A stretch of 64,000 nucleotides of DNA, from contig JAHHHU010000003.1 in the NCBI GenBank assembly GCA_019359175.1, positions 62,001-126,000 on the forward strand, in the 5' to 3' direction. The notes beneath the pieces were generated by a model. That model ran no database searches. It had not been told where the DNA came from and was given only the letters and a program-made list of their open reading frames with translations. Both the position numbers and the translations under genes were made by a program. Positions 1-64,000 of the stretch are shown in pieces (the first letter of the stretch is position 1; each line of letters opens with the position of its first letter). The DNA comes from Phormidium tanganyikae FI6-MK23 (GTDB lineage: Bacteria > Cyanobacteriota > Cyanobacteriia > Leptolyngbyales > Leptolyngbyaceae).

Positions 1-922
1 AGGTTCGCCCTAACCGCCCAATTAAACCATCGATCGTGCCTCGCAAACAAGCATAAACCTTGAGTTTTCGCGGAGGTGTCTCGTAGTATCGAATGTGCCG
101 TAAATTCTGTTTGAGCATTCTCAAGCGATGCAGAATCGCTTGCTTGCGTAGCTTCCTCGGAGCCATGCGGGTTGAGAGAAACGTATGATTTCGCGAACTG
201 TAGTAATAGCGGAGCGCTGAGGCAGTGTGTGTCACAATTTCTTGCTGACTAAACGGACATTTGACCGTATGCGTTTTGCCGAGTTCGTGCTTGAGAATGG
301 CAAGCTTGCTCACTAAAATTCGATAGTGATTCTGGCGGAGTGTTAAACAGTAAAACCAGTCCACCGCATCTAAAAATAAGCTATCGAGCGGCAATGGGTT
401 GTTTTTTGCAGCCGCGATCGAGAGCAAACTTCCTGAAGTAATCAGCGCGTCACACTCGTAAAAATCAAGCGAATCGTCGATTTTCGGTGGCTCAAAATCG
501 TAGCCGTTCCAGTCGCTTCCGTGGATTGGCAGATTCCTATAAGTATCGATCGGCAAAGGAGCCACAATCCCGATCGGACTGTTTAGACTCTCTTGCGCTT
601 GATACAGATCGACTAACTTCTTGAGCAAATCTGGATCATCCGGCGTGCTGTCTTGATCAAACAGCCAAAGTAAATCGAATTTTTGCTCGATCGCCCAAGC
701 AACCGCAATTTTCATCCCGCCTGCAACTCCGATATTTTCGGGATGATGCTCGACAATGATTCGCATTGATGAATCGAGCAGGGAAGTTCGAGAATTATCA
801 ACGATCAGGATTTGCTCGATCGAGTAATGTTGTCGATCGAGCAGTTGAACACATCGCATCACAGCCTGTTGATCCTCAAAGGCTGTAATATAAGCGGCAA
901 CTCTGAGCGATCGTTCTGACAT
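1..922 (-). CDS. Family 2 glycosyltransferase, rhamnosyltransferase-like (partial, 3' end outside window)
   Basis: I translated this open frame by hand from the ATG at 922. It stays open to base 1, so the C-terminus is missing. The product begins MSERSLRVAAYITAFEDQQ, followed by a GT-A core with IVDNS and an acidic LFDQDSTPDD stretch (DxD-type nucleotide-sugar/metal site). The basic later part (RYYYSSRN, then many Arg/Lys) resembles the tail of bacterial rhamnosyltransferase-like GT2 enzymes. Inferred role: transfer of a sugar to a surface glycan at the inner face of the membrane. It lies 29 bases downstream of the other GT2 gene on the same strand, which suggests one operon. Substrate unknown. 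Confidence 0.85.
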   Translation of the reverse strand, partial: MSERSLRVAAYITAFEDQQAVMRCVQLLDRQHYSIEQILIVDNSRTSLLDSSMRIIVEHHPENIGVAGGMKIAVAWAIEQKFDLLWLFDQDSTPDDPDLLKKLVDLYQAQESLNSPIGIVAPLPIDTYRNLPIHGSDWNGYDFEPPKIDDSLDFYECDALITSGSLLSIAAAKNNPLPLDSLFLDAVDWFYCLTLRQNHYRILVSKLAILKHELGKTHTVKCPFSQQEIVTHTASALRYYYSSRNHTFLSTRMAPRKLRKQAILHRLRMLKQNLRHIRYYETPPRKLKVYACLRGTIDGLIGRLGRT

Positions 923-951
923 TTCTCGATTCCTAAAACACGACAGCAAGA

Positions 952-2073
952 CTAGACTTCGGGCATAGCTGAATTGAGCAGCTTATTACGAATGCGAATC
1001 CAACGCCGCCGAATCCGCCAAAATTTACTCGATTTCATCGCCTCGATCATTTGATTGGCTTCATGCAGGTGGCTCTGGACTTCGATCAGTTTGAGCTTAA
1101 AGGCATCCTGCTGGACTCGGCTAAAGTTCTGAATCACCGGACAAGCGGGTTCGGTTTCTACATCCTGTCGCCAAGAACCAAACAATCGCGGCGAATTTGG
1201 GCAACGTGCGGCTAAATCTGGAAACCTCTCCAGCAAGTAGCGTGATAGATTCAATCGATAGTGATTGGTGGAATGAATCATCGATGACGTATGGACACGA
1301 TATTGGCTGAGAACCTTTGGCAAATAGCGGCAAGACTCCGCAGATTGAGCAATCTTGAGCCATAGCTCGTAATCTTCCCATCCGAACCAGCCATATTCGA
1401 TCAGTTCTGTCGCGTATCCGCCTAGCTGAATGACTTTTGCTCGATCGAACATTGCCATCGCATCAATATAGGGATCTTCAACCAGCGATTCGACATCCCA
1501 CGATCGACAAGACAACTGCCCCAAACTTTTTCCGGTGAGATTGTCGAATTTGTTGAGCGCAGCATACACACTCACGCCGCCAAACTCTACGATCGCTTTG
1601 TGCAGTTCCACCAAACATTCTGGCTCAATCTTATTGTCTGCATCCAGGACGAACACATAAGGCGAACGCGCTAACCGAAATCCGACATTTCGCGCATCTG
1701 CAAGCCCAGTATTGACGGTCTTTTTCACCAAGCACACTGGATCACCCGTCTGCTCTAAATAGTGCGTCACCAATTCCGCCGAACCATCCGTCGAGCAATC
1801 ATCAATGACTAAAATCTCGATCGATGAAGGTAAGCCGTTTCGCTGGGTTTGCTTGACGCTTTCAAGACACTCTAGAATGTAAGACTCATAGTTAAACAGC
1901 GTAATCAACACCGTTACCGAAGGCGTTTCAACAGAAGCATATGCCGCATTGTGAATCACATTCCAAGGCGCAATTCCCTGCTCTAAGCAAGACTGGGCTG
2001 CCATTAAGCGGGCATTCACCTGAATCTGCTTGAGCAGTAATGTATCCGTTACGGAAGTACTTGTACTCATCAT
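952..2073 (-). CDS. Family 2 glycosyltransferase
   Basis: The 373-aa protein has a GT-A fold signature: VTVLITLFNYESYI at about residue 53, IEILVIDDCSTDGS, then ARNVGFRLA and the catalytic acidic motif VLDADN (about residue 142). GWFGWEDYELWLK further on matches the aromatic/acidic acceptor-side motif of GT2 enzymes. The C-terminal ~60 residues are charged and probably helical. There is no membrane segment. Two consecutive ATG codons (2073, 2070) could start it. It precedes the partial GT2 on the same strand by 29 bases, so the pair probably serves one surface-polysaccharide or O-antigen pathway. Acceptor and donor cannot be told from sequence. Confidence 0.9.
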   Translation of the reverse strand: MMSTSTSVTDTLLLKQIQVNARLMAAQSCLEQGIAPWNVIHNAAYASVETPSVTVLITLFNYESYILECLESVKQTQRNGLPSSIEILVIDDCSTDGSAELVTHYLEQTGDPVCLVKKTVNTGLADARNVGFRLARSPYVFVLDADNKIEPECLVELHKAIVEFGGVSVYAALNKFDNLTGKSLGQLSCRSWDVESLVEDPYIDAMAMFDRAKVIQLGGYATELIEYGWFGWEDYELWLKIAQSAESCRYLPKVLSQYRVHTSSMIHSTNHYRLNLSRYLLERFPDLAARCPNSPRLFGSWRQDVETEPACPVIQNFSRVQQDAFKLKLIEVQSHLHEANQMIEAMKSSKFWRIRRRWIRIRNKLLNSAMPEV

Positions 2074-2323
2074 TGCTTCTGTCGTTTTGTCTCTAGCCGA
2101 CCTTCATAGCCAAAATCTCAAATGAGTGTAGCACCTAACGTCTGTGGATGCGCCAAGCCTCAGTGTTTCAACTCAGCTAGAGAGCTGAATTTATTTAACG
2201 GGGAATAGAGGATTGAAATTCAAGCTTTATCAACCCAGGTAGAATTGATAGATTGACGCTGTTGAGGATGCTAGAAGAGTATTGAAAGCTTTTCGCTCTC
2301 TCGCCCTGGATTAAGAATCTATT
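2074..2323. other. Divergent intergenic region, promoter area
   Basis: This stretch separates the glycosyltransferase pair (minus) from the solute-binding protein gene (plus). With repeat element A (2324-2514) and a 56-base leader it makes a 497-base gap. No convincing ORF or RNA gene was seen. It probably holds the glycosyltransferase promoter, but no box is clear enough to name. Confidence 0.4.
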
Positions 2324-2514
2324 GTGTACATAGCAAGTTGTTTATCGCTTCGTTTGGGTCGGCTTCTGCCCCCTAAATCCCCAAATTTGGGGAACTTTGA
2401 AACTGAGAAATTCCTCGGTGTTCTGGAAACTCCTTCTACTCAAAGTCCCCCAGAATGGGGGACTTTGAGGGCGAGAGGTCTAGGCGGTAACGGATCAATC
2501 GACTTGGTGTACAC
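2324..2514. repeat. Repeat element A: MITE-like palindromic element
   Basis: The ends read gtgtacatagcaagttg (2324) and, on the other strand, gtgtacaccaagtcgat (from 2514 inward), an imperfect terminal inverted repeat. Inside are two facing arms, CCCCCTAAATCCCCAAATTT and a complementary-like CCCCAGAATGGGGGACTTTG block, so the RNA could fold into a long hairpin. Element D (37855-38012) carries the same right end, GATCAATCGACTT plus ACACGGTAG, in opposite orientation. A short ORF here is only a translation of the repeat. No transposase is present. Confidence 0.75.
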
Positions 2515-2570
2515 GGTAGACCTTCATAATTGATCGTTAAATTCTCATTTTTCAGCAGGATGCCCTAAGA

Positions 2571-3722
2571 ATGGATCGACGCAGTTTTCTACTCGGAATC
2601 GCAGCACTCAGCACCACGCTCACCGGATGTAATAGTCCAAATCAGTCAGCGTTCCGAGTCCGCTTGCTCAAAAATTCGATTCCAGTTCAGCTTCCCAATC
2701 AATTTCGTAATCAACTGACAGAATTTAAAGAAACACCGATCAATTTCAAGCCCGAAAGTCAGCTTCAAACCTTGTTTACCAGTCTGCAAACCTGGAAACA
2801 GCAGGCAGGCAAAGTCGCGCCCGATCGCTCTTTTAATCTTCCCTTTGTCTCCAATTCAGAAGATCCAGTTCCCGATCTGATCACAATGGGCGATTACTGG
2901 CTTTCCGTCGCGATTCGCCAAAAGCTGATCCAGCCGCTCGATCCGAAAACCTGGCAATTGTGGAACCAACTCCCCGATCGCTGGAAACAAGTCGTCACTC
3001 GCGAGAATCAAGTGTGGGGCGCACCGTATCGCTGGGGGGCAACGGTGATTGTGTATCGAACGGATATTTTTCGCGATCGCAATCTCAAACCGCCGCAAGA
3101 CTGGGCAGATCTCTGGCGCGAGGATTTACGCGAACGAATTGCCCTACTCGATCAGCCACGAGAAACGATCGGGCTAACGCTGAAAAAACTCGGTCAATCT
3201 TACAACACCGCTGATCTGAGCAAGATTTCAAACTTAGAGGCAGAACTCAGCGCTTTGAATCGCCAAACTCGGTTTTATAGTACCGATTCAGGATTGCAGT
3301 CGCTGTTAGTCGATGATGTTTGGATGGCGGTGGCTTGGTCTACGGATGTTTTGCAAGCGATGAAACGCAATTCTACGATCGCTGCCGTTTTTCCCAATTC
3401 CGGCAGTGCATTGTTTACTGATCTTTGGGTGCGTCCGGCGACTGTTTCCAATCAAGATAAAGCGATTCAATCCTTACTCGCGCAGTGGATTAGCTTCTGT
3501 TGGCAACCGTCGATCGCGCCGCAACTCTCACTCTTGAGTCAAGCCGCTTCGCCAATTCTTTCGACGTTAGATCCAGCAACTTTGCCGGAGTCGCTTCGCC
3601 AAAATTCTCTGCTTGTCCCGTCATCACAACTGCTCGATCGCAGTGAATTTCTCGAACCGATCAGCGATGCCACGATCGAGCAATATCGCACGCTCTGGGC
3701 TAAAATCCGAGCGTCGGTTTAG
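2571..3722 (+). CDS. Extracellular solute-binding lipoprotein, PotD/PotF-like
   Basis: The 383-aa protein starts MDRRSFLLGIAALSTTLTGC, an RR-containing export signal ending in a lipobox (LTGC, Cys20). It is therefore probably exported, perhaps by Tat, and lipid-anchored. The rest reads as a periplasmic binding-protein fold: a DLITMGDYW segment, WGAPYRWGATVIVYRTDIF (the characteristic YRWG...VYRTD hinge strand) and DDVWMAVAWSTDVLQ. This pattern fits the ABC polyamine/iron-type binding proteins common in cyanobacteria. No permease or ATPase gene is adjacent, so ligand and partner are unknown. Its last 23 bases overlap the convergent gene at 3700. Confidence 0.8.
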   Translation: MDRRSFLLGIAALSTTLTGCNSPNQSAFRVRLLKNSIPVQLPNQFRNQLTEFKETPINFKPESQLQTLFTSLQTWKQQAGKVAPDRSFNLPFVSNSEDPVPDLITMGDYWLSVAIRQKLIQPLDPKTWQLWNQLPDRWKQVVTRENQVWGAPYRWGATVIVYRTDIFRDRNLKPPQDWADLWREDLRERIALLDQPRETIGLTLKKLGQSYNTADLSKISNLEAELSALNRQTRFYSTDSGLQSLLVDDVWMAVAWSTDVLQAMKRNSTIAAVFPNSGSALFTDLWVRPATVSNQDKAIQSLLAQWISFCWQPSIAPQLSLLSQAASPILSTLDPATLPESLRQNSLLVPSSQLLDRSEFLEPISDATIEQYRTLWAKIRASV

Positions 3723-4287
3723 TGGGCGACCAGAAATTCGTTCTTGCCAACTGATCGAAGGACGTACAAGAGATCGCTTTCGATTCGATCTCTTTTTCTG
3801 CCACGGCTGCACCAAAATTGCACGTATAGGCTGCAAGAATTCCACCTTGGGGATCAAACACGCGCAGATTGTAGCCGTAGCCTGAAGTTGCAGTGCCAAA
3901 TTTTTTGATGAACTCATAGCGATCGAAGAAATCCAGCAAGCTCCAAAGCTGAGAATTCACCACGACATCGACCCGATTCGATTCGCCGTTTCCCTCACAC
4001 GCTAGCCAGCCATCGACCAAACGCCGCCCATACTTATCCTGTGCCGCAATCTGATCGCGAATCCACCACAAACTCGGCTCAGTTAGCTCGGATTGATCGA
4101 TCTTCGTGTTGGTGATGCCTGGGGTCGTCGGTGTACACATTCCCTGCTGCGCCAATTCTGGATTAAAAGGAGTCGTAGAAGGTTCGATCGCAGGTTTAGC
4201 AAAGACAGCCTGACTCATCACCCCAACCATTAAACTCGCTCTGAAAAAATGGTGTAACACTGTTGGGATAAGGTGTTGATATGTCAT
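3700..4287 (-). CDS. Exported hypothetical protein
   Basis: The protein has 195 aa. Residues 1-30 form a Sec-type signal peptide ending SQAVFA, so the product is probably periplasmic. The mature part is soluble with three Cys (in GMCTP, WLACEG and AISCTS) that could form disulfides, and a patterned core WWIRDQIAAQDKYGRRLVDGWL followed by YGYNLRVFD. I do not recognise the family. The frame overlaps the 3' end of the solute-binding gene by 23 bases tail to tail. The clean signal peptide and cyanobacterial-looking codon use favour a real gene. Confidence 0.7.
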   Translation of the reverse strand: MTYQHLIPTVLHHFFRASLMVGVMSQAVFAKPAIEPSTTPFNPELAQQGMCTPTTPGITNTKIDQSELTEPSLWWIRDQIAAQDKYGRRLVDGWLACEGNGESNRVDVVVNSQLWSLLDFFDRYEFIKKFGTATSGYGYNLRVFDPQGGILAAYTCNFGAAVAEKEIESKAISCTSFDQLARTNFWSPTKPTLGF

Positions 4288-4373
4288 AGTTAGTTCGTCG
4301 GATTTGCCGAATGACGCTGATTTGCGAGCGGAAGTGCCTGTTCTTGTTGTAATCTAACTTTTCTTAAAACTCC

Positions 4374-4796
4374 ATGTTCGATCCTCTTCGTCGCCTGAAA
4401 TATTTGCCTTGGACTGAATTGCTCCAGGTGGCACTCGTTACGATCGGGTTTACGATTCCGATCGATTGGCTATTTGTCCAAGCGGTTCAGGTTCCGGCAC
4501 TGCGTCCAACGATCGCTCAATTGTTTAATTCACCGCTGAGTTTGCTGATCTTTTTGGGGGCTGCGGTGGGCGTAGGAGCGTTGGCGGTGGCGATTATAGA
4601 GCGCTGGTTTCGGCAAATTGTGATCACCAATTCAAGCCTCTGGGCGTTGGTTCCCTGTCTCGCTTTGTGCTTGTGGCTGCGATCGTTTTTACCGGAATCG
4701 GTTTTTCCGCAACTGTTGACCCCCGTTTTGAGTTTTGAATCGCTGATCGGCGTTGTTCTGGGTGTGTTTTGGAAAGGAAAATCTTACTGGCGATGA
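4374..4796 (+). CDS. Small membrane protein of unknown function
   Basis: The protein has 140 aa with about four hydrophobic segments: residues ~15-35, ~58-78, ~85-105 and ~115-132. It is probably an integral inner-membrane (or thylakoid) protein. No catalytic motif is visible. It lies 61 bases upstream of the DUF456 membrane-protein gene on the same strand and is probably cotranscribed with it. Family not recognised. Confidence 0.7.
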   Translation: MFDPLRRLKYLPWTELLQVALVTIGFTIPIDWLFVQAVQVPALRPTIAQLFNSPLSLLIFLGAAVGVGALAVAIIERWFRQIVITNSSLWALVPCLALCLWLRSFLPESVFPQLLTPVLSFESLIGVVLGVFWKGKSYWR

Positions 4797-4857
4797 CTCA
4801 ACTTGTTGCCGCGATACGTTACCTTGGTCTTGACCCCGATTACTCAAAGGATTTGGA

Positions 4858-5397
4858 ATGGTTGCCCTGTATTGTGTCTTGCTGATTGCCATGCTGGTTG
4901 GAATCGTTGGCGCAGTGGTTCCTGGAATTCCGGGGACGAGCGTGATTTTGGCATCGATCGTCATTTGGGGTGCAGTTCGAGGATTTTCGGATGTGACGAT
5001 CGCGCTCGCGGTTGGGGTTTTGGTCTTTTTGTTGAGCTTGGGGATTGATTTTCTCGCAACGTATTGGGGCGCAAAAAAAGCGGGTGCAAGCAATTGGGGA
5101 CAAATTGGCGCGTTTGTCGGATTTATTCTTGGATTTTTGGGATTTCTGCCGACTTTACCGATCGGGGGCCCGTTGGGTCCGATCGTGGGAATCTTTTTCG
5201 GCCCGCTGGTCGGTGCGATCGTGGGTGAATTTCTCTATTGCAAAGATGCCATGATCGCGGTCAAAGCTGGAGTTGGAATTGTCGTTGGTTCAGTGATCGG
5301 AAATCTCATTCAAGGCGTTTTAGCGATCGTGACCGTTGCGATTTTCATTTTCACGACTTTTCCACAAGTACAAGCCGCTGTTCAAATGATGGATTAG
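4858..5397 (+). CDS. DUF456 family membrane protein
   Basis: The 179-aa protein is almost entirely hydrophobic with Gly/Pro-rich repeats. VVPGIPGTSVILASIVIWG and GPLGPIVGIFFGPLVGAIVGE are the duplicated half-motifs typical of DUF456 proteins. Five to six membrane segments are expected. An AAAGGA site lies seven bases before the ATG. An earlier ATG at 4794 is in another frame. Function of the family is unknown; the Gly-zipper pattern suggests a small channel- or scaffold-like membrane protein. It is followed six bases later by arfB, so coupling is likely. Confidence 0.85.
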   Translation: MVALYCVLLIAMLVGIVGAVVPGIPGTSVILASIVIWGAVRGFSDVTIALAVGVLVFLLSLGIDFLATYWGAKKAGASNWGQIGAFVGFILGFLGFLPTLPIGGPLGPIVGIFFGPLVGAIVGEFLYCKDAMIAVKAGVGIVVGSVIGNLIQGVLAIVTVAIFIFTTFPQVQAAVQMMD

Positions 5398-5403
5398 TTA
5401 ACA

Positions 5404-5817
5404 ATGCTGCAAATTTCTAAAACGATCGCTCTACCTGATTCAGAGATCGAACTTAGTGCGATTCGTTCACAAGGCGCAGGCGGGCAAAACGTGAACAAAG
5501 TTGCAACCGCAATTCACTTGCGCTTTGATATTGCAGCTTCTTCATTGCCCGATCGCATTAAAACCCGGCTTTTGGAACGCAATGACAGTCGCATCACCAA
5601 AGAAGGCATTGTTGTGATCAAAGCACAATCACAACGCTCTCAGGAACAGAATCGTGAAGAAGCACTGAAGCGGTTAAAGGATTTGATTCAAAGCGCGATC
5701 GTGGTTCCGAAAAAACGCAGACCAACGATTCCAAGTCGGAGATCTCAAGAGAAGCGACTTGATAGCAAAACGAAACGAGGACAGACCAAAGCGATGAGAG
5801 GAAAAGTTACGGAATAG
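5404..5817 (+). CDS. arfB: Alternative ribosome-rescue peptidyl-tRNA hydrolase ArfB (YaeJ)
   Basis: This 137-aa protein carries the class I release-factor catalytic loop: QGAGGQNVNKVATAIHLRF, with GGQ at about residues 27-29. It lacks the codon-recognition domains of RF1/RF2. A Lys/Arg-rich C-terminal tail (KKRRPTIPSRRSQEKR onward) is the element ArfB inserts into the empty mRNA channel of stalled ribosomes. Length and layout match ArfB (~140 aa). It hydrolyses peptidyl-tRNA on non-stop ribosomes in the cytosol. It starts six bases after the DUF456 gene. Confidence 0.92.
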   Translation: MLQISKTIALPDSEIELSAIRSQGAGGQNVNKVATAIHLRFDIAASSLPDRIKTRLLERNDSRITKEGIVVIKAQSQRSQEQNREEALKRLKDLIQSAIVVPKKRRPTIPSRRSQEKRLDSKTKRGQTKAMRGKVTE

Positions 5818-5829
5818 CGATCGCTAAAT

Positions 5830-6039
5830 CTAAAACACTCGATAGTAGGAAAGAATTTCAAATAACAATGCAGCGACGATCGGAACGACGATCGGAATCA
5901 CAACCACAAATCCCCATTTATCGAATCGAACGGGTTGATCTTTTGGTTTGAGAAAATACACGCCTGCTGCAATTCCGCCGATCGTGCAAATAATCCCAAA
6001 CACAAGGAAAATAACGAATCCTGACTGCGGTACTCCCAT
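5830..6039 (-). CDS. Small two-helix membrane protein
   Basis: About 69 aa from the inner start MGVPQSGF (6039); the frame is open to an upstream ATG at 6066. I prefer 6039 because the residues before it are polar and the upstream ATG is followed at once by element B. Two hydrophobic helices are evident: VIFLVFGIICTIGGIAAGVY and a second one around VVVIPIVVPIVAALLF. Function unknown; a housekeeping membrane peptide is plausible. Confidence 0.55.
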   Translation of the reverse strand: MGVPQSGFVIFLVFGIICTIGGIAAGVYFLKPKDQPVRFDKWGFVVVIPIVVPIVAALLFEILSYYRVF

Positions 6040-6067
6040 ATCTTTACCATTGCGGCTACATTTCATG

Positions 6068-6250
6068 TTAAAGCGAGTTCGACAAAAGTGGTTCGCTTCG
6101 CTTGTGACTTCGGGAAGCCCCCTAAATCCTCCATTCTGGGGGACTTTGAATCGGAATCTTTGGCTTAAAGTCCCCAGAATGAGGGATTTAGGGGGCAGAA
6201 GCCGACTGAAACGGAGCGAGAGAACTCGTCGAACTGGCGTTCATGTTAAA
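6068..6250. repeat. Repeat element B: palindromic element flanked by 15-bp direct repeats
   Basis: Two long imperfect arms face each other. The left is cgagttcgacaaaag ... CCCCCTAAATCC; the right is GGATTTAGGGGGCAGAAGCC ... gagagaactcgtcgaactgg. The arms pair over much of the element. The direct repeat TTCATGTTAAAGCGA brackets it at 6062-6076 and 6240-6254 and may be a target-site duplication. The terminal sequence (AGTTCGAC...AGTTCTCTC) recurs at the ends of element E (42231-42434), while the interior matches elements A, C and D. Confidence 0.75.
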
Positions 6251-6290
6251 GCGATCGAGATTCTAGGCTTCTCTAGCCGCTGATAGGTTT

Positions 6291-8537
6291 TTACGTCGAG
6301 TGAATGGGAAGTTTCACCGTAAAGATTGTCCAACGATTTTCGCTCGTTACCTCGATCGTGCCTTGCAGCGATTCGACTAATTTTTGCACTAATGCGAGTC
6401 CTAGCCCTGAACCGCCTTGCTTCCAAGGATCAGCTTTGGGAACTCGATAAAATCGCTCAAAAATCTGCGATCGGGCTTCTTCTGCAATCTCGACACCAGA
6501 GTTTTTTACGCTCAGTTCGACGTGAGGCGTAACCCAATCGACTGATACGACGATTTGTTCATTGGGTGGAGTGTACTTGCAGGCATTGTTGATCAGTTCA
6601 ACTATGATTCGATCGAGTGCTCCTTGATCGCTATTTAATCGCGGGAGAGAAGGATCAATGACTAAAGTAAAAGTCTGCTGGCGGGATTCGGTTCGTCGAT
6701 CGAAGGATTCTAATAGTGCAGGTAGCCAAGTGTGAAGATCGATCGGCGCAATGTCGAATGATTGCTGTCCAGATTCTAAGCGCTGAAGATCTAGCAGAGT
6801 ATTGACTAAGTCTGATTCACGATTGCATTCGTTATCTAAGATTCTTAAGTAATGTTCTTTCTGTATTTCAGTTTTTGCAATCTTTAGAAGCTGGATTGCT
6901 ATTTTCATATTCGTTAGCGGTGTTCTCAGTTCATGAGAAACGGTGCTTAAGTATTCATCTTTAAGATCACTAAGTTGATTCAATTCAGTGATTTGATCGC
7001 CTAAATCTAGTGCGATCGATTTCCAAAGCGTGATGTCTTCTATCACAATCAAAACGCGATCGGTACGAGTCTCTAACGGCTCGATCTGAAAACAAAACCA
7101 TTGATCCTGCCGTCGTTTCTCGATCGTGATCGGTTGAGGATTTCTCAGAAGTTGTTGCCATTCGTTCATTCCGATCCAGCTTGGAACCAAAATCGGTTCG
7201 AGCAAACTGCCCACTTTAATGTTTAACAATGACGCTGCAATCGGGTTACAAAACCAAACTCGCCCCTCCAAATCAGACGCGATTAATCCAATCGACAGAC
7301 TTCGTGCGACCGCGGCTTGAGTCGTTTCAGATCGACCTAATCGATCTACTAGCGTTGTCAATTGTGTTAATCGCTGCATCGAAGTCGCTGGCGAAAACTG
7401 ATCTAAATCTTCAATCGGTCGAGTCACAAGGGCAGATTCATAACGTTGCCGAAGTTGATTCGATTGGCGTTGTAGAGCAATATTCATTCTTGATCGCTCT
7501 ATCAATACCGTTGCAATTGCACTACTCATCATCAAGCCGATAGGTAATACAACCGGAGGCAGATAATTCACTTTTAGCAAGACAACACTAATGCCAACCC
7601 AACCCGCTACCGCAAACGTCGTGATCGCAAATTGGATTCCGGTTCGCCAATAGCTCAACAACACACTAAAACCAATGCCCCCGATCGCAAAAAACAAAAG
7701 CGTCATTTCTCCGAGCGAGATCGGCTTCAATGTATTTCTTTGCAATACGTTATCGATCAGCGTTGCTTGAAGATGCACCCCACTCGCGGGAGGATTGCGA
7801 TCGAATGGAGTTGGAGCCGCATTGATCGCCGCCGCAGTCACTCCTATCACCACAATTTTGTGCCGAAATGCAGCAGCCGGAACTTCCCCGCGCACCACAC
7901 TCGCAAACGAATAGTGAGGAATCCGCTCCGCCCGTCCCGTCCAATTTAGCCACAACCGCTGGCTGAGATCTGGAACCGCGATCGCCTCTCTTAGCATCGA
8001 ATAAGTCATCGTTGCTGCGACCCCAAACGCCCAAACGCGATTCGCTTGCGGTTCAATCGATCGCGTCACGCCATCCTCATCAGGCTGAATCCGAATATGT
8101 CCGCTCCCCACTGCCGCTATTTGAAATTTGGGAACGGGAAGCAACGGTACGCCTGGTTCAGCCTCTCCTTGCGCCAAAATCACTCGATTCGATCGATCGA
8201 TCGCTTTCGCAAGCGCGGTATCTTCTGGAGTTGGCTCGGAGAGTAGTATGTCGATCGCAATCACACTCGCATCCGCTTGAGTCAGTCGATCGATTAAATT
8301 CACGTATTCAGTTCTCTTCCAGGGAAATCGCCCGATTTGCTTCAGGCTGGTATCGTCGATCGTCACCAATACCAGACGATCGTCCCATTGGCGCTCTCCC
8401 CGCAGTCGAAACAGCGATGTATACGCCACTTGTTCGAGTGGCTTAATCAGACCGACATTCAGCAAACCCGCCATCAGAATCGTTGCGATCGCGCCTGGAA
8501 GCAAGCGCCATCCGACCTCACCGAAACGCCAGTTCAT
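6291..8537 (-). CDS. CHASE2-PAS sensor histidine kinase
   Basis: The 748-aa protein has an N-terminal membrane helix (~10-33), a CHASE2 extracytoplasmic sensor (DDRLVLVTIDDTSLKQIGR at ~53 to ~270) and three closely spaced membrane helices (~280-350). A PAS-like region (~400-505) and a HisKA domain follow, with the phospho-acceptor His in STVSHELRTPLTN near residue 530. The HATPase has the N box NNACKYTPPNEQ and the G box GGSGLGLALVQK. It signals across the membrane, but no cognate regulator is adjacent. The start overlaps the FecR gene end by 20 bases, so the two are translationally coupled and may form one sensing unit. Confidence 0.92.
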   Translation of the reverse strand: MNWRFGEVGWRLLPGAIATILMAGLLNVGLIKPLEQVAYTSLFRLRGERQWDDRLVLVTIDDTSLKQIGRFPWKRTEYVNLIDRLTQADASVIAIDILLSEPTPEDTALAKAIDRSNRVILAQGEAEPGVPLLPVPKFQIAAVGSGHIRIQPDEDGVTRSIEPQANRVWAFGVAATMTYSMLREAIAVPDLSQRLWLNWTGRAERIPHYSFASVVRGEVPAAAFRHKIVVIGVTAAAINAAPTPFDRNPPASGVHLQATLIDNVLQRNTLKPISLGEMTLLFFAIGGIGFSVLLSYWRTGIQFAITTFAVAGWVGISVVLLKVNYLPPVVLPIGLMMSSAIATVLIERSRMNIALQRQSNQLRQRYESALVTRPIEDLDQFSPATSMQRLTQLTTLVDRLGRSETTQAAVARSLSIGLIASDLEGRVWFCNPIAASLLNIKVGSLLEPILVPSWIGMNEWQQLLRNPQPITIEKRRQDQWFCFQIEPLETRTDRVLIVIEDITLWKSIALDLGDQITELNQLSDLKDEYLSTVSHELRTPLTNMKIAIQLLKIAKTEIQKEHYLRILDNECNRESDLVNTLLDLQRLESGQQSFDIAPIDLHTWLPALLESFDRRTESRQQTFTLVIDPSLPRLNSDQGALDRIIVELINNACKYTPPNEQIVVSVDWVTPHVELSVKNSGVEIAEEARSQIFERFYRVPKADPWKQGGSGLGLALVQKLVESLQGTIEVTSENRWTIFTVKLPIHST

Positions 8538-9351
8538 AAGCTTGAGTTTTTCCCAATGGAGTCGTTACGATCACGTTAATTCGTAAAAATGAGGGAACCA
8601 AGAATTCTGGACTGCGAAACTCACCGCGATCGATCGTCTGCGAAACACCATTCATCGTCACCGCATTTACCGGATCAACTTGCCCGACAATCCGAACTTT
8701 GCGAGTTCCTCGATCGAGCAATTTCACAAATTCAGCCGTTAAAGCAGGATCGTCACGGAGCGGAACCGCTGTCGTCGGTGGCTCTCCTGGAATCGTTAGA
8801 TTTTGAAACCTCGCAGGCACTCCGACTTGTACACCCTGAGCCGTCATCACCACTGATCCACTAAGCGTTGCGATCGCGGTCTTTCCATCTGGTTGTACCA
8901 CGACCCCAAATTCCGTTCCTCGTACTCCACTCAGTCCCGCAGGTGTTTGAATCTGTAACTCTGATCCCTGATTGGTAAATCGCCGCAATTTGAGTCGGAC
9001 TTGTCCGTGTGTCACGTTGAGATGCGTGATTCTTCCATTATCCGGCGCAATATCCAATCTTCGCACCTTTAAACTTGTGTATTCTAAAACGTTGATCACT
9101 CCCACTCCAGTATCCAAAACTAAGTCTGCTCTAGATCGAGTTCCAGTCGTGATCCCTTCTCCGATCGCTTCTAATCGATCTCCGACTCGTGCCGCTCTCG
9201 AACCCGACGGGCGATCGTAGCTCACGATTCCCGCCGTTTGCTGAATTGATAGCCAGAGATCGACGCGGACATTCACTTCTCTCGGTTGTGCGATCGCAGG
9301 AATTTGAATGGAGAATGCCAAAAGGACACAAGATAAAGTAGATATTTTCAT
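8518..9351 (-). CDS. FecR domain protein, exported
   Basis: The 277-aa protein has a Sec signal peptide (residues 1-21, cut after PAIAQ). A FecR domain follows: GDRLEAIGEGITTGTRSRADL and the hallmark LQIQTPAGLSGVRGTEFGV at about residue 135. In cyanobacteria such proteins often lie next to CHASE2 kinases. Here it is upstream of, and overlaps by 20 bases, the CHASE2 histidine-kinase gene. Inferred role: periplasmic partner or ligand-binding modulator of that kinase. It is not the classical FecI/FecR iron system, since no ECF sigma factor or TonB receptor is nearby. Confidence 0.88.
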   Translation of the reverse strand: MKISTLSCVLLAFSIQIPAIAQPREVNVRVDLWLSIQQTAGIVSYDRPSGSRAARVGDRLEAIGEGITTGTRSRADLVLDTGVGVINVLEYTSLKVRRLDIAPDNGRITHLNVTHGQVRLKLRRFTNQGSELQIQTPAGLSGVRGTEFGVVVQPDGKTAIATLSGSVVMTAQGVQVGVPARFQNLTIPGEPPTTAVPLRDDPALTAEFVKLLDRGTRKVRIVGQVDPVNAVTMNGVSQTIDRGEFRSPEFLVPSFLRINVIVTTPLGKTQAYELAFR

Positions 9352-9527
9352 GAGCAGAATTTTTGCATATTTTCGGCGCGATGCACATTTATGCTGGTCA
9401 GGAAATATCTGAAAACGGCAACATTTGATCTACTCTATTCTTCTAAGTAATTGATCTAAATACTTCCTATCGAAGCGCTAATCAAAAATACGTATCCTTT
9501 ACAATCAATTGACGCGAGAACAGCACA

Positions 9528-11495
9528 ATGATGAAGTTTTTTTTACAATTTGGCATCGGATTTAGCTTCGTTTCTCTACTTCCGATCGGCCTTGTTCAGG
9601 CAGCAACTCCTCGATCGATTGATCAACAAGTCAATTGTGAAATCATGGTTGTTGGAGGCGGAACCGCAGGAGTCGCCGCGACTTACGAAGCGTTAAGGGC
9701 GGGACGTACCGTGTGTATGACCGAGATTACCGATTGGATTGGGGGACAGGTTTCAGCCCAAGGAACTTCTGCACTCGACGAAAGAGCGACACAGCGATCG
9801 CGATTATTTTTTCCGCGCGGATACACCGATTTTCGTCAGCGAATTTTAGCCCAGAACGAAGGAAAAAATCCGGGAGCTTGTTGGGTAAGTTTAGTCTGTT
9901 TTCTGCCAAAAGAAGGGCACGAAACACTGCAAACGATGCTTCGAGAAGCGGAAAAGGAAGGTAAAGGAAAGCTTTATTTTTTCCCGAATACTGTTGCAAA
10001 ATCAGTTGCGATCGCAGGATCTCAAATTCAATCGATTCGGGCAATTCAACATCGTCCCGCCCCCAACTCACCCCCTATAAATACCTATCCGCTATCCCAG
10101 ACCATTACTGATAGTTACACCGAGCAAGACTCACCTTTATTCCAAAAGAAAATCATTCAATTCGTTCCGCCTGCTTCTGGAAAGTGGTATGTGATCGAAG
10201 CAACGGAAACCGGAGAACTCGTCGCCCTAACCGATGTGCCTTACCGTTTGGGGCTGGATGCTCGATCGTATCGCAACCCCTCTTCATCGAGCGAAACCGA
10301 TAACCCCTACTGTCCCCAAGGCTACACCTACACCTTTGCGATGGAAGCGACCGCAACCCCGCAACTCGTCACGCCTCCCGATTTCTACTCGCGCTACGCT
10401 CAATCCTATAGCTTCAACGATAAGCGCTACGCAGAAGCACCCGAATTGGTGTTCACCTACCGCCGCATCAAAAGCAGTATTCCGGGCGCAGGCAGTCGAT
10501 CGGTAAATCCGGGTGACATCTCCATGCAGAACTGGAACTGGGGCAACGACTACGCGCCCGGAACCAGTGCCGATAACTATCTGCTATCGCGCGACCAACT
10601 CCGCAGCACTGGGCAACTCGATCCGGAAGGTTGGATGGGTGGTTTCCGAGTCAGCGGACTGCGGGGCGGCGAAGAACAAGCGATCGGCTTTTTCCACTGG
10701 TTCCATTCCGGCACAACCGATGCAAAACAACCGATTAAAAAACCGTTTCCGAATCTGCGCTATCTTACCGGGCTTAATTCTCCGATGGGCACGATACATG
10801 GACTCTCGAAGTATCCATACATCCGGGAATCGCGTCGCATCATTGGGCGACCTGCTTACGGCTATCCTGAAGGCTTTTTTATCGATGAAGTGACAGCATC
10901 CCGCAAAGACTTCAGCGGCGAATACTATCAAAATCTAGGCGATCGTACTTTTCGCAACTTAGCAACCTCGATCGCGGGATTGCGAACGATCGATGTAATT
11001 CGCGATCGCATTGATCCAAAGACGGTGAAAACATTAGGTCGATCGCATATCTATCCAGACAGTGTGGGCATCGGGCATTATCCGCTCGATTTCCATCCCT
11101 GCATGGTCGAATCTCCACCCGAAAAGCCAGGGAACCAAGAACGTCCTGGAGAGCGGCAAGGTGCAGACGAAACCTTCCCGTTCCAGATTCCACTGCGATC
11201 GATGATTCCGCAGAAGTTGGATAACTTACTGATTACCGGAAAGAGCCTTGCGATGAGTCACATTGCGGCTGCGGGCTATCGAGTTCATGCGATCGAATGG
11301 TCAGCCGGAGCCGCTGCCGGAACCACTGCGGCATTTTCTCTCGAAACGGGAGTCGCACCCTTTCAACTCGTAGGCAATTTGCCCTATGCCAATCCCAATT
11401 TAGAGAAACTACAACAGCGTCTCAATGCAAATAACAATCCGACTGCGTTTCCAGGAACCTCGATCTTGAATACCAATTGGCAAAACTGGAAATAG
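9528..11495 (+). CDS. Exported FAD-dependent oxidoreductase
   Basis: The 655-aa protein has a signal peptide (residues 1-25, ending LVQA) directly before a Rossmann dinucleotide-binding motif, IMVVGGGTAGVAATYEALRAG, at about residue 39. WIGGQVSAQGTSALDE is typical of the FAD_oxidored (PF12831-like) family. The C-terminus has LLITGKSLAMSHIAAAGYRVH, the second FAD contact seen in the family. Substrate unknown; relatives are annotated only as FAD-dependent oxidoreductases. An FAD enzyme behind what looks like a plain Sec signal (no twin Arg) is unusual, because cofactor loading would have to occur outside the cytosol. It is divergent from the FecR gene. Confidence 0.85.
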   Translation: MMKFFLQFGIGFSFVSLLPIGLVQAATPRSIDQQVNCEIMVVGGGTAGVAATYEALRAGRTVCMTEITDWIGGQVSAQGTSALDERATQRSRLFFPRGYTDFRQRILAQNEGKNPGACWVSLVCFLPKEGHETLQTMLREAEKEGKGKLYFFPNTVAKSVAIAGSQIQSIRAIQHRPAPNSPPINTYPLSQTITDSYTEQDSPLFQKKIIQFVPPASGKWYVIEATETGELVALTDVPYRLGLDARSYRNPSSSSETDNPYCPQGYTYTFAMEATATPQLVTPPDFYSRYAQSYSFNDKRYAEAPELVFTYRRIKSSIPGAGSRSVNPGDISMQNWNWGNDYAPGTSADNYLLSRDQLRSTGQLDPEGWMGGFRVSGLRGGEEQAIGFFHWFHSGTTDAKQPIKKPFPNLRYLTGLNSPMGTIHGLSKYPYIRESRRIIGRPAYGYPEGFFIDEVTASRKDFSGEYYQNLGDRTFRNLATSIAGLRTIDVIRDRIDPKTVKTLGRSHIYPDSVGIGHYPLDFHPCMVESPPEKPGNQERPGERQGADETFPFQIPLRSMIPQKLDNLLITGKSLAMSHIAAAGYRVHAIEWSAGAAAGTTAAFSLETGVAPFQLVGNLPYANPNLEKLQQRLNANNNPTAFPGTSILNTNWQNWK

Positions 11496-11546
11496 TGGTT
11501 TTTCGGCTTAGATCGTCCTTACGGAGTGATTCCAGCAACCCAACAG

Positions 11547-14348
11547 TTACCGATCGTTTTGTTGAACTAGCTCAAGCACGATCGCAATGACTGCATCCGG
11601 ATCGATCGGTTTCGCAATGTGCCGCTGAAATCCAGCTTCAAGGGCTTGTTGTCGATCTCCATCTCCCGCGTAAGCTGTGAGCGCGAGCGCGGGAATCAAT
11701 CCGTTTTTCGAGGTGCGAATTGCTTGAATTAACGCATATCCATCCATTTCTGGCATTCCGATATCGCTTAAGAGAATGTCGGGTCGAGATTGCTCGATCA
11801 AGCGAATCGCTTGTAGCGCAGAATCGACCGTGGTCACGATCGCGCCATTCAGTTCGAGGAGAAAGGCGAGGTATTCTCGCGTGTCAGGATCATCATCGAC
11901 GACTAATGCTCGAATTCCGGTCAACGTCGAATCCTCGGAGATTGGTGTGGCAGGCGGTGGGGATGCGGGGTTCACTTGTTTCAAGAGCGGCAATCGAACC
12001 GTAAAGGTGGCTCCTTGGTTTTCCCCTGCGCTCTCGGCTGAGATAGTGCCACCATGTAGCTCGACAATTTGACGCGCGATCGCAAGTCCTAATCCTAAAC
12101 CGCCAAATTTGCGCGTGATTGAGCCATCTTCTTGACGAAAATACTCGAACAGATAAGGCAGAAATTTCGCACTAATTCCTTTGCCTGTATCGATCATTTG
12201 CACCTGAATGTGCCGATCGATTTGTGTCATCCGTATCGTGATCTGTCCTTGCTCTGGCGTAAATTTCACCGCATTCGAGAGCAGATTCCAGAAGACTTGC
12301 TGCAACCGTCCTGCATCGCCAAATACAAAGAAATCTTTTGAATCGAATTGCAGATCGAGGTGGATGTGTTTGGCTTCGGCAGCGAGTCGAATCGTTTCGG
12401 TTGCAGCCAAAATCACAGAGGATAGATTGGCAGCTTCACGGTTTAGGACGAGCTTGCCGCGCATGATGCGGGAAATGTCGAGCAAATCTTCGATCAGTTG
12501 CGCTTGCAGTTTGGCGTTGCGCTCGATCGTATTGAGTGCTTCCGCAGTTCTTGCGCTATTTAAGCGTCCTCCCTGTAGGAGCTTTGTCCAGCCGAGAATG
12601 GGATTGAGCGGGGTTCTGAGTTCGTGAGAGAGTACCGCGAGAAATTCATCTTTGATCCGGTTGGCTTTTTCGGCTTCTTCGCGGGCGGATTGCTCTTGTT
12701 CTAAAAGGCGCTCTCGATCGCGCTCAAACTGTACTCGCTCTGTAATGTCGTTTGAAATCCCAATTAAACCGATGACTTCTCCAGCTTCGTTGCGATAAGG
12801 AACTTTTGTTCCGAGAAATGTCCGAATGCCATCGGGGGATTCTTCTACAACTTCTGTTTGTCCCGTCTGCATGATGCGCTGATCATTCTCTGAAATCGCA
12901 TCACCAAGTTGATTGGGGTAGATTCCACGATCGCGAAATCCAAGCACTTCAGCAGCAGACTTCCCTAAGACTTCAAGCGTGGCAGGATTGGCGTAGATGA
13001 TTCGTCCTTCTCGATTTTTGACAAAGATCGGAGTTGGAGCCGCTTCGTTGATGACGCTTAGAATCGCGTTCTTTTGGCGCAGTTCTTCCTCGGTGCGTTT
13101 GCGATCTGTGATGTCTCTAAACAAAATGGCAACTTTGCGTTTTTCTGGCTCTTCAACTCGAAACGCATACACATCAAACCAGCGATCGATCGCTTCAGCA
13201 GCATTTTCAAATCGAATCGGTTCTCCGGTCAATGCTACATTGCCATAAATCTCATACCAACTGGGTTCAAGGTCGGGGATGAATTCACTGACCAATTTTC
13301 CAGTAGCTTGATTGAATCCAGTTTGTTGCTCAAAAATAGGATTGACCTCTAGAAAACGATAGTTGTTGGCTTTCCCGGTTTGGTCAAACATCATTTCAAG
13401 CACACAGAAGCCTTCATCGATCGAGTCAAACAACGATCGATAGCGTTCCTCTGATCGTTGCAGTGCTGCTTCTGACTGTTTGCGTTCTGCTTCGCGCTGT
13501 TTGAATTCGGTGATTTCTTGGACGACTACGTTCACACCCAAAACGCGATCGTTTTCGTCTTTCAGCGGATAGTAGCTCGATAGCCAAGTCCGCATCACGC
13601 CAGGTTGAGCCGGATTTGTGCCGCTCACTTCTAAGTTGATGATCGGTTGAGCCGAATCAATCACTTTTTGATAGATGGGTTCTAACTGATCCGCAAGGTC
13701 TGGAAGCACATCGCGCACGGTTCGCCCGATATGTTGTTCGATCGTGGAACCATTAATTTCTGCAAGTTGTTGATTGATCCGCACATAGCGTAGATTTGCA
13801 TCGTTAAAGCACAATCCAACTGGAGCCGTGGCGTAGATTGCTTCAATTTCTGCCTGTCGGCGCTGTGCGGTTTGCTGTTGTTGCAGGAGGGCGGATTGTT
13901 CTGCCTTTTGCTCAGTGACATCTTGAAAATACACGGCAAGCCCAGCGTCGATCGCATAAGCTCTGACAGCAAACCAAGCATTTAAAGGTGGATAAAAGGA
14001 TTCAAAGCTTACGGTGATTTGTTCGACCACCGCGCGGCGATATTCTTGATCAAATATGCTGCCGACTGCTTCAGGAAATGCTTCCCAAATATTTTTGCCG
14101 ATTAGCTCATTTTTAGATCGATTTAGGACTCGTGTGGCTTGAGAATTTACATAGGTAAATCGCCAGTCTAGATCGAGCGAGAAAAACGCATCCGAAATGC
14201 TTTCTAAAATGTCTAGAATCTGCTTTGGGGGAGCTTCGGGTTGACGATCGAGAGAAGATGAAACCAGTCCGAATCGCTGCCAAATTCGACGAATAAAATT
14301 GGGAAAGATGAACTGCGATCGGAGCGGCATAAAGCTAGACAGACACAA
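11547..14348 (-). CDS. Multi-PAS hybrid histidine kinase with C-terminal receiver
   Basis: The 933-aa soluble protein has four PAS/PAC units in tandem (about 42-150, 165-285, 300-415, 425-540). A HisKA with EFLAVLSHELRTPLNPILGW (His near 568), an HATPase (NLLSNAVKFTPEQGQ; GGLGLGLAIARQ) and a receiver follow (VVDDDPDTREY; phospho-Asp in LLSDIGMPEMDG near 859; TAYAG; Lys in AKPIDP). No membrane helix, so it senses cytosolic cues, perhaps small ligands or redox. The C-terminal receiver implies a phosphorelay, but no Hpt gene is visible. It is strongly similar in order and wording to the next gene, its paralogue. Confidence 0.92.
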   Translation of the reverse strand: MCLSSFMPLRSQFIFPNFIRRIWQRFGLVSSSLDRQPEAPPKQILDILESISDAFFSLDLDWRFTYVNSQATRVLNRSKNELIGKNIWEAFPEAVGSIFDQEYRRAVVEQITVSFESFYPPLNAWFAVRAYAIDAGLAVYFQDVTEQKAEQSALLQQQQTAQRRQAEIEAIYATAPVGLCFNDANLRYVRINQQLAEINGSTIEQHIGRTVRDVLPDLADQLEPIYQKVIDSAQPIINLEVSGTNPAQPGVMRTWLSSYYPLKDENDRVLGVNVVVQEITEFKQREAERKQSEAALQRSEERYRSLFDSIDEGFCVLEMMFDQTGKANNYRFLEVNPIFEQQTGFNQATGKLVSEFIPDLEPSWYEIYGNVALTGEPIRFENAAEAIDRWFDVYAFRVEEPEKRKVAILFRDITDRKRTEEELRQKNAILSVINEAAPTPIFVKNREGRIIYANPATLEVLGKSAAEVLGFRDRGIYPNQLGDAISENDQRIMQTGQTEVVEESPDGIRTFLGTKVPYRNEAGEVIGLIGISNDITERVQFERDRERLLEQEQSAREEAEKANRIKDEFLAVLSHELRTPLNPILGWTKLLQGGRLNSARTAEALNTIERNAKLQAQLIEDLLDISRIMRGKLVLNREAANLSSVILAATETIRLAAEAKHIHLDLQFDSKDFFVFGDAGRLQQVFWNLLSNAVKFTPEQGQITIRMTQIDRHIQVQMIDTGKGISAKFLPYLFEYFRQEDGSITRKFGGLGLGLAIARQIVELHGGTISAESAGENQGATFTVRLPLLKQVNPASPPPATPISEDSTLTGIRALVVDDDPDTREYLAFLLELNGAIVTTVDSALQAIRLIEQSRPDILLSDIGMPEMDGYALIQAIRTSKNGLIPALALTAYAGDGDRQQALEAGFQRHIAKPIDPDAVIAIVLELVQQNDR

Positions 14349-14458
14349 TAAGACTCAGGATAGGTATAGCATCAAACACGATCGCGCTTGGTCTTTCCAA
14401 AGACGCATTTCAAACGACAGATCCCACCCAGATTTTGCTGGCAGCGAAAAAAGTCACT

Positions 14459-17383
14459 TTAACCCGCACACAGACACATTGTAATCGCAGCAATCAAAGC
14501 CTGCGGATCAAGCGGCTTCGACAAATGTTGCTCAAAACCCGCCCGCCGCGATCGCGCTTGGTTCAGTTCTCCGGCATAGGCAGTCAGCGCGATCGCTGGA
14601 AGTCTTTCGCCATTCGCGCGAATTCGCTCTAACAATTGATAGCCATCGCAATCGGGCATTCCAACATCGCTGATGAGGAAATCGATCGTCGTTTTTTTCA
14701 GGATGCGGACAGCTTCGATCGCAGATGCGGCACAAGTGACGATCGCGCCTTCTTGCTCCAAAATAAACTGTACCAACTCACGCGCATCCGCTTCATCATC
14801 CACCACTAAAATTCGGAGTCCTCGTAGTGAGTTTGATGCAGGCATATCTTTCGCTGGAGGTTCGATCAATTGAGGGGTTTGAACTAACGGCAATCGAACT
14901 GTAAAAGTAGCTCCCTGTCCTTCTCCTGCGCTATCTGCCGCGATCGTACCGCCGTGCAATTCGATCAGTTGACGCGCGATCGCTAAACCCAATCCCAACC
15001 CGCCAAACTGCCGCGTCGTCGAAGAATCCTCTTGCTGAAACCGCTCGAACACCTGCGGCAAAAATTCGCGATCGATGCCTTTCCCCGAATCGATGACTTG
15101 AATTTGCGCTTCCGTTTCGGTTGCAGTGAGTTGAACTTTGACTTGTCCGTGATTCGGGGTGAATTTCACGGCATTCGTGAGCAAATTCCAAATGACTTGC
15201 TGTAATCGTCCTGGATCGCCTAGTACAGTTGCGATCGTATCGAGTGCCATTTCGATCTGAATCGATTTTGCTTCTGCTGCAAGTTGGACAGTCTCGATCG
15301 CTGCTCCAATCACATTCTCTAAGTTCACGGGCACAGCATTTAGGGTCATTTTGCCGCGCAGAATCCGAGAAACATCGAGCAGATCATCGATCAATTGGGT
15401 TTGCAGTTGGGCGTTGCGCTCGATCGTGGTGAAAGCTTGCTGCGTGCGGGTGGCATCAAGCCTTCCGGTTTGTAAGAGTCTGATCCAACCGAGAATCGGA
15501 TTGAGCGGCGTTCTGAGTTCGTGAGAGAGTACGGCGAGAAATTCATCTTTGATGCGGTTGGCACGTTCGGCTTCTTCGCGGGCGACTTGTTCTCGAATTA
15601 GAAGCTGTTCGCGTTCGGCTTCGGCAGCTTTACGATCGTCGATATCGGTATGAGTTCCCAACATTCGCAACGGTCGCCCTTCGGCATCCCAAGCCACAAT
15701 CTTACCCAGTGATAAAATCCATTTCCAATCGCCGGATTGGGTACGGAGCCGAAATTCGACGCGGTATTCGCTGGTTTTGCCTGCGGTGTAGTCTTCATAA
15801 GTTCGGCTCACTGCTTCCCAATCGTCGGGGTGAAGCCGTTCCCGCCATACAGCATTGGTTTCTTGAAAAGTTGCCGGATCGTAGCCGAGCATTTGAGCGT
15901 ATTCAGGAGACACGATCGCATCTCCGGTCTGCACATTCAAATCATATAAGCCCTGATTGGCGGCAACTAGCGCCATGCGTAATCGTTCTTCGCTTTCACT
16001 CAGCTTCGATTCGGACTGTTTACGACTGGTAATTTCTTGCACGACCACATTAATTCCAATCACTTGTCCGGTTGAATCCCGCAGGGGAAACCAGTTCTCA
16101 ATCCAAGTGCGCTTTACGCCAGGTTGTGCACGGGTTTCGCCACTAATTTCGAGGTTTAGAAGCGGTTCTCCAGTCGTCAGGACTCGACGAAACAAAGGTT
16201 CTGCTTCATCGACTAAATCTGGCACAATCTCGTGAATCGTTCGCCCCAAGTGTTCTTCTACAGTCAGCCCGTTGATTTCCGCTAGTTTTGAATTTAAGCG
16301 AATAAAGCGCAAATCACGATCGAGAACAGCTAACCCGATCGGAGCCGTGTTGTAAATTGCCTCGATTTCTGCAAATTGCTGATTTAGATTAGCTTCGGAC
16401 TGTTTATGATCGCTAATGTCCCGAAAGAAGATACTTAAACCTTCGATCGATGGATAAGCATGAATTTTCAGCCACATCGTTAAAGGTTCATACAGTACCT
16501 CAAAATGCACTGGAGTTTGAATAGCAACTGCTCGACGATAGTTCTGTTCTACGATCGTTCCTGCCGACCAAGGCCATACTTCCCAATGCGTCTTGCCGAT
16601 GATGTCTTCGAGTGAGAAATTGTTTAACTTTGCGGTAGCTTGGTTGATATAAGTCACTCGCCAATTACGATCGAGGGAAACAAAACAATCGGTCGTATTT
16701 TCGAGAATGTCGATCGCTCGATTTGCAGCTTGGTTAAGGGCTTGTTTTGCAGCTTGTTCGCGCTGCGAAAGTTCTTCTGCGATTTGTCGTGCTTTCAGAT
16801 TTGCTAAACCTGCACTGGTAAAGCCAGAGAGATTCGTCAAAATTCGCTGATCTTCGAGGTCAAAATGTCGATCGAGATCATGTGTCACAAGCCAAATCGT
16901 TCCAAGTGGCTGTTGATCCGCAAACAATGGAATCAGTAACACTTCAGCAAGTGCATAGTTCGGATCATGCAAGTACGTAAAGTATTGGTCGGGATAGGTA
17001 TAGAGTTGCGGCTGTCCAGCTTCGAGCGTCGTGCCACAAGGACTAAAATCACCCGGCGTTGTTCCGTTCTCCCAATAATTGAGTGTGCCCTCGATCGCAA
17101 CCCATCGAAATATAGATTCACCTTGCTCCGAAGTCTCTAGCAAGCTCACACCTACAGTATCGGCGTGACACAACTCGATCACTAACGTTGCCAAAGTTTT
17201 GAGCAGCGATCGAGCATCTCCCGCCAAGTGTTGCGCCAGAATTTGCAGCGCCCGATTTTCCGCCTGAAAATCAGGTTCTCGTTTTGGACGCTGCATTAGA
17301 GCCTCGGTAATGCAAACTGTGGCTTCGGTGATTTCAGGGGAATGCAGCACGGTTGTATCCTGGTTGTCGTGCAGTGTGAGCAA
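14459..17383 (-). CDS. GAF-PAS hybrid histidine kinase with C-terminal receiver
   Basis: The 974-aa soluble protein has an N-terminal GAF domain (~45-200: VIELCHADTVGVSLLE, FSPCGTTLEAGQPQLY). PAS units lie at ~220-340 and ~345-465, and a PAS_3-type unit at ~475-590 (HPDDWEAVSRTYEDY). HisKA contains EFLAVLSHELRTPLNPILGW (His ~618), followed by HATPase, then a receiver with ISDVGMPDCDG (Asp ~901). FSPCG...L resembles GAF domains of phytochrome-related kinases, but no bilin-binding Cys context is clear. It is paralogous to the gene 110 bases downstream. Both may act in one phosphorelay. Confidence 0.92.
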   Translation of the reverse strand: MLTLHDNQDTTVLHSPEITEATVCITEALMQRPKREPDFQAENRALQILAQHLAGDARSLLKTLATLVIELCHADTVGVSLLETSEQGESIFRWVAIEGTLNYWENGTTPGDFSPCGTTLEAGQPQLYTYPDQYFTYLHDPNYALAEVLLIPLFADQQPLGTIWLVTHDLDRHFDLEDQRILTNLSGFTSAGLANLKARQIAEELSQREQAAKQALNQAANRAIDILENTTDCFVSLDRNWRVTYINQATAKLNNFSLEDIIGKTHWEVWPWSAGTIVEQNYRRAVAIQTPVHFEVLYEPLTMWLKIHAYPSIEGLSIFFRDISDHKQSEANLNQQFAEIEAIYNTAPIGLAVLDRDLRFIRLNSKLAEINGLTVEEHLGRTIHEIVPDLVDEAEPLFRRVLTTGEPLLNLEISGETRAQPGVKRTWIENWFPLRDSTGQVIGINVVVQEITSRKQSESKLSESEERLRMALVAANQGLYDLNVQTGDAIVSPEYAQMLGYDPATFQETNAVWRERLHPDDWEAVSRTYEDYTAGKTSEYRVEFRLRTQSGDWKWILSLGKIVAWDAEGRPLRMLGTHTDIDDRKAAEAEREQLLIREQVAREEAERANRIKDEFLAVLSHELRTPLNPILGWIRLLQTGRLDATRTQQAFTTIERNAQLQTQLIDDLLDVSRILRGKMTLNAVPVNLENVIGAAIETVQLAAEAKSIQIEMALDTIATVLGDPGRLQQVIWNLLTNAVKFTPNHGQVKVQLTATETEAQIQVIDSGKGIDREFLPQVFERFQQEDSSTTRQFGGLGLGLAIARQLIELHGGTIAADSAGEGQGATFTVRLPLVQTPQLIEPPAKDMPASNSLRGLRILVVDDEADARELVQFILEQEGAIVTCAASAIEAVRILKKTTIDFLISDVGMPDCDGYQLLERIRANGERLPAIALTAYAGELNQARSRRAGFEQHLSKPLDPQALIAAITMCLCAG

Positions 17384-17520
17384 TCGATCGCTGGCTTTTC
17401 AGCTCAACGAATAAATCTATTAAGACACAGAAACATCTACACTACCCAACAGTAATGTCTTATCGTATCTGAACCTACACCAGAAACTCGATCGCTGTCT
17501 TATGCCTCAAGGGAGAATTT

Positions 17521-18495
17521 TTATCGCACAGTTCCATACGTCACACCAAGCTGTTTAAGCCATTTGCGGTATGCCAAAGAAGCTCGATCGCTGGGTAAAT
17601 GAAATTCCATCTGCGGATCAAGCGGGAGGCGTTTCGGATTGTGCGATTCTAAGTTCGCGACATCTTGCAAAACAACAGTATCTTGAAACGCTACCAAATC
17701 GGCTTCGGGAATGTCATGGGCATAGTTCAACGCGCCCCACATCCAGCCGATACATTCTTCTTCAGAAACGGGAGTCACAAAGTACAGCAAAATCATCGTT
17801 TGTCCATCCGATCGCTGTTTTCGCAATGCGACTACCAAGGGTCTAAGTGTCCAATAGTCATAGTTCGCGATTCTGCCTATGCCGGTTCCATCGGGGTCAG
17901 GCTGCCAGATTTGAATATTTTTCAGATAGATGCCTGTGTCGATCGACATCACTTCATAGTCTTCGATCACAGGTTGTTCCGGTACGCCCAAGATGCCCGC
18001 ATGAACAAACGGCAGATGTGCCACATCGAGAAAATTCTCGATCGCTCTAAGTCCACTACAGCGAAATCGATGCCCACCGCTCAGATAGCTGCGATAGCTC
18101 GGCTCATCCCATTCCGGGAACGGTGCAACTTCAGTCTGAGGATTGCCCAGCGAAACAAAGATCACGCCATACCGTTCGACGATCGTAAAAGTCTTAGTAC
18201 AAGCTTGCTTCGGTGCAACATAGTTCGGATGTGCAGGAACTTTCACACATTGTCCCGTCACATCAAATGCTAAACCGTGATACGGACACACCAGCGTATC
18301 TGCTTCAACGGTTCCAGTCGAAAGCTTCACGCTGCGATGAGGACATCGATCGAGCCATGCCATCACCGTCGTATTTTCTCCCCGCCATAAGACCAAATCG
18401 GTTTCAAACAATCGAATCGATCTCACTGTTCCAGCTTGGATCTCGCTCGATCGTGCAACCGGATACCAATCATTCAGCAACACAGCATCCATCAA
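17521..18495 (-). CDS. Rieske 2Fe-2S non-heme iron oxygenase
   Basis: The 324-aa protein has the Rieske cluster motif RCPHRSVKLSTG (Cys, His ~50) and CPYHGLAFD (Cys, His ~70). The mononuclear iron site is DVAHLPFVH (Asp, His, His; ~156-164). This is the alpha-subunit layout of VanA/PaO-like ring-hydroxylating oxygenases, here without a membrane tail. It needs an electron donor that is not encoded nearby. Substrate unknown: candidates include a tetrapyrrole or carotenoid, or tailoring of a secondary metabolite. Its ATG overlaps the stop of the phosphopantetheinyl transferase gene (4 bases), the last step of a four-gene operon. Confidence 0.88.
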   Translation of the reverse strand: MMDAVLLNDWYPVARSSEIQAGTVRSIRLFETDLVLWRGENTTVMAWLDRCPHRSVKLSTGTVEADTLVCPYHGLAFDVTGQCVKVPAHPNYVAPKQACTKTFTIVERYGVIFVSLGNPQTEVAPFPEWDEPSYRSYLSGGHRFRCSGLRAIENFLDVAHLPFVHAGILGVPEQPVIEDYEVMSIDTGIYLKNIQIWQPDPDGTGIGRIANYDYWTLRPLVVALRKQRSDGQTMILLYFVTPVSEEECIGWMWGALNYAHDIPEADLVAFQDTVVLQDVANLESHNPKRLPLDPQMEFHLPSDRASLAYRKWLKQLGVTYGTVR

Positions 18496-19172
18496 ATCTG
18501 CCCCAGAAAGTAACTCAAATTTAGCTCAAGACAATCCTGCTCAATTACAATCGCGCCTGCAAATTGATCATTAATCGATAGTTCTTGAAGTTTCCAATTC
18601 TGCGATCGAGCTTCAACGGGAATTGTTTTCAAACACGCTCGATCGATTTCTAAGTCTTTTAGCTTTGAAAGTCCCGTACCTGTTGCCTTTAAGAAAGCTT
18701 CTTTGCACGTCCAATACTGAAAAAATAAATCGGGCTGTGCTTGAATCGTTCGAGCTTCGGAAGGAAGGAAGAACCGCTGAACTAAGCCTTCTAGCTGCTC
18801 AACGACTCGAACTTGTTCGATGTCAATCCCGATTGCGCGATCGCGTGTCACTGCATACAAAGCTAAATGCTGTGAGTGCGCCAAATTAAACTGAATCGCT
18901 GACTCTTTCAGAAACGGCTTTCCATACGAACCATAGTGAAATTCTAAACACTCCGGGTCAGTGTGCAAATAACGAGCAAGCAGCGATCGCAAAAATCCCC
19001 GTCCCGCAATAAAGCGCTGCCGATGTTGATCAAACTTAAATCGATCGGCTCTCGATCGTTCATCAATTGAAAGAAGCTCAAACGGGAATGTGATCGCATC
19101 TAAGTTAACTAGCCAAACATGAACATCCGATTCGCCCAAGGTCAAATCTTTCGGGGAATTCTGCCATTTCAT
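18492..19172 (-). CDS. 4'-Phosphopantetheinyl transferase, Sfp/HetI type
   Basis: The 226-aa protein contains the Sfp-family motifs: GIDIEQVRVVEQ (Mg-binding Asp/Glu near 111-115) and FQYWTCKEAFLKATGTGL (WxxKEA, near 153). The N-terminal half has RGFLRSLLARYL and FNLAHSQHLALYAV. It transfers phosphopantetheine from CoA to a Ser on carrier proteins (fatty-acid ACP, NRPS/PKS carriers). Cyanobacteria usually rely on a single Sfp/HetI-type enzyme, so it may activate the two PCP domains of the NRPS at 52608-61342. It sits in a 4-base-overlap operon between a membrane protein and the Rieske oxygenase. Confidence 0.9.
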   Translation of the reverse strand: MKWQNSPKDLTLGESDVHVWLVNLDAITFPFELLSIDERSRADRFKFDQHRQRFIAGRGFLRSLLARYLHTDPECLEFHYGSYGKPFLKESAIQFNLAHSQHLALYAVTRDRAIGIDIEQVRVVEQLEGLVQRFFLPSEARTIQAQPDLFFQYWTCKEAFLKATGTGLSKLKDLEIDRACLKTIPVEARSQNWKLQELSINDQFAGAIVIEQDCLELNLSYFLGQI

Positions 19173-19843
19173 GTCGCAGGCACTTTTTCTGGTGAAACCG
19201 CGATCGATTGTTCGATCGTCGGCGGACGCAACATCAGATAAAGCAACGCTCCGAAGAATGGAACAAATGACAGAATTTTAAACGTTTGAGAGTTTTCTAA
19301 ACCACGTCGTTTAATATCATCCTGCAATAGAACGGGAAACAGCGCACACAACAAACAAAAATCCAAACTCATCACATGAATGAATCGGCTCGTTTGCCAC
19401 TGTTGCACAAAGTTACCCCAATCGCCATTCATCACACCATAGATAAATAAACCAATTCCCCCAAGCGCGATCGCACCTCCAGTAATCCGCGAATCTAGAA
19501 TCTTCAGAAACCAATTTTTCTGTCCGGTAAACGTCGGACTCGGCTGCCGAAAAATCAGATACGGCAGCAGCGAAAACGCCCCAACACCAAACGATCCAAG
19601 CGTAAACAACCAAGCCGGAAGCTTCTGCGATCGACCATCTAAAAACGTGATGCAACTATACGCCATCGGCAAAACGCCCATGATATTAAACAATGCCACG
19701 ATCAGCGGATTGACCCCTGCGATATTGCCCGTTGACAGATTCTTAATCAGGTCGAACGTATCCGGTTGATCCGGTGGCGCAAGCGTAAACGCATACCCAA
19801 CAAATCCAATCCAAACCAGCGTCAACAAGATCTTCTTGCTCAT
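19169..19843 (-). CDS. Conserved membrane protein
   Basis: The 224-aa protein has about five to six hydrophobic segments: residues 5-22, 45-65, 78-98, 118-138, 150-170 and 190-210. It resembles cyanobacterial/plastid-type membrane proteins of unknown function. MGVLPMAYSCITFLDGRSQK and LPAWLFTLGSFGVGAFSLLPYL are distinctive. No catalytic motif is evident. Its ATG-distal end overlaps the transferase start by 4 bases, so translation is coupled. A role in pigment or lipid metabolism is possible from the Rieske neighbour but unproven. Confidence 0.75.
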   Translation of the reverse strand: MSKKILLTLVWIGFVGYAFTLAPPDQPDTFDLIKNLSTGNIAGVNPLIVALFNIMGVLPMAYSCITFLDGRSQKLPAWLFTLGSFGVGAFSLLPYLIFRQPSPTFTGQKNWFLKILDSRITGGAIALGGIGLFIYGVMNGDWGNFVQQWQTSRFIHVMSLDFCLLCALFPVLLQDDIKRRGLENSQTFKILSFVPFFGALLYLMLRPPTIEQSIAVSPEKVPAT

Positions 19844-19853
19844 CTCAATCCCT

Positions 19854-20474
19854 TTAAACTTCAGCGACGGTCTGCCCTATGCTAATAGCAGTCAGAACAC
19901 CAAGCAACTGATCGATCGGCGTAAGATAGCGATCGTTCAGATCAATCTCTACCGTTCCATCCGCTTGAAGCGCCAAAAATCGCCAAATCTGCCCAGTCGT
20001 GACAGAACCGTAAACCGACCGCGATCGCAGTTTTGGATCAGCCTGATTGACCAAATGCGCTGCGTACATCGTTGCAACACATTGAGCAATTCCCGCGTTG
20101 ATGTTTTCGTTTTTTGCTTCGATCACAACCGCGATCGGAGATCTGATCGATAAACGATCGGGATTTGCAGTCAAAATAAAATCGCAATACCCATTCAGTC
20201 CAAGTTCTGAATTCACATCAAAATTCGTGCCAGAGAACAAACTAATCTCAGGATGCAGAGTCACGATCTCGCTCAAAATCGGTGCAATCAGATACTCACT
20301 TCGCGCTTTTTCGGTGTTAATTGCAGACGCGATCGGAGCAAACCGATGCAGAGCCTCCTGCAAAAAAGCACTTGGTGCGATCGCAGGCGCTTGAATCAGT
20401 GAATCAACAGATTTCAGCGTTGTAATGCCGAGCGGTGCAAGTTTATCGATCGAGGTGAAGTCGCTGTAAGACAT
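19854..20474 (-). CDS. PD-(D/E)XK-like hypothetical protein
   Basis: The 206-aa protein is soluble. The central segment LNGYCDFILTANP followed by AVVIEAKNENINAGIAQCVA reads as the D ... ExK core and alpha-helix of restriction-endonuclease-like folds. The N-terminal INTEKARSEYLIAPILSEIV fits the conserved helix with Arg/Glu seen in cyanobacterial homologues annotated as hypothetical or type I R-like N-terminal domain proteins. No methylase is adjacent, so it is not a classical restriction system. It is ten bases upstream of the membrane-protein gene, the first gene of the operon ending with the Rieske oxygenase. Confidence 0.7.
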   Translation of the reverse strand: MSYSDFTSIDKLAPLGITTLKSVDSLIQAPAIAPSAFLQEALHRFAPIASAINTEKARSEYLIAPILSEIVTLHPEISLFSGTNFDVNSELGLNGYCDFILTANPDRLSIRSPIAVVIEAKNENINAGIAQCVATMYAAHLVNQADPKLRSRSVYGSVTTGQIWRFLALQADGTVEIDLNDRYLTPIDQLLGVLTAISIGQTVAEV

Positions 20475-20515
20475 CGCTCTAAACTGGAAACAAGCACATC
20501 TATTGTAAGTAACTT

Positions 20516-20842
20516 ATGGCAGAAACAACGTATGGAGTCGTTTTGGTGACGGCTGCATCGAAACCCGAAGCAGAAATGATTGCTCGATCGCTGATTTCAG
20601 CAAGGTTAGCGGCTTGTGTAACACTCCTTCCGGTGCAGTCAATTTACACTTGGCAAGACGAGATTGAACAAGCAGAAGAATGGCAATTAATCATCAAATC
20701 CAAGCTCGATCGCTTTCCTGATCTCGAAGCGAAAATTTGCGAACTCCATTCCTACGAAGTGCCCGAAATCATCGCGCTTCCGATCGTAGCGGGTTCGCAA
20801 CCTTATCTACAGTGGATTTCTCAGCAGGTTACGCCGCAATGA
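20516..20842 (+). CDS. cutA: CutA divalent-cation tolerance protein
   Basis: The 108-aa protein shows the CutA pattern: YGVVLVTAASKPEAEMIARSLISARLAACVTLLP, then YTWQDEIEQAEEWQLIIKSK and LHSYEVPEIIALPIVAGSQPYLQWI. Length is normal for the family, a cytosolic trimer with a ferredoxin-like fold related to PII. It was linked to copper tolerance in E. coli; its role in cyanobacteria is unsettled. The TGA overlaps the start of the acetyltransferase (ATGA), so the two are coupled. Confidence 0.95.
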   Translation: MAETTYGVVLVTAASKPEAEMIARSLISARLAACVTLLPVQSIYTWQDEIEQAEEWQLIIKSKLDRFPDLEAKICELHSYEVPEIIALPIVAGSQPYLQWISQQVTPQ

Positions 20843-21321
20843 TCCGAAACGCAGTTGAATCCGATTTACCCGCGATCGTTGAAATCTATAATCATGCCGT
20901 CGCCATAAAAATTGTCACCGCTGATGTGGAACCTGTCACCGTTGAAAGTCGATTCGCTTGGTTTCACAGTCATTCGAGCCAATATCCGCTTTGGGTCTTA
21001 GAGCGAGAAAATGCAATCGCGGGATGGTTCGGCTTGCGAATGTTCTACGGACGAGAAGCCTATCAATCGACCGCTGAAATTAGCTTATACGTTGCCCCTC
21101 AATTTCAACGGCAAGGAGTTGGACAGACTTTAGTAAGCCATGTGATCTCACAATGTCCGAAACTTGAGATTCATACGCTACTTGCGATCGCGTTTGCCGA
21201 AAACCAACCGAGTGTCGTTTTATTGAAAAAATTCGGGTTCGAGCAATGGGGATATTTGCCGCAGGTGGCGCGATCGTGGGATGTCGATCGAGATGTCATC
21301 ATTCTGGGTCGAAAAGTCTGA
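20839..21321 (+). CDS. GNAT family N-acetyltransferase, PAT/Bar-like
   Basis: The 160-aa product from the ATG at 20839 (the frame is open further upstream, but this start overlaps the cutA stop and fits the family). It begins MIRNAVESDLPAIVEIYNHAV, the usual start of phosphinothricin-acetyltransferase-like GNATs. The acetyl-CoA site is ISLYVAPQFQRQGVGQTLV (QRQGVG at about 93-98), followed by NQPSVVLLKKFGFEQWG. It acetylates an unknown amine substrate. Translationally coupled to cutA. Confidence 0.88.
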   Translation: MIRNAVESDLPAIVEIYNHAVAIKIVTADVEPVTVESRFAWFHSHSSQYPLWVLERENAIAGWFGLRMFYGREAYQSTAEISLYVAPQFQRQGVGQTLVSHVISQCPKLEIHTLLAIAFAENQPSVVLLKKFGFEQWGYLPQVARSWDVDRDVIILGRKV

Positions 21322-21337
21322 CTCGCACTTTCCTGCC

Positions 21338-21690
21338 TTAGCTTTGTGCAGGCTCATTGATTTGCTGTTGAAGTTGTTGAACTTCCTCGATCGATAACCC
21401 TGTTCCACGAGCAACAGCTTCGATCGATAAACCATCTCGCAAAAAGTTGAGTGCGATCTCCTGCGCCTTTTCTTTCTGAATCGAACGATAAATCACAGAT
21501 TCCTGCATAATGTCCCTCTGTACTAATCGCTGAATTACGTCGTCTTCTAATCTTAACCCAGCCAAAATCGCTGAGGCTGCCATCAAATAAATTTGCTTGT
21601 ATTGTGAAGTTCTCAATCTGATCCACAATTTGAGTCACTTACCGCAACATTCCTTCTGGACTTTCGCTCTGTCCCAATGTTGAATTCGTC
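21338..21690 (-). pseudogene. Decayed Rpn-type nuclease/transposase-like gene
   Basis: The intact 3' part (21338-21628) gives LMAASAILAGLRLEDDVIQR and IMQESVIYRSI, the C-terminal pattern of cyanobacterial Rpn/PD-(D/E)XK recombination-promoting nucleases. Reading upstream on the same strand in another frame gives ESPEGMLR, then an in-frame stop (TTA on the plus strand at 21639-21641), then VTQIVDQIE. So one stop and one frameshift lie within a recognisable family segment. The N-terminal catalytic region is absent before ldpA. Hence a remnant, not an active nuclease. Confidence 0.7.
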
Positions 21691-21801
21691 GATCGAGTAC
21701 AGCTTGATCCTTCTTTGCAAGGGCGTTCGTTCTTCTAACGGTTGACCTTATTCACAAAAAATTATTGCCAAAAATCACGCTGACCGCATTAGCATAGAGG
21801 A

Positions 21802-22908
21802 GTGACTGATTTTTACTCGCCCCAACGATCGCTACAACAAGGACACTGGTTCAAACTGATTTGTGGAGCCAGTTTCCAGCATCTACCCGCCATTCGCACG
21901 CTCGCTTTAGTTTATGCGCTTGCCGGGGCAGATTGTATTGATGTTGCCGCCGATCCTGCGATCGTTTCTACCGCACGAGAAGCACTCGCTGTCGCAAACC
22001 AGCTTTCTGATCAAGCCCGCGATCGCGGTTATCGCCCGTCTCTTCCTTGGCTCATGGTCAGCCTAAACGACGGTGAAGATCCACACTTTCGCAAAGCAGA
22101 ATTTGATTCGGCAATCTGTCCGCCCGATTGCTCAAGACCGTGTGAATCGATTTGTCCCGCCCAAGCGATTCATCACTTTGGAGTAATTGACGATCGCTGT
22201 TATGGTTGCGGTCGCTGTGTGCCGATTTGTCCGATCGAGCAAATCAAAACGAGATCGTATGTCTACACGCCCGAAGTGATCTCGTCGATGTTGCTGCAAG
22301 CCGGAATTGATGCGATCGAAATTCATACCCAAGTCGGGCGATTTGACGACTTCCGCAGATTGTGGAACTCGATCGCGCCTTGGGTCGATCGTTTAAAACT
22401 CATCGCGATTAGCTGCCCGGACGGAGAGGATTTGATCGACTATCTGCGATCGCTATACGAATTGATTCATCCCTTGCCTTGCGAATTAATTTGGCAGACT
22501 GATGGCAGACCGATGAGCGGCGATATTGGCGACGGAGCAACTCGCGCTTGTGTAAAACTGGGGCAAAAAGTTCTTGCCGCAGACATACCCGGATATGTTC
22601 AACTCGCAGGAGGCACGAATCGGCACACTGTACCAAAGTTAGAAATGATAGGAATGTTGCACAATAGAGATAGTACGTTCGTTTCGAGATGGGTTTCTGG
22701 AATTGCTTACGGTAGCTACGCTCGGAGTCTACTGTCACCTGTCCTTAATCAGTTAGAAGCGATGGAGATGATGCCCTTAAGCCGTCGATCGACCGTTTTA
22801 CCCTGCACAATCGAAACTGTTCCTGATCTTCTCTGGCAAGCCGTTGACTTTGCCGTACCTCTGGTCAACCAAATTAAATCACCAAATCGTATCCTACAAG
22901 TGATTTAA
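21802..22908 (+). CDS. ldpA: Circadian input protein LdpA (Fe-S)
   Basis: The 368-aa protein starts at GTG with GAGG just upstream. The start (V)TDFYSPQRSLQQGHWFKLIC matches the family N-terminus. Cysteines in CPPDCSRPCESICPAQ and CYGCGRCVPICPI (about 102-140) provide two [4Fe-4S] sites of ferredoxin type. Family knowledge: LdpA adjusts circadian period to light/redox state by sensing the redox of the electron-transport chain and interacting with the clock. It is followed by a strong terminator and then the R3H ATPase, a neighbourhood seen in other cyanobacteria. Confidence 0.92.
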   Translation: MTDFYSPQRSLQQGHWFKLICGASFQHLPAIRTLALVYALAGADCIDVAADPAIVSTAREALAVANQLSDQARDRGYRPSLPWLMVSLNDGEDPHFRKAEFDSAICPPDCSRPCESICPAQAIHHFGVIDDRCYGCGRCVPICPIEQIKTRSYVYTPEVISSMLLQAGIDAIEIHTQVGRFDDFRRLWNSIAPWVDRLKLIAISCPDGEDLIDYLRSLYELIHPLPCELIWQTDGRPMSGDIGDGATRACVKLGQKVLAADIPGYVQLAGGTNRHTVPKLEMIGMLHNRDSTFVSRWVSGIAYGSYARSLLSPVLNQLEAMEMMPLSRRSTVLPCTIETVPDLLWQAVDFAVPLVNQIKSPNRILQVI

Positions 22909-22948
22909 CATACACCAGAGAGAAATCAAGATCCCCTAACCTAATCAC

Positions 22949-22974
22949 AAGACAGGTTTTCCTGTCTTTTTCTC
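22949..22974 (+). terminator. Rho-independent terminator after ldpA
   Basis: An 8-bp perfect stem AAGACAGG/CCTGTCTT with a TTTT loop (22949-22968) runs directly into TTTCTC. It separates ldpA from the R3H ATPase gene 22 bases downstream, so the ATPase gene needs read-through or its own promoter. Confidence 0.8.
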
Positions 22975-22989
22975 CCAGATTCAGAACAC

Positions 22990-24822
22990 ATGGCAGAACA
23001 TAGTTCCGTTCCTTTGGCTCAATCCGATTCCTTCTCACCTGACCGCGAACTGACCGCTACAGATGAAAACCGGATGCAAATTACCGACGATTTAACGAAA
23101 CTTTTAGATATCCTTCCGACTCATTTACGCGATCGCTTAGTTCAACATCCCCAACTCGATCGCTTAGTCGAAGTCGTGATGGACTTAGGACGCTTCCCTG
23201 AAGCCCGTTTCCCTGGCAAAGCTGAATACCTGTCCGAAACACCAATTACGAAAGAAGATTTGGCAGAAAGTACGCGAAGAGTCGGGGATTTTGGTGGCGA
23301 CAATCGCGCGGGAATCGAGAAAACCTTGCACCGAATCAGCGCCATTCGGAATCGTCGCGGTGAAGTGATTGGCTTAACCTGCCGGGTTGGACGGGCGATT
23401 TTTGGCACGATCGGGATGATTCGTGATTTGGTTGAAAGTGGTCGATCGATTCTGATGCTCGGTCGTCCGGGTGTGGGTAAAACGACAGCACTGCGAGAAA
23501 TTGCGCGAGTGTTGGCGGATGAACTCGATAAGCGCGTCGTCATTATCGATACTTCAAACGAGATTGCTGGCGATGGAGATGTTCCGCATCCCGCGATCGG
23601 TCGCGCGCGTCGAATGCAGGTGTCTCGTCCCGAACTTCAACATCAGGTGATGATCGAAGCGGTCGAGAACCACATGCCCGAAGTCATCGTGATCGATGAA
23701 ATCGGAACCGAATTGGAAGCGCTGGCGGCAAGAACGATCGCGGAACGTGGGGTTCAACTCGTCGGAACGGCTCACGGGAACAAGCTCGAAAACTTGATCA
23801 AAAACCCAACGCTTTCGGATCTCATTGGTGGGATTCAATCGGTGACGCTCGGTGACGAAGAAGCCCGCAGACGTGGCACACAGAAGAGTGTTCTTGAACG
23901 TAAAGCACCGCCAACGTTTGATATCGCGGTCGAAATGATGGAGCGGCAATCGTGGGTTGTGCATGAGGAAGTGTCGGATACGATCGACATTCTCTTGCGC
24001 GGCAAACAACCGAGTCCCCAAACCCGTACCACCGACGATGAAGGCAACATCACCGTCACACACGAAACGCCTGTTGCTCCCGAACCTCGGAGCCGTTCGC
24101 AAGCCGTTCCCGAAATTGGCAACTTCTTTTCGGGTCAAGCACGGGGCTGGCGATCGTCAGGTCGAATGAAAGCGGTTGCGGGTCAAAACACGAGTCAAAA
24201 TAATGTGCGATCGCTGACTCCCGAACAGCAGTCCTTTGAACGAATGCTGGATGAGTCTTTGGGGCGCAGTTTTGACGCGATGGAATCCGAGTCGTTTCCA
24301 GGGCCAAACGGCGAAGAACTGCCGCTGCACGTTTATCCGTATGGCGTGAGTCGGCAGCAACTCGATCAAGTGATTCAAACGCTGAATCTCCCGGTGCTGT
24401 TGACAAAGGATATGGAGGGAGCCGATGCGGTGTTGGCGCTACGATCGCACGTCAAGAACCACGCGAAACTGAGACATCTCGCCAAAACGCGCCAGATTCC
24501 AATCCACACAGTCAAATCCAACAGCGTGCCGCAAATTGCGATCGCGCTTCGACGAGTGCTGCACATGGACGAACCAGGCGCACCGGGCGAAGCAGAATTA
24601 AGTCTGATTGCGCGTGGAGACAATGAGGATGAGATCGAAGCGCTCGAAGAAGCTCGGTTAGCGGTCGAACAGATTGTGATTCCAAAAGGTCAGCCTGTGG
24701 AATTGCTTCCGCGATCGGCAACGGTGCGAAAGATGCAGCACGAATTAGTGGAGCATTATCGCCTGAAGTCGCGGAGTTTTGGCGAGGAGCCGAATCGACG
24801 CTTGCGGATTTATCCCGCTTAG
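22990..24822 (+). CDS. R3H-domain AAA ATPase, Ycf45-like
   Basis: The 610-aa protein has a AAA/SpoIIIAA-like ATPase core: [20 protein letters not shown] (Walker A, ~157-164), [14 protein letters not shown] (Walker B) and VGTAHGN. At the C-terminus is an R3H nucleic-acid-binding motif, [17 protein letters not shown], then [13 protein letters not shown]. Homologues include the plastid ORF ycf45. Presumed function: ATP-driven binding of single-stranded nucleic acid in the cytosol; the exact role is unknown. The middle (~345-430) is low-complexity and probably disordered. It lies downstream of ldpA, separated by a terminator. Confidence 0.9.
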
Positions 24823-24874
24823 AACTGGGAGTTTGGTAGACTCAATATCTGCCAAACTTCTAGTTTTTTCGATC

Positions 24875-25957
24875 ATGCTTGAGTTTATTCGCTCTGATCT
24901 GGCTCAATTTGCGGCATACAACACGCAGCACACAGACAATTCACATCTCGATTATCCCGATCGCTTAGATGTGAACGAAAATCCGTATGATCTGCCCGAA
25001 GAACTCAAGCAAAAACTCGCTTGGAGTTGGCAAACAGAAATCGAATCCAATCGATATCCCGATGGCGGATATCTGACGCTGAAAGATGCGATCGTGCAAT
25101 ACGTCAACGAAAACGCACATTCAGAATTGACGAATACCCATATTTCAGTCGGTAACGGTTCAGATGAATTAATTCGATCGCTGTTGATCGCTACTTGTCT
25201 CAACGGCGAAGGCTCGGTCTTAGTTGCGAATCCGACGTTTTCTATGTATGGAATTTTGGCGAAAACGTTGGGCATTCCGGTGATCAGTGTTGATCGTTCT
25301 CCGAGCGACTTTGAAATTGATCTCACTGCGGCACAAACCGCGATCGACACTCATCCGATCCGGGTGGTCTTCGTCGTACATCCGAATTCTCCGACTGGAA
25401 ACGCACTGACAGAATCGGAAATTCAATGGTTGCGAAGTTTGCCGCAAAACATTCTCGTTGTGATCGATGAAGCGTATTTCGAGTTTAGTCAAACCACTCT
25501 TGCAGGAGAACTCCCGCAGCATCCAAATTGGGTGATTTTACGAACGTTTTCTAAAGCGTTTCGATTGGCAGCGCATCGAGTCGGATACGCGATCGCACAT
25601 CCTGAACTGATCGAAGCGCTGGAAAAAATGCGACTGCCGTTCAATCTACCGAGTTTCTCGATCGCTGCTGCGCGGATTGCACTATCAGAACGGCATTCTT
25701 TATTGTCAGTCGTCGCGGAGTTACTCAATCAGCGATCGCAGTTACAGCAACGATTAAAGCAGCTTCCAACCTTACAAACTTGGGACAGTGCTGCGAATTT
25801 CATTTATGCGCGATCGTCGAAAGATTTAGCCGAATTGTGCGATCGGCTCAGACAGCAAGGAACTGTGATTCGTCATACAGGTGGCGGATTGCGAATCACG
25901 ATCGGAACACCCGACGAAAATCAGCGAATGTTCGATCGACTTTCTACACTGCTGTAG
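24875..25957 (+). CDS. hisC: Histidinol-phosphate aminotransferase
   Basis: 360 aa from the ATG at 24875. The frame is open to 24779, but that would overlap the R3H gene and add a segment foreign to the family. Class I/II PLP aminotransferase motifs: [61 protein letters not shown], and the PLP lysine in [18 protein letters not shown] (Lys ~225). It converts imidazole-acetol phosphate and glutamate to histidinol phosphate. Other his genes are not linked except hisG at 39747. Confidence 0.93.
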
Positions 25958-25958
25958 C

Positions 25959-25987
25959 AAAAAAGAGCCTACAACTTGTAAGCTCTT
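25959..25987 (-). terminator. Terminator between convergent hisC and the small membrane-protein gene
   Basis: Inverted repeat AAGAGC (25963-25968)/GCTCTT (25982-25987) with extra pairing CTAC/GTAA inside. Read on the minus strand it is followed by TTTTTT, so it best terminates the minus-strand gene at 26014. It may also act on hisC, whose stop lies at 25957. Confidence 0.7.
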
Positions 25988-26013
25988 GAAAATCTTTGAA
26001 TAAACAATGAAGT

Positions 26014-26154
26014 CTAACCAAGCAGATATGCAGATTTAAGCGCCCAGAAGATCAGTACTGTAATACTTCCTAAAATCAGGGTGGCAGAAATTCCAATTAC
26101 CAAAGGACTATCTGCACCTTCAAATTTCATAATGCCGCGATTCAGGTCTGACAT
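26014..26154 (-). CDS. Small single-helix membrane protein (46 aa)
   Basis: The frame is open to 26232, but the inner start MSDLNRGIMKFEGADS (26154) gives a clean polar N-terminus followed by one membrane helix, LVIGISATLILGSITVLIFW, and a short tail ALKSAYLLG. This is the shape of cyanobacterial small subunits of photosynthetic or NDH-1 complexes. I cannot assign it to a named subunit. The dedicated terminator downstream and isolated position support a real gene. Confidence 0.65.
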   Translation of the reverse strand: MSDLNRGIMKFEGADSPLVIGISATLILGSITVLIFWALKSAYLLG

Positions 26155-26345
26155 AATTGACACGCTCCAACACAACAACTCGGTGATTAACTTAAGCCTA
26201 ATCAGGAATTTTTGTTCGCCCTTCTTTCTCAAGCATTATTTTATCTTTCTGTTTCGATAAATTTATATAATCGCTCCAGCAAAGTTTCTGCGCCAATTCT
26301 GCCTCTAGCGGTCAAGATGGTGAAGCAAATTACCTAGACCCCCGG

Positions 26346-27260
26346 ATGAATTGGATCGTCCTTGAGATCGCAATGCTCTCGATCGCGCTCATTCTCTTAG
26401 AACTCGCTCTTAGAATTTTCTTCGGCTTCGGTGATCCGCTGCTTTACATTGCAGATGCCGAAATCGGCTATTTGCTGGCTCCAAATCAATCCGTGCGGCG
26501 ATTTGGGAATCGCATCGAAATCAATCAGTACTCGATGCGATCGCGCAAATTTACCCCGAAACCGGAGATCGGCACAAAGCGCGTTCTGATGATTGGCGAT
26601 TCGATTATCAATGGCGGATGGTGGACGGATCAAAAAGAAGTCGTTTCGGAATTAGTCATGCGATCGAATGAGCGATCGCTAGAAGTTCTCAACGCCTCAG
26701 CGAATTCTTGGTCGCCTCGAAATGAACTCGCCTATCTCAAACGATTCGGAACCTTCAATGCAGATGTGATTGTCTTGGTGATTAACACCGATGATTTATT
26801 TGGTACACCGCCGACATCGCTAGGAGTAGGACGAGATCGCAACTATCCAGATCGCAAACCGATGAGCGCAATTGTCGAAGTGGTCGATCGCTATCTCTTA
26901 CCCGCACCGAAACTGCCTGCTGAACTGAAACAGATTCAATCTGAATCCGGCGATCGAGTCGGCATCAATCTAGACGCGATTCAGCAAATTCGGAACATTG
27001 CGAATCAAAACAACGCAAAATTCGTCTTAGCAATGACCCCACTTTTACGAGAACTCACACCCCCCGGATCACGCGATTACGAAATTACTGCACGTCAGCG
27101 ACTCATAGAAATGACCCAAGCAGAGCAAATTCAGTACATCGATTTCCTGCCGATTTTTCAGGCTGAGTCCACTCAAGCTCAAAAACTTTACCGAGATCAT
27201 ATCCATCTCAGCTCCAGCGGAAATCGTCTTTTAAGCGATCGAATTCGTCAATCAATTTAA
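26346..27260 (+). CDS. Membrane-anchored SGNH/GDSL hydrolase
   Basis: The 304-aa protein has an N-terminal membrane helix (residues 5-28) that probably anchors it with the catalytic domain outside the cytoplasm. Catalytic blocks: RVLMIGDSIINGGWW (nucleophile Ser ~86), NASANSWSPRNELAYL (Gly/Asn block), VIVLVINTDDLF and YRDHIHLSSSGNRLL (Asp-x-x-His, ~285). It is probably an esterase or acetyl hydrolase on envelope glycans or lipids. It precedes the GH25 muramidase by 87 bases on the same strand, suggesting a cell-wall context. Confidence 0.87.
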   Translation: MNWIVLEIAMLSIALILLELALRIFFGFGDPLLYIADAEIGYLLAPNQSVRRFGNRIEINQYSMRSRKFTPKPEIGTKRVLMIGDSIINGGWWTDQKEVVSELVMRSNERSLEVLNASANSWSPRNELAYLKRFGTFNADVIVLVINTDDLFGTPPTSLGVGRDRNYPDRKPMSAIVEVVDRYLLPAPKLPAELKQIQSESGDRVGINLDAIQQIRNIANQNNAKFVLAMTPLLRELTPPGSRDYEITARQRLIEMTQAEQIQYIDFLPIFQAESTQAQKLYRDHIHLSSSGNRLLSDRIRQSI

Positions 27261-27347
27261 TCGTCTTTTCAAGCCATCTCAGGCAAACTTGGGGAATCCT
27301 GACATCCGATCGTGAATGTACCATAGCAAGGTTTAGAGGTTTGAAGT

Positions 27348-28349
27348 ATGGCTCTATTAGGGATTGATATTTCCACTTACCAAGGCGATGTCGATTGGGC
27401 GACGGTCGCAAGCCAAGGTGTTTTTTATGGATTTGCTAAAGCCACTGAAGGCGCAGCTAGCAGAGATGATAAATTTGCGCGGAACTGGTCGGGAATGAGA
27501 GCGGTCGGCATGGTTCGAGGCGCATATCACTTCTTTCGCCCCGGCAAAGATCCTGCCGTTCAAGCGAATAACTTCCTACAAACTGTGCAATCGATCGAAG
27601 CGTTCGATCTGCCTGCGGTTCTCGATTTAGAAATTGACGACGGATTAAGCGCTGCAACCGTGATCGATCGAGCGCTGAAATGGCTGGATATTGTCGAAGC
27701 GAAAACAGGACGAAAACCGATTCTTTATACATTCCCGTCCTTTTGGGAAGATAAATTAGGCAATCCGAAGCAGTTTGCAGAATATCCGCTATGGGTGGCG
27801 AACTTTGGAACTCGATCGCCTTTTGTTCCTGCAACTTGGAATCGGTGGACTTTCCATCAGTACTCTGAATCTGGCGCACTGCGCGGGATTGCAGGCAACG
27901 TCGATCTCAATCAGTTCAATGGTGATTTGGATGGATTACAAAAGCTGTTAAAAGGTCGCATTCCACTAAGACAAGGCTGCGAAGGGAATGTCGTTCAAGA
28001 GATGCAAACGTTACTAGAAGCACAGGGTTTTGATGTGGGAACTCCGGACGGAGATTTTGGCCCAAAAACTAAGACTCAAGTAGCAGCGTTTCAGAGAGCG
28101 AAGAATCTGGCAACAGATGGAATCGTAGGTGCAGCAACTTGGGCTGCTCTGCAAGTCAGTAGACCGACGGTTCCGACACCCACTCCAACACCGACTTCAA
28201 CACCGACTCCAACGTCAACAGCGATCGACTTAATTAATGTGTGTAAGTCTTATCGCGGTGCAGCTCATCAGGATGCTGCATTGAGATGGCTGCAAAGTCA
28301 GATTTCCAAACCTGTTTTAGATGATTTTGCAAAGCGTTGGAGACAGTAA
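27348..28349 (+). CDS. GH25 muramidase with peptidoglycan-binding domain
   Basis: The 333-aa protein starts directly with the GH25 strand LLGIDISTYQGDVDW (Asp5). The catalytic acids are in AVLDLEIDDG (about residue 93), with KATEGA, GAYHFF and NVDLNQFNGD completing the fold (~1-200). A PG_binding_1 domain follows (VQEMQTLLEAQGFDVGTPDG ... DGIVGAATWAAL, ~215-275). A Pro/Thr linker of repeated PTPTSTP comes next and a short C-terminal helical segment ends it. It hydrolyses the MurNAc-GlcNAc bond. No signal peptide is visible, which is typical of endolysin-like rather than ordinary secreted hydrolases. Confidence 0.9.
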   Translation: MALLGIDISTYQGDVDWATVASQGVFYGFAKATEGAASRDDKFARNWSGMRAVGMVRGAYHFFRPGKDPAVQANNFLQTVQSIEAFDLPAVLDLEIDDGLSAATVIDRALKWLDIVEAKTGRKPILYTFPSFWEDKLGNPKQFAEYPLWVANFGTRSPFVPATWNRWTFHQYSESGALRGIAGNVDLNQFNGDLDGLQKLLKGRIPLRQGCEGNVVQEMQTLLEAQGFDVGTPDGDFGPKTKTQVAAFQRAKNLATDGIVGAATWAALQVSRPTVPTPTPTPTSTPTPTSTAIDLINVCKSYRGAAHQDAALRWLQSQISKPVLDDFAKRWRQ

Positions 28350-28358
28350 CAAACGCAA

Positions 28359-28400
28359 AAGAAGTCCGGCTCTTCAAGAAAACCGGACTTCTTCTACAAT
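28359..28400 (+). terminator. Terminator after the muramidase gene
   Basis: A perfect 11-bp stem, AAGAAGTCCGG (28359-28369) and CCGGACTTCTT (28383-28393), with a 13-base loop starts ten bases after the stop codon. The trailing sequence is only moderately T-rich; on the minus strand the arm is followed by TTTTGCG, so it may also serve the opposite-strand ORF at 28414. Confidence 0.75.
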
Positions 28401-28413
28401 TAGAACGTGCGAG

Positions 28414-28614
28414 TTATGTATTTTTTTCGTCTGTTTCTTGTCGCCAGCAATGCTCCAGGAGATAGACCTCCGATCGCTCCCAACATCGCTCTAGTTTTTG
28501 AACGCGGTGGACGTGCTGAAACCTCTCTAAATTCCAAATAAACGGACGCTCAGGGTCGAACAAGTGCTGATTTAGATAATCCCACCAAGGGAAACGAGCG
28601 GAGGAATAATTCAT
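28414..28614 (-). CDS. Small hypothetical protein (66 aa)
   Basis: Trp/Arg-rich soluble product, MNYSSARFPWWDYLNQHLFD, with FIWNLERFQHVHRVQKLERC and two later Cys. There is no similarity I can name. In favour: sensible composition, ATG start and a hairpin just beyond its stop. Against: short, isolated, and the plus strand may instead carry a small transcript ending at the terminator at 28739. Confidence 0.4.
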   Translation of the reverse strand: MNYSSARFPWWDYLNQHLFDPERPFIWNLERFQHVHRVQKLERCWERSEVYLLEHCWRQETDEKNT

Positions 28615-28738
28615 GCCAGGGTCGAGTAATCTGTGTTTGGAGTAGAACAGGGTTGGATGTAACTACCTAAAGGCAGATTTTTAACATCTCAGAGCCGTCC
28701 AAACAGTATGGCATTGAAAAATATAGTTCGATCGAAAT

Positions 28739-28772
28739 AAACCCTGAAGATGTCAGGGTTTTCTCTTTTCTT
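28739..28772 (+). terminator. Orphan plus-strand terminator
   Basis: A perfect 9-bp stem, AAACCCTGA (28739-28747)/TCAGGGTTT (28753-28761), with an AGATG loop is followed by TCTCTTTTCTTT. The T-tract faces the plus strand, yet no plus-strand gene ends here: the muramidase already has its own terminator at 28359. Read on the minus strand it could weakly end relA transcripts (stop at 28818). Confidence 0.65.
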
Positions 28773-28817
28773 TAAGTAATATTTCGATCGTGTGAATTTT
28801 CTTCGACTACCGAAACT

Positions 28818-31085
28818 TTAATTTTCATCGACTTGGCTCACTCGTCGCATATTCAGCACATCCGTCATCTTTTTAATCTGAGCAAACGTGCGTTCTAGCT
28901 GTGCATGATCGCAAATATCAATGCCCAGGTCAATCACCGCCGTTTGATCCGGGAAGGTTCTGACTTGGGCATTTCTGACGTTGATATTGTTGTCCATGAG
29001 GCGAGAAAGGATGTCTTTGAGAACGCCCACGCGATCGATGACTTCGATTTGAATGTCGATCGGATAAGTTTGAGCGCGTCCGGTGACTCTTTCGGTTGGA
29101 TTCCAGCTTAGAGGAACTAAGCGATCGCCTGGAACTGGATCAACGTTGGGACAGCCTCGACGATGGATCGAAATGCCGCGATTGCTGCGCGTGATCACCC
29201 CGATAATCGGTTCTCCGGGTAATGGATGACAACAGCCTGCCATGTAGTGCAGTAAGCCTTCGACTCCCGCGATCGGGTATTTCGTCGTGGAGGTCGGTAC
29301 GGCTCTCGGTGCAGACGGCAACAGAGGCAGCAGAGCGGCATCGTTTGCCAGGCTATCGGATGGAGAAGGAGCGGGTTGAGACAGGGACTGCTTCGCTTTG
29401 ACAGCATCTCGAATCCGGTTGAGGGCGAGATTTAAAGTGATTTCGCCGTATCCGACTGCCGCGACAAAATCTTCAACGCTGTGATAGTTACATCGCTCAG
29501 CCGCCACTAGCATCGGAGCCGATTTCATCAACGCTTCAAAGCCGTTTTTGCCGAGTTCTTTTTCCAACATATCGCGACCGCGCAACACATTTTCATCGTG
29601 ATGCGATCGCTTGTATGCCTGCCGAATTCGGTTTCTCGCTCCCGTTGTCACCACGAAATTTAGCCAGTCCAAACTTGGACGGGCGTTTTTCTGGGTAATG
29701 ACTTCGACGATATCGCCCATTCGCAACTGGTTATCGAGCGGCACGATGCGCCCGTTCACTTTCGCGCCTGCACAGTGATTCCCCACTTCGGTATGAATTC
29801 GATACGCGAAATCTACCGGAGTCGATCGCGGACTGAGTGAGACGACTTCTCCTTTCGGCGTGAACACATAAACATCACCATCGAACAGATTGTCCTTGAT
29901 GCTTTCGAGGTATTCTTGCGCGTCTTTGAGGTCGTTTTGCCAATCGAGTAGTTGACGCAGCCAGGTAAATTTCTCGTCGTCGCTGTTTAACTGAGCCGTA
30001 GAGCCACCCGACTCTTTATATTTCCAGTGCGCTGCAATCCCGTATTCAGCAACTTGGTGCATTCCCAACGTTCGGATCTGGACTTCGAGCGGGCGACCAG
30101 AATCGCCAATCACAACGGTATGTAGCGACTGATAACGGTTTGATTTCGGTAAGCCGATGTAATCTTTGAAGCGTCCAGGAATCGGGCGGAAGGTGTCATG
30201 CACGATCGCTAAAGCGCGATAGCATTCGTCGTTATTTTTGACGATAATTCGGACGGCGGCAACATCGTAAATTTGCTCGTAGCCTTTTTGCTGACGCTGC
30301 ATCTTTTGGTAAATACCATACAGATGTTTCGGTCGTCCGCTGACTTCGACACAATGCACCCCAACTTGATCGAGGCGACGTTTGAAGGTGTCTGCAACTT
30401 CGCTGAGTCTCGCTTCTCGATCGGCGCGTTTTTCCGAGACTAATTTCTGAATCTCTCGGTAGGCATCGGTTTCGAGATACTTAAATGCGAGATCTTCAAG
30501 CTCCCATTTGATGTTGCCGATTCCTAAGCGGTTGGCAAGCGGTGCAAAAATTTCGCGGGTTTCGAGCGAGATGCGCTGTTGTTTTTCCGGGGCGAGATGC
30601 TCCAGCGTTCGCATATTGTGGAGTCGATCGGCAAGCTTGACCACGATCACGCGGATATCTTGCGCCATCGCGAGAAACATTCGGCGGAAATTTTCTGCCT
30701 GTCGCTCAGTTTTACTCGAAAAATTGAACTTAGAAAGTTTTGTAACTCCATCGACTAGACATCGAACTTCAGACCCAAAGCGCTCTCCGATTTCTTCGGG
30801 AGTGACCTCGGTATCTTCGACCACATCGTGCAAAAATCCAGCGGCAATCATCACGCCACTGCCGCCGAAATCTCTTAAGATCCCGGCAACCGCGACAGGA
30901 TGAGCGATATACGGTTCTCCGGAGGCACGCTTTTGCCCTTCATGCAGTTCGTAGGCAAATTCAAAGGCGCGGCAGATTAAATCTCGATCGAGGTGGGATT
31001 CGTCGGAGCGTTTGAGGAAACACTCACGCAACCAATCCGGTAAAGTAAAGTCGATAGTGGTGGGTGTGGATGCCGCTACATTCAT
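28818..31085 (-). CDS. relA/spoT: Bifunctional (p)ppGpp synthetase/hydrolase
   Basis: The 755-aa protein is a long RSH. The HD hydrolase has GEPYIAHPVAVAGILRDFGG and FLHDVVEDTEVTPEEI (HD ~87), so hydrolysis should be active. The synthetase has RFKDYIGLPKSNRYQSLHTV (~302). TGS starts near 394 (VYVFTPKGEVVSL), a CC/ZFD region has GCCHPLPG and HRRGCPN, and a C-terminal ACT spans ~675-750 (VDRVGVLKDILSRLMDNNIN). It makes and degrades the stringent-response alarmone in the cytosol. Single-copy RSH is usual in cyanobacteria, hence bifunctional. Confidence 0.96.
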   Translation of the reverse strand: MNVAASTPTTIDFTLPDWLRECFLKRSDESHLDRDLICRAFEFAYELHEGQKRASGEPYIAHPVAVAGILRDFGGSGVMIAAGFLHDVVEDTEVTPEEIGERFGSEVRCLVDGVTKLSKFNFSSKTERQAENFRRMFLAMAQDIRVIVVKLADRLHNMRTLEHLAPEKQQRISLETREIFAPLANRLGIGNIKWELEDLAFKYLETDAYREIQKLVSEKRADREARLSEVADTFKRRLDQVGVHCVEVSGRPKHLYGIYQKMQRQQKGYEQIYDVAAVRIIVKNNDECYRALAIVHDTFRPIPGRFKDYIGLPKSNRYQSLHTVVIGDSGRPLEVQIRTLGMHQVAEYGIAAHWKYKESGGSTAQLNSDDEKFTWLRQLLDWQNDLKDAQEYLESIKDNLFDGDVYVFTPKGEVVSLSPRSTPVDFAYRIHTEVGNHCAGAKVNGRIVPLDNQLRMGDIVEVITQKNARPSLDWLNFVVTTGARNRIRQAYKRSHHDENVLRGRDMLEKELGKNGFEALMKSAPMLVAAERCNYHSVEDFVAAVGYGEITLNLALNRIRDAVKAKQSLSQPAPSPSDSLANDAALLPLLPSAPRAVPTSTTKYPIAGVEGLLHYMAGCCHPLPGEPIIGVITRSNRGISIHRRGCPNVDPVPGDRLVPLSWNPTERVTGRAQTYPIDIQIEVIDRVGVLKDILSRLMDNNINVRNAQVRTFPDQTAVIDLGIDICDHAQLERTFAQIKKMTDVLNMRRVSQVDEN

Positions 31086-31579
31086 GCTGATTCGCGTGGC
31101 TAGAGTGCAGGTTCAGACGATGAAATTAGAATCTAATGTATAGCTCTATACAAAAAATCGGACTAATAGAAAATGAGTCTAGCATGAGGAGCTTTCCTAA
31201 CTGCTAGACATTGAATTTGAACTTCAGAATGGACAAACTACGGGACAAAATTTCAGGTCGAAAACACTTGAAATCGTCTCGCGGTCGAACCAATTCAGAG
31301 GAAAATAGAGTGTTTGTCTTAAACTTGTTAAAACAATCGTAACGCCCATTCTATCAATGGCGATCCGTTTCTTGGCGGAAATCGCTGTTAGTTTAGAAAG
31401 TTTTCGATCGCTTTAAACTCAAGTAGAAATCAGGTTCTTGAGTCAGTACTCTACACGATGTCAGCAAAACCAGATCGAAATTACACCGAGATTTCGACCA
31501 TTCTACGGAAACATGGTTCTACGTAAGTCTTACCTATTGAGCGATCCCCGTTTTTTCACTGATTTTGAAAAGTCTAGAT
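31086..31579. other. 494-base intergenic region between relA/spoT and patD
   Basis: Divergent promoters for relA/spoT and patD should lie here. A 7-bp inverted repeat, TGTATAG (31137-31143)/CTATACA (31146-31152), sits about 50 bases upstream of the relA start. A 34-codon ATG frame from about 31228 has no supporting site. I see no RNA gene. Confidence 0.4.
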
Positions 31580-31930
31580 ATGTTAACAGAGAACCAAGTA
31601 CAGCAGTTTCGGTTACTTCAAACGACGATCGATTCACTCGATCAAGCTTTAAATTCCACCCGCTTTGATCAATCAGAAATTAATCAAAAGATACGATCGC
31701 TACAGAAATTTTTTCGAGAAGAGATCCAGCCGATTCAATCAGACGAGTACCAAACTCATTCGGTTTTAGTCGAGATTAATAAACAAATGCGGTTGCTCAC
31801 GATCGACGGAACGTTTCTGCAAACAGCGCGACAAGCTGAAACGATCGAGAACCGAGCGGGACAGATTCGCGATCGTATTAAGCTATTGACAAATTATTGC
31901 GCTGTGATTCTGGGGACTCGGACTGATTAA
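31580..31930 (+). CDS. patD: PatD-like heterocyst frequency control protein
   Basis: The protein has 116 aa from the ATG at 31580 (a TTG five codons upstream is in frame but less likely). All-helical, soluble. The C-terminal block LVEINKQMRLLTIDGTFLQTARQ and RIKLLTNYCAVILGTR match the PatD family. Family knowledge: PatD in Anabaena limits heterocyst frequency and interacts with FtsZ; orthologues also occur in non-heterocystous species, so heterocysts are not proven. It is 29 bases upstream of a zinc-ribbon protein gene, probably one transcript. Confidence 0.8.
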   Translation: MLTENQVQQFRLLQTTIDSLDQALNSTRFDQSEINQKIRSLQKFFREEIQPIQSDEYQTHSVLVEINKQMRLLTIDGTFLQTARQAETIENRAGQIRDRIKLLTNYCAVILGTRTD

Positions 31931-31959
31931 ATAGAGAGCGTTGGGTTGAGGATGGCGCG

Positions 31960-32574
31960 ATGCAGTGTCCGAAAGAGAGAAAAATCACGCTGACCGATGG
32001 CACACTCACCGAGGCGTTGGCGGTGAAGCAGTGCCCCGATTGTAAAGGAACCTGGATTCCGTCCGAGAACTACAAGCTATGGCAAGCGGAGCGAACACAA
32101 AGTGCGGCGGAGCCTCCGCGTCCCAAAACCGTTGCAGACCTGATTCCTAAGACGCTCGATGTAGAATTTGTGCAGTCTCCGCTTGATGCCAAAGCCGCAC
32201 TGTGTCCTGACTGCGGCAGCTATCTTGCCCGCGCCAAAGTTGGCATGAAAGCGCCGTTTTATGTGGAGCGCTGTTTGATCTGCGGGGGAATTTGGTGCGA
32301 TCGAGGCGAATGGGATGCGCTCGAAGCGATGGGACTGCACATTGCGATCGAACAATTATTCTCAAGCGAGTGGCAGATTTTATCGAGAGAGCGAGAGCAT
32401 TTGGCGATGGAGAAACAAGCGACGATCGATCGATTGGGAGTCGAGTTAGCCAATCGGGTGTTTGAGTTGGCAGAAGTGCTAGAAAAGCATCCGAGCGGCG
32501 ATTTTGGGGTCGCGTATTTGATGCGGCGATTCGAGAATTTCACTCAAGAATTGAAGCCGAAAAACAAGGACTGA
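31960..32574 (+). CDS. Double zinc-ribbon (zf-TFIIB) protein
   Basis: The 204-aa protein has two treble-clef/zinc-ribbon units: MQCPKERKITLTD ... CPDCKGTWIPSE (residues 3-28) and CPDCGSYLARAKVG ... CLICGGIWCDRGEWDALE (~84-120). CxxC-GxW-x-D/S pairs define zf-TFIIB domains. The rest is helical (EHLAMEKQATIDRLGVEL). It probably binds zinc and nucleic acid or protein; the role is unknown. Probable operon with patD. Confidence 0.82.
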   Translation: MQCPKERKITLTDGTLTEALAVKQCPDCKGTWIPSENYKLWQAERTQSAAEPPRPKTVADLIPKTLDVEFVQSPLDAKAALCPDCGSYLARAKVGMKAPFYVERCLICGGIWCDRGEWDALEAMGLHIAIEQLFSSEWQILSREREHLAMEKQATIDRLGVELANRVFELAEVLEKHPSGDFGVAYLMRRFENFTQELKPKNKD

Positions 32575-32586
32575 ACGCGGCTGAAT

Positions 32587-32811
32587 GTGTATACACAAGT
32601 TGTTTATCGCTCCGTTTAGGTCGGATAGCTGTTCTCCAACATTCCGCATGAATTCGAGATTTTGCGCTTCGTTTTGATCGACTTCTGCCCCCTAAGTCCC
32701 CCAAATTTGGGGGACTTTGAAGCGGGGAAATTTCTTGAAATCTTGGAAGCCTCTTTTCTCAAAGTCTCCCAGAATGGGGGATTTAGGGGGCGAAGATCTC
32801 GGCATTATCGA
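32587..32811. repeat. Repeat element C: MITE-like palindromic element
   Basis: It begins gtgtatacacaagttgtt, the same terminal sequence and flank (GTTTATCGCTCCGTTTAGGTC) as element A. Facing arms CCCCCTAAGTCCCCCAAATT and GGGGGATTTAGGGGGCG form a long hairpin. Relative to A it holds about 60 extra bases before the arms, and the right end is degraded. It fills the gap between the convergent stops of the zinc-ribbon gene (32574) and sppA (32821). Confidence 0.72.
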
Positions 32812-32820
32812 TCCGCATTG

Positions 32821-34629
32821 CTAGCGAACCGATAAATCAAACGGCAACCGTAAATAAACATCGTGCGGATCGTTCATTGATTTCAGGCTTTCAAGCTCAG
32901 TTTGCAATCTTTTCATTTCGCTGGTAATCGGGTCGATCGCAGTTTTCGATTGATCGAGGCTTGCACCTGACAGCGTTTCGATCAGGCGTTCTTCAAACGA
33001 TCGAGCTTTTGGATATTCTTCGATTTGCCAATCGTCTCCAAGTTTTGCCCGCTCTGCCGCCGCACGAATCGCATCTTCTAGTCCGCCGAGCTGATCGACT
33101 AGACCGAGCGATTTCGCCTGAACACCCGACCAGACGCGACCCTGGGCGATTTCTGCAACTTTGGATTTCTCCAGCTTGCGAGAGTCTGATACTTTGGTAA
33201 GAAACTGATTGTAAATGCGATTAACCGAATCTTGAACGATCTCTAGTTCCTGTGGGGTTCTGGGGCGCGAAATCGTTCGGCTATCGGCAAATCGACCTGT
33301 CTTTACAACATCCCAGGTCACACCATTTTGATTCGCGACTTGCTGAACGTTGAGGATTCTGCCGAAAACTCCGATCGAGCCTGTGATCGTGGTCGGTTCT
33401 GCAAAAATCTGGCTGGCATAGGTTGAGATCCAGTATCCTCCCGATGCCGCCACGTTGCCCATTGAGACAATCACGGGTTTCGCTTTATTGGTTAGAATCG
33501 CTTCTCGTTGAATAATTTCCGAAGCGGTTGCACTTCCACCCGGACTATTGACTCTGAGAACGACAGCTTTAACATCATCATCCAATCGCAGATCTCGAAG
33601 CTGCTTTGCTAAACGATCGCCGCCAATTTGTCCACTGCCGCCTTGACCGTTGACGATTTCACCTTCGGCATAGACGATCGCGATTTGATTTCTGCCCGTT
33701 TTCGATTCACTTTTGCTTTCTGCAACTCGTGAATAAGTTCTTAAATTAATTTGTTGAAACGATTTTGTATTGTCATCGTCTCCCGTTAGTTTTTTCAATT
33801 CCGCAGTCATCTCATCCGCATACGCAACTCGATCGACTAATTTTTGTTTAATCGCTTCCTGTGGCTCTAACACTCCTGATCGATCTGCGATCGCTTGAAG
33901 TTGTTTCGGCGTGAGATTTCTTGATTTGCCCGTCGTATTCAAAAACTCAGTCCAAATGTCTCCCAATAGCTTTCGCGTTTGTTCTCGATCGGCTGGACTG
34001 CGGCGATTTTGCAAAAAAGGTTCGACCGCAGATTTAAACTTGCCCACTCGCGTTACTTGAACGCCAATCCCAAAGCGCTGTAAAGCTTTCGCAAAAAATA
34101 GACCTTCAGAACTTAAGCCATTTACTTCGAGTCCACCGATCGGATTCACCGCGATCGTATCTGCGATCGAACCCAAATAATATTCACGTTCTTGCCAATC
34201 CACATCGTAAGCAAAAATCTTTTTACCGCTCGTTTTGAAGCGTTCTAAAGCACGGCGCACTTCTCGTAAAGTTGCATAGCCCGTTGTATTGGCGCTATTG
34301 CCTCCATTCAAATAGATGCCCACGATGCGATTGTCTTTCGCAGCTTCGTCGATCGAGTTCAGTACTGATCGCAAACTAACCGTGTTGGGGCGACTTCCAG
34401 CGATCGCATCATTGATCACATCACGCGTATTAGAACTGGCAGGGGCATCCGTAATCGTTTGCGACAAATCGAAGACTAGGACAGACTTATCTCGAACCGT
34501 GGGAGCCGTGTCGCGGGCAGCCATTATTGAGATTGAAATGAACAGCAGCAAAATGCCGCCAATACTGACTCCCAGAAAAATGAATAGAGCAAGCAATGTG
34601 GCGAGGGTGTGTTTGAGAAAGTCACGCAT
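32821..34629 (-). CDS. sppA: Signal peptide peptidase SppA, 67-kDa type
   Basis: The 602-aa protein has an N-terminal membrane helix (~8-33) and two tandem SppA domains, as in the long E. coli-type enzyme. General-base Lys in VGKFKSAVEPF (~193) is in the first domain; the nucleophile Ser is in VSMGNVAASGGYW (~391) in the second. It degrades signal-peptide remnants in the membrane. In cyanobacteria SppA1 is implicated in thylakoid protein turnover under high light. Terminal KSM-type C-end with no extra domain. It stands alone; repeat C lies behind it. Confidence 0.94.
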   Translation of the reverse strand: MRDFLKHTLATLLALFIFLGVSIGGILLLFISISIMAARDTAPTVRDKSVLVFDLSQTITDAPASSNTRDVINDAIAGSRPNTVSLRSVLNSIDEAAKDNRIVGIYLNGGNSANTTGYATLREVRRALERFKTSGKKIFAYDVDWQEREYYLGSIADTIAVNPIGGLEVNGLSSEGLFFAKALQRFGIGVQVTRVGKFKSAVEPFLQNRRSPADREQTRKLLGDIWTEFLNTTGKSRNLTPKQLQAIADRSGVLEPQEAIKQKLVDRVAYADEMTAELKKLTGDDDNTKSFQQINLRTYSRVAESKSESKTGRNQIAIVYAEGEIVNGQGGSGQIGGDRLAKQLRDLRLDDDVKAVVLRVNSPGGSATASEIIQREAILTNKAKPVIVSMGNVAASGGYWISTYASQIFAEPTTITGSIGVFGRILNVQQVANQNGVTWDVVKTGRFADSRTISRPRTPQELEIVQDSVNRIYNQFLTKVSDSRKLEKSKVAEIAQGRVWSGVQAKSLGLVDQLGGLEDAIRAAAERAKLGDDWQIEEYPKARSFEERLIETLSGASLDQSKTAIDPITSEMKRLQTELESLKSMNDPHDVYLRLPFDLSVR

Positions 34630-34820
34630 ACGAGTTAGAGAAGCATCCGGAAATGTCGCCTTTCTATGCTACATCCGTTTTCAAACAATCCGAGGTTGAG
34701 GTTTTGAACCGATCGATTTGAGAACTCAGTGCATTTCCGAAAAAGGTTGGTTTATCAATTCTTCATTGGGCACACTATTTATGAAGTTTGCAACAGCCGA
34801 CGAACAAAGGGTGAAGTCTG

Positions 34821-35993
34821 ATGGATCGAGAACAATCGCTGGGTGATGCCCCTCTACCAAGCCAATTGAATAGAAATGGAAGACTCGTTCCATCTGAACC
34901 AAACACCGATTTGCAAGAGATTCGAGATCTCAAAGCAACTAAAGCGCAGCTTCAGAAAGACGTGGAAGACTTACGATCGCAGTACGAATCGCTTCAAGTG
35001 GTCGCCCGCAAACCCAAATTATCAAAGGCAAAATTAGGGCTTTGGTTGATTCTGCTCTCGACTCTGGCGCTTTCGATTCATAACGTAATTGTGCGAATTA
35101 CGATCGGGCAGCGGGTGAATTTGTTCGGAGCCTTTTCGGTGGGGGGACTGATTCAACCAACGATCGGTAATTCTCTTTTGATTCTTTGGTTACGAATGCT
35201 CATCGTTGTGCCGCTGATGATGGGAATTGCCGGATGGCTTTATCCTCCTGCGTGGCGGGATTTGCAGCGGTTGATTTTAAGCCGCGATCGTCGTCCTTTG
35301 TTGAGCATTATCGGCAGTGGAGCCTTTTTGTTTCTGTCGCAAGTGCTGATCTATATTGCGATCGCGCAAATTGGCCCCGGTGCGGCGGTGACAATTTTGT
35401 TTATGTATCCGCTGATCACGGTTCCGCTGGCTTGGTGGCTGTTTCACGATCGACCCACACGCTTACGCATCGCAGTAATGTCTCTAATCTTAGTAGGCGT
35501 AGTTTTGACCGCGATTCCGAGTTTGGCGGCGGCGAAAATTGGTAGCGGTGTGATCGTGGCGGTGCTGTCGGGAATCGCGTTCGCACTGTATTTGATTCTG
35601 ATGCAGATTGGATTTCGCAAGGCGCATCCGGTTCCGGTGAGTGTGGTGCAGTTTCTCACGGTGCTGGTTTTGTCGAGCGCGGGTTTGTCGCTGCCGATTT
35701 CGCTAGGGGTTTCGGTGCTGCCTACTGCAAGAATCGGATTCTTTGGGGGCGGTGTGATTTTAGGGGCGTTTACGCTGGTGGGCTACTTGGCGAATAATTT
35801 TGGGGTGCGATACATGGGAGCAGCACAAGCTTCGATCGTAGCTTCAAGCGGCCCCGTGCTGACTGCTGTTCTTGCAGCGCTAATTATTCGGACAAAGCTC
35901 GATTGGGTGCAGATTGCTGGAATTTTGCTGGTGACGATCGGAGTCACGGCGCTTAGTTTTGAGCGAATGAGAAAAACGGCAAAATCGGCATAA
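34821..35993 (+). CDS. DMT-family transporter (EamA) with coiled-coil N-terminus
   Basis: The 390-aa protein has residues 1-75 polar with a predicted coiled coil (LQEIRDLKATKAQLQKDVEDLRSQYESLQVV). About ten membrane helices in two EamA halves follow (first ~85-235, second ~240-385). Typical half-ends are ILFMYPLITVPLAWWLFHDRP and VASSGPVLTAVLAALIIRTKLDWVQIAG. Drug/metabolite exporter-like; substrate unknown. The cytosolic coiled-coil extension is not usual for the family and may mediate oligomerisation. Confidence 0.88.
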   Translation: MDREQSLGDAPLPSQLNRNGRLVPSEPNTDLQEIRDLKATKAQLQKDVEDLRSQYESLQVVARKPKLSKAKLGLWLILLSTLALSIHNVIVRITIGQRVNLFGAFSVGGLIQPTIGNSLLILWLRMLIVVPLMMGIAGWLYPPAWRDLQRLILSRDRRPLLSIIGSGAFLFLSQVLIYIAIAQIGPGAAVTILFMYPLITVPLAWWLFHDRPTRLRIAVMSLILVGVVLTAIPSLAAAKIGSGVIVAVLSGIAFALYLILMQIGFRKAHPVPVSVVQFLTVLVLSSAGLSLPISLGVSVLPTARIGFFGGGVILGAFTLVGYLANNFGVRYMGAAQASIVASSGPVLTAVLAALIIRTKLDWVQIAGILLVTIGVTALSFERMRKTAKSA

Positions 35994-36047
35994 TTCTGGC
36001 TCGATCGCACGTCACAATGAGTAAGGCGTTAATCGAGTAACGAAGCG

Positions 36048-36281
36048 ATGCGATTTTCGGTTTCGAGTGGATCTGGACAAGTTTTAGCAAACGGTAGATT
36101 GATGATTCAAATCGATGAATCCGGCGTACAGCGATTGTGTTTTGAAAGCGATCGAGGAACGTTCATCGAAGGCGGAGAAATCTCTCCAGATGGGGATTTA
36201 ACAGAAGCTGGACAAGAACTTTATCGACAGTTTTTCCAGACTTGGGGCATGATGGGGCTGACGATGACCGCGATCGTTTAA
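36048..36281 (+). CDS. Small hypothetical protein (77 aa)
   Basis: Soluble product, MRFSVSSGSGQVLANGRLMI, with acidic core IQIDESGVQRLCFESDRG and GEISPDGDLTEAGQELYRQ. The beta-rich pattern looks like a compact folded domain, not a shadow. Family not recognised. A hairpin (36296-36330) follows 15 bases after its stop, supporting transcription as a unit. Confidence 0.55.
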   Translation: MRFSVSSGSGQVLANGRLMIQIDESGVQRLCFESDRGTFIEGGEISPDGDLTEAGQELYRQFFQTWGMMGLTMTAIV

Positions 36282-36295
36282 ATCAAAATAGAACG

Positions 36296-36330
36296 ATGTT
36301 CAATGCTACATAGAACGTGGCATTGAACAT
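36296..36330. terminator. Hairpin between convergent small ORF and CTDH gene
   Basis: A perfect 11-bp inverted repeat, ATGTTCAATGC (36296-36306) and GCATTGAACAT (36320-36330). AGAACG occurs on both sides and in the loop. Without a clear T-run it may be a bidirectional terminator or a mRNA 3' stabiliser. Confidence 0.5.
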
Positions 36331-36425
36331 TGCTTAAGAACGTTCTAATGCACGAAGTCTTTTCTAAATTAAATATCAATAAACGCAAGTATAAATGATG
36401 CAAAATTCTAAGTTTCCATATTTTA

Positions 36426-36815
36426 TTAACGGCGCAATTTGGCTAGCTCTTGTGGGGAAGCATTGAGCTTAATTCTTGTAAAGGTCACTTGATCAGTTTG
36501 ATCGATCGTGAAATACCAAGTGACATTCACACCGAACATCGGCATCTGTACTTTTCCGGTGATTTGAAAGTCGGTGCAGTGCTGATCGGTTTCCTCAAAA
36601 ATTCCGGCTTGGGGCATTGCAATCAATCCGGGGGCTTCTTTTTGCAGATAAGCTAAGATCGCCTCTCGTCCCATGATCGGAGTTTCAAACGGCGGTTGCA
36701 TTGCACCTTCGATCGCGAAAAGCTGACTGGTCGCTTCAAATTCCCCCGCGTTCAGGGTTTCAAAGTATTGCAGAATTGTTGGGTGCGAAATGCCTTCAAT
36801 CTCGATCGGTTGCAT
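36426..36815 (-). CDS. OCP C-terminal-domain homologue (CTDH), NTF2 fold
   Basis: The 129-aa protein is a stand-alone NTF2-like domain. EGISHPTILQYFETLNAG, LFAIEGAMQPPFETPI and ITGKVQMPMFGVNVTWYF track the C-terminal domain of orange carotenoid protein. By spacing, Tyr17 and Trp100 correspond to OCP Tyr201 and Trp288, which hydrogen-bond the carotenoid keto group, with a four-residue shortening just before Trp100; Met93 replaces OCP Trp277. Cys80 could allow disulfide dimerisation as in known CTDHs. Likely role: carotenoid carrier or singlet-oxygen quencher. A generic ketosteroid-isomerase-like protein is the alternative. No OCP N-terminal-domain gene is nearby. Confidence 0.68.
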   Translation of the reverse strand: MQPIEIEGISHPTILQYFETLNAGEFEATSQLFAIEGAMQPPFETPIMGREAILAYLQKEAPGLIAMPQAGIFEETDQHCTDFQITGKVQMPMFGVNVTWYFTIDQTDQVTFTRIKLNASPQELAKLRR

Positions 36816-36872
36816 GGGTCTACCTCACAAAGCTAGTCGAGACTAGAATAGAAGACCTATCGATAGACTTTC

Positions 36873-37784
36873 ATGACGCTGACGGCAGAAATTAAGCAAA
36901 AAGCGATCGAGTTTGGATTTCACAAAGTCGGGATTGCTTCGGTGGCTGATCCAGCGCAGACGATCGCGGTTCAAGCGTTGCAAAATTGGCTCGATCGAGG
37001 ATTGCAGGCAGACATGGCATGGATGGACAATCCAAAACGCCAAGATATTCGATTGTTAGTTCCAGGGGCGAAGTCGATTATTTGCGTCGCGCTGAACTAT
37101 TACACGCCGCAGCAGCGACCGGAGGGAAGGGAGTATGCAAAGATTTCTCGCTATGGTTGGGGACGAGATTATCACCGGATTTTGCACAAGAAACTGAAGG
37201 CGTTTGCGGCTTGGTTGGAACGCGAGGGCACAGAGGCGCGGTACTTTGCAGATACGGCTCCGGTACAAGATAAGTTCTGGGCACAGCAAGCGGGACTTGG
37301 TTGGATTGCAAAAAATGGGAATGTGATCACGCGCGAATTTGGTTCGTGGGTGTTTCTCGGTGGCATTGTCACAAATTTAGAGTTAGCGATCGATAAGCCG
37401 CATACTCAGCATTGTGGAACCTGCACTCGCTGTATGGATGCTTGTCCCACGAATGCGATCACAGAACCGTTTGTGATTGATGCAAATCGGTGTATTGCTT
37501 ACCATACGATCGAGAATCGCTCGGAGACATTACCAGAGATCGATCTCAAGGGTTGGGTTGCGGGCTGTGATATTTGCCAGGATGTTTGTCCGTGGAATCA
37601 GCGATTTGCTCAAGAAACCGATGTTGCAGACTTTCAGCCGCGATCGTGGAATGTTGCGCCGACGTTGGAAGAGTTAGCTGAGATTTCGGAAGAAGAATAC
37701 GATCGACGTTTTACCGGGTCGGCATTGCGACGCATCAAACTTGCGATGCTACGACGAAACGCGAAAGCGAACCTATCGAGATAA
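36873..37784 (+). CDS. queG: Epoxyqueuosine reductase QueG
   Basis: The 303-aa protein has the QueG N-terminal region (AIEFGFHKVGIAS, MAWMDNPKRQDIRLLVPGAKS, YARISRYGWGRDYH-like YAKISRYGWGRDYH). Two [4Fe-4S] motifs follow: CGTCTRCMDACPTNAI (~179) and CDICQDVCPWN (~231). It reduces epoxyqueuosine to queuosine in tRNA anticodons, using cobalamin. The ATG at 36873 lies 57 bases from the divergent CTDH start, so they share an upstream region. Confidence 0.95.
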   Translation: MTLTAEIKQKAIEFGFHKVGIASVADPAQTIAVQALQNWLDRGLQADMAWMDNPKRQDIRLLVPGAKSIICVALNYYTPQQRPEGREYAKISRYGWGRDYHRILHKKLKAFAAWLEREGTEARYFADTAPVQDKFWAQQAGLGWIAKNGNVITREFGSWVFLGGIVTNLELAIDKPHTQHCGTCTRCMDACPTNAITEPFVIDANRCIAYHTIENRSETLPEIDLKGWVAGCDICQDVCPWNQRFAQETDVADFQPRSWNVAPTLEELAEISEEEYDRRFTGSALRRIKLAMLRRNAKANLSR

Positions 37785-37854
37785 AGCCGAGTTTTAGAGG
37801 GTGCTTGAGAAATACCGTTCGTTGCATTCACCCGCCCCGGAATGGAATTCTACC

Positions 37855-38012
37855 GTGTATGCACAAAGTCGATTGATCTGTGATTGCTTAGACCTCTCGC
37901 CCCCTAAATCCCCCATTCTGGGGAACTTTGAGTAGTAGAAGAAATTTCCAGAACGTCGAGGAATTTCTCAGTTTCAAAGTCCCCCAAATTTGGGGGACAG
38001 AAGCCGACTCAA
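37855..38012. repeat. Repeat element D (inverted relative to A)
   Basis: The left end, gtgtatgcacaaagtcgat with TGATC, is the reverse complement of element A's right end. The arms CCCCCTAAATCCCCC and CCCCCAAATTTGGGGGACAG face each other, and AGAAGCCGACTCAAACGAAG completes the A-like arm. The A-type outer end is missing on the right. The flank CCCGCCCCGGAATGG at 37831 is a fragment of the second repeat family seen in E. The right side touches the stop codon of the HD-domain gene (38033), so the element lies between convergent gene ends. Confidence 0.72.
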
Positions 38013-38032
38013 ACGAAGGGAGAGACTTTCTC

Positions 38033-38929
38033 TTAAAGATATTGCTCAAAGTTAAAAAACTCTAGCAGCATTTTTAGAGAAGTACGATCGCTAGTAGGTG
38101 TCATCGCTTCTAGTTCTTGAACCGTTTTAGCAGTCAAATACTGAAACACTTCTCTACGAAGCTTTTGGATCGAATTCTTCGGAAATCCTTCGATTTCATG
38201 TTCAAACCTCGCGAGTCGGCTTTTCGCAAGATTCACTTGAAATCGACAGCGTTTCAATAACCGTTGTCGAATGTTCTCAGCTAAACGCGGATCAGTGGTT
38301 TCAAGTTGTGCGATCTCGCCCGTCTTTAACAATGGAATCACGTCTAAGTTTTCTTCCAAAAACAATAAACTGCCTTCCCAGTTATACATCGCAATACCAT
38401 CAATCCCTAATGCACCCAAATCCGCTAAAGCCAGAATTCGCGCCACGATCGACAAATTCGGCTGATCGAGTGCAGCCTGATAGATAGCTTGTTCTTTCGC
38501 GTCGTAGGTGCAGATTGTCGCAGTGATCGCGGATCGAACAATTGAGCGATTGGCATCAGTTAATGTAGTTGAACACTGTGCATCTAGATAATCCAGCAAT
38601 CGGTCAAGCGTTGCATTCTCGCTGACTCCCATCGATCGCTGTCGGGCGGTATGCGGTTGTGACTGTGCTTCAAACACTTGAATCATGTCATGAGCAATCA
38701 CACACAGGTCGAGCAATCGTTCGATTTGTTCGATCTCATCAACGCTCAGATCAAAGCGAATCGCTTCAACAATTAACTGCGATCGACGTTGCACATGAGC
38801 GATGTGATCGCGCGTGTGATAGTAAAGCTGATGAACCTGAATTTGTCGATCGAACTCTTGCAGCGAAAATACTTTAACTTTATCAATACAATCTGTGAGC
38901 AAATCAGATTGCTGTATGTCAAAACTCAT
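38033..38929 (-). CDS. HD-domain phosphohydrolase-like protein
   Basis: The 298-aa protein has YYHTRDHIAHVQRRSQLIVEA (~37-57) and LCVIAHDMIQVF (~77), the H...HD pattern of metal-dependent phosphohydrolases. A later all-helical region has ALADLGALGIDGIAMYNWE, with an Asp that could complete the metal site. The C-terminal third is helical and charged. Substrate unknown. It is encoded tail-to-tail with queG across element D. Confidence 0.72.
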   Translation of the reverse strand: MSFDIQQSDLLTDCIDKVKVFSLQEFDRQIQVHQLYYHTRDHIAHVQRRSQLIVEAIRFDLSVDEIEQIERLLDLCVIAHDMIQVFEAQSQPHTARQRSMGVSENATLDRLLDYLDAQCSTTLTDANRSIVRSAITATICTYDAKEQAIYQAALDQPNLSIVARILALADLGALGIDGIAMYNWEGSLLFLEENLDVIPLLKTGEIAQLETTDPRLAENIRQRLLKRCRFQVNLAKSRLARFEHEIEGFPKNSIQKLRREVFQYLTAKTVQELEAMTPTSDRTSLKMLLEFFNFEQYL

Positions 38930-38997
38930 CGAACAGACACAAGATTAGACAGTACGTAAATTGTAGTTGATTGTTGATTCGGCGATCGCTTACCCTC

Positions 38998-39678
38998 TCA
39001 AGCATTTCCAAACCGATAGCCTTTTCCATACACGGTCGTAATCAGCGGCGTTTCTCCTTTTGCTTCGATCTTGCGTCGTAGCAATCGAATTTGTGCGACC
39101 AAAGCATTACTCGTCGGCTTCTCACTCTCACTCCAAAGATATTGCGAAATCTGTTCGTGCGTTAGAAGCTGATTCGGTTGCCGCATTAAATAAGCCAGCA
39201 GTTGACTCTCTTTTTCCGAAAGCTCGATTGCTCTTCCATTGCGATGGGCGACTTGATTTTGTAAATCTAACTCCAAATCATCCACCCGCAATCGGGCGAT
39301 CGCTACAGGTTCAATCACAGTTGGTCGGCGCAACAATGCCCGTACTCGCGCCAATAGTTCCCGCAGTTCAAACGGCTTAATAATGTAATCATCCGCCCCC
39401 GCATCAAGCCCCTGAACTCGATCGTCGATCGTATCTTTTGCCGTGAGAAACAAAACCGGAGTCGTATCCCCGCGCGATCGCAAACTTTGGCAAATTTCCA
39501 AGCCCGATCGACCGGGCAGCATCCAGTCGAGAATCAGCAGATCATATTGTTTCTCAGACGCAAGATGCAAACCTCGATCGCCCTCGTGCGCAACATCGAT
39601 TTCATACCCTTCGCGCGTCAGCAGACGGCTTAACGGTTCAGCCATTTCGATTTCATCATCGACCAACAAGATTTTCAT
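38998..39678 (-). CDS. rppA: OmpR-family response regulator, RppA-like
   Basis: The 226-aa protein has an N-terminal receiver (acidic pocket VDDE at 6-9; phospho-Asp51 in [19 protein letters not shown]; Lys in IIKPFELRE). A C-terminal winged helix follows ([25 protein letters not shown]). This wording matches cyanobacterial RppA (also called NrsR-like), which in Synechocystis controls photosynthesis or nickel genes with the kinase RppB/NrsS. No kinase gene is adjacent, so the partner lies elsewhere. It is divergent from hisG. Confidence 0.85.
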
Positions 39679-39746
39679 ACCTTGAGAATTATAGAAATCA
39701 TCAATCCAGATCTAATATAGAGATTCCCCATTTAGATTTTGTTGAT

Positions 39747-40394
39747 ATGTTGACGGTTGCATTGCCAAAAGGCGCACTTCTAAAAGACAGTATTCGGTTA
39801 TTAAAAGCGATCGGGCTAGATTTTAGCGCGTTTCTCGAACCCGGCAACCGCCAACTTCAAATCACAGACCCAACAAACACCGCAAAAGCTTTGTTGGTGA
39901 GAAATTCTGATGTTCCGGTGTATGTCGAATACGGGCAGGCACAGCTTGGAGTGGTCGGATACGACGTGCTGAAAGAAAAAGCGCCGAATGTTGCTCATTT
40001 GCTTGATCTCGGTTTTGGACAGTGCCGGATGTCGGTGGCAGTCAAGGCTTCTAGTTCTTATCGATCGTCGTTAGAATTGCCGTTGCATGGTCGCGTGGCT
40101 TCTAAGTTTGTTCACTGCGCTCGTGAGTACTTTGAAAATCTGGATCTGCCCGTAGAAATTGTGCCGCTCTATGGCTCGGTGGAATTGGGCCCAATTACGG
40201 GAATGTCAGAAGCGATCGTTGATTTAGTCGCCACCGGAAACACGCTTCGAGAAAATGGCTTGATCGAAATCGATGTTCTATTCCACAGTACTGCTCGTTT
40301 AATTGCTCACCCCTTGAGTTATCGGCTTGATACAGATAATGTCAGCCGACACATTGATCACATTCGGACTCAACTTACTGCTTCGATCGTATGA
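39747..40394 (+). CDS. hisG: ATP phosphoribosyltransferase, short form
   Basis: The 215-aa protein is the HisG_S form (~210 aa) lacking the C-terminal regulatory domain. [62 protein letters not shown] and [21 protein letters not shown] are the PRPP/ATP-binding motifs. It catalyses the first step of histidine synthesis and requires a HisZ partner encoded elsewhere. The stop overlaps the ABC transporter start by 4 bases (ATGA). Confidence 0.95.
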
Positions 40395-42190
40395 TTTCTT
40401 CTCGCCGCCCTAAAGAGACTGACTGGCGTTTGTTTCTCCGTCTCGCACCTTATGCCCGTCGCAATGTTCGGCTGCTATTGCTATCGATGGTGTTCCTCGT
40501 TCCATCTGCGATCGCCAGCACAATTCAGCCGATTTTGATCGGGAAAGCTGTTTCTCTGCTCAAACAAGAACCTTCTGCATTCGATTTTCCGTTTGGTTTT
40601 TTGCGCGATCTCTCTTTGAGCAGCGGCTTAAATGCTTTGACGCTTCTGTTGCTCACGACGGTTGTACTTCGATTGGTGTTTGATGCTTCGCAAGGCTTTA
40701 TCGTTCAAAATGTTGGTCAGCGGATTACTGCAAATATTCGCAGTGATTTGTTTGATCATGTGACTTCGTTGGCGGTGCGATTCTTCGATCGAACTCCGGT
40801 CGGTAAACTGATCACGCGCTTAACCAGTGATGTCGAAGCCTTGGGAGAAGTCTTTTCAACCGGAGCGATCGGCGTTGTGGGCGATCTGTTCACGATGCTA
40901 GTAATCGCCGTGACGATGTTTCTGTATCAGTGGCAACTCGCACTGTTGCTGATTTTGATGCTGATTCCGGTCACAGCGCTGATTGTCTATTTTCAGCAGC
41001 AATATCGCAAAGCAAACTATCGAGCGCGTGAGGAACTCTCAGAACTTAACTCGATGCTGCAAGAAAACATCACTGGAATTGGCGTGGTGCAACTGTTTCG
41101 GCGCGAGCAGTTTAATAGCGAACTCTATCGCACCGTGAACAATCGATATATCAAAGAAGTCGATCGCACAATTTTTCATGATTCAGCCGTTTCCGCGACC
41201 TTGGAGTGGGTTTCATTAGTCGCGATCGCGGGAGTCCTCGGTGTCGGTGGCTGGCTCGTGACAGGTGGAAACCTCAATTTTGGTAAGCTTTCGACCTTCA
41301 TTTTGTATGCTCAACGGCTGTTTGATCCGCTGCGCCAGTTTGCTGAGAAATTCACTGCGATTCAAGCTGGATTTACCGCAGTTGAACGAGTCAGCGAGGT
41401 TTTGAATGAACCGATCGAGATTCGCGATCGAGCGGACGGACATATCCCTCCTTCTTCAAAAGCGGGTGAAATTCGATTTGAAAAAGTTTGGTTTGCTTAC
41501 AAAGCGGATGAATATGTACTGCAAGACCTCGATTTTACGATTCGTCCGGGTGAGCAAGTTGCGCTTGTGGGGCCGACCGGAGCCGGAAAAAGCTCGATCA
41601 TTCGCTTACTGAGCCGCTTGTATGATCCCACTAAAGGTAGAATTCTGCTCGATGGTGTAGACATTCGAGACTTACCTCAAGCGGAATTGCGGCGGCGCAT
41701 GGCGATCATTTTGCAAGATGGCTTTCTGTTTGCAGGCGATGTTAAGAGCAACATTACCCTGGGAGAAACGTATAGTATCGAACAAGTCCAATCGGCTGCT
41801 AAACAAACAAACGTCGATCGCTTAATCGAACAGTTACCGCAAGGGTACAACACAATGCTGCGCGAACGCGGAACCAACCTTTCTGGCGGACAAAAACAGT
41901 TACTCGCATTCGCCCGTGCAGCTATTCGCGATCCAAAAATCCTTGTTCTCGATGAAGCGACTGCTAGTTTGGATGTGGGAACCGAAGCTCTGATCCAAGA
42001 TGCTTTAGAGCGATTGTTAGAACACCGAACGGCGATCATTATTGCTCATCGACTTTCAACGATTCGGAATGTCGATCGTATTTTGGTTCTAAAGCGCGGT
42101 CAGCTTGTGGAGTCTGGAACGCATGAGGAGCTTTTGAACGTCGGTGGACTTTACGCCAGCTTGTATCACTTACAAATGTTAGAGAGTTAA
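40391..42190 (+). CDS. ABC exporter, fused membrane and ATPase domains
   Basis: The 599-aa protein has six membrane helices (~25-330) and a nucleotide-binding domain. Walker [20 protein letters not shown] (~394), signature [16 protein letters not shown] (~496), Walker [14 protein letters not shown] (~518) and the switch His IIIAHRL are present. It is an MsbA/lipid- or drug-exporter half-transporter that acts as a dimer. Coupled by 4 bases to hisG, an odd partner; the pairing is probably historical. Substrate unknown. Confidence 0.93.
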
Positions 42191-42224
42191 GGAAGATGGG
42201 GAGATTTGAATCTCCCCATCTTCC
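42191..42224. terminator. Long perfect hairpin after the ABC exporter
   Basis: The 16-base arm GGAAGATGGGGAGATT (42191-42206) pairs with AATCTCCCCATCTTCC (42209-42224), one base after the stop codon. There is no T-tract, so it probably acts as a bidirectional or processing hairpin at the 3' end rather than a classic intrinsic terminator. Confidence 0.6.
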
Positions 42225-42230
42225 TAACGC

Positions 42231-42434
42231 AACGTGAATTCGATAAATCGATTCGCTACGTTGCGATTCCGCCCCGGAATAGAATTCGGGGCTAACAGTG
42301 CGAAGTCCAGTAAACGGGACTAGAAGCAAGTTTGAGGGTCGCAGTCCCCTTCAGTGGAACTTTGTTCAGTTAGCCCGGAACTCCATTCACGGGCGGGACA
42401 GAATCGAAGTGAGAGAACTTGCCGAACTGACGTT
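42231..42434. repeat. Repeat element E: palindromic element between convergent genes
   Basis: The ends aacgtgaattcgataaatc and (opposite strand) aacgtcagttcggcaagttc form an imperfect terminal inverted repeat shared with element B. The inside differs: GCCCCGGAATAGAATTCGGG, CAGTGCGAAGTCCAGTAAAC and GCCCGGAACTCCATTCACGG, pieces of a second dispersed cyanobacterial repeat. The right end coincides with the stop codon of the RNase T2 gene (42433). Confidence 0.7.
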
Positions 42435-43146
42435 AACGTACACTCCGCACTAGAAAATTAGCCTGACCGCAACTTCTCTGAGATCGACGTAACACCTCTT
42501 CGCTGCAAGTTCCAGGTTTGCCATTCTTCGAGTAGCAGACCAATGTTTCCTGTAAAAACCGTCCCGATCCTGAGCAACTCGGCGCAATACTCTTTTCCGT
42601 AAAGCCAGAATTCGCTTGTACAAAGTCCTGCTTAAACTTTGCTAGAGTGACGCGAAATGGCTCAGTCGGGCGCACATATCGATCGGGAATTTTGACACTC
42701 TCTCTGAGGGACGCGGATAGCTGATGATACTGTCCCTGAGTCAAGCCTGTGCAGGTTCCATGCTTTTCCCATTCGTGGCTAAATAGCTTTGAACTGGGGT
42801 ACAGACCAGGGAACTGCTGCTGCATTTTTGGATTAAATCTCTCAGTCGTGCAATCTTGCGGATATCCTCTATCGTACTGGGGCCACAAGCCATGTAGCAC
42901 AAAGCCCAACTGCCGACCATTGCCGCATTGCTGCGGATCGCTGCTTCCCTTTGCGGCACAGTAATCCGGCGACCAAGACAGCGACAAAACATAGTAGTCA
43001 AATTGACCTGCAACATTTCGGGTTTGCTGAGTAGGCTTGGGGCGAGAAACGGGGCGACGCGCCTCTGAAATAGTAGAAAATGTGCCAATTCCAGTTAACA
43101 CAAGAGCAGGAAGCATCGCTTTTTTGAACATCGCTTTTTTCAACAC
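42433..43146 (-). CDS. Secreted ribonuclease T2 family protein
   Basis: The 237-aa protein has a signal peptide (MLKKAMFKKAMLPALVLTGI up to about SEA); internal ATGs at codons 6 and 11 are possible starts. Both T2 catalytic blocks are intact: CAS I in LHGLWPQYDRGYPQDC (His ~83) and CAS II in SHEWEKHGTCTGL (His/Glu/His ~119-124). Paired Cys fit the family disulfides. It cleaves RNA outside the cytoplasm via a 2',3'-cyclic phosphate. Inferred role: phosphate scavenging or defence. The stop codon lies on the edge of repeat E, which may have shaped the C-terminus. Confidence 0.93.
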   Translation of the reverse strand: MLKKAMFKKAMLPALVLTGIGTFSTISEARRPVSRPKPTQQTRNVAGQFDYYVLSLSWSPDYCAAKGSSDPQQCGNGRQLGFVLHGLWPQYDRGYPQDCTTERFNPKMQQQFPGLYPSSKLFSHEWEKHGTCTGLTQGQYHQLSASLRESVKIPDRYVRPTEPFRVTLAKFKQDFVQANSGFTEKSIAPSCSGSGRFLQETLVCYSKNGKPGTCSEEVLRRSQRSCGQANFLVRSVR

Positions 43147-43245
43147 AAAGATTTCGGGGTTGTGAACTACCGGTACATCATCATACGAGGAAGAGAGGAA
43201 CTTGAAGCAATATTTTTACGATCGAATAATTCTCCATTTAGACGA

Positions 43246-44505
43246 CTACGATCGACCTAAATCCTGTTCTGTTCCACAGTTTCGACAGTAAGGTAAATGC
43301 TTGTAGGTTGGCTGATGACAGTTAGAGCACTCTAAATGCTGATGATAGCCGCAGTGAGGGCAGTAGCTTTCATCGTGTTTCAGCGTTCTGGTGCAGTTCA
43401 GACAGCGAGACTGTTGCACCAATGAGGAAGGCGGAACCTTGTTGCTGAAGGCGAATTTCTGGAAGAATTTGATCAGGGCAAAACCTGCGATCGGAATCAG
43501 CAAAATGTACGCGTAGCTGACTAGGAACAATAGACCGCCAAAAATTACGCTGATGATGTCAAACAAGAACTTGAACAGTGCGCCAACTTGCAAAAATTCA
43601 AAGATTTTTAGAATCAGCGGAATGAAGAAAATGATCAACAAATGCCAACTAATCAGAGCTACTAGCCCGTACCGCTTGCGCTCTGCAAATCGGTAGACCA
43701 GTCCTGCACTAATCAACAGCGGCAGCAAGAACAAAGCTTGAAAGGCAAGTTGAATACTGGGATACCAGAACGAAGCTTGTTTGTAGCCTTTCTCGACTTC
43801 ATTGAAAGACCTATCATTGCTGAAAAACTTGAACAACTCAGCGCTTTCAGGTTTCGCGAGTAGCTCATCTTTTAGCTTAGAAATTTCTCCTTTCAGTTGA
43901 GCAATGCGCTGATTGTTTTTATCAAGTTGAGCTTTCGCTTTTTCTGCACCGACTGCATTAATCGACTGATCGCGATCCTGTCCTGCAACCTTTTCCAGCA
44001 GCGTAGAATCGTATTGAGCGCGGATATTGCGATTGGAACTGTCTAGAGTGCCAATTTCGTTTTGCTTTTGATCGATCGTTTTAGTCGATCGTTGATTTTC
44101 AGGCGTATCAATTTTGTCTTTGACTCCACCCAACGCGAGACAAGTCGATGAAACAGTACCGAGTCGCCCTTTACTAGTTTGCTGATACCGCTCCTGAAAC
44201 CTACGCGGCGGTGCTCCCGGATAGGGATCAGCAACCTTCTCAGCGGTGATGCTCCGAAGCTTCTCAAAGTCCTTGTTTTGAGCCGTTGAAGTTCGGTAGT
44301 CACGCCATTCTGAGTAGCAAGGGTAAGCCTCATTTGGACTCAGCGACCATTGGCTAATATCATTCAGTCCCGTGAAAACATTCACTAAGATAAAAATATC
44401 GATCAGAATGATCACAATCAAGCTCACTGGATTCAGTGGTTGTTTGTTAATCGATCGAGTACGAGTAAAAAATTGTCTCACCCATCGCCGAAGTCGTCTA
44501 AACAT
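43246..44505 (-). CDS. Membrane protein with C-terminal double zinc ribbon
   Basis: The 419-aa protein has an N-terminal membrane helix (~27-48). A long coiled-coil region (~125-235; KAQLDKNNQRIAQLKGEISKLKDEL) and three to four membrane helices (~250-350) follow. The last 60 residues hold two zinc ribbons (CLNCTRTLKHDESYCPHCGY; CSNCHQPTYKHLPYCRNCG). It is of the cyanobacterial zinc-ribbon membrane-protein type, function unknown. The zinc ribbons are expected on the cytosolic side. Confidence 0.78.
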   Translation of the reverse strand: MFRRLRRWVRQFFTRTRSINKQPLNPVSLIVIILIDIFILVNVFTGLNDISQWSLSPNEAYPCYSEWRDYRTSTAQNKDFEKLRSITAEKVADPYPGAPPRRFQERYQQTSKGRLGTVSSTCLALGGVKDKIDTPENQRSTKTIDQKQNEIGTLDSSNRNIRAQYDSTLLEKVAGQDRDQSINAVGAEKAKAQLDKNNQRIAQLKGEISKLKDELLAKPESAELFKFFSNDRSFNEVEKGYKQASFWYPSIQLAFQALFLLPLLISAGLVYRFAERKRYGLVALISWHLLIIFFIPLILKIFEFLQVGALFKFLFDIISVIFGGLLFLVSYAYILLIPIAGFALIKFFQKFAFSNKVPPSSLVQQSRCLNCTRTLKHDESYCPHCGYHQHLECSNCHQPTYKHLPYCRNCGTEQDLGRS

Positions 44506-44660
44506 AGTCTTCTCATCGCCTGAATCGGGGATTATTCAGGTGAGATAGTCGGAACACAATCCCCGCTGTGGTTCTTCTATTTAGAAGGGCGCCCAGAACA
44601 AAGGAAATCTATTGTGTGACAGGTTCCGAACTTGCCTAAGACCCGGCGGATTGTAGATTT

Positions 44661-45176
44661 TTAAGACTGGCTCGGTTCGTGCCGAGGTTCATGCTGTTTT
44701 CTGGGAATTTTTCGGCTGAGAAACTGTCGTTTTACAATCTCGTAAGCTTGCTTATAAATCTGAAAATCAGTTGGTTTTTCTATCTCTGGAACGCTTTGAG
44801 TCACTATATGGAAGGCTTGAAAAAGTGCGTTCAATCCCGCGATCGCATCTTTCAGCGGAATCGCAATCTGGACTGAATCTTTGCCAAACTTTGTCGCATA
44901 CATCAATCGATTGCTGTGTGCCAATTTCTCTAGCTTGTTTTCATGCACCAACCGCGCCACCTCGGTTAAGTCGGCTCGAATCGATCGAGCAACTTTCGTA
45001 GCGGTTTCTTCATCAGGATTACTCCGCTTGCGACAAATCCACCCCAATCCCGCCCGCGAGATATCTACTTCTCTTGCAAGCTGGCTCATATTCGTTTGCG
45101 GATTCTCTTCAAGATACTGCAATACTAGCCGACCAAATGCCGAACATTCCTCTGAACTAAGCTTTAAAGGATTCAT
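44661..45176 (-). CDS. HTH protein, XRE-like
   Basis: The 171-aa protein has an N-terminal helix-turn-helix: NMSQLAREVDISRAGLGWIC (about 29-48), followed by RKRSNPDEETATKVARSIRAD, the arrangement of XRE/Cro-like DNA-binding domains. The C-terminal part is helical with a basic tail (SRKIPRKQHEPRHEPSQS). It may be a transcription regulator. It is divergent from the stress island beginning at 45396, so it is a candidate regulator of it. Confidence 0.65.
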   Translation of the reverse strand: MNPLKLSSEECSAFGRLVLQYLEENPQTNMSQLAREVDISRAGLGWICRKRSNPDEETATKVARSIRADLTEVARLVHENKLEKLAHSNRLMYATKFGKDSVQIAIPLKDAIAGLNALFQAFHIVTQSVPEIEKPTDFQIYKQAYEIVKRQFLSRKIPRKQHEPRHEPSQS

Positions 45177-45395
45177 ATTATATTCCAGTCGTTCTCATTC
45201 GCACACCGTCAAAACGATTGTACTGATTCTCAGCGTAGGAATCGGTTGCATAAACATCATCTGTCTACTGGGTCTATCTTAGGGCTTCCTTGGACAGCAT
45301 CATTGATCACTCTAAAGGGTGGTGAATTGCCGAGGCACAGCGTCTTTACTCTTAAGTAAAAGCACTTCAATTACTTTAGAAAAAAGGAGGTAAAT

Positions 45396-45842
45396 GTGAG
45401 CTTTTTTCAACAAGGGCGTAGATTTTTAACGGCGATCGCGCTTGTTCTATTGCTAACGCTGACGACGGCTTGTGGTGGAACTGCAACTGCGAAAGAACCA
45501 CGTGCCATCACCCCAACCCAAATCGATCGTACCAACAGCTACGGACAACTCGCACGCGGTAATTCTACTGCTGGACAAGACTTTGGCAACTGGGTGGTCA
45601 GTGCCAGCAAAGGATTAGTCAAAGATGCGTATGTGCGCGACAACAACAAATTAGGGATTGTGATTTCGTCGCAGGTTCGCCCAACCGAAGTGAAAGACCT
45701 AGCGAAATCGCTGACTCAAGGCTTCCACAAAAACTTCCCAAATCAAGACCTCACCGTTTTGATGTATGCGCCAGATAAACAGTTGATCTTGACCGCTCGT
45801 TACGATGAGCAGTCTAAGCAGATTCAGTATCAGGCAAGTTAG
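45396..45842 (+). CDS. Cyanobacterial lipoprotein
   Basis: The 148-aa protein starts at GTG with a perfect AGGAGG five bases upstream. Signal peptide ends in a lipobox LTTAC (Cys ~26), so it is lipid-anchored in the envelope. The mature part (DFGNWVVSASKGLVKDAYVR, LGIVISSQVRPTEVKDLAKSL) is soluble with no motif I can name. It is the first gene of the island; the next starts 33 bases on. Confidence 0.78.
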   Translation: MSFFQQGRRFLTAIALVLLLTLTTACGGTATAKEPRAITPTQIDRTNSYGQLARGNSTAGQDFGNWVVSASKGLVKDAYVRDNNKLGIVISSQVRPTEVKDLAKSLTQGFHKNFPNQDLTVLMYAPDKQLILTARYDEQSKQIQYQAS

Positions 45843-45875
45843 TTGATTATTGTGATTTGACTAGGAGAAAAGATT

Positions 45876-46388
45876 ATGTCGAGTAGTGATGCTTATAAGC
45901 GCCAAGTGATGCAAGATTTGGCGGGTGGCAACACCGAAAGTCTGGAAGATGCAAACCCTTCGCAGAACTATCAAAGCTTTGATGACTTTGCTCAAAGAAC
46001 GACACGAGATGAGCGGCATCAATTGTTTAGCCGATCGTTCCATCCAGACCAGGTGCCGACCAGCCAAATGGAACCCGAACTGCAAAAAGCGATCGCACAA
46101 ATCAAGCCAAATGAGCGGGATGATGTGGCGCATGAGTTTTTTAGCCATTTGAAAAAGCGTGGAATTCACGATCGAGATTTAGAGCGGCAGCTTGGTCTCT
46201 CAACCCACAATCCCAACCACATGAACGCGGACGATGTGAGTAAGCTTGCTGGATTTGCTTACCACAACCATCCTGATGTTTTTCAAGAAGTCTTGGCAGA
46301 TCAGCCCGCTTTGTTGAAATTTATCAGTAACCCGGTTATAGGTGCTGCGTTGGGTGCGATCGCGTCGAAATGGTTTGGTCATCGATAG
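45876..46388 (+). CDS. Conserved hypothetical protein in stress island
   Basis: The 170-aa soluble protein is acidic and helical: MSSSDAYKRQVMQDLAGGNT, QNYQSFDDFAQRTTRDERHQ, KPNERDDVAHEFFSHLKKRG and a C-terminal FISNPVIGAALGAIASKWFG that could associate with a membrane. The ribosome site AGGAG lies upstream of the ATG. Family not recognised. Between it and the next gene is a hairpin (46406-46434). Confidence 0.7.
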   Translation: MSSSDAYKRQVMQDLAGGNTESLEDANPSQNYQSFDDFAQRTTRDERHQLFSRSFHPDQVPTSQMEPELQKAIAQIKPNERDDVAHEFFSHLKKRGIHDRDLERQLGLSTHNPNHMNADDVSKLAGFAYHNHPDVFQEVLADQPALLKFISNPVIGAALGAIASKWFGHR

Positions 46389-46405
46389 AGATTGCACATC
46401 AGTGA

Positions 46406-46434
46406 TACCTCTGGTTTCACACAAATCAGAGGTA
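46406..46434 (+). terminator. Intergenic hairpin between the 170-aa and 1017-aa genes
   Basis: TACCTCTG (46406-46413) pairs with CAGAGGTA (46427-46434), then TTTGAAC. A weak terminator or processing site 18 bases after the stop. Confidence 0.5.
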
Positions 46435-46463
46435 TTTGAACAATCCAATTAAAAGGAGGCAGT

Positions 46464-49400
46464 ATGTATCAAAATCTCGAATTTTTGCCTTTATTGATTG
46501 CCCAGGTTGATCTTCAGCCTGGAATTGTGGCGATCGAGGAATCTTCTCTGTTCTCGATTCCACAGTTCATCCTGGCATTGTTTGCTGGGTTGGTGATGGC
46601 GTTTGCATTTCAATTTCTGTTTACAAATTTAGCAGTTGCGTTTGTTGCAACGCCTGGAACGCCTGTCGATGATTCAGATGGTGCAGGCGAAACCGTTCGC
46701 AGTATTGAAACAAAGTTAGGGCTATTTGTATTAGCGAGTGTGTCGATCGCGCTTTTTATTGCAACTTTCTTAGCGGTGAAATTGAGCTTGGTCGGTGGCG
46801 GAGTGTTAGGCGCAATTGTAGGCGTTGTGATTTGGTCTACTTATTTCACGCTGTTAGTTTGGTTTGGTTCTAGTGCAATTGGTTCATTGTTAGGATCATT
46901 CATTAGCAGTGCAACTTCTGGGATTCAGGGCATGATGGGCGCGGCGACGGCGGCAGTGGGCGCAAATGTCGCAAGAAAGCAAACGGTTGCGACTGCTGAA
47001 GACATTGCAGCCGTGGTCAGACAAGAGTTGACTTCTGGAATCAATCCCGACGCGATTCGAGAAACACTCACAAGCTCGATCGCAAATTTACCGCTTCCAA
47101 AACTTGATGTCGATGATGTTAGCAAACAGTTTGAAAAGATCCTCAAAAATGTGGATTTAGAAGGAATTGCAGACAATGATTTGCTGAAAAACTTAAATCG
47201 AGACGCGATCGTCAATTTAATTGGCGATCGGACAAACCTGTCGAAGGAGGAAGTGAATCAAATTGCGGATCGACTCGAATCTGCGGTAAAGAATGTTCGT
47301 AAGGGCGCGAGTGCTTCTGATCAACTCACCGAATTGGTGAAAACTGCAACGCCAGAACAGTTGCAGTCGGGCGATGTCTACAATCAGCTTTCAGATTTAG
47401 TGCGATCGAACATTGGTAAATCTCAGCCTTCTTTGTCGGACTTGGCGCTAGAAGCGGGTTTAGGCTCACTGCTGGCAGTCGTGCAAAATCGAGTTGACCT
47501 TTCTGATCTCGATGTCGAGAAGATTTCAGGACAACTGCAAAAGCTGGTAGGGCAAGTTTCTGCACCTCAAGAGAAAGACACTCAGCCGAATGTTTCAACT
47601 CCCCGACGCAACGTAATTAAAGCCGATGTTGAGTCGTTTATCTTAGGTGCGCTTCCGTGGTACTTCAATCGGTTTTCTCTGCCGCAAGAGCTCCAAGAAA
47701 TCATCTATGATCCTCAAGCAGACGCATCCGAAGTTCGTTGGCAGCTTGAAGAACTGAATTTAGGCTACTTTACGGGATTGTTAGCACAACGGGGCGATCT
47801 GAGTGTTGGCGTAGTTCAAGAGTCCGCCCGCATCATGGAAACGGTTCTCAATGATGTTCTAGAGACTGTCCGCAAAGCTGAAGCCGCTGAACAAAGAGAC
47901 GCGCTACAAGGACAAATTGAAAACTATCTACGATCGACGGATAAATCAAAGTTAGGTGAATCCGAAATTCAACAACAGCTTCAAAGCATTCTCGAAGATT
48001 CAGAAACAAATTTAGAGACTCTACAAAGCTATCTCGGTAGTTTGGATCAACCAACGTTGCAAAATCTATTGCAACAACGAAGCGACTTTAGCACTGAAGA
48101 AGCCTCTGATCTTGCAAGTCGAATCAGCGGCGTGAGAGAACAAACGCTTCAATCGATCCAATCCTTGCGCGATCAGGCTCAAACTCGCGCGAATGAGCTA
48201 CGTCAACAAGTCGAAAACTATCTCCGCAATACTAATCGCGAAGAGTTGAACCCAGACGAGATCGAGCGAGAAATCCGATTGTTGTTTGATGATCCTCAAG
48301 CTGGATTGTCGGCTGTACGATCGCGTTTATCTCAGTTCGATCGAGAAACTTTGGTGCAACTCCTGAGTCAACGCAATGACTTAGACGAGGAGCAAATCAA
48401 TCGCATCTTAGATCAGATTGAATCCATTCGATCGAGCATTCTAAATGCACCTCGCCAACTGATCGATCGTGCAAAACAACAGTACGACGACACCACTCAA
48501 ACGATCGCGGATTATCTTCGTAGAACGAACCTCGAAGAACTCGATCCTGATGCCATTCAAGAAGAGCTAACCACCTTACTCTATGATCCAAAGTTAGGCA
48601 CATCAGCGTTACGGCGACGGCTCTCACAGTTCGATCGAGAAACTTTGGTGAAGTTGCTCGGTCAACGGGACGACCTCACCGAAGCCCAAGTGAATCAAAC
48701 AATCGATCAAGTTCAAACTGCGATCCGCGATGTTGCAAAAGCACCTCGGCGTGCAGTCAGTCGCGTTCAGAAGCAAGCCTTAAATTTTGAAGCCAGCTTA
48801 GAGAACTACCTCAAAAACACAAACAAAGAGGAACTTAATCCAGACGGCATCAAGCGAGACTTGCAACTATTGTTAAATGATCCACGAGCAGGAGTCAGCA
48901 GCTTAGGCGATCGACTCTCACACCTCGATCGAGAATCATTGATTGCGCTATTGTCACAGCGAGAAGATCTTTCTGAAGCAGAAGCAACCCAAATTGTTGA
49001 TCAGGTCTTATCCGTCCGCGATCGTATTGCTGAACAAGCCCAACAACTGCAACAGCGATTACAGTCCGTTGTCGATGGTGTTCAAGACCAGATCCGAACT
49101 TACCTAGACTCGCTCGATCGTCCTGAACTCAGCTACGAAGGCATCAAAAACGACTTCACCAAGCTGTTTAATGATCCTCAAGCGGGTGCAGAAGCGTTGA
49201 GAGCGAGACTCAGCCAAGTCGATCGCGGCACTTTGATCGCGCTGATTAGCTCAAATCCGAACATTTCGGAAGCACAGGCAAACCGGATTGTCGATCAGGT
49301 CGAATCAGCGAGAGAAGGTGTTCTTGGACAAGCTGAATATGTTCAACAAGAAACACAGCGTCGCCTAAGTCAGATCAAACATCAGGCACAAAAACAAGCG

Positions 49401-49517
49401 ATCGAAGCTCAGAAGATGGCAGCGGGCGCGGCTTGGTGGCTGTTTGGAACTGCATTTACTTCATTGATCGCATCTGCGATCGCTGGATTTCTTGCCGTTC
49501 GGGTTGACCTTTTCTAA
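46464..49517 (+). CDS. Large membrane protein with eight ~98-residue repeats
   Basis: The 1017-aa protein starts after a strong AAGGAGG site. Three N-terminal membrane helices (~28-60, ~87-110, ~112-150) and one C-terminal helix (~985-1012) flank a long helical region. In this region a module recurs with its core (LLxQRxDLSEEEV-like) near residues 247, 334, 433, 530, 628, 726, 825 and 922, period ~98; the last six are most regular. Each has an acidic NPDEIxRxxxLLxDPxAG-type helix, an RLSxxDRExL helix and an IxDQxE helix. No family is recognised. It may tether or shape membranes under stress; this is inference. Confidence 0.85.
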   Translation: MYQNLEFLPLLIAQVDLQPGIVAIEESSLFSIPQFILALFAGLVMAFAFQFLFTNLAVAFVATPGTPVDDSDGAGETVRSIETKLGLFVLASVSIALFIATFLAVKLSLVGGGVLGAIVGVVIWSTYFTLLVWFGSSAIGSLLGSFISSATSGIQGMMGAATAAVGANVARKQTVATAEDIAAVVRQELTSGINPDAIRETLTSSIANLPLPKLDVDDVSKQFEKILKNVDLEGIADNDLLKNLNRDAIVNLIGDRTNLSKEEVNQIADRLESAVKNVRKGASASDQLTELVKTATPEQLQSGDVYNQLSDLVRSNIGKSQPSLSDLALEAGLGSLLAVVQNRVDLSDLDVEKISGQLQKLVGQVSAPQEKDTQPNVSTPRRNVIKADVESFILGALPWYFNRFSLPQELQEIIYDPQADASEVRWQLEELNLGYFTGLLAQRGDLSVGVVQESARIMETVLNDVLETVRKAEAAEQRDALQGQIENYLRSTDKSKLGESEIQQQLQSILEDSETNLETLQSYLGSLDQPTLQNLLQQRSDFSTEEASDLASRISGVREQTLQSIQSLRDQAQTRANELRQQVENYLRNTNREELNPDEIEREIRLLFDDPQAGLSAVRSRLSQFDRETLVQLLSQRNDLDEEQINRILDQIESIRSSILNAPRQLIDRAKQQYDDTTQTIADYLRRTNLEELDPDAIQEELTTLLYDPKLGTSALRRRLSQFDRETLVKLLGQRDDLTEAQVNQTIDQVQTAIRDVAKAPRRAVSRVQKQALNFEASLENYLKNTNKEELNPDGIKRDLQLLLNDPRAGVSSLGDRLSHLDRESLIALLSQREDLSEAEATQIVDQVLSVRDRIAEQAQQLQQRLQSVVDGVQDQIRTYLDSLDRPELSYEGIKNDFTKLFNDPQAGAEALRARLSQVDRGTLIALISSNPNISEAQANRIVDQVESAREGVLGQAEYVQQETQRRLSQIKHQAQKQAIEAQKMAAGAAWWLFGTAFTSLIASAIAGFLAVRVDLF

Positions 49518-49580
49518 TCCCATCTCTGTCACGAGGTAGGTTATCGATCGTGTTCGTAAATGCCTCCTTTAGCTGATGAA

Positions 49581-49634
49581 GCATCTGCTCATTTCAGTGT
49601 TAACTAAAGATGAGTAGATGCATTCATCTTTTTA
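49581..49634 (+). terminator. Terminator after the repeat protein
   Basis: Arm GCATCTGCTCAT (49581-49592) faces ATGAGTAGATGC (49610-49621) with one G-T pair, then ATTCATCTTTTTATTG. It ends the transcript of the 1017-aa protein before the DUF2382 gene. Confidence 0.7.
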
Positions 49635-49669
49635 TTGTTGTTATCCCCATTCAAATTGAGTCAAACACT

Positions 49670-50797
49670 ATGGTTTTAGATCGTCAAAATTCGTCCATGA
49701 GCAGCAACAGAAGAGCGATCGGAGTCTTCTCCAATCGTCGAGAAGCAGAAAACGCGCTGCATGAACTGAAAGCTTCGGGCTTCAACATGAACCACGTTTC
49801 TGTGATTACTCGCGATGCCGATCGCAACGAAGATATGGCGGGCGCAGAAGTCAGCAAGCGCATCGGTAACAAAGCAGATAAAGGTGCAGGAGTCGGAGCA
49901 GTATCCGGTGGCACATTAGGCGGACTCACAGGCTTGCTCGTCGGTCTAGGCACGCTTGCAATTCCAGGAATTGGCCCGGTGATGTTGGCAGGTGAAGTCG
50001 CAACTGCACTTGCAACCACAGCCGCAGGAACCGCGATCGGGGCTGCATCCGGCGGACTGCTCGGTGGTTTGGTTGGTCTTGGTATCCCTGAAAAAGAAGC
50101 AAAAGCTTACAGCGATCGAGTGCATCAAGGTGATTACCTAGTGATCGTCGATGGGACAGATGAAGAAATTCGCCGCGCTGAAGCAGTTCTCAATCACCAA
50201 AATGGACTGCAAGATTGGGCAACTTACGATCAGCCGAATGCTGGAGTTAGTCGTGCTACCGCAGTTGCACCGGTGGCTGGAGTGATGCCACTCGAAAGTA
50301 GTGCAGCACTTGACACCGATGCAACCCACGTGAGTGCAATGCCGACGATGCCTGCTGCTCCCATGCCTACTGCGCCCATGCCAATAGTTGATCGCACTCC
50401 TGCAACTGATGACGAAGCAATTCGCTTGTACGAAGAACGCTTAGTGGTTGACAAAGACCGCGAAAAGACCGGAGAAGTGTCGATCGGGAAGCACGTTGAA
50501 ACTGAAACCGCACAAGTCTCAGTCCCGATCGAGAAAGAGCGCGTTGTCATCGAGCGAGTCACTCCGAGCAACACCACAGTCGTTGGTGATGAGGCATTCC
50601 GGGATTCAGAAATTCGGGTAGAAGTCTACGAAGAAACTGCCGACATTCAAAAAGAAGCCTTTGTGCGCGAGGAAGTCACGATTCGCAAAGAAGTTGTCGA
50701 AGAAACCGTTGCAGTGCAAGAAAGCCTGCGTCGCGAAGAGCTAGACATCGATACTGACGGCAATCCGATTGTCGATCGTGGTTCAAACCAACGCTAA
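49670..50797 (+). CDS. Stress protein with YflT-like and DUF2382 (YsnF/AvaK) domains
   Basis: 375 aa from the ATG at 49670 (an upstream ATG at 49610 lies in the terminator region and adds an unlikely start). N-terminal RRAIGVFSNRREAENALHEL is the YflT/general-stress fold. A Gly-rich hydrophobic stretch follows (~65-140; GTLGGLTGLLVGLGTLAIPG). A Pro/Ala linker has MPTMPAAPMPTAPMP, then DUF2382 (LYEERLVVDKDREKTGEVSI; VEEETVAVQ-like EETVAVQESLRREELDID). DUF2382 is linked to desiccation, salt and oxidative stress. It probably interacts with membranes through the Gly-rich part. Confidence 0.85.
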   Translation: MVLDRQNSSMSSNRRAIGVFSNRREAENALHELKASGFNMNHVSVITRDADRNEDMAGAEVSKRIGNKADKGAGVGAVSGGTLGGLTGLLVGLGTLAIPGIGPVMLAGEVATALATTAAGTAIGAASGGLLGGLVGLGIPEKEAKAYSDRVHQGDYLVIVDGTDEEIRRAEAVLNHQNGLQDWATYDQPNAGVSRATAVAPVAGVMPLESSAALDTDATHVSAMPTMPAAPMPTAPMPIVDRTPATDDEAIRLYEERLVVDKDREKTGEVSIGKHVETETAQVSVPIEKERVVIERVTPSNTTVVGDEAFRDSEIRVEVYEETADIQKEAFVREEVTIRKEVVEETVAVQESLRREELDIDTDGNPIVDRGSNQR

Positions 50798-50807
50798 CTC
50801 AAACCAT

Positions 50808-50840
50808 GAGCGGGAGATTGTTCTTCCGCTCCTACTTCTA
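50808..50840 (+). terminator. Hairpin after the DUF2382 gene
   Basis: GAGCGGGA (50808-50815) pairs with TTCCGCTC (50824-50831), one G-T pair, loop of eight; the tail CTACTTCTATA is moderately T-rich. It separates the stress protein from the BON lipoprotein gene. Confidence 0.6.
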
Positions 50841-50854
50841 TAAATGTAAAACCA

Positions 50855-51367
50855 ATGAAAAAAATTACCTTTCTTTTCCTGGGCGGCTTGTTAGCGCTCA
50901 GTACAGCCGCTTGTGGTGCTGCAAAAACGAGCAGTAATGCACCAGATACAACGGCTCAGAACAATCCGGCTGTAGACAAGCCCACTGCACAGACCAATCA
51001 AAATGATGCAGTGAGCGAAACCCGCAGAAAACAATTAAACGCTGATATCCAAGCACGGGAACAGCGTAACAAGGTCGCTGGCGATCCAAATGTCAGAAAC
51101 GATAACGACCTTAAAAGCGAAGTACGATCGAAGCTTGAGGCTAATCTTCCCGCAAGTGCGTTAGCAGTGGATGCAAAAGATGGGAAAGTTACGGTCAGCG
51201 GTACAGTCGTAGATGAAAATCAGCTTCGGAAGATTGGGCCTTTAGCAAGAGAGATCAAAGGTGTAAAAGCGGTTGAAATCAAAGCTGGATTGAGTAAGGC
51301 GGCAAAGCCCGACGCGCCTAAACCTGAAACCGCAAATCCAATTAAGGAAAACACGAATAAGAACTAA
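50855..51367 (+). CDS. BON-domain lipoprotein
   Basis: The 170-aa protein has a signal peptide with lipobox STAAC (Cys ~20). A Gln/Asn/Asp-rich linker is followed by a BON domain, LKSEVRSKLEANLPASALAV then GKVTVSGTVVDENQLRKIG and EIKGVKAVEI (~85-150). BON domains bind phospholipid and stabilise envelopes (OsmY-like). It is followed by a strong 14-bp stem terminator. Confidence 0.87.
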   Translation: MKKITFLFLGGLLALSTAACGAAKTSSNAPDTTAQNNPAVDKPTAQTNQNDAVSETRRKQLNADIQAREQRNKVAGDPNVRNDNDLKSEVRSKLEANLPASALAVDAKDGKVTVSGTVVDENQLRKIGPLAREIKGVKAVEIKAGLSKAAKPDAPKPETANPIKENTNKN

Positions 51368-51373
51368 AGCTTC

Positions 51374-51430
51374 GCCTCTACCCGCCCCGAATTCTATTCC
51401 AGGGCGGGTAGAGGCTCTTTATTCTTTTCA
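51374..51430 (+). terminator. 14-bp stem terminator built from a dispersed repeat core
   Basis: A perfect stem GCCTCTACCCGCCC (51374-51387)/GGGCGGGTAGAGGC (51402-51415) with a 14-base loop (CGAATTCTATTCCA), followed by TCTTTATTCTTTTC. The CCCGCCC...GAATTCTATTC core is the reverse-complement relative of the core of element E (GAATAGAATTCGGGG), so this appears to be a captured repeat. Confidence 0.85.
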
Positions 51431-51536
51431 AACACTCTCTGAAGCAAGTCATTCGCGTTAAATTACGCATCAGGACTGATGCAAAAGCATTCAAAAAAAC
51501 CGATAGTTGTATCTAACTTTTCTGCAATCTAAACTA

Positions 51537-52613
51537 ATGGCGAACTCTAGCAAACCCACTACTAAAGCATTAAGCATCCGCAAGAATAGTATTGCAAGCG
51601 TTTTCGATCTCGGAAAGATGATCGCGAAGGGTTCTGTTGGTTTAATTGGACGCTTGAGCAAAAGGGCTGGAGGCGCTTTAGATTTTGTTGGAAATATTCC
51701 CTTGCTGCGAAATCCGGTCGTGAGACGGTTTGCAGGAGTACTAAAATTAGATTGGCTAATCGGAATTAGTAGCCAAGTTGACTTAGAAAAAGCGACAGAA
51801 GCAGCAAGAAAACTACAACGCCAATTCCCAAACGAAACTCCCGAACAAATTGCCCATCGCTTGATTGTCCGAAAAGCCGTTCAAGCAGGTGGAACAGGCT
51901 TTGTTACTAGCATTCTTCCCGGATTCGCTACTGCATTTTTAGCGCTTGACCTTGCTGCAACAACCGCACTTCAAACCGCATTAGTGTATGAAATTGCCGC
52001 TGCTTATGGCTTAGATTTGCGTGATTCAGAGCGCAAAGGGGAAGTACTAGCGATCTTTGGTTTAGCACTAGGAGGCAGCAATGCCCTAAAAGCAGGGTTG
52101 AAATTCTTGCGTAATATTCCATTTGCAGGAGCCGCGATCGGGGCAAGCACAAACGCAACTATTCTCTACTCATTAGGCTATGCTGCCAGCCGATTCTATG
52201 AAGCAAAACTCCACGCAGCAAGCGATGTTCCACCAACCGAAGCGCTGGAGAAAATCCACCAGCAGAGCGAAGACTATCTAAATCTCGCGATCGCACAACA
52301 AGCGATCGTCGATCAGATTCTCGCTCATATGCTGCTTGCAAGCTATCCCGAAAAAACTTGGGAATCAATTCTACCCGAACTAAAATCGTTACAGCTAGAA
52401 CCTTCTTCACTCAAAACAATCGAAAACAATCTACGATCGCCTCAATCCCTGAGTAGTCTACTCGATCAGCTTAACTGGGATTTTGCAGCTCCGTTACTTG
52501 CCCAATGTCGTCGGATTGCTCAAAGCAAAGACAGCATTTCACCACAAGAAGCTGAGATTTTAACTGCGATCGAGCAGCAGTGTAACACTCAAGCCGCAGC
52601 CGGACTTTTATGA
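51537..52613 (+). CDS. EcsC family protein
   Basis: 358 aa from the ATG at 51537 (a TTG ten codons earlier is in frame). EcsC-type pattern: IAHRLIVRKAVQAGGTGFVT, ILPGFATAFLALDLAATTAL, YEIAAAYGLDLRDSERKGEVL and FAGAAIGASTNATILYSLGYAASRFY. Hydrophobic helices suggest membrane association, although EcsC was first described beside an ABC transporter. The C-terminal ~130 residues are helical and specific. Role unknown. Its stop overlaps the convergent NRPS stop by 6 bases. Confidence 0.8.
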   Translation: MANSSKPTTKALSIRKNSIASVFDLGKMIAKGSVGLIGRLSKRAGGALDFVGNIPLLRNPVVRRFAGVLKLDWLIGISSQVDLEKATEAARKLQRQFPNETPEQIAHRLIVRKAVQAGGTGFVTSILPGFATAFLALDLAATTALQTALVYEIAAAYGLDLRDSERKGEVLAIFGLALGGSNALKAGLKFLRNIPFAGAAIGASTNATILYSLGYAASRFYEAKLHAASDVPPTEALEKIHQQSEDYLNLAIAQQAIVDQILAHMLLASYPEKTWESILPELKSLQLEPSSLKTIENNLRSPQSLSSLLDQLNWDFAAPLLAQCRRIAQSKDSISPQEAEILTAIEQQCNTQAAAGLL

Positions 52614-55600
52614 GAGATATTGTTCAAGTTGATCAGCCAAGATTTCAACGTTAGGCTGTTTCAGCAAAGAGAGATGATTGCCTGAAACTTGATGCAGTTG
52701 AAGATCGCGTGCTAGAGTGCTCCATCCCAATGTGGGATCGCCTGCTATGGATGCAGGTTGTTCAGTCGCTTTGAACACGGTAATGCGGTCTGGATAGAAT
52801 TGCGGCACGTACCGATAGGCGGCTTGAGCATTAGCATAGACAATTCGCAGCATTGGCGCGATCGCGGATTCATCTAAGAGCCGTAGTCGAGATTCTTCGG
52901 GAATGAGGTGTGCAATTTTAGACCATTGCCAACGCGAAAATCCAGAGTTCAGGGGCTTCAATCGATTAATGGCAAGGGCGCTATAGTCTAGCAAAAACGG
53001 AAGAGTAGACCAGAGAGCCGTTCCTATTAGAAACTTAAGACTTTGATAGAAAGAAGGTTTGTTGCAAGGTGCAGGCGTGTCTAGAATTGCTAAAAGCTCT
53101 ACTTTTTGCCCTGCTTGTGTAAGTTGTTGCGCCATTTCAAAAGCAACTAATCCGCCAAAAGACCAACCGCCCAAAAAGTAAGGACCATGAGGTTGAAGCG
53201 TTTGAATTGCTTTGATGTAGTAAGCTGCGATCGCTTCGATTCGTTTCAGGGGTGGCGATTTTCCGTCTAATCCTAAAGGTTGGAGTCCATAAAAACTGCG
53301 ATCGCTCTTTAAATGATTCGCAAGTTCTAGGTAAGGAAATACGACACCGAACATCGGATGCACACAAAAGAAAGGCTGATTGCTTATACCGATTGTTAAA
53401 GGAACAAGTGGCGACCAAGACTCATGAGTAATGCTTGTCTTTTGTTTAGGTTCTACTGAGTGTAGAGTTGTCGATCGTGTACGGCGGTAAGCAGCGCGAT
53501 CGAGCCGAACTAGTGGGGGAATTTTTGGGCTTAAAGCACTATTTTGTAAGGTATCGAGAATGGGAGCAAGTTGCGCGATCGTAGGTGCTTCAAACACATT
53601 TTTCAAAGGTAGCTCAAGTCCAAAAGCATCACGAACGCGCGAAGTCATTTGCGTTGCTAACAAAGAATGTCCACCTAGCTCAAAGAAGTTATCGTGAATC
53701 GTCACTTGCTTGAGTCTTAGGAGGTCTTTCCAAATTTCTAGAAGCGTGATTTCTGTTGAAGTTGTAGTGTCACGGCTTGGAGACTGTGCGATCGCTGGAA
53801 TTGCATCTTCACTGAACAATGGAAGCGCACGTCGATCGATTTTGCCATTTGCAGTTAAAGGAAGCGTTTCTAGGGGCACAAAAGCAAAAGGGATCATATG
53901 ATTCGGCAAGGTCTGTCCTAGAAACTGACGCAGTTCAGGAACCAGTTGACGCGCGAATTGAGACTGAAGTGGATTGTTCGTGTAGTGTTGCCAAGATGAG
54001 TAGAATTGTTGGGAAGCAGGAAAACCAACACTTGCCTCAACGCCCTGCCGAATCAATAGAACGTCATAGCTGCCTGTATCAGTTTGAGCTGCCCAGGTGA
54101 TCTCTACGGTGTAAGGCAATGATGCTTCTAAATCCCACCACTCTTGAGGATCGATTGTAAATTCAGTAGACTCCTGCAATTTTGCTTGCATCTGTCCCAC
54201 TGTTTTTGGTGTTTCTCCCCTGTGCAACCAGATTGCAGTTTTGACAGCAGCATTTACGCGACTGTTTGCCACGTTTGTAATCAGCAATCGTTCTGGCTCA
54301 GTCTCAATTAGATGCTTGTGGATCTCCTCGACATCAGTTGGGTTGAGGTTCCAGTTGTAGTGTTGAGAGGGGGGACTTGCGTCGCTAGAGCTATCTTCGA
54401 GATGTAATAAAACGTTGTAGCGAAACTGTGTCATTTCATTCTGATGATGCCCGCGTGAAAGTCTAATTTGCACTTGTCGAATCTGAGGAAACTTACGCTG
54501 TAATGCGTAAAAGAACAATGGCTCGATCGCAAGTTCTGGTTCTTCAAACTGCGATCGATTCACGAGTTGCTGGAGCGCAGTTCGTTCCATCCCTGCATCT
54601 GCTTGAGAAAACTGCATCCAGCTATGAAAGGCAGTTAGTAACGACAAATTTCGCACATCGCCTATAAATAGAACGCCGCCTGGTGCTAAGGTCTGGATCG
54701 CTCCCTCTAGTACCTGAAGCAAATAATCGACATTCGGGAAATACTGCACGATCGAGTTTAAAATCACAACATCAAACGATCCAGCATCAATACCCTCGAA
54801 ATCGGTCGCAATTCGATGTGATAGTTCAACTTGCGGCAGTGTTTCTAATTGATGCTGAATCGATGCCAAAGCAACTTTTGAAAAGTCTGTTCCTACATAT
54901 CTTTGGCAGTGAGGCGCGAGTTGGAACAGTAATAGCCCAGTGCCACAGCCAATTTCTAGCACTCGTTTTGGTTTCAGCGCCAGAATTTGCTGAACGCGAT
55001 CGCGAATCCATTCTTGCATTTGCTCTGAGGGAATCGGCTGTCCAGTGTAGCTACTATTCCAGCCTGTAATGTTGAATTGTGGATTTGGGATCAGAGCTTG
55101 GTAGGTTTGGTTGTAGAGCGTTTGCCAATGTTGAATTTGTTGGGTTTGCAGTGATCGTAGAGGATGCTCGAAATATTGCCGTTCTAAGCTAAAGTAAGCA
55201 ATCAATCTCATCTCGCTGGATGTTTCTCCAGAAGTGATAATCGCTGCATCTCGGATTGCTGAATGGCTTTGCAGGGTTGCCTCGATTTCGCCTAGCTCCA
55301 CCCGAAAACCTCGGATTTTGATTTGATCATCAACGCGACCGAGAAATTCAATCGAGCCATCCGCGCGGTAACAAGCTCGATCTCCAGTTTTATATAAAAC
55401 TGAGTGTTCGGTGTGAATAAACCGTTCTGCTGTCAATTCTGGGCGATTGAGATAACCACGAGCCAATCCTTCACCCCCAATGTACAGTTCACCTGGAATT
55501 CCTATAGGAACAGGATTGAAGTGAGCATCGAGAAGATGAGCTTGGGTATTGATGATCGGATGACCGATTGACAATGGATGAACACCTGGATGAAGTTCGG

Positions 55601-58097
55601 CAACCGTTGACCAGATTGTTGTTTCTGTCGGGCCATAAGCATTAAAAAAATGTCGATCGACTGCCCAGCGATCGACGATTTGACGAGAGCAAGCTTCTCC
55701 ACCCGTAATCAAGACTTGAAGTGCAGGAAGCTCGATCGAAGGTAATACCGCTAGCACTGCCGGAGTGAGCAAAGCATGAGTGATAGCCTTCTCTTGCAGA
55801 AATTGTAGCAGTGCGATTCCGGGTAGCTGGGCCGTCTTGGGTGGAATGTACAACGTCCCTCCAGAGCCAAACGCCAGCGCAATCTCGAAAATCGAAGCAT
55901 CAAAACTCAGAGAGCTAAATTGCAGAATTCGACTCGTGCGCGATAGATGAAAAACTTTCTGCTGTGCTTTAACCACATTGCACAGACCGCGATGTGACAA
56001 AAGCACTCCTTTGGGTATGCCTGTGGAACCAGAGGTATAGATCACATAAGCAAGCTGATCAGGAGCGGAGGGAGCCATTTCGCAAGGTTCTAAGCTCCCC
56101 GGTAAGGGCTGATCTAAACATAGAATCTTTGCTTGTGATGCAGGTAGAGAGTCAACGAGCCAAGACTGCGTGAGCAAAATGGCGACCTGGGTATCACTCA
56201 ACATGAATTGGAGTCGATTGCGGGGATAGTTCGGATCGAGTGGTACATAAGCTCCGCCAGCTTTAAGAATTCCGAGAATTCCAACTACCATATCGATAGA
56301 GCGATCGACACACAATCCCACCAAAGAATCTGCTTGGACTCCCATTCTCCTGAGTGTGTTCGCGAGATGATCGGCTCGGTGATTGAGTTCTTTGTATGTC
56401 AATGATTCTTGTTCTGAAACAAGCGCGATCGCATTCGGTTCACGCTGCACCTGTGCCTCAAAAACTTGATGAAAACAACGATCGCTTTGTTCTAGATCAT
56501 CAGTTTGATTCCACGCTAGAATTTGCTGATGTTCTGTCTGTGTGAGCAGTGATAGATTTGACAGCCGATCGTTAGGATTTTCAACAATGCTTTCGAGCAA
56601 GGTTTGAAAATGCCCAACTAAGCGAGCGATTCTATCTCGATCGAACAAATCTGTACTATAGGAAATGAAGCCGCTTAACCCTTCCTGCGATTGCCACAAG
56701 CTCCGTAGTCCGTGCGTCGGCTCCCACAAATGAACTTCTAGATCAAATCGAGTACTGCCAAACTCTAGCGGTGCAGGTTCTAGCATCAAACCGGGTAGCT
56801 TTAAGGGCTGCATCGGAGCATTCTGGAGCGCAAATGCAACTTGAAACAAAGGATTACGGCTGAGATCGCGTTCTGGGTCTAACTCCTCGACTAGCTTTTC
56901 AAACGGCAAATCCTGATGCTCATAAGCTTCTAAAGCAACATTGCGAACTTGCTCTAGCAATTCGCGAAAAGTTGGATCACCAGATAGATTCGATCGCATA
57001 ACCAAACTATTCACAAAGAAGCCGATCAATCCTTCTACTTCACTGCGATGACGGTTTGCAATGGGAATCCCGATCGCAATGTCTTCTTGCGCTGTGTACC
57101 GATGTAGCAACGTCTGAAACGCTGCAATCAGAGTCATAAAGAGCGATGTTCCCGACTGTTGACTCAAGGCTTCTAGTCGCTGGGTAAGAATTGGAGAAAG
57201 TTGCAGCGGATAGGTTGCGCCGCGAAACGTCTGAGTCGTAAGACGAGGGCGATCGGTCGGAAGATTTAGCACAGGCAAATCTTGTAATTGCTTGCGCCAG
57301 TATGATAGTTGTTTGTCTAAAATTTCGTCCTGCAACCAATCGCGCTGCCAGCAAGCAAAATCTGTGTATTGAATCGGTAGCGGTGGCAATTGAGGCGATC
57401 GTGCTTCAACAAATGCACTATAGAAATGAGCAAGTTCTCGGATCAGTACACCCAATGACCAACCATCTGCAACAATGTGGTGCATGGTTAATAGTAGCAG
57501 TGCGTTAGCGGGATCGAATTGCAGTAATGTGACTCGCAGGAGGGAATCGCTTGTGAGATTGAATGGACGCTGTGCCTCGGTTGTAGAAAGCTGCTGGTTA
57601 ATCTGTCCGTGTGCTGCTGGCAAATTCACGATCGATAACTCAATTTTGCTATCAGGTTCAACAACTTGAACAGGTTTTCCATCAATCGTGGTAAATGTAG
57701 TGCGGAGTGTAGCATGACGACGCACAATCTCATCTAGAGATCGCTTTAATGCATTTTGATCGACTGTTCCACTCAATCGAATGGCAGCAGGAACATTGTA
57801 GAACGGATTGTCGGGTGCAAGCTGATACAGAAACCACAATCGCTGTTGAGCAAACGACAAAGGAAACACAGTTCTCTCAGTTCGCTGAACGATTGAGTCA
57901 GATGAAATCAAGTATGAAATGAGTTCAGTTTTGCGATCGACTAACTTCTGGCGCAATTCTGTTGTCAAAATTCCTTCTGGAGCGTTACAGCGCAACCGAA
58001 TTTCATCTAAAGCAGCATCGGGTTTGTGGTCGATCAAAATCTGGACATCTAAGCTTTTTAGATATGACACAAATTCAGCGATCGTTAGATTCGTCAT
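52608..58097 (-). CDS. NRPS: TubC dock-C-A(N-methyltransferase)-PCP-thioesterase
   Basis: 1829 aa. Order: TubC docking (~5-60), condensation (HHIVADGWS ~205), adenylation (AYVIYTSGSTGIPKG ~684; NAYGPTETT ~817; IRGFRVELGEIEATL ~924). A methyltransferase (VLEIGCGTGLLLFQLAPHC ~1044) is inserted before the last A motif (NGKIDRRALP ~1416). PCP follows (DNFFELGGHSLLATQ ~1467), then a type I thioesterase (GGWSFGGLVAFEMAQQL ~1644). The A-domain pocket reads by eye D-A-F-L-I-G-A-I-W-K, no code I recognise; the F and G suggest a hydrophobic residue. It would N-methylate, extend and release a peptide. Downstream partner of the next gene; they overlap by 4 bases. Confidence 0.93.
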   Translation of the reverse strand: MTNLTIAEFVSYLKSLDVQILIDHKPDAALDEIRLRCNAPEGILTTELRQKLVDRKTELISYLISSDSIVQRTERTVFPLSFAQQRLWFLYQLAPDNPFYNVPAAIRLSGTVDQNALKRSLDEIVRRHATLRTTFTTIDGKPVQVVEPDSKIELSIVNLPAAHGQINQQLSTTEAQRPFNLTSDSLLRVTLLQFDPANALLLLTMHHIVADGWSLGVLIRELAHFYSAFVEARSPQLPPLPIQYTDFACWQRDWLQDEILDKQLSYWRKQLQDLPVLNLPTDRPRLTTQTFRGATYPLQLSPILTQRLEALSQQSGTSLFMTLIAAFQTLLHRYTAQEDIAIGIPIANRHRSEVEGLIGFFVNSLVMRSNLSGDPTFRELLEQVRNVALEAYEHQDLPFEKLVEELDPERDLSRNPLFQVAFALQNAPMQPLKLPGLMLEPAPLEFGSTRFDLEVHLWEPTHGLRSLWQSQEGLSGFISYSTDLFDRDRIARLVGHFQTLLESIVENPNDRLSNLSLLTQTEHQQILAWNQTDDLEQSDRCFHQVFEAQVQREPNAIALVSEQESLTYKELNHRADHLANTLRRMGVQADSLVGLCVDRSIDMVVGILGILKAGGAYVPLDPNYPRNRLQFMLSDTQVAILLTQSWLVDSLPASQAKILCLDQPLPGSLEPCEMAPSAPDQLAYVIYTSGSTGIPKGVLLSHRGLCNVVKAQQKVFHLSRTSRILQFSSLSFDASIFEIALAFGSGGTLYIPPKTAQLPGIALLQFLQEKAITHALLTPAVLAVLPSIELPALQVLITGGEACSRQIVDRWAVDRHFFNAYGPTETTIWSTVAELHPGVHPLSIGHPIINTQAHLLDAHFNPVPIGIPGELYIGGEGLARGYLNRPELTAERFIHTEHSVLYKTGDRACYRADGSIEFLGRVDDQIKIRGFRVELGEIEATLQSHSAIRDAAIITSGETSSEMRLIAYFSLERQYFEHPLRSLQTQQIQHWQTLYNQTYQALIPNPQFNITGWNSSYTGQPIPSEQMQEWIRDRVQQILALKPKRVLEIGCGTGLLLFQLAPHCQRYVGTDFSKVALASIQHQLETLPQVELSHRIATDFEGIDAGSFDVVILNSIVQYFPNVDYLLQVLEGAIQTLAPGGVLFIGDVRNLSLLTAFHSWMQFSQADAGMERTALQQLVNRSQFEEPELAIEPLFFYALQRKFPQIRQVQIRLSRGHHQNEMTQFRYNVLLHLEDSSSDASPPSQHYNWNLNPTDVEEIHKHLIETEPERLLITNVANSRVNAAVKTAIWLHRGETPKTVGQMQAKLQESTEFTIDPQEWWDLEASLPYTVEITWAAQTDTGSYDVLLIRQGVEASVGFPASQQFYSSWQHYTNNPLQSQFARQLVPELRQFLGQTLPNHMIPFAFVPLETLPLTANGKIDRRALPLFSEDAIPAIAQSPSRDTTTSTEITLLEIWKDLLRLKQVTIHDNFFELGGHSLLATQMTSRVRDAFGLELPLKNVFEAPTIAQLAPILDTLQNSALSPKIPPLVRLDRAAYRRTRSTTLHSVEPKQKTSITHESWSPLVPLTIGISNQPFFCVHPMFGVVFPYLELANHLKSDRSFYGLQPLGLDGKSPPLKRIEAIAAYYIKAIQTLQPHGPYFLGGWSFGGLVAFEMAQQLTQAGQKVELLAILDTPAPCNKPSFYQSLKFLIGTALWSTLPFLLDYSALAINRLKPLNSGFSRWQWSKIAHLIPEESRLRLLDESAIAPMLRIVYANAQAAYRYVPQFYPDRITVFKATEQPASIAGDPTLGWSTLARDLQLHQVSGNHLSLLKQPNVEILADQLEQYLS

Positions 58098-61000
58098 AGT
58101 TCAATTTCCTCACGTCGTTCTAATTCTGGAGAACGATTGTTTCGCCTTAAAGCTTCAATCTGTTGTGCTAATTCTGCGATCGTTGGTGTTTCAAACACAG
58201 ATCGCAGTGGTAATTCAACTTGACAGCGATCGCGGATACGTGAGACGAATTGAGTCGCTAATAGAGAATGCCCACCGAGTTCAAAGAAATTGTCCTGAAT
58301 ACCGATGGAATTGCGTCCGAGCAAATGGCTCCAAAGCTCAGTCAGCAATGCCTCTAAAGAAGTTGTCGGAGCAAGAGGACGGCTCTCCTTCACAGCGTTC
58401 CGGTTCGGATGGGGCAAAGCTTTCTGATCGACCTTACCATTTGCAGTGAGCGGAAGAGTGTCCACAATGACAAAAGCAGCAGGCAGCATATAAATCGGTA
58501 GCTTAGGTTTGAGAAACGATCGCAATTCTCGTTCAGTCGGTTTCTCAAAGGTTTGAGGAACAATGTAGGCAATTAATTGTGGATTATTTTCCGTCTCGCG
58601 CACTACAACGACGGCTGTTTGCACCTTTGAAGATTGTGCCAACACTGCTTCAATTTCACCTAACTCTACCCGAAAGCCTCGAATTTTGACTTGATCATCG
58701 ACTCGACCTAAGAATTCGAGATTGCCATCAGGACGATAAAGCGCTCGATCGCCAGTTTGATACAGAACTAATTTTTTAGTCTGAATAAACTTTTCTGCGG
58801 TCAATTCTGGGCGGTTCAAATAGCCTCGTGCTAATCCATCACCTCCTAGATAAACCTCACCGCTCACACCTGCGGGAACTGGATTCAGATTTGCATCAAA
58901 TAGATAGACTTGAGTGTTATTAATTGCTCGACCAATCGGAATCGTTGTTGCGATCGCTGAAATATTCTGCACTTCATACCAAGTCGAAAATGTAGTATTC
59001 TCCGTCGGGCCATAGACGTGAATTAGATGCTGTGGCTTACCGTGTTGAATCAGCGATCGGACACATTCAACATTTGCCATCTCACCGCCAAACAGTAAGA
59101 ACTTAAGAGCTTGAAAGGCAGTTGGAATCTGACGAACGTATTGATTAAACAATGCTGTGGTGAGGAACAGAATGCTAATTTGCTGCTGCTGTAATTCGAT
59201 CGCGAAATCAGTCGGTGAAAGAGTTATCTCTCGATCAATCCCGATCAACTGAGCGCCATTCAGTAATGCGCCCCAGATCTCAAAGGTTGCAGCATCAAAG
59301 GCGAGATTTGCGACCTGTGCAATTCGATCGTTACAGTCTACCTGTACATAGTTTGTTGCACAAACGAGCCGGTTCACGCTCCGATGTGACACCATTACTC
59401 CTTTGGGTGTTCCAGTCGAACCAGAGGTATAGATGATGTACGCAAGCTGATCCGCTGTGCAAGGAATTGCTAGATTTTCATCTGACTCTTGAACGATCGC
59501 GCTCCATTCCTGTTCTAAGCAAATCACTTTAGTATTGTTTATCTGAACTAAATCTGCCCAATTCGCCTGAGTCAGAACGATCGCAATTCCAGCATCTTCT
59601 AACATAAAATGCAGCCGTTCTTGTGGATAGCTTGGATCAAGCGGTACATATGCACCTCCTGCTTTCAGCACCGCCAGCATTGCCGCGATCGCTTCAATTC
59701 CGCGTTCCAAACAGATTCCAACTGGCATTTCAGCACTGATTCCGCATCGCTGCAAGTACCGCGCCAGTTGATTACTCCCTTGATTTAAGGCTTCATAGGT
59801 GAAAGATTGATTGCCAAATCGAACTGCGATCGCAGTTGATCTTTGTCTAACCTGCGCTTCAAACAGCTCGTGAATACAAACAGTCGGATAGCTAGAGCAA
59901 TGCCTGCTCCACTGTTGTAATAATGCTTGTTGTTCTTGAACAGTTAACAATGATGATTCGGACAGGCGAGCTTCTGGATTTGCAACAATGCCTTCTAGTA
60001 GGGTTTGAAAATGCTGCCGTAATAGTGCGACCGTGGCTGAATCAAATAAATCCGTGTTGTAAACAATTACGCCCCGCAACCCATCTGACTGCTGCCAATT
60101 CTTCCCCCACAAGTTCCGAAAGTTATCTGCACACTTCCAAACATAGAGTTCTAAATTAAAGCGCGAAGTCTTTGTCTCTAAATCCACCGGACTCAGGACT
60201 AAGCCAGGTAACTTCAATTGTTCCATGGGTGTATTTTGCAGCGCAAAGACAACTTGAAAAAGTGGATTCTGCCCAAGGCTACGAACAGGCTGCAACTCTT
60301 CAACTAGCTTCTCAAACGGTAAATCTTGATGGGCATACGCCGCTAAAGTGACATCACGGACTCGATCTAATAAGTCTCGAAAGGTTGGATCGCCTGCCAA
60401 ATCTGTTCGCAGTACCAAGCTATTCACAAAGAAACCAATCAAACCTTCTAGCTCACTTTGATGGCGATTTGCAACCGGAGAACCGATCGCAATATCGGTC
60501 TGCCCAGTATAGCGATGTAATAATGTCTGAAACGCTGCCAGCAAAGTCATAAACAGCGTCACACCTGATTCTTGGCTTAACGCTTCTAGGTCATCTAACA
60601 GCGGTTGTGGAAGTTCTAAGAGTTGACTTGCGCCTTGATGGCTTGGTTGACCCAAGCGAGAGATGGAACTTGCTAAGTTTAGAACAGGCACATCTTTTAA
60701 CTGTTGCTTCCAGTAGCGCAACTGAGTATGCAGTACTTCACCCTGCAAATATTCGCGCTGCCAGTGAGCAAAATCCGCATACTGAATCGGTAACTCCGGC
60801 AATGCAGCAGGCTCACTTTTTGCTAACGCTGCATAGCCTTCACCCAACTCTCGAATGAGAACACCGCTCGACCATTCATCAAAAATAATGTGATGCAATG
60901 CGATCAGTAACAGATGCTCTGTATCTTGCAGCTGCCAAAGATGCGATCGCAATAATGCTTCAGTCCTTAAACAAAACGGTTGCTCAATCTCCTGCCAAAT

Positions 61001-61342
61001 TTGCCGTAATGCAGTATCTTCGCGAGTCCGAGCAGACAGCGATCGCAAATCAGTCGCTTTGAATGGAACTTGCGATCCTTGAGCAATCACCTGAAACAAT
61101 TGCCCATCAACCATATCAAAAGTCGTTCTCAGAACTTCGTGACGGCGAACGATCGCTTGAAGACTCTTTTGGAGATGCGATCGCGTTAAAGAACCTGTCA
61201 GCCGAAAGACTAGGGGAATGCTGTAAAGAGAAGTTCCGGGAAGCAGTTGTTCAACAAACCACAAGCGCTGTTGAGCAAATGAGGCTGGAAAAATAAAGAT
61301 ATCTTCTTCAAGCTGCCTTTGGTTCGGCTGATCTGCAATCAT
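58094..61342 (-). CDS. NRPS: C-A-PCP first module
   Basis: 1082 aa, one complete module: condensation (HHIIFDEWSSGV ~148), adenylation (AYIIYTSGSTGTPKG ~634; VYGPTENTTF ~776; IRGFRVELGEIEAVL ~882; NGKVDQKALP ~966) and PCP (DNFFELGGHSLLATQ ~1014). The tail SPELERREEIEL is acidic and suits docking to the TubC domain of the next protein. Pocket code by eye D-A-F-F-L-G-V-T-F-K, resembling branched-chain aliphatic (Ile/Val) codes. An N-terminal condensation domain on a first module often N-acylates the residue. It lies first in transcription order. Confidence 0.92.
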   Translation of the reverse strand: MIADQPNQRQLEEDIFIFPASFAQQRLWFVEQLLPGTSLYSIPLVFRLTGSLTRSHLQKSLQAIVRRHEVLRTTFDMVDGQLFQVIAQGSQVPFKATDLRSLSARTREDTALRQIWQEIEQPFCLRTEALLRSHLWQLQDTEHLLLIALHHIIFDEWSSGVLIRELGEGYAALAKSEPAALPELPIQYADFAHWQREYLQGEVLHTQLRYWKQQLKDVPVLNLASSISRLGQPSHQGASQLLELPQPLLDDLEALSQESGVTLFMTLLAAFQTLLHRYTGQTDIAIGSPVANRHQSELEGLIGFFVNSLVLRTDLAGDPTFRDLLDRVRDVTLAAYAHQDLPFEKLVEELQPVRSLGQNPLFQVVFALQNTPMEQLKLPGLVLSPVDLETKTSRFNLELYVWKCADNFRNLWGKNWQQSDGLRGVIVYNTDLFDSATVALLRQHFQTLLEGIVANPEARLSESSLLTVQEQQALLQQWSRHCSSYPTVCIHELFEAQVRQRSTAIAVRFGNQSFTYEALNQGSNQLARYLQRCGISAEMPVGICLERGIEAIAAMLAVLKAGGAYVPLDPSYPQERLHFMLEDAGIAIVLTQANWADLVQINNTKVICLEQEWSAIVQESDENLAIPCTADQLAYIIYTSGSTGTPKGVMVSHRSVNRLVCATNYVQVDCNDRIAQVANLAFDAATFEIWGALLNGAQLIGIDREITLSPTDFAIELQQQQISILFLTTALFNQYVRQIPTAFQALKFLLFGGEMANVECVRSLIQHGKPQHLIHVYGPTENTTFSTWYEVQNISAIATTIPIGRAINNTQVYLFDANLNPVPAGVSGEVYLGGDGLARGYLNRPELTAEKFIQTKKLVLYQTGDRALYRPDGNLEFLGRVDDQVKIRGFRVELGEIEAVLAQSSKVQTAVVVVRETENNPQLIAYIVPQTFEKPTERELRSFLKPKLPIYMLPAAFVIVDTLPLTANGKVDQKALPHPNRNAVKESRPLAPTTSLEALLTELWSHLLGRNSIGIQDNFFELGGHSLLATQFVSRIRDRCQVELPLRSVFETPTIAELAQQIEALRRNNRSPELERREEIEL

Positions 61343-61536
61343 TCACACCTGCATCTGTTCAACTTCATTTAGTTGTACGAGAAGCAGTGTTCTAAAAATT
61401 ATGCTCTAAGATAGATTTTAACGAGAAGTGATGTATTTTTTTATTGCGTTTTGCTGCACACCTTTGCATTCCAAAAACTTCCAGCAACGTCAGTTTAGTA
61501 GTGATACGTAGACAAGCATGATCGACCCCAAAAATT
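61343..61536. promoter_or_regulatory. NRPS upstream region
   Basis: The 194 bases between the NRPS start (minus strand) and the aldo/keto reductase stop. A CATAAT-like -10 lies on the minus strand at 61398-61403; no good -35 is at the right distance. No SD is obvious near the NRPS start. The call is weak. Confidence 0.3.
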
Positions 61537-62637
61537 CTAATCCTGCCACAATCGCCGTCCGGGTTTACCGTTTAATCGATCGTGCGTCTCTCGCAATAAC
61601 TTCGGAATGTCCAACTTCTCCGGGCATCTCGGCAAACAGTCGCCACAGTCCGTACAGCGATTTCCTTTATTTCCGGGAAACCAGTGCCCCGCATTCTCAA
61701 ACATCCGATAGCGATACTCGCCAAAACTCGTCATATCGTAGGCTGTGGCAAGATTTCGCAACCGCAGCACTTCAGGAATGTGAATCGATTCGGGACAAGG
61801 TAAACAGGCATAACACTGGCTGCACTGATCTGGCTCGATCGCACTTCTCGCTTTCAAACGCTCGATCGCTTCCTCAATACTCAAATCTTCATCTAAATAC
61901 GGTAAATTTAACTCTTCAGGATTTGCGGCTCCGACGCTTAATGTGGTGATTCTGCGATCGTTGAGTAAAAATCGATAATTCAACTCCAGCGGTGAAAACG
62001 GTACACACAAATCGATTAGGGCTTGGGGCGGTGTGTGCAGCATTCCGGCTTTGTCCGCAGGCGAAATAATAAAAACGCCCATGTCTTTTTGGTGAGCAAG
62101 TTCGATGGCGGCAGCATTGCGCTGAAAGAAGAAAGAATAATGCAAATTTACAAATTCAAAAAGCTCGGTTCCGATCGCTGCCAAAATCAGATCGAGTAAG
62201 CCATGTGTCGAAAAGCCAACGTGCCGCACTCGTCCATCTGCAATCGCATTCCGAAGCGCTTTCATGCAGCCATTTTCGGCTTTGATCCAATCGAGATGCT
62301 CCCAAGTATTTAAACCGTGAATCGCCACACTCTCGATCGAACTAACTTGAAGTTTCTGTAATGATTCATCAATGAATTTATCAGTTTGTGCGGCATCCAA
62401 ACTGGGTGGAAGTTTCGTTGTTAGAAAAATACGATCGCGAGCAATCGATCTCAGCGCTGATCCCAGAAATTCCTCACTTTTTCCGTATCCTCGCGCGGTT
62501 TCGATGTGATTAATACCAAGCTCGTTCGCGCGTTGAACCGTTTGTTCCATCCCTTGCGGAGACGACAAACAGCGCATCGTTCCGAGGGAAAACACCGAGT
62601 AAGAAAGATTCGTTTTACCGAAGCGGCGATGCTGCAT
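61537..62637 (-). CDS. Aldo/keto reductase with C-terminal 4Fe-4S motifs
   Basis: The 366-aa protein has an AKR barrel: RFGKTNLSYSVFSLGTM, INHIETARGYGKSEEFLG (Tyr in YGKSE), FLTTKLPP (Lys) and ESVAIHGLN (His). The usual catalytic Asp of DTAxxYG is Glu here. The C-terminal third carries Cys clusters, CSQCYACLPCP (~270) and CTDCGDCLPRCP (~327), of ferredoxin type, as in YhdN/Fe-S AKRs of cyanobacteria. Reduces an aldehyde or ketone, possibly with redox control. It precedes the NRPS gene by about 190 bases on the same strand, but it also sits 9 bases after the BFN gene stop, so it is probably cotranscribed with BFN. Confidence 0.88.
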   Translation of the reverse strand: MQHRRFGKTNLSYSVFSLGTMRCLSSPQGMEQTVQRANELGINHIETARGYGKSEEFLGSALRSIARDRIFLTTKLPPSLDAAQTDKFIDESLQKLQVSSIESVAIHGLNTWEHLDWIKAENGCMKALRNAIADGRVRHVGFSTHGLLDLILAAIGTELFEFVNLHYSFFFQRNAAAIELAHQKDMGVFIISPADKAGMLHTPPQALIDLCVPFSPLELNYRFLLNDRRITTLSVGAANPEELNLPYLDEDLSIEEAIERLKARSAIEPDQCSQCYACLPCPESIHIPEVLRLRNLATAYDMTSFGEYRYRMFENAGHWFPGNKGNRCTDCGDCLPRCPEKLDIPKLLRETHDRLNGKPGRRLWQD

Positions 62638-62645
62638 GAACGAGC

Positions 62646-63152
62646 TTACTGCGCTTCCCCGCTGCTAAACCGTCCTCGCTGAATTAATTCATCCGGACTT
62701 AAATTGGATAAGAACTCTCGGAATGCTCGCCGTTCAGCTTCATCCGCATCGCGATCGACCGGAATCGACGCATCTGCAACGACTTCTTCCATCACCCAGA
62801 TCGGGCTATTCGTTCGGAGTGCAATTGCGATCGCATCACTGGGACGAGCATCAATCTCGCGCCGCGTTTCTCCCTGTGCCACGATTAAAACGGCGTAAAA
62901 AGTATTATCCTGCAAAGAATGAATAATTATCTTTTCAACGACCATTTGCCACGCTTCTAAAAAATTCACGATCAGATCGTGAGTCAACGGACGGGGAGGC
63001 GTTTGACCTTCCAGCACGTTGATGATTGCTTTTGCTTGATCCTGACCAATGTAAATCGGAAGCGCTCGTCGATCGGTTGCGTCTTTTAGCAATACGATCG
63101 GGCTTCGAGTCTGCGCGTCTAACGCAATGCCCGCAACCTTCATTTCAATCAT
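62646..63152 (-). CDS. Bifunctional nuclease (BFN/DUF151) family protein
   Basis: 168 aa from the ATG at 63152; the frame stays open upstream but the first 22 codons are foreign to the family. MIEMKVAGIALDAQTRSPIV, LKDATDRRALPIYIGQDQA, PPRPLTHDLIVNFLEAWQM and DARPSDAIAIALRTNSPIWV are classic BFN blocks. The UVR-like tail is short. The family was described as a nuclease in Arabidopsis and as a regulator in bacteria; the role in cyanobacteria is uncertain. It lies 8 bases upstream of the AKR. Confidence 0.88.
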   Translation of the reverse strand: MIEMKVAGIALDAQTRSPIVLLKDATDRRALPIYIGQDQAKAIINVLEGQTPPRPLTHDLIVNFLEAWQMVVEKIIIHSLQDNTFYAVLIVAQGETRREIDARPSDAIAIALRTNSPIWVMEEVVADASIPVDRDADEAERRAFREFLSNLSPDELIQRGRFSSGEAQ

Positions 63153-63530
63153 GGTGTAGCCTCTAGAACTCCGGAAGCATAATAAGGGTGGAGAAGTTAC
63201 CAAAATCAGGTCAAACAACGTACCGATCGAATCCGGGAGCGGGATTGTAGCCGAGGGGTGCTGTTCAGTATGCCCTGGTCTTTGAACTCGATCCTAAATC
63301 ATCCGTCTTAGAATTTGACAAAATTGAGAAAGACTTCCCGATTTCATCATTTTCCTAAGAAGAAGATAAAACAAGCACAAAGCCATATTGTGATTTTAGA
63401 CTGTAATCTGTCTGAAGTTGAATGTCTAGAAGGATTCTCAAAAATTACGAAATCCCAGTGACAGTAACAAAATCATCATGGGGACAGTCATACCCGCACT
63501 TCAGTTGATTCGCAAAAAAGGATATTACTC
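63153..63530. other. 378-base divergent intergenic region before riboflavin synthase
   Basis: This separates the BFN gene (minus) from ribE (plus). I looked for an FMN riboswitch and found neither its conserved purine-rich ends nor its fold. No ORF is convincing. AAAAAAGGA shortly before the GTG at 63531 provides a ribosome site. Confidence 0.4.
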
Positions 63531-64000
63531 GTGTTTACAGGATTGGTTCAAACAGTGGGGCGCTTGGTGATTTTGAATCCTGAACAAGTGAGGATTTCAG
63601 GGTCGCGCGTGTCGATGATTTTGCATGATTTGGCGATCGGGGATAGTGTCGCAGTCGATGGCGTTTGCCTCACGGTGACAGAAATTTTGGGCGATGGCTT
63701 TGTAGCGGATGTTTCTCCCGAAACGGTGAGCCGTACGACGCTAGGGCAATCCGCCGAGGATGCAAAATCTGTAAATCTAGAGACTTCGCTGCGAGTGGGA
63801 AGTAAGTTAGGCGGGCATTTTGTCACCGGGCACGTCGATGGAATTGGCACGTTTGAATCTGCGACTCAGACTGCAACTTCATGGGAGATTCTATTTAATA
63901 CGGCAAGCGAACAGGTTGCACGATACATTCTGCTGAAAGGAAGCATCTCGGTGAATGGAATTAGTTTGACGATCGCAGACTGTGCGGCTGATGGTTCCTG
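63531..64000 (+). CDS. ribE: Riboflavin synthase alpha chain (partial, 3' end outside window)
   Basis: I translated this by hand from GTG 63531; it runs open to the window end (156 codons). The start (V)FTGLVQTVGRLV is the canonical riboflavin-synthase N-terminus. It continues with IGDSVAVDGVCLTVTEI, FVADVSPETVSRTTLG and GSKLGGHFVTGHVDG (end of the first barrel), then SVNGISLTIADC opening the second lumazine-binding barrel. It dismutates two 6,7-dimethyl-8-ribityllumazine molecules to riboflavin in the cytosol. No other rib gene is in the window. Confidence 0.95.
   Translation, partial: MFTGLVQTVGRLVILNPEQVRISGSRVSMILHDLAIGDSVAVDGVCLTVTEILGDGFVADVSPETVSRTTLGQSAEDAKSVNLETSLRVGSKLGGHFVTGHVDGIGTFESATQTATSWEILFNTASEQVARYILLKGSISVNGISLTIADCAADGS

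Follow-up and report, generated by a model that had tools for sequence, protein, structure and literature searches.

In the lyngbyatoxin pathway, the cyanobacterial non-ribosomal peptide synthetase (NRPS) LtxA comprises two modules with one N-methyltransferase (MT) domain, which is situated in module 1, and releases its product reductively; the thaxtomin synthetases TxtA and TxtB are likewise N-methylating, contain two MT domains and are not known to have a thioesterase (TE); the first subunit of the rhabdopeptide/xenortide synthetases carries an N-terminal condensation (C) domain, and aeruginosin-type lines build longer peptides with other modules and A domain codes. TxtA and TxtB are documented as two NRPS proteins that yield a diketopiperazine (PMC7593251, PMC6001691, accessible parts). 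According to the accessible part of PMC6195595, the rhabdopeptide/xenortide synthetases Kj12ABC, which process valine and N-methyl-valine, consist of single-module subunits with TubC-like docking domains that are bound by short C-terminal tails via an intermolecular beta sheet; similar tail/TubC-like pairs are named there for micropeptin and cyanopeptolin lines. The latter produce longer peptides with other modules and A codes (PMC2533009, accessible part).

The window investigated here (a stretch of 64,000 nucleotides from Phormidium tanganyikae FI6-MK23) contains a pair of NRPS genes, P1 and P2, with the following features:

58094..61342, minus strand: P1, 1082 aa, C-A-PCP with a putative C-terminal docking tail (ORF, Pfam)
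59918..61291, minus strand: C1, elongation-like (LCL-like) condensation domain, HHIIFDE replacing HHxxxDG (Pfam, motif, tree)
58433..59863, minus strand: A1, pocket DAFFLGVTF(K), a code that specifies Ile in cyanobacterial lines from the literature (Pfam, code)
58160..58348, minus strand: PCP1, DNFFELGGHSL (Pfam, motif)
58097..58117, minus strand: C-terminal tail RREEIEL of P1, which may dock as a strand onto the P2 TubC-type domain (analogy to PMC6195595, accessible part)
58094..58097, minus strand: ATGA overlap of P2 start and P1 stop, 4 bases (sequence)
52608..58097, minus strand: P2, 1829 aa, TubC-C-A(MT)-PCP-TE (ORF, Pfam)
57909..58082, minus strand: TubC-type N-terminal docking domain of P2 (PF18563)
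56517..57875, minus strand: C2, elongation C domain, HHIVADG (Pfam, motif)
55449..56462, minus strand: A2 core, pocket DAFLIGAIW(K), grouping with A domains that have presumed Phe and Tyr codes (Pfam, code, tree)
53988..55145, minus strand: N-methyltransferase domain inside A2, VLEIGCGTG (Pfam, motif)
53565..53744, minus strand: PCP2 (Pfam, motif)
52623..53375, minus strand: TE, GGWSFGG (Pfam, motif)
18492..19172, minus strand: phosphopantetheinyl transferase (PF01648), outside the cluster (Pfam)

A sequence-only reading had described this locus as a compact two-module, singly N-methylating line without a recognised product, and both its architecture and the overlap of the two genes were confirmed: the open reading frames and Pfam matches agree with C-A-PCP and TubC-C-A(MT)-PCP-TE, and the ATGA combines the P2 start (ATG, 58097-58095) with the P1 stop (TGA, 58096-58094). 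All Pfam domains of P1 (Condensation/AMP-binding/AMP-binding_C/PP-binding) and those of P2 (TubC_N/Condensation/AMP-binding/Methyltransf/PP-binding/Thioesterase) score above cut-off in this order; the AMP-binding_C of P2, which is divided by the MT insertion, reaches 22.4 bits versus a cut-off of 24.5. With C, A and PCP modules of intact motifs and a terminal TE, the pair represents a type I modular NRPS, and a carrier-priming enzyme is present as well: the phosphopantetheinyl transferase of the window is the single PF01648 match of the whole genome and likely primes PCP1 and PCP2. A pseudogene reading of the pair was rejected in view of open frames, intact motifs and shared constraint. In contrast to LtxA with its module-1 MT and reductive release, the MT domain of the window pair is located in module 2 and the line ends in a TE; in contrast to the actinobacterial TxtA/TxtB with two MTs and no TE, the pair is cyanobacterial and possesses one MT and a TE. 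The single-module subunits, the TubC-like docking domain and the short C-terminal tail are shared with Kj12ABC (PMC6195595, accessible part). Whereas Kj12ABC releases peptides of variable length onto an amine by a terminal C domain, such a domain is absent from the window pair, which has a TE and a fixed two-module order.

The claimed absence of other synthases from the window holds true, as none of the five ketosynthase matches of the genome is located inside it and the C domain family PF00668 is found in three places of the draft genome (5.74 Mb, 77 contigs, 96.3% complete), namely P1, P2 and one C-A-PCP-TE protein on contig C11. The latter was rejected as a continuation of the line (own TE, unrelated code DLYDFSLVW), and further modules of the line were not found elsewhere in the draft genome by the PF00668 search. 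The gene pair is flanked by an EcsC-like gene downstream and by genes for an Fe-S aldo/keto reductase and a bifunctional nuclease upstream; the aldo/keto reductase was rejected as a tailoring gene for not recurring among relatives. The statement that no transporter or tailoring gene is adjacent is valid for the neighbours in the window but not for relatives, where a membrane-anchored hydrolase is linked to the line.

P1 terminates in REEIEL. Of 116 NRPS frames, 33 end in this type of tail ([EDQ]-hydrophobic-[EDQ]-[LFV]), two loci fetched twice included; all 33 encode C-A-PCP proteins, and the subunit following a tailed protein begins with a TubC-type domain wherever it lies within the fetched stretch. 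By analogy to Kj12ABC, the tail of P1 is a putative docking partner of the TubC-type domain of P2; the window pair would share TubC-like docking with the micropeptin and cyanopeptolin lines (PMC6195595, accessible part).

The scan of genome contigs retrieved 27 loci, comprising 7 NRPSs from other phyla and 20 cyanobacterial family members with 64-74% best-segment identity to the window pair; the member genera include Phormidesmis, Nodosilinea, Elainella, Pantanalinema, Oculatella, Leptolyngbya and Phormidium. Within the taxonomic family of the window, 13 of 42 genomes contain the two-subunit family or its three-subunit cousins (see below) at E 1e-295. In a draw across the phylum, 42 of 386 genomes passed the same threshold, 14 of which were judged from identity and fetched architecture to contain the two-subunit family or its cousins; the remaining rows at 39-54% identity were assigned to other NRPSs, partly on the basis of fetched sequence (L070, L071, L073, L078), partly unread, e.g. 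G274 (52%), and with two candidates scored per genome for the synthetase and five for the hydrolase, absence is less sure in this draw. Mean pairwise identities among 15 loci (105 pairs) amount to 0.78 for C1, 0.81 for C2, 0.79 for the A1 core, 0.77 for the A2 core, 0.69 for MT and 0.76 for TE; the least conserved parts measured are the PCP-TE linker and the linker preceding C2 (0.52 and 0.23). The gene neighbours mostly vary among loci, some being common to close relatives (e.g. L056/L062, L063/L077, Nodosilinea loci), and the 42 fetched stretches contain two same-genome pairs (L064/L099, L076/L077). Broken copies are those of L027/L059, a single genome that was fetched two times, and of L072 (G207). 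The trees include 14 two-subunit loci; excluded were L025, L026, L033, L034, L037 and L062, the fragments L027-L029, L031, L036, L038, L053, L076 and L077, the cousin loci L072 and L099, and, also from the code counts, L055, L057 and L059 as duplicates of L023, L026 and L027. The pair is an intact, conserved and well-defined orphan family; its mechanism is ordinary and its chemistry of a known kind.

The pocket codes, extracted by alignment to the window A domains, are nearly invariant in the family: DAFFLGVTF was obtained for module 1 in all 22 distinct two-subunit rows, DAFLIGAIW for module 2 in 24 of 26 and DAFLVGAIW in the other two (no A2 code was obtained from L031 and L036). In the FastTree phylogeny, A2 groups with three cousin second-subunit domains of code DAFIIGAIW (support 99), and this group is part of a clade (99) with domains of codes DAWTIAAVC and DASTIAAVC, which we take to be Phe and Tyr codes, respectively. 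Because A2 falls in a clade with these Phe- and Tyr-code domains in this one tree, its residue X is probably aromatic or large and hydrophobic. The extraction procedure recovered DVENAGVVT from the cyanopeptolin-like protein L070, identical to the OciB-A4 code printed in PMC2533009 (accessible part). The A1 code links the pair to cyanopeptolin/micropeptin and aeruginosin-type lines: in Planktothrix cyanopeptolins, DAFFLGVTFK loads Ile and also Val (PMC2533009), and in the protease-inhibitor lines of suomilide, aeruginosin and pseudospumigin it loads L-Ile or D-allo-Ile (PMC13122637; accessible parts of both). For DAFLIGAIW, no match was found in the literature searched; neither this module-2 code nor a matching dipeptide appeared there, including the accessible parts of PMC2533009, PMC13122637, PMC6195595, PMC12184294, PMC11546977, PMC4247773 and PMC1894796. 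The expectation of a cluster family without known product was accordingly borne out as far as this literature goes, which cannot replace MIBiG.

The supported reading of these sequence data is an Ile-(N-methyl-X) dipeptide line. P1 would load L-Ile (or a similar branched residue) onto PCP1 and would dock with its REEIEL tail to the TubC-type domain of P2; A2 would load the second residue, probably aromatic or large hydrophobic, the embedded MT domain would N-methylate it and C2 would couple Ile to the N-methylated residue; finally, the TE would free the product, mainly as cyclo(Ile-NMe-X) and not acylated. A non-acylated product of two residues, be it diketopiperazine or linear, is given slightly better than an even chance. 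With regard to its form, the diketopiperazine is proposed tentatively, at a little below an even chance, because N-methylation would favour the cis amide and the Ile amine would then be free; a linear free dipeptide is quite unlikely. A TE is unnecessary for diketopiperazine formation and could simply hydrolyse, which counts against cyclisation by this line.

The sequence-only reading had also offered an N-acylation by the first C domain, for which no positive evidence emerged: C1 resembles the line's own elongation C domain, and a linked loader is missing. In such a lipo-dipeptide route, C1 would acylate Ile from acyl-ACP, acyl-CoA or by means of an unlinked loader to result in N-acyl-Ile-NMe-X, whose acyl group might afterwards be removed or exchanged by the hydrolase; we consider this outcome doubtful, with distinctly less than an even chance. 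C1 ranks solved structures as the C2 control does: Txo2 (303 bits for C1, 362 bits for C2), TycC (255 and 293 bits) and CDA peptide synthetase I (50 and 55 bits), the entry of which is presumably a starter domain. It also grouped with elongation C domains in an IQ-TREE phylogeny of 81 rows that held no reference Starter C domain. Starter C domains are expected to be only distantly similar to the remaining C domains in their line (PMC1894796, accessible part), whereas C1 is 55% identical to C2 (247/450) with parallel structure ranking; C1 is, as judged by these comparisons, probably not a classical Starter C domain.

The deviating motif of C1 is a constant trait, HHI[IV]FDEWS being present in the window and in 20 of 20 distinct two-subunit P1 rows; the cousin P1 C domains exhibit D[DE]W in six of seven cases (DG in L047), and all downstream C domains of the two- and three-subunit lines possess DG. 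HHxxxDE was rejected as a mark of lipo-initiation on account of its presence in C domains that follow an A-PCP module (L041, L045, L046). Since it characterizes the sole C domain of the dimodular A-PCP-C-A-PCP-TE protein of L041, the Glu need not abolish catalysis, a point in favour of an acylating C1. C1 is under constraint and not decaying: the HHxxxD is kept in all the above 20 rows, and C1 is about as conserved as C2 (0.78 vs 0.81), which argues against an idle domain and leaves room for acylation. Regarding the donor, the AMP-binding search of the genome revealed eight places, three of them NRPS A domains and five unlinked to the line. Of these five, L012 is an acetyl-CoA synthetase, L016 a long-chain acyl ligase of generic type and L019 an O-succinylbenzoate-CoA ligase; L017 and L018 match AMP-binding, carrier and, below cut-off, acyltransferase models and are candidates for an unlinked loader in the lipo-dipeptide route. 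An acyl loader linked to the line was found neither by this search nor as a recurrent neighbour among the relatives.

A three-subunit cousin line, not found in the literature searched, was recognized in L047-L052, L060, L061, L064-L066, L072, L074, L075 and L099. It shares with the window pair the acidic residue after HHxxxD in P1 (6/7), the REE/RED-type tail, a TubC-C-A-MT-PCP second subunit, a related TE and the same hydrolase companion; its first C-A-PCP subunit carries DAFFLGVTF in seven of nine rows (DAFFLGMTF and DAWFLGNVV once each). Unlike the window, it has a third subunit, C-A-PCP-TE, with DAFTIAAVW or DAFTIAAIW in 12 of 12 rows (the third subunit of L052 is a fragment without code), and the second A domain is mostly of Leu-type DAWFLGNxx or DAWFLGVTT (10 of 13 rows), DAFIIGAIW being restricted to three of 13. 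A search for four further codes gave no match to a paper in the literature searched. According to the trees, C1, C2, A, MT and TE share common descent with the cousin line: in the above IQ-TREE phylogeny, window C1 is nested among the first-subunit C domains of the cousins (99/95; together with L049 and L052, 100/96; L047 outside), and C2 adjoins the second-subunit C domain of L074 (99/98); in the FastTree phylogenies, the MT adjoins those of L074 and L052 (98) and the TE that of the third subunit of L075 (96). L074 and L075 both come from genome G004, on separate contigs. PCP2 is closer to the second-subunit carriers of the cousins (41-47 identical residues of 66-70, 10 rows) than to their third-subunit carriers (18-35 of 54-70, 11 rows). 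The second subunits of L049 and L052 are complete and devoid of TE, while L074 ends at a contig edge; no third C-A-PCP-TE subunit of the line is encoded among the C-domain matches of the draft genome, where the TE is fused to P2. As these sequence relationships indicate, the two-subunit line is nested within the three-subunit family and not stand-alone in origin. The simplest account of them would be an ancestral three-subunit line, with subunits for Ile, for an N-methyl residue and, carrying the TE, for an aromatic-type residue, from which the third C-A-PCP was lost, its TE being joined behind PCP2.

The companion of the synthetase is an alpha/beta hydrolase of 371 aa that begins with two hydrophobic segments in its N-terminal part; its Ser/Asp/His are kept in 20 of 20 aligned copies, family models gave generic matches only, and the AlphaFold2 model is poor (mean pLDDT 48.6). 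The positive residues that follow the second hydrophobic segment suggest a cytoplasmic location of the catalytic domain. A full-length copy is situated beside the synthetase in 10 of 42 stretches (next commonest recurring neighbour: 3 of 42), in changing arrangement: downstream on the same strand (L020, L022, L026; about 3 kb away in L024), divergent from P1 (L052) or from P2 (L051, L066), or between the subunits on the opposite strand (L060, L061, L072); a hydrolase fragment adjoins the broken synthetase copy of L027. In the window's genome the hydrolase (81% identical) is encoded on contig C75. It is rare, with 10 of 386 phylum-draw genomes at 1e-100, and co-occurs with the synthetase: in the taxonomic family (42 genomes), both are present in 10, the synthetase only in 3 (G013, G022, G028), the hydrolase only in 2 (G017, G032) and neither in 27; the phylum draw gave 8, 6 (G046, G049, G102, G114, G346, G420), 2 (G032, G414) and 370, respectively. 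Fisher p values, which ignore relatedness, are 1e-5 (family) and 1e-11 (phylum draw) by genome, and 0.0095 (19 genera) and 6e-7 (143 genera) by genus. Half of the genomes that contain two-subunit loci, 9 of 18, lack the hydrolase at E 1e-60 (L033 and L037 were outside this search), so that it is not obligatory; five of these nine are labelled as MAGs, and two of the matches in the nine positive genomes are fragments.

The hydrolase would probably act on the product or a precursor at the inner membrane face. A two-part system, in which the module-loss NRPS would make an initially acylated or cyclic Ile-(N-methyl-aromatic) dipeptide that a dedicated membrane hydrolase matures, releases or detoxifies in the manner of prodrug-processing hydrolases, the pair being an old and repeatedly rearranged cyanobacterial trait, is on the unlikely side in our estimation. 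Orphan cyanobacterial families are said to be limited to NRPS/PKS genes without tailoring enzymes (PMC4247773, accessible part); the present case shows that lack of linkage can conceal a companion.

An iterative or oligomeric use of the line, by which the TE would condense dipeptides to a cyclic tetra- or hexapeptide or P1 would be reused as in rhabdopeptide-type single-module lines, is very improbable: the opening C domain of P1 could accept a peptidyl donor, and the TubC-like-docked single-module subunits of Kj12ABC vary in order and stoichiometry (PMC6195595, accessible part), whereas pocket codes and order are fixed across the two-subunit family, and no route is seen for P1 to take over a chain from P1 or P2, since Pfam detected no N-terminal docking domain in P1. 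A continuation in trans, be it by a loading protein that is missing upstream or by a third subunit encoded elsewhere, is scarcely credible, since for all the scattering of cousin subunits in G102 (P1 and P2 on C6, P3 on C16), the only other C domain of the draft genome belongs to the C-A-PCP-TE protein with the unrelated code, and P2 already ends in a TE related to that of the cousin third subunit.

The family, its derivation and the hydrolase were not found described in the literature searched, with the above restriction concerning MIBiG. For the Ile-(N-methyl-X) line proposed here, a defined orphan NRPS family is at hand, which is widely distributed and whose pocket codes are fixed, so that many genomes could be annotated from the product of one strain. 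As a companion open to testing, the recurring membrane hydrolase would escape any mining confined to the window locus. The nested two- and three-subunit forms suggest a natural shortening of an assembly line at the PCP-TE boundary and, if the two-part reading were true, both forms would constitute a natural experiment in module loss with TE retention.

Outside the window, the draft genome of Phormidium tanganyikae FI6-MK23 (G000) carried further genes with matches to biosynthetic domains. Three ketosynthase matches were located at G000:C38:9973-21864 (fetched stretches L007, L009 and L010) on two very long frames of 2398 and 2336 aa, both held by a contig of 27.5 kb; according to these matches, the two frames are a polyketide synthase of the source genome. 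A 1347-aa NRPS at G000:C11:80729-84772 (corresponding to L004:10729-14772) consisted of one module, C-A-PCP-TE, with the A-domain code DLYDFSLVW. Two long frames matching AMP-binding and carrier domains were present on contigs C77 (L017:1-2331) and C75 (L018:1276-3618), each with an acyltransferase-3 match below the cut-off. Within the window, the 1017-aa protein encoded at 46464-49517 (forward strand) gave weak matches only, to bacterial DNA-binding proteins and, below the cut-off, to apolipoprotein.

Among other organisms, the HHxxxDE motif was found in the sole C domain of a dimodular A-PCP-C-A-PCP-TE protein from a Myxococcales MAG (L041:7752-13760), and also in the A-PCP-C arrangement of L045 and L046. 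Two genera of the window's family shared a highly alike large NRPS cluster (L067 of genome G026; L068 of G019), including a 2933-aa subunit with the codes DAWTIAAVC and DILQLGLIW.

One copy of the two-subunit line was broken and adjoined by a fragment of the membrane-anchored alpha/beta hydrolase (L027, the same locus as L059); a copy of the three-subunit cousin line was likewise broken, its hydrolase frame being intact (L072). In genome G102, the three-subunit line was divided between contigs C6 (L099) and C16 (L064); its subunits therefore need not adjoin.
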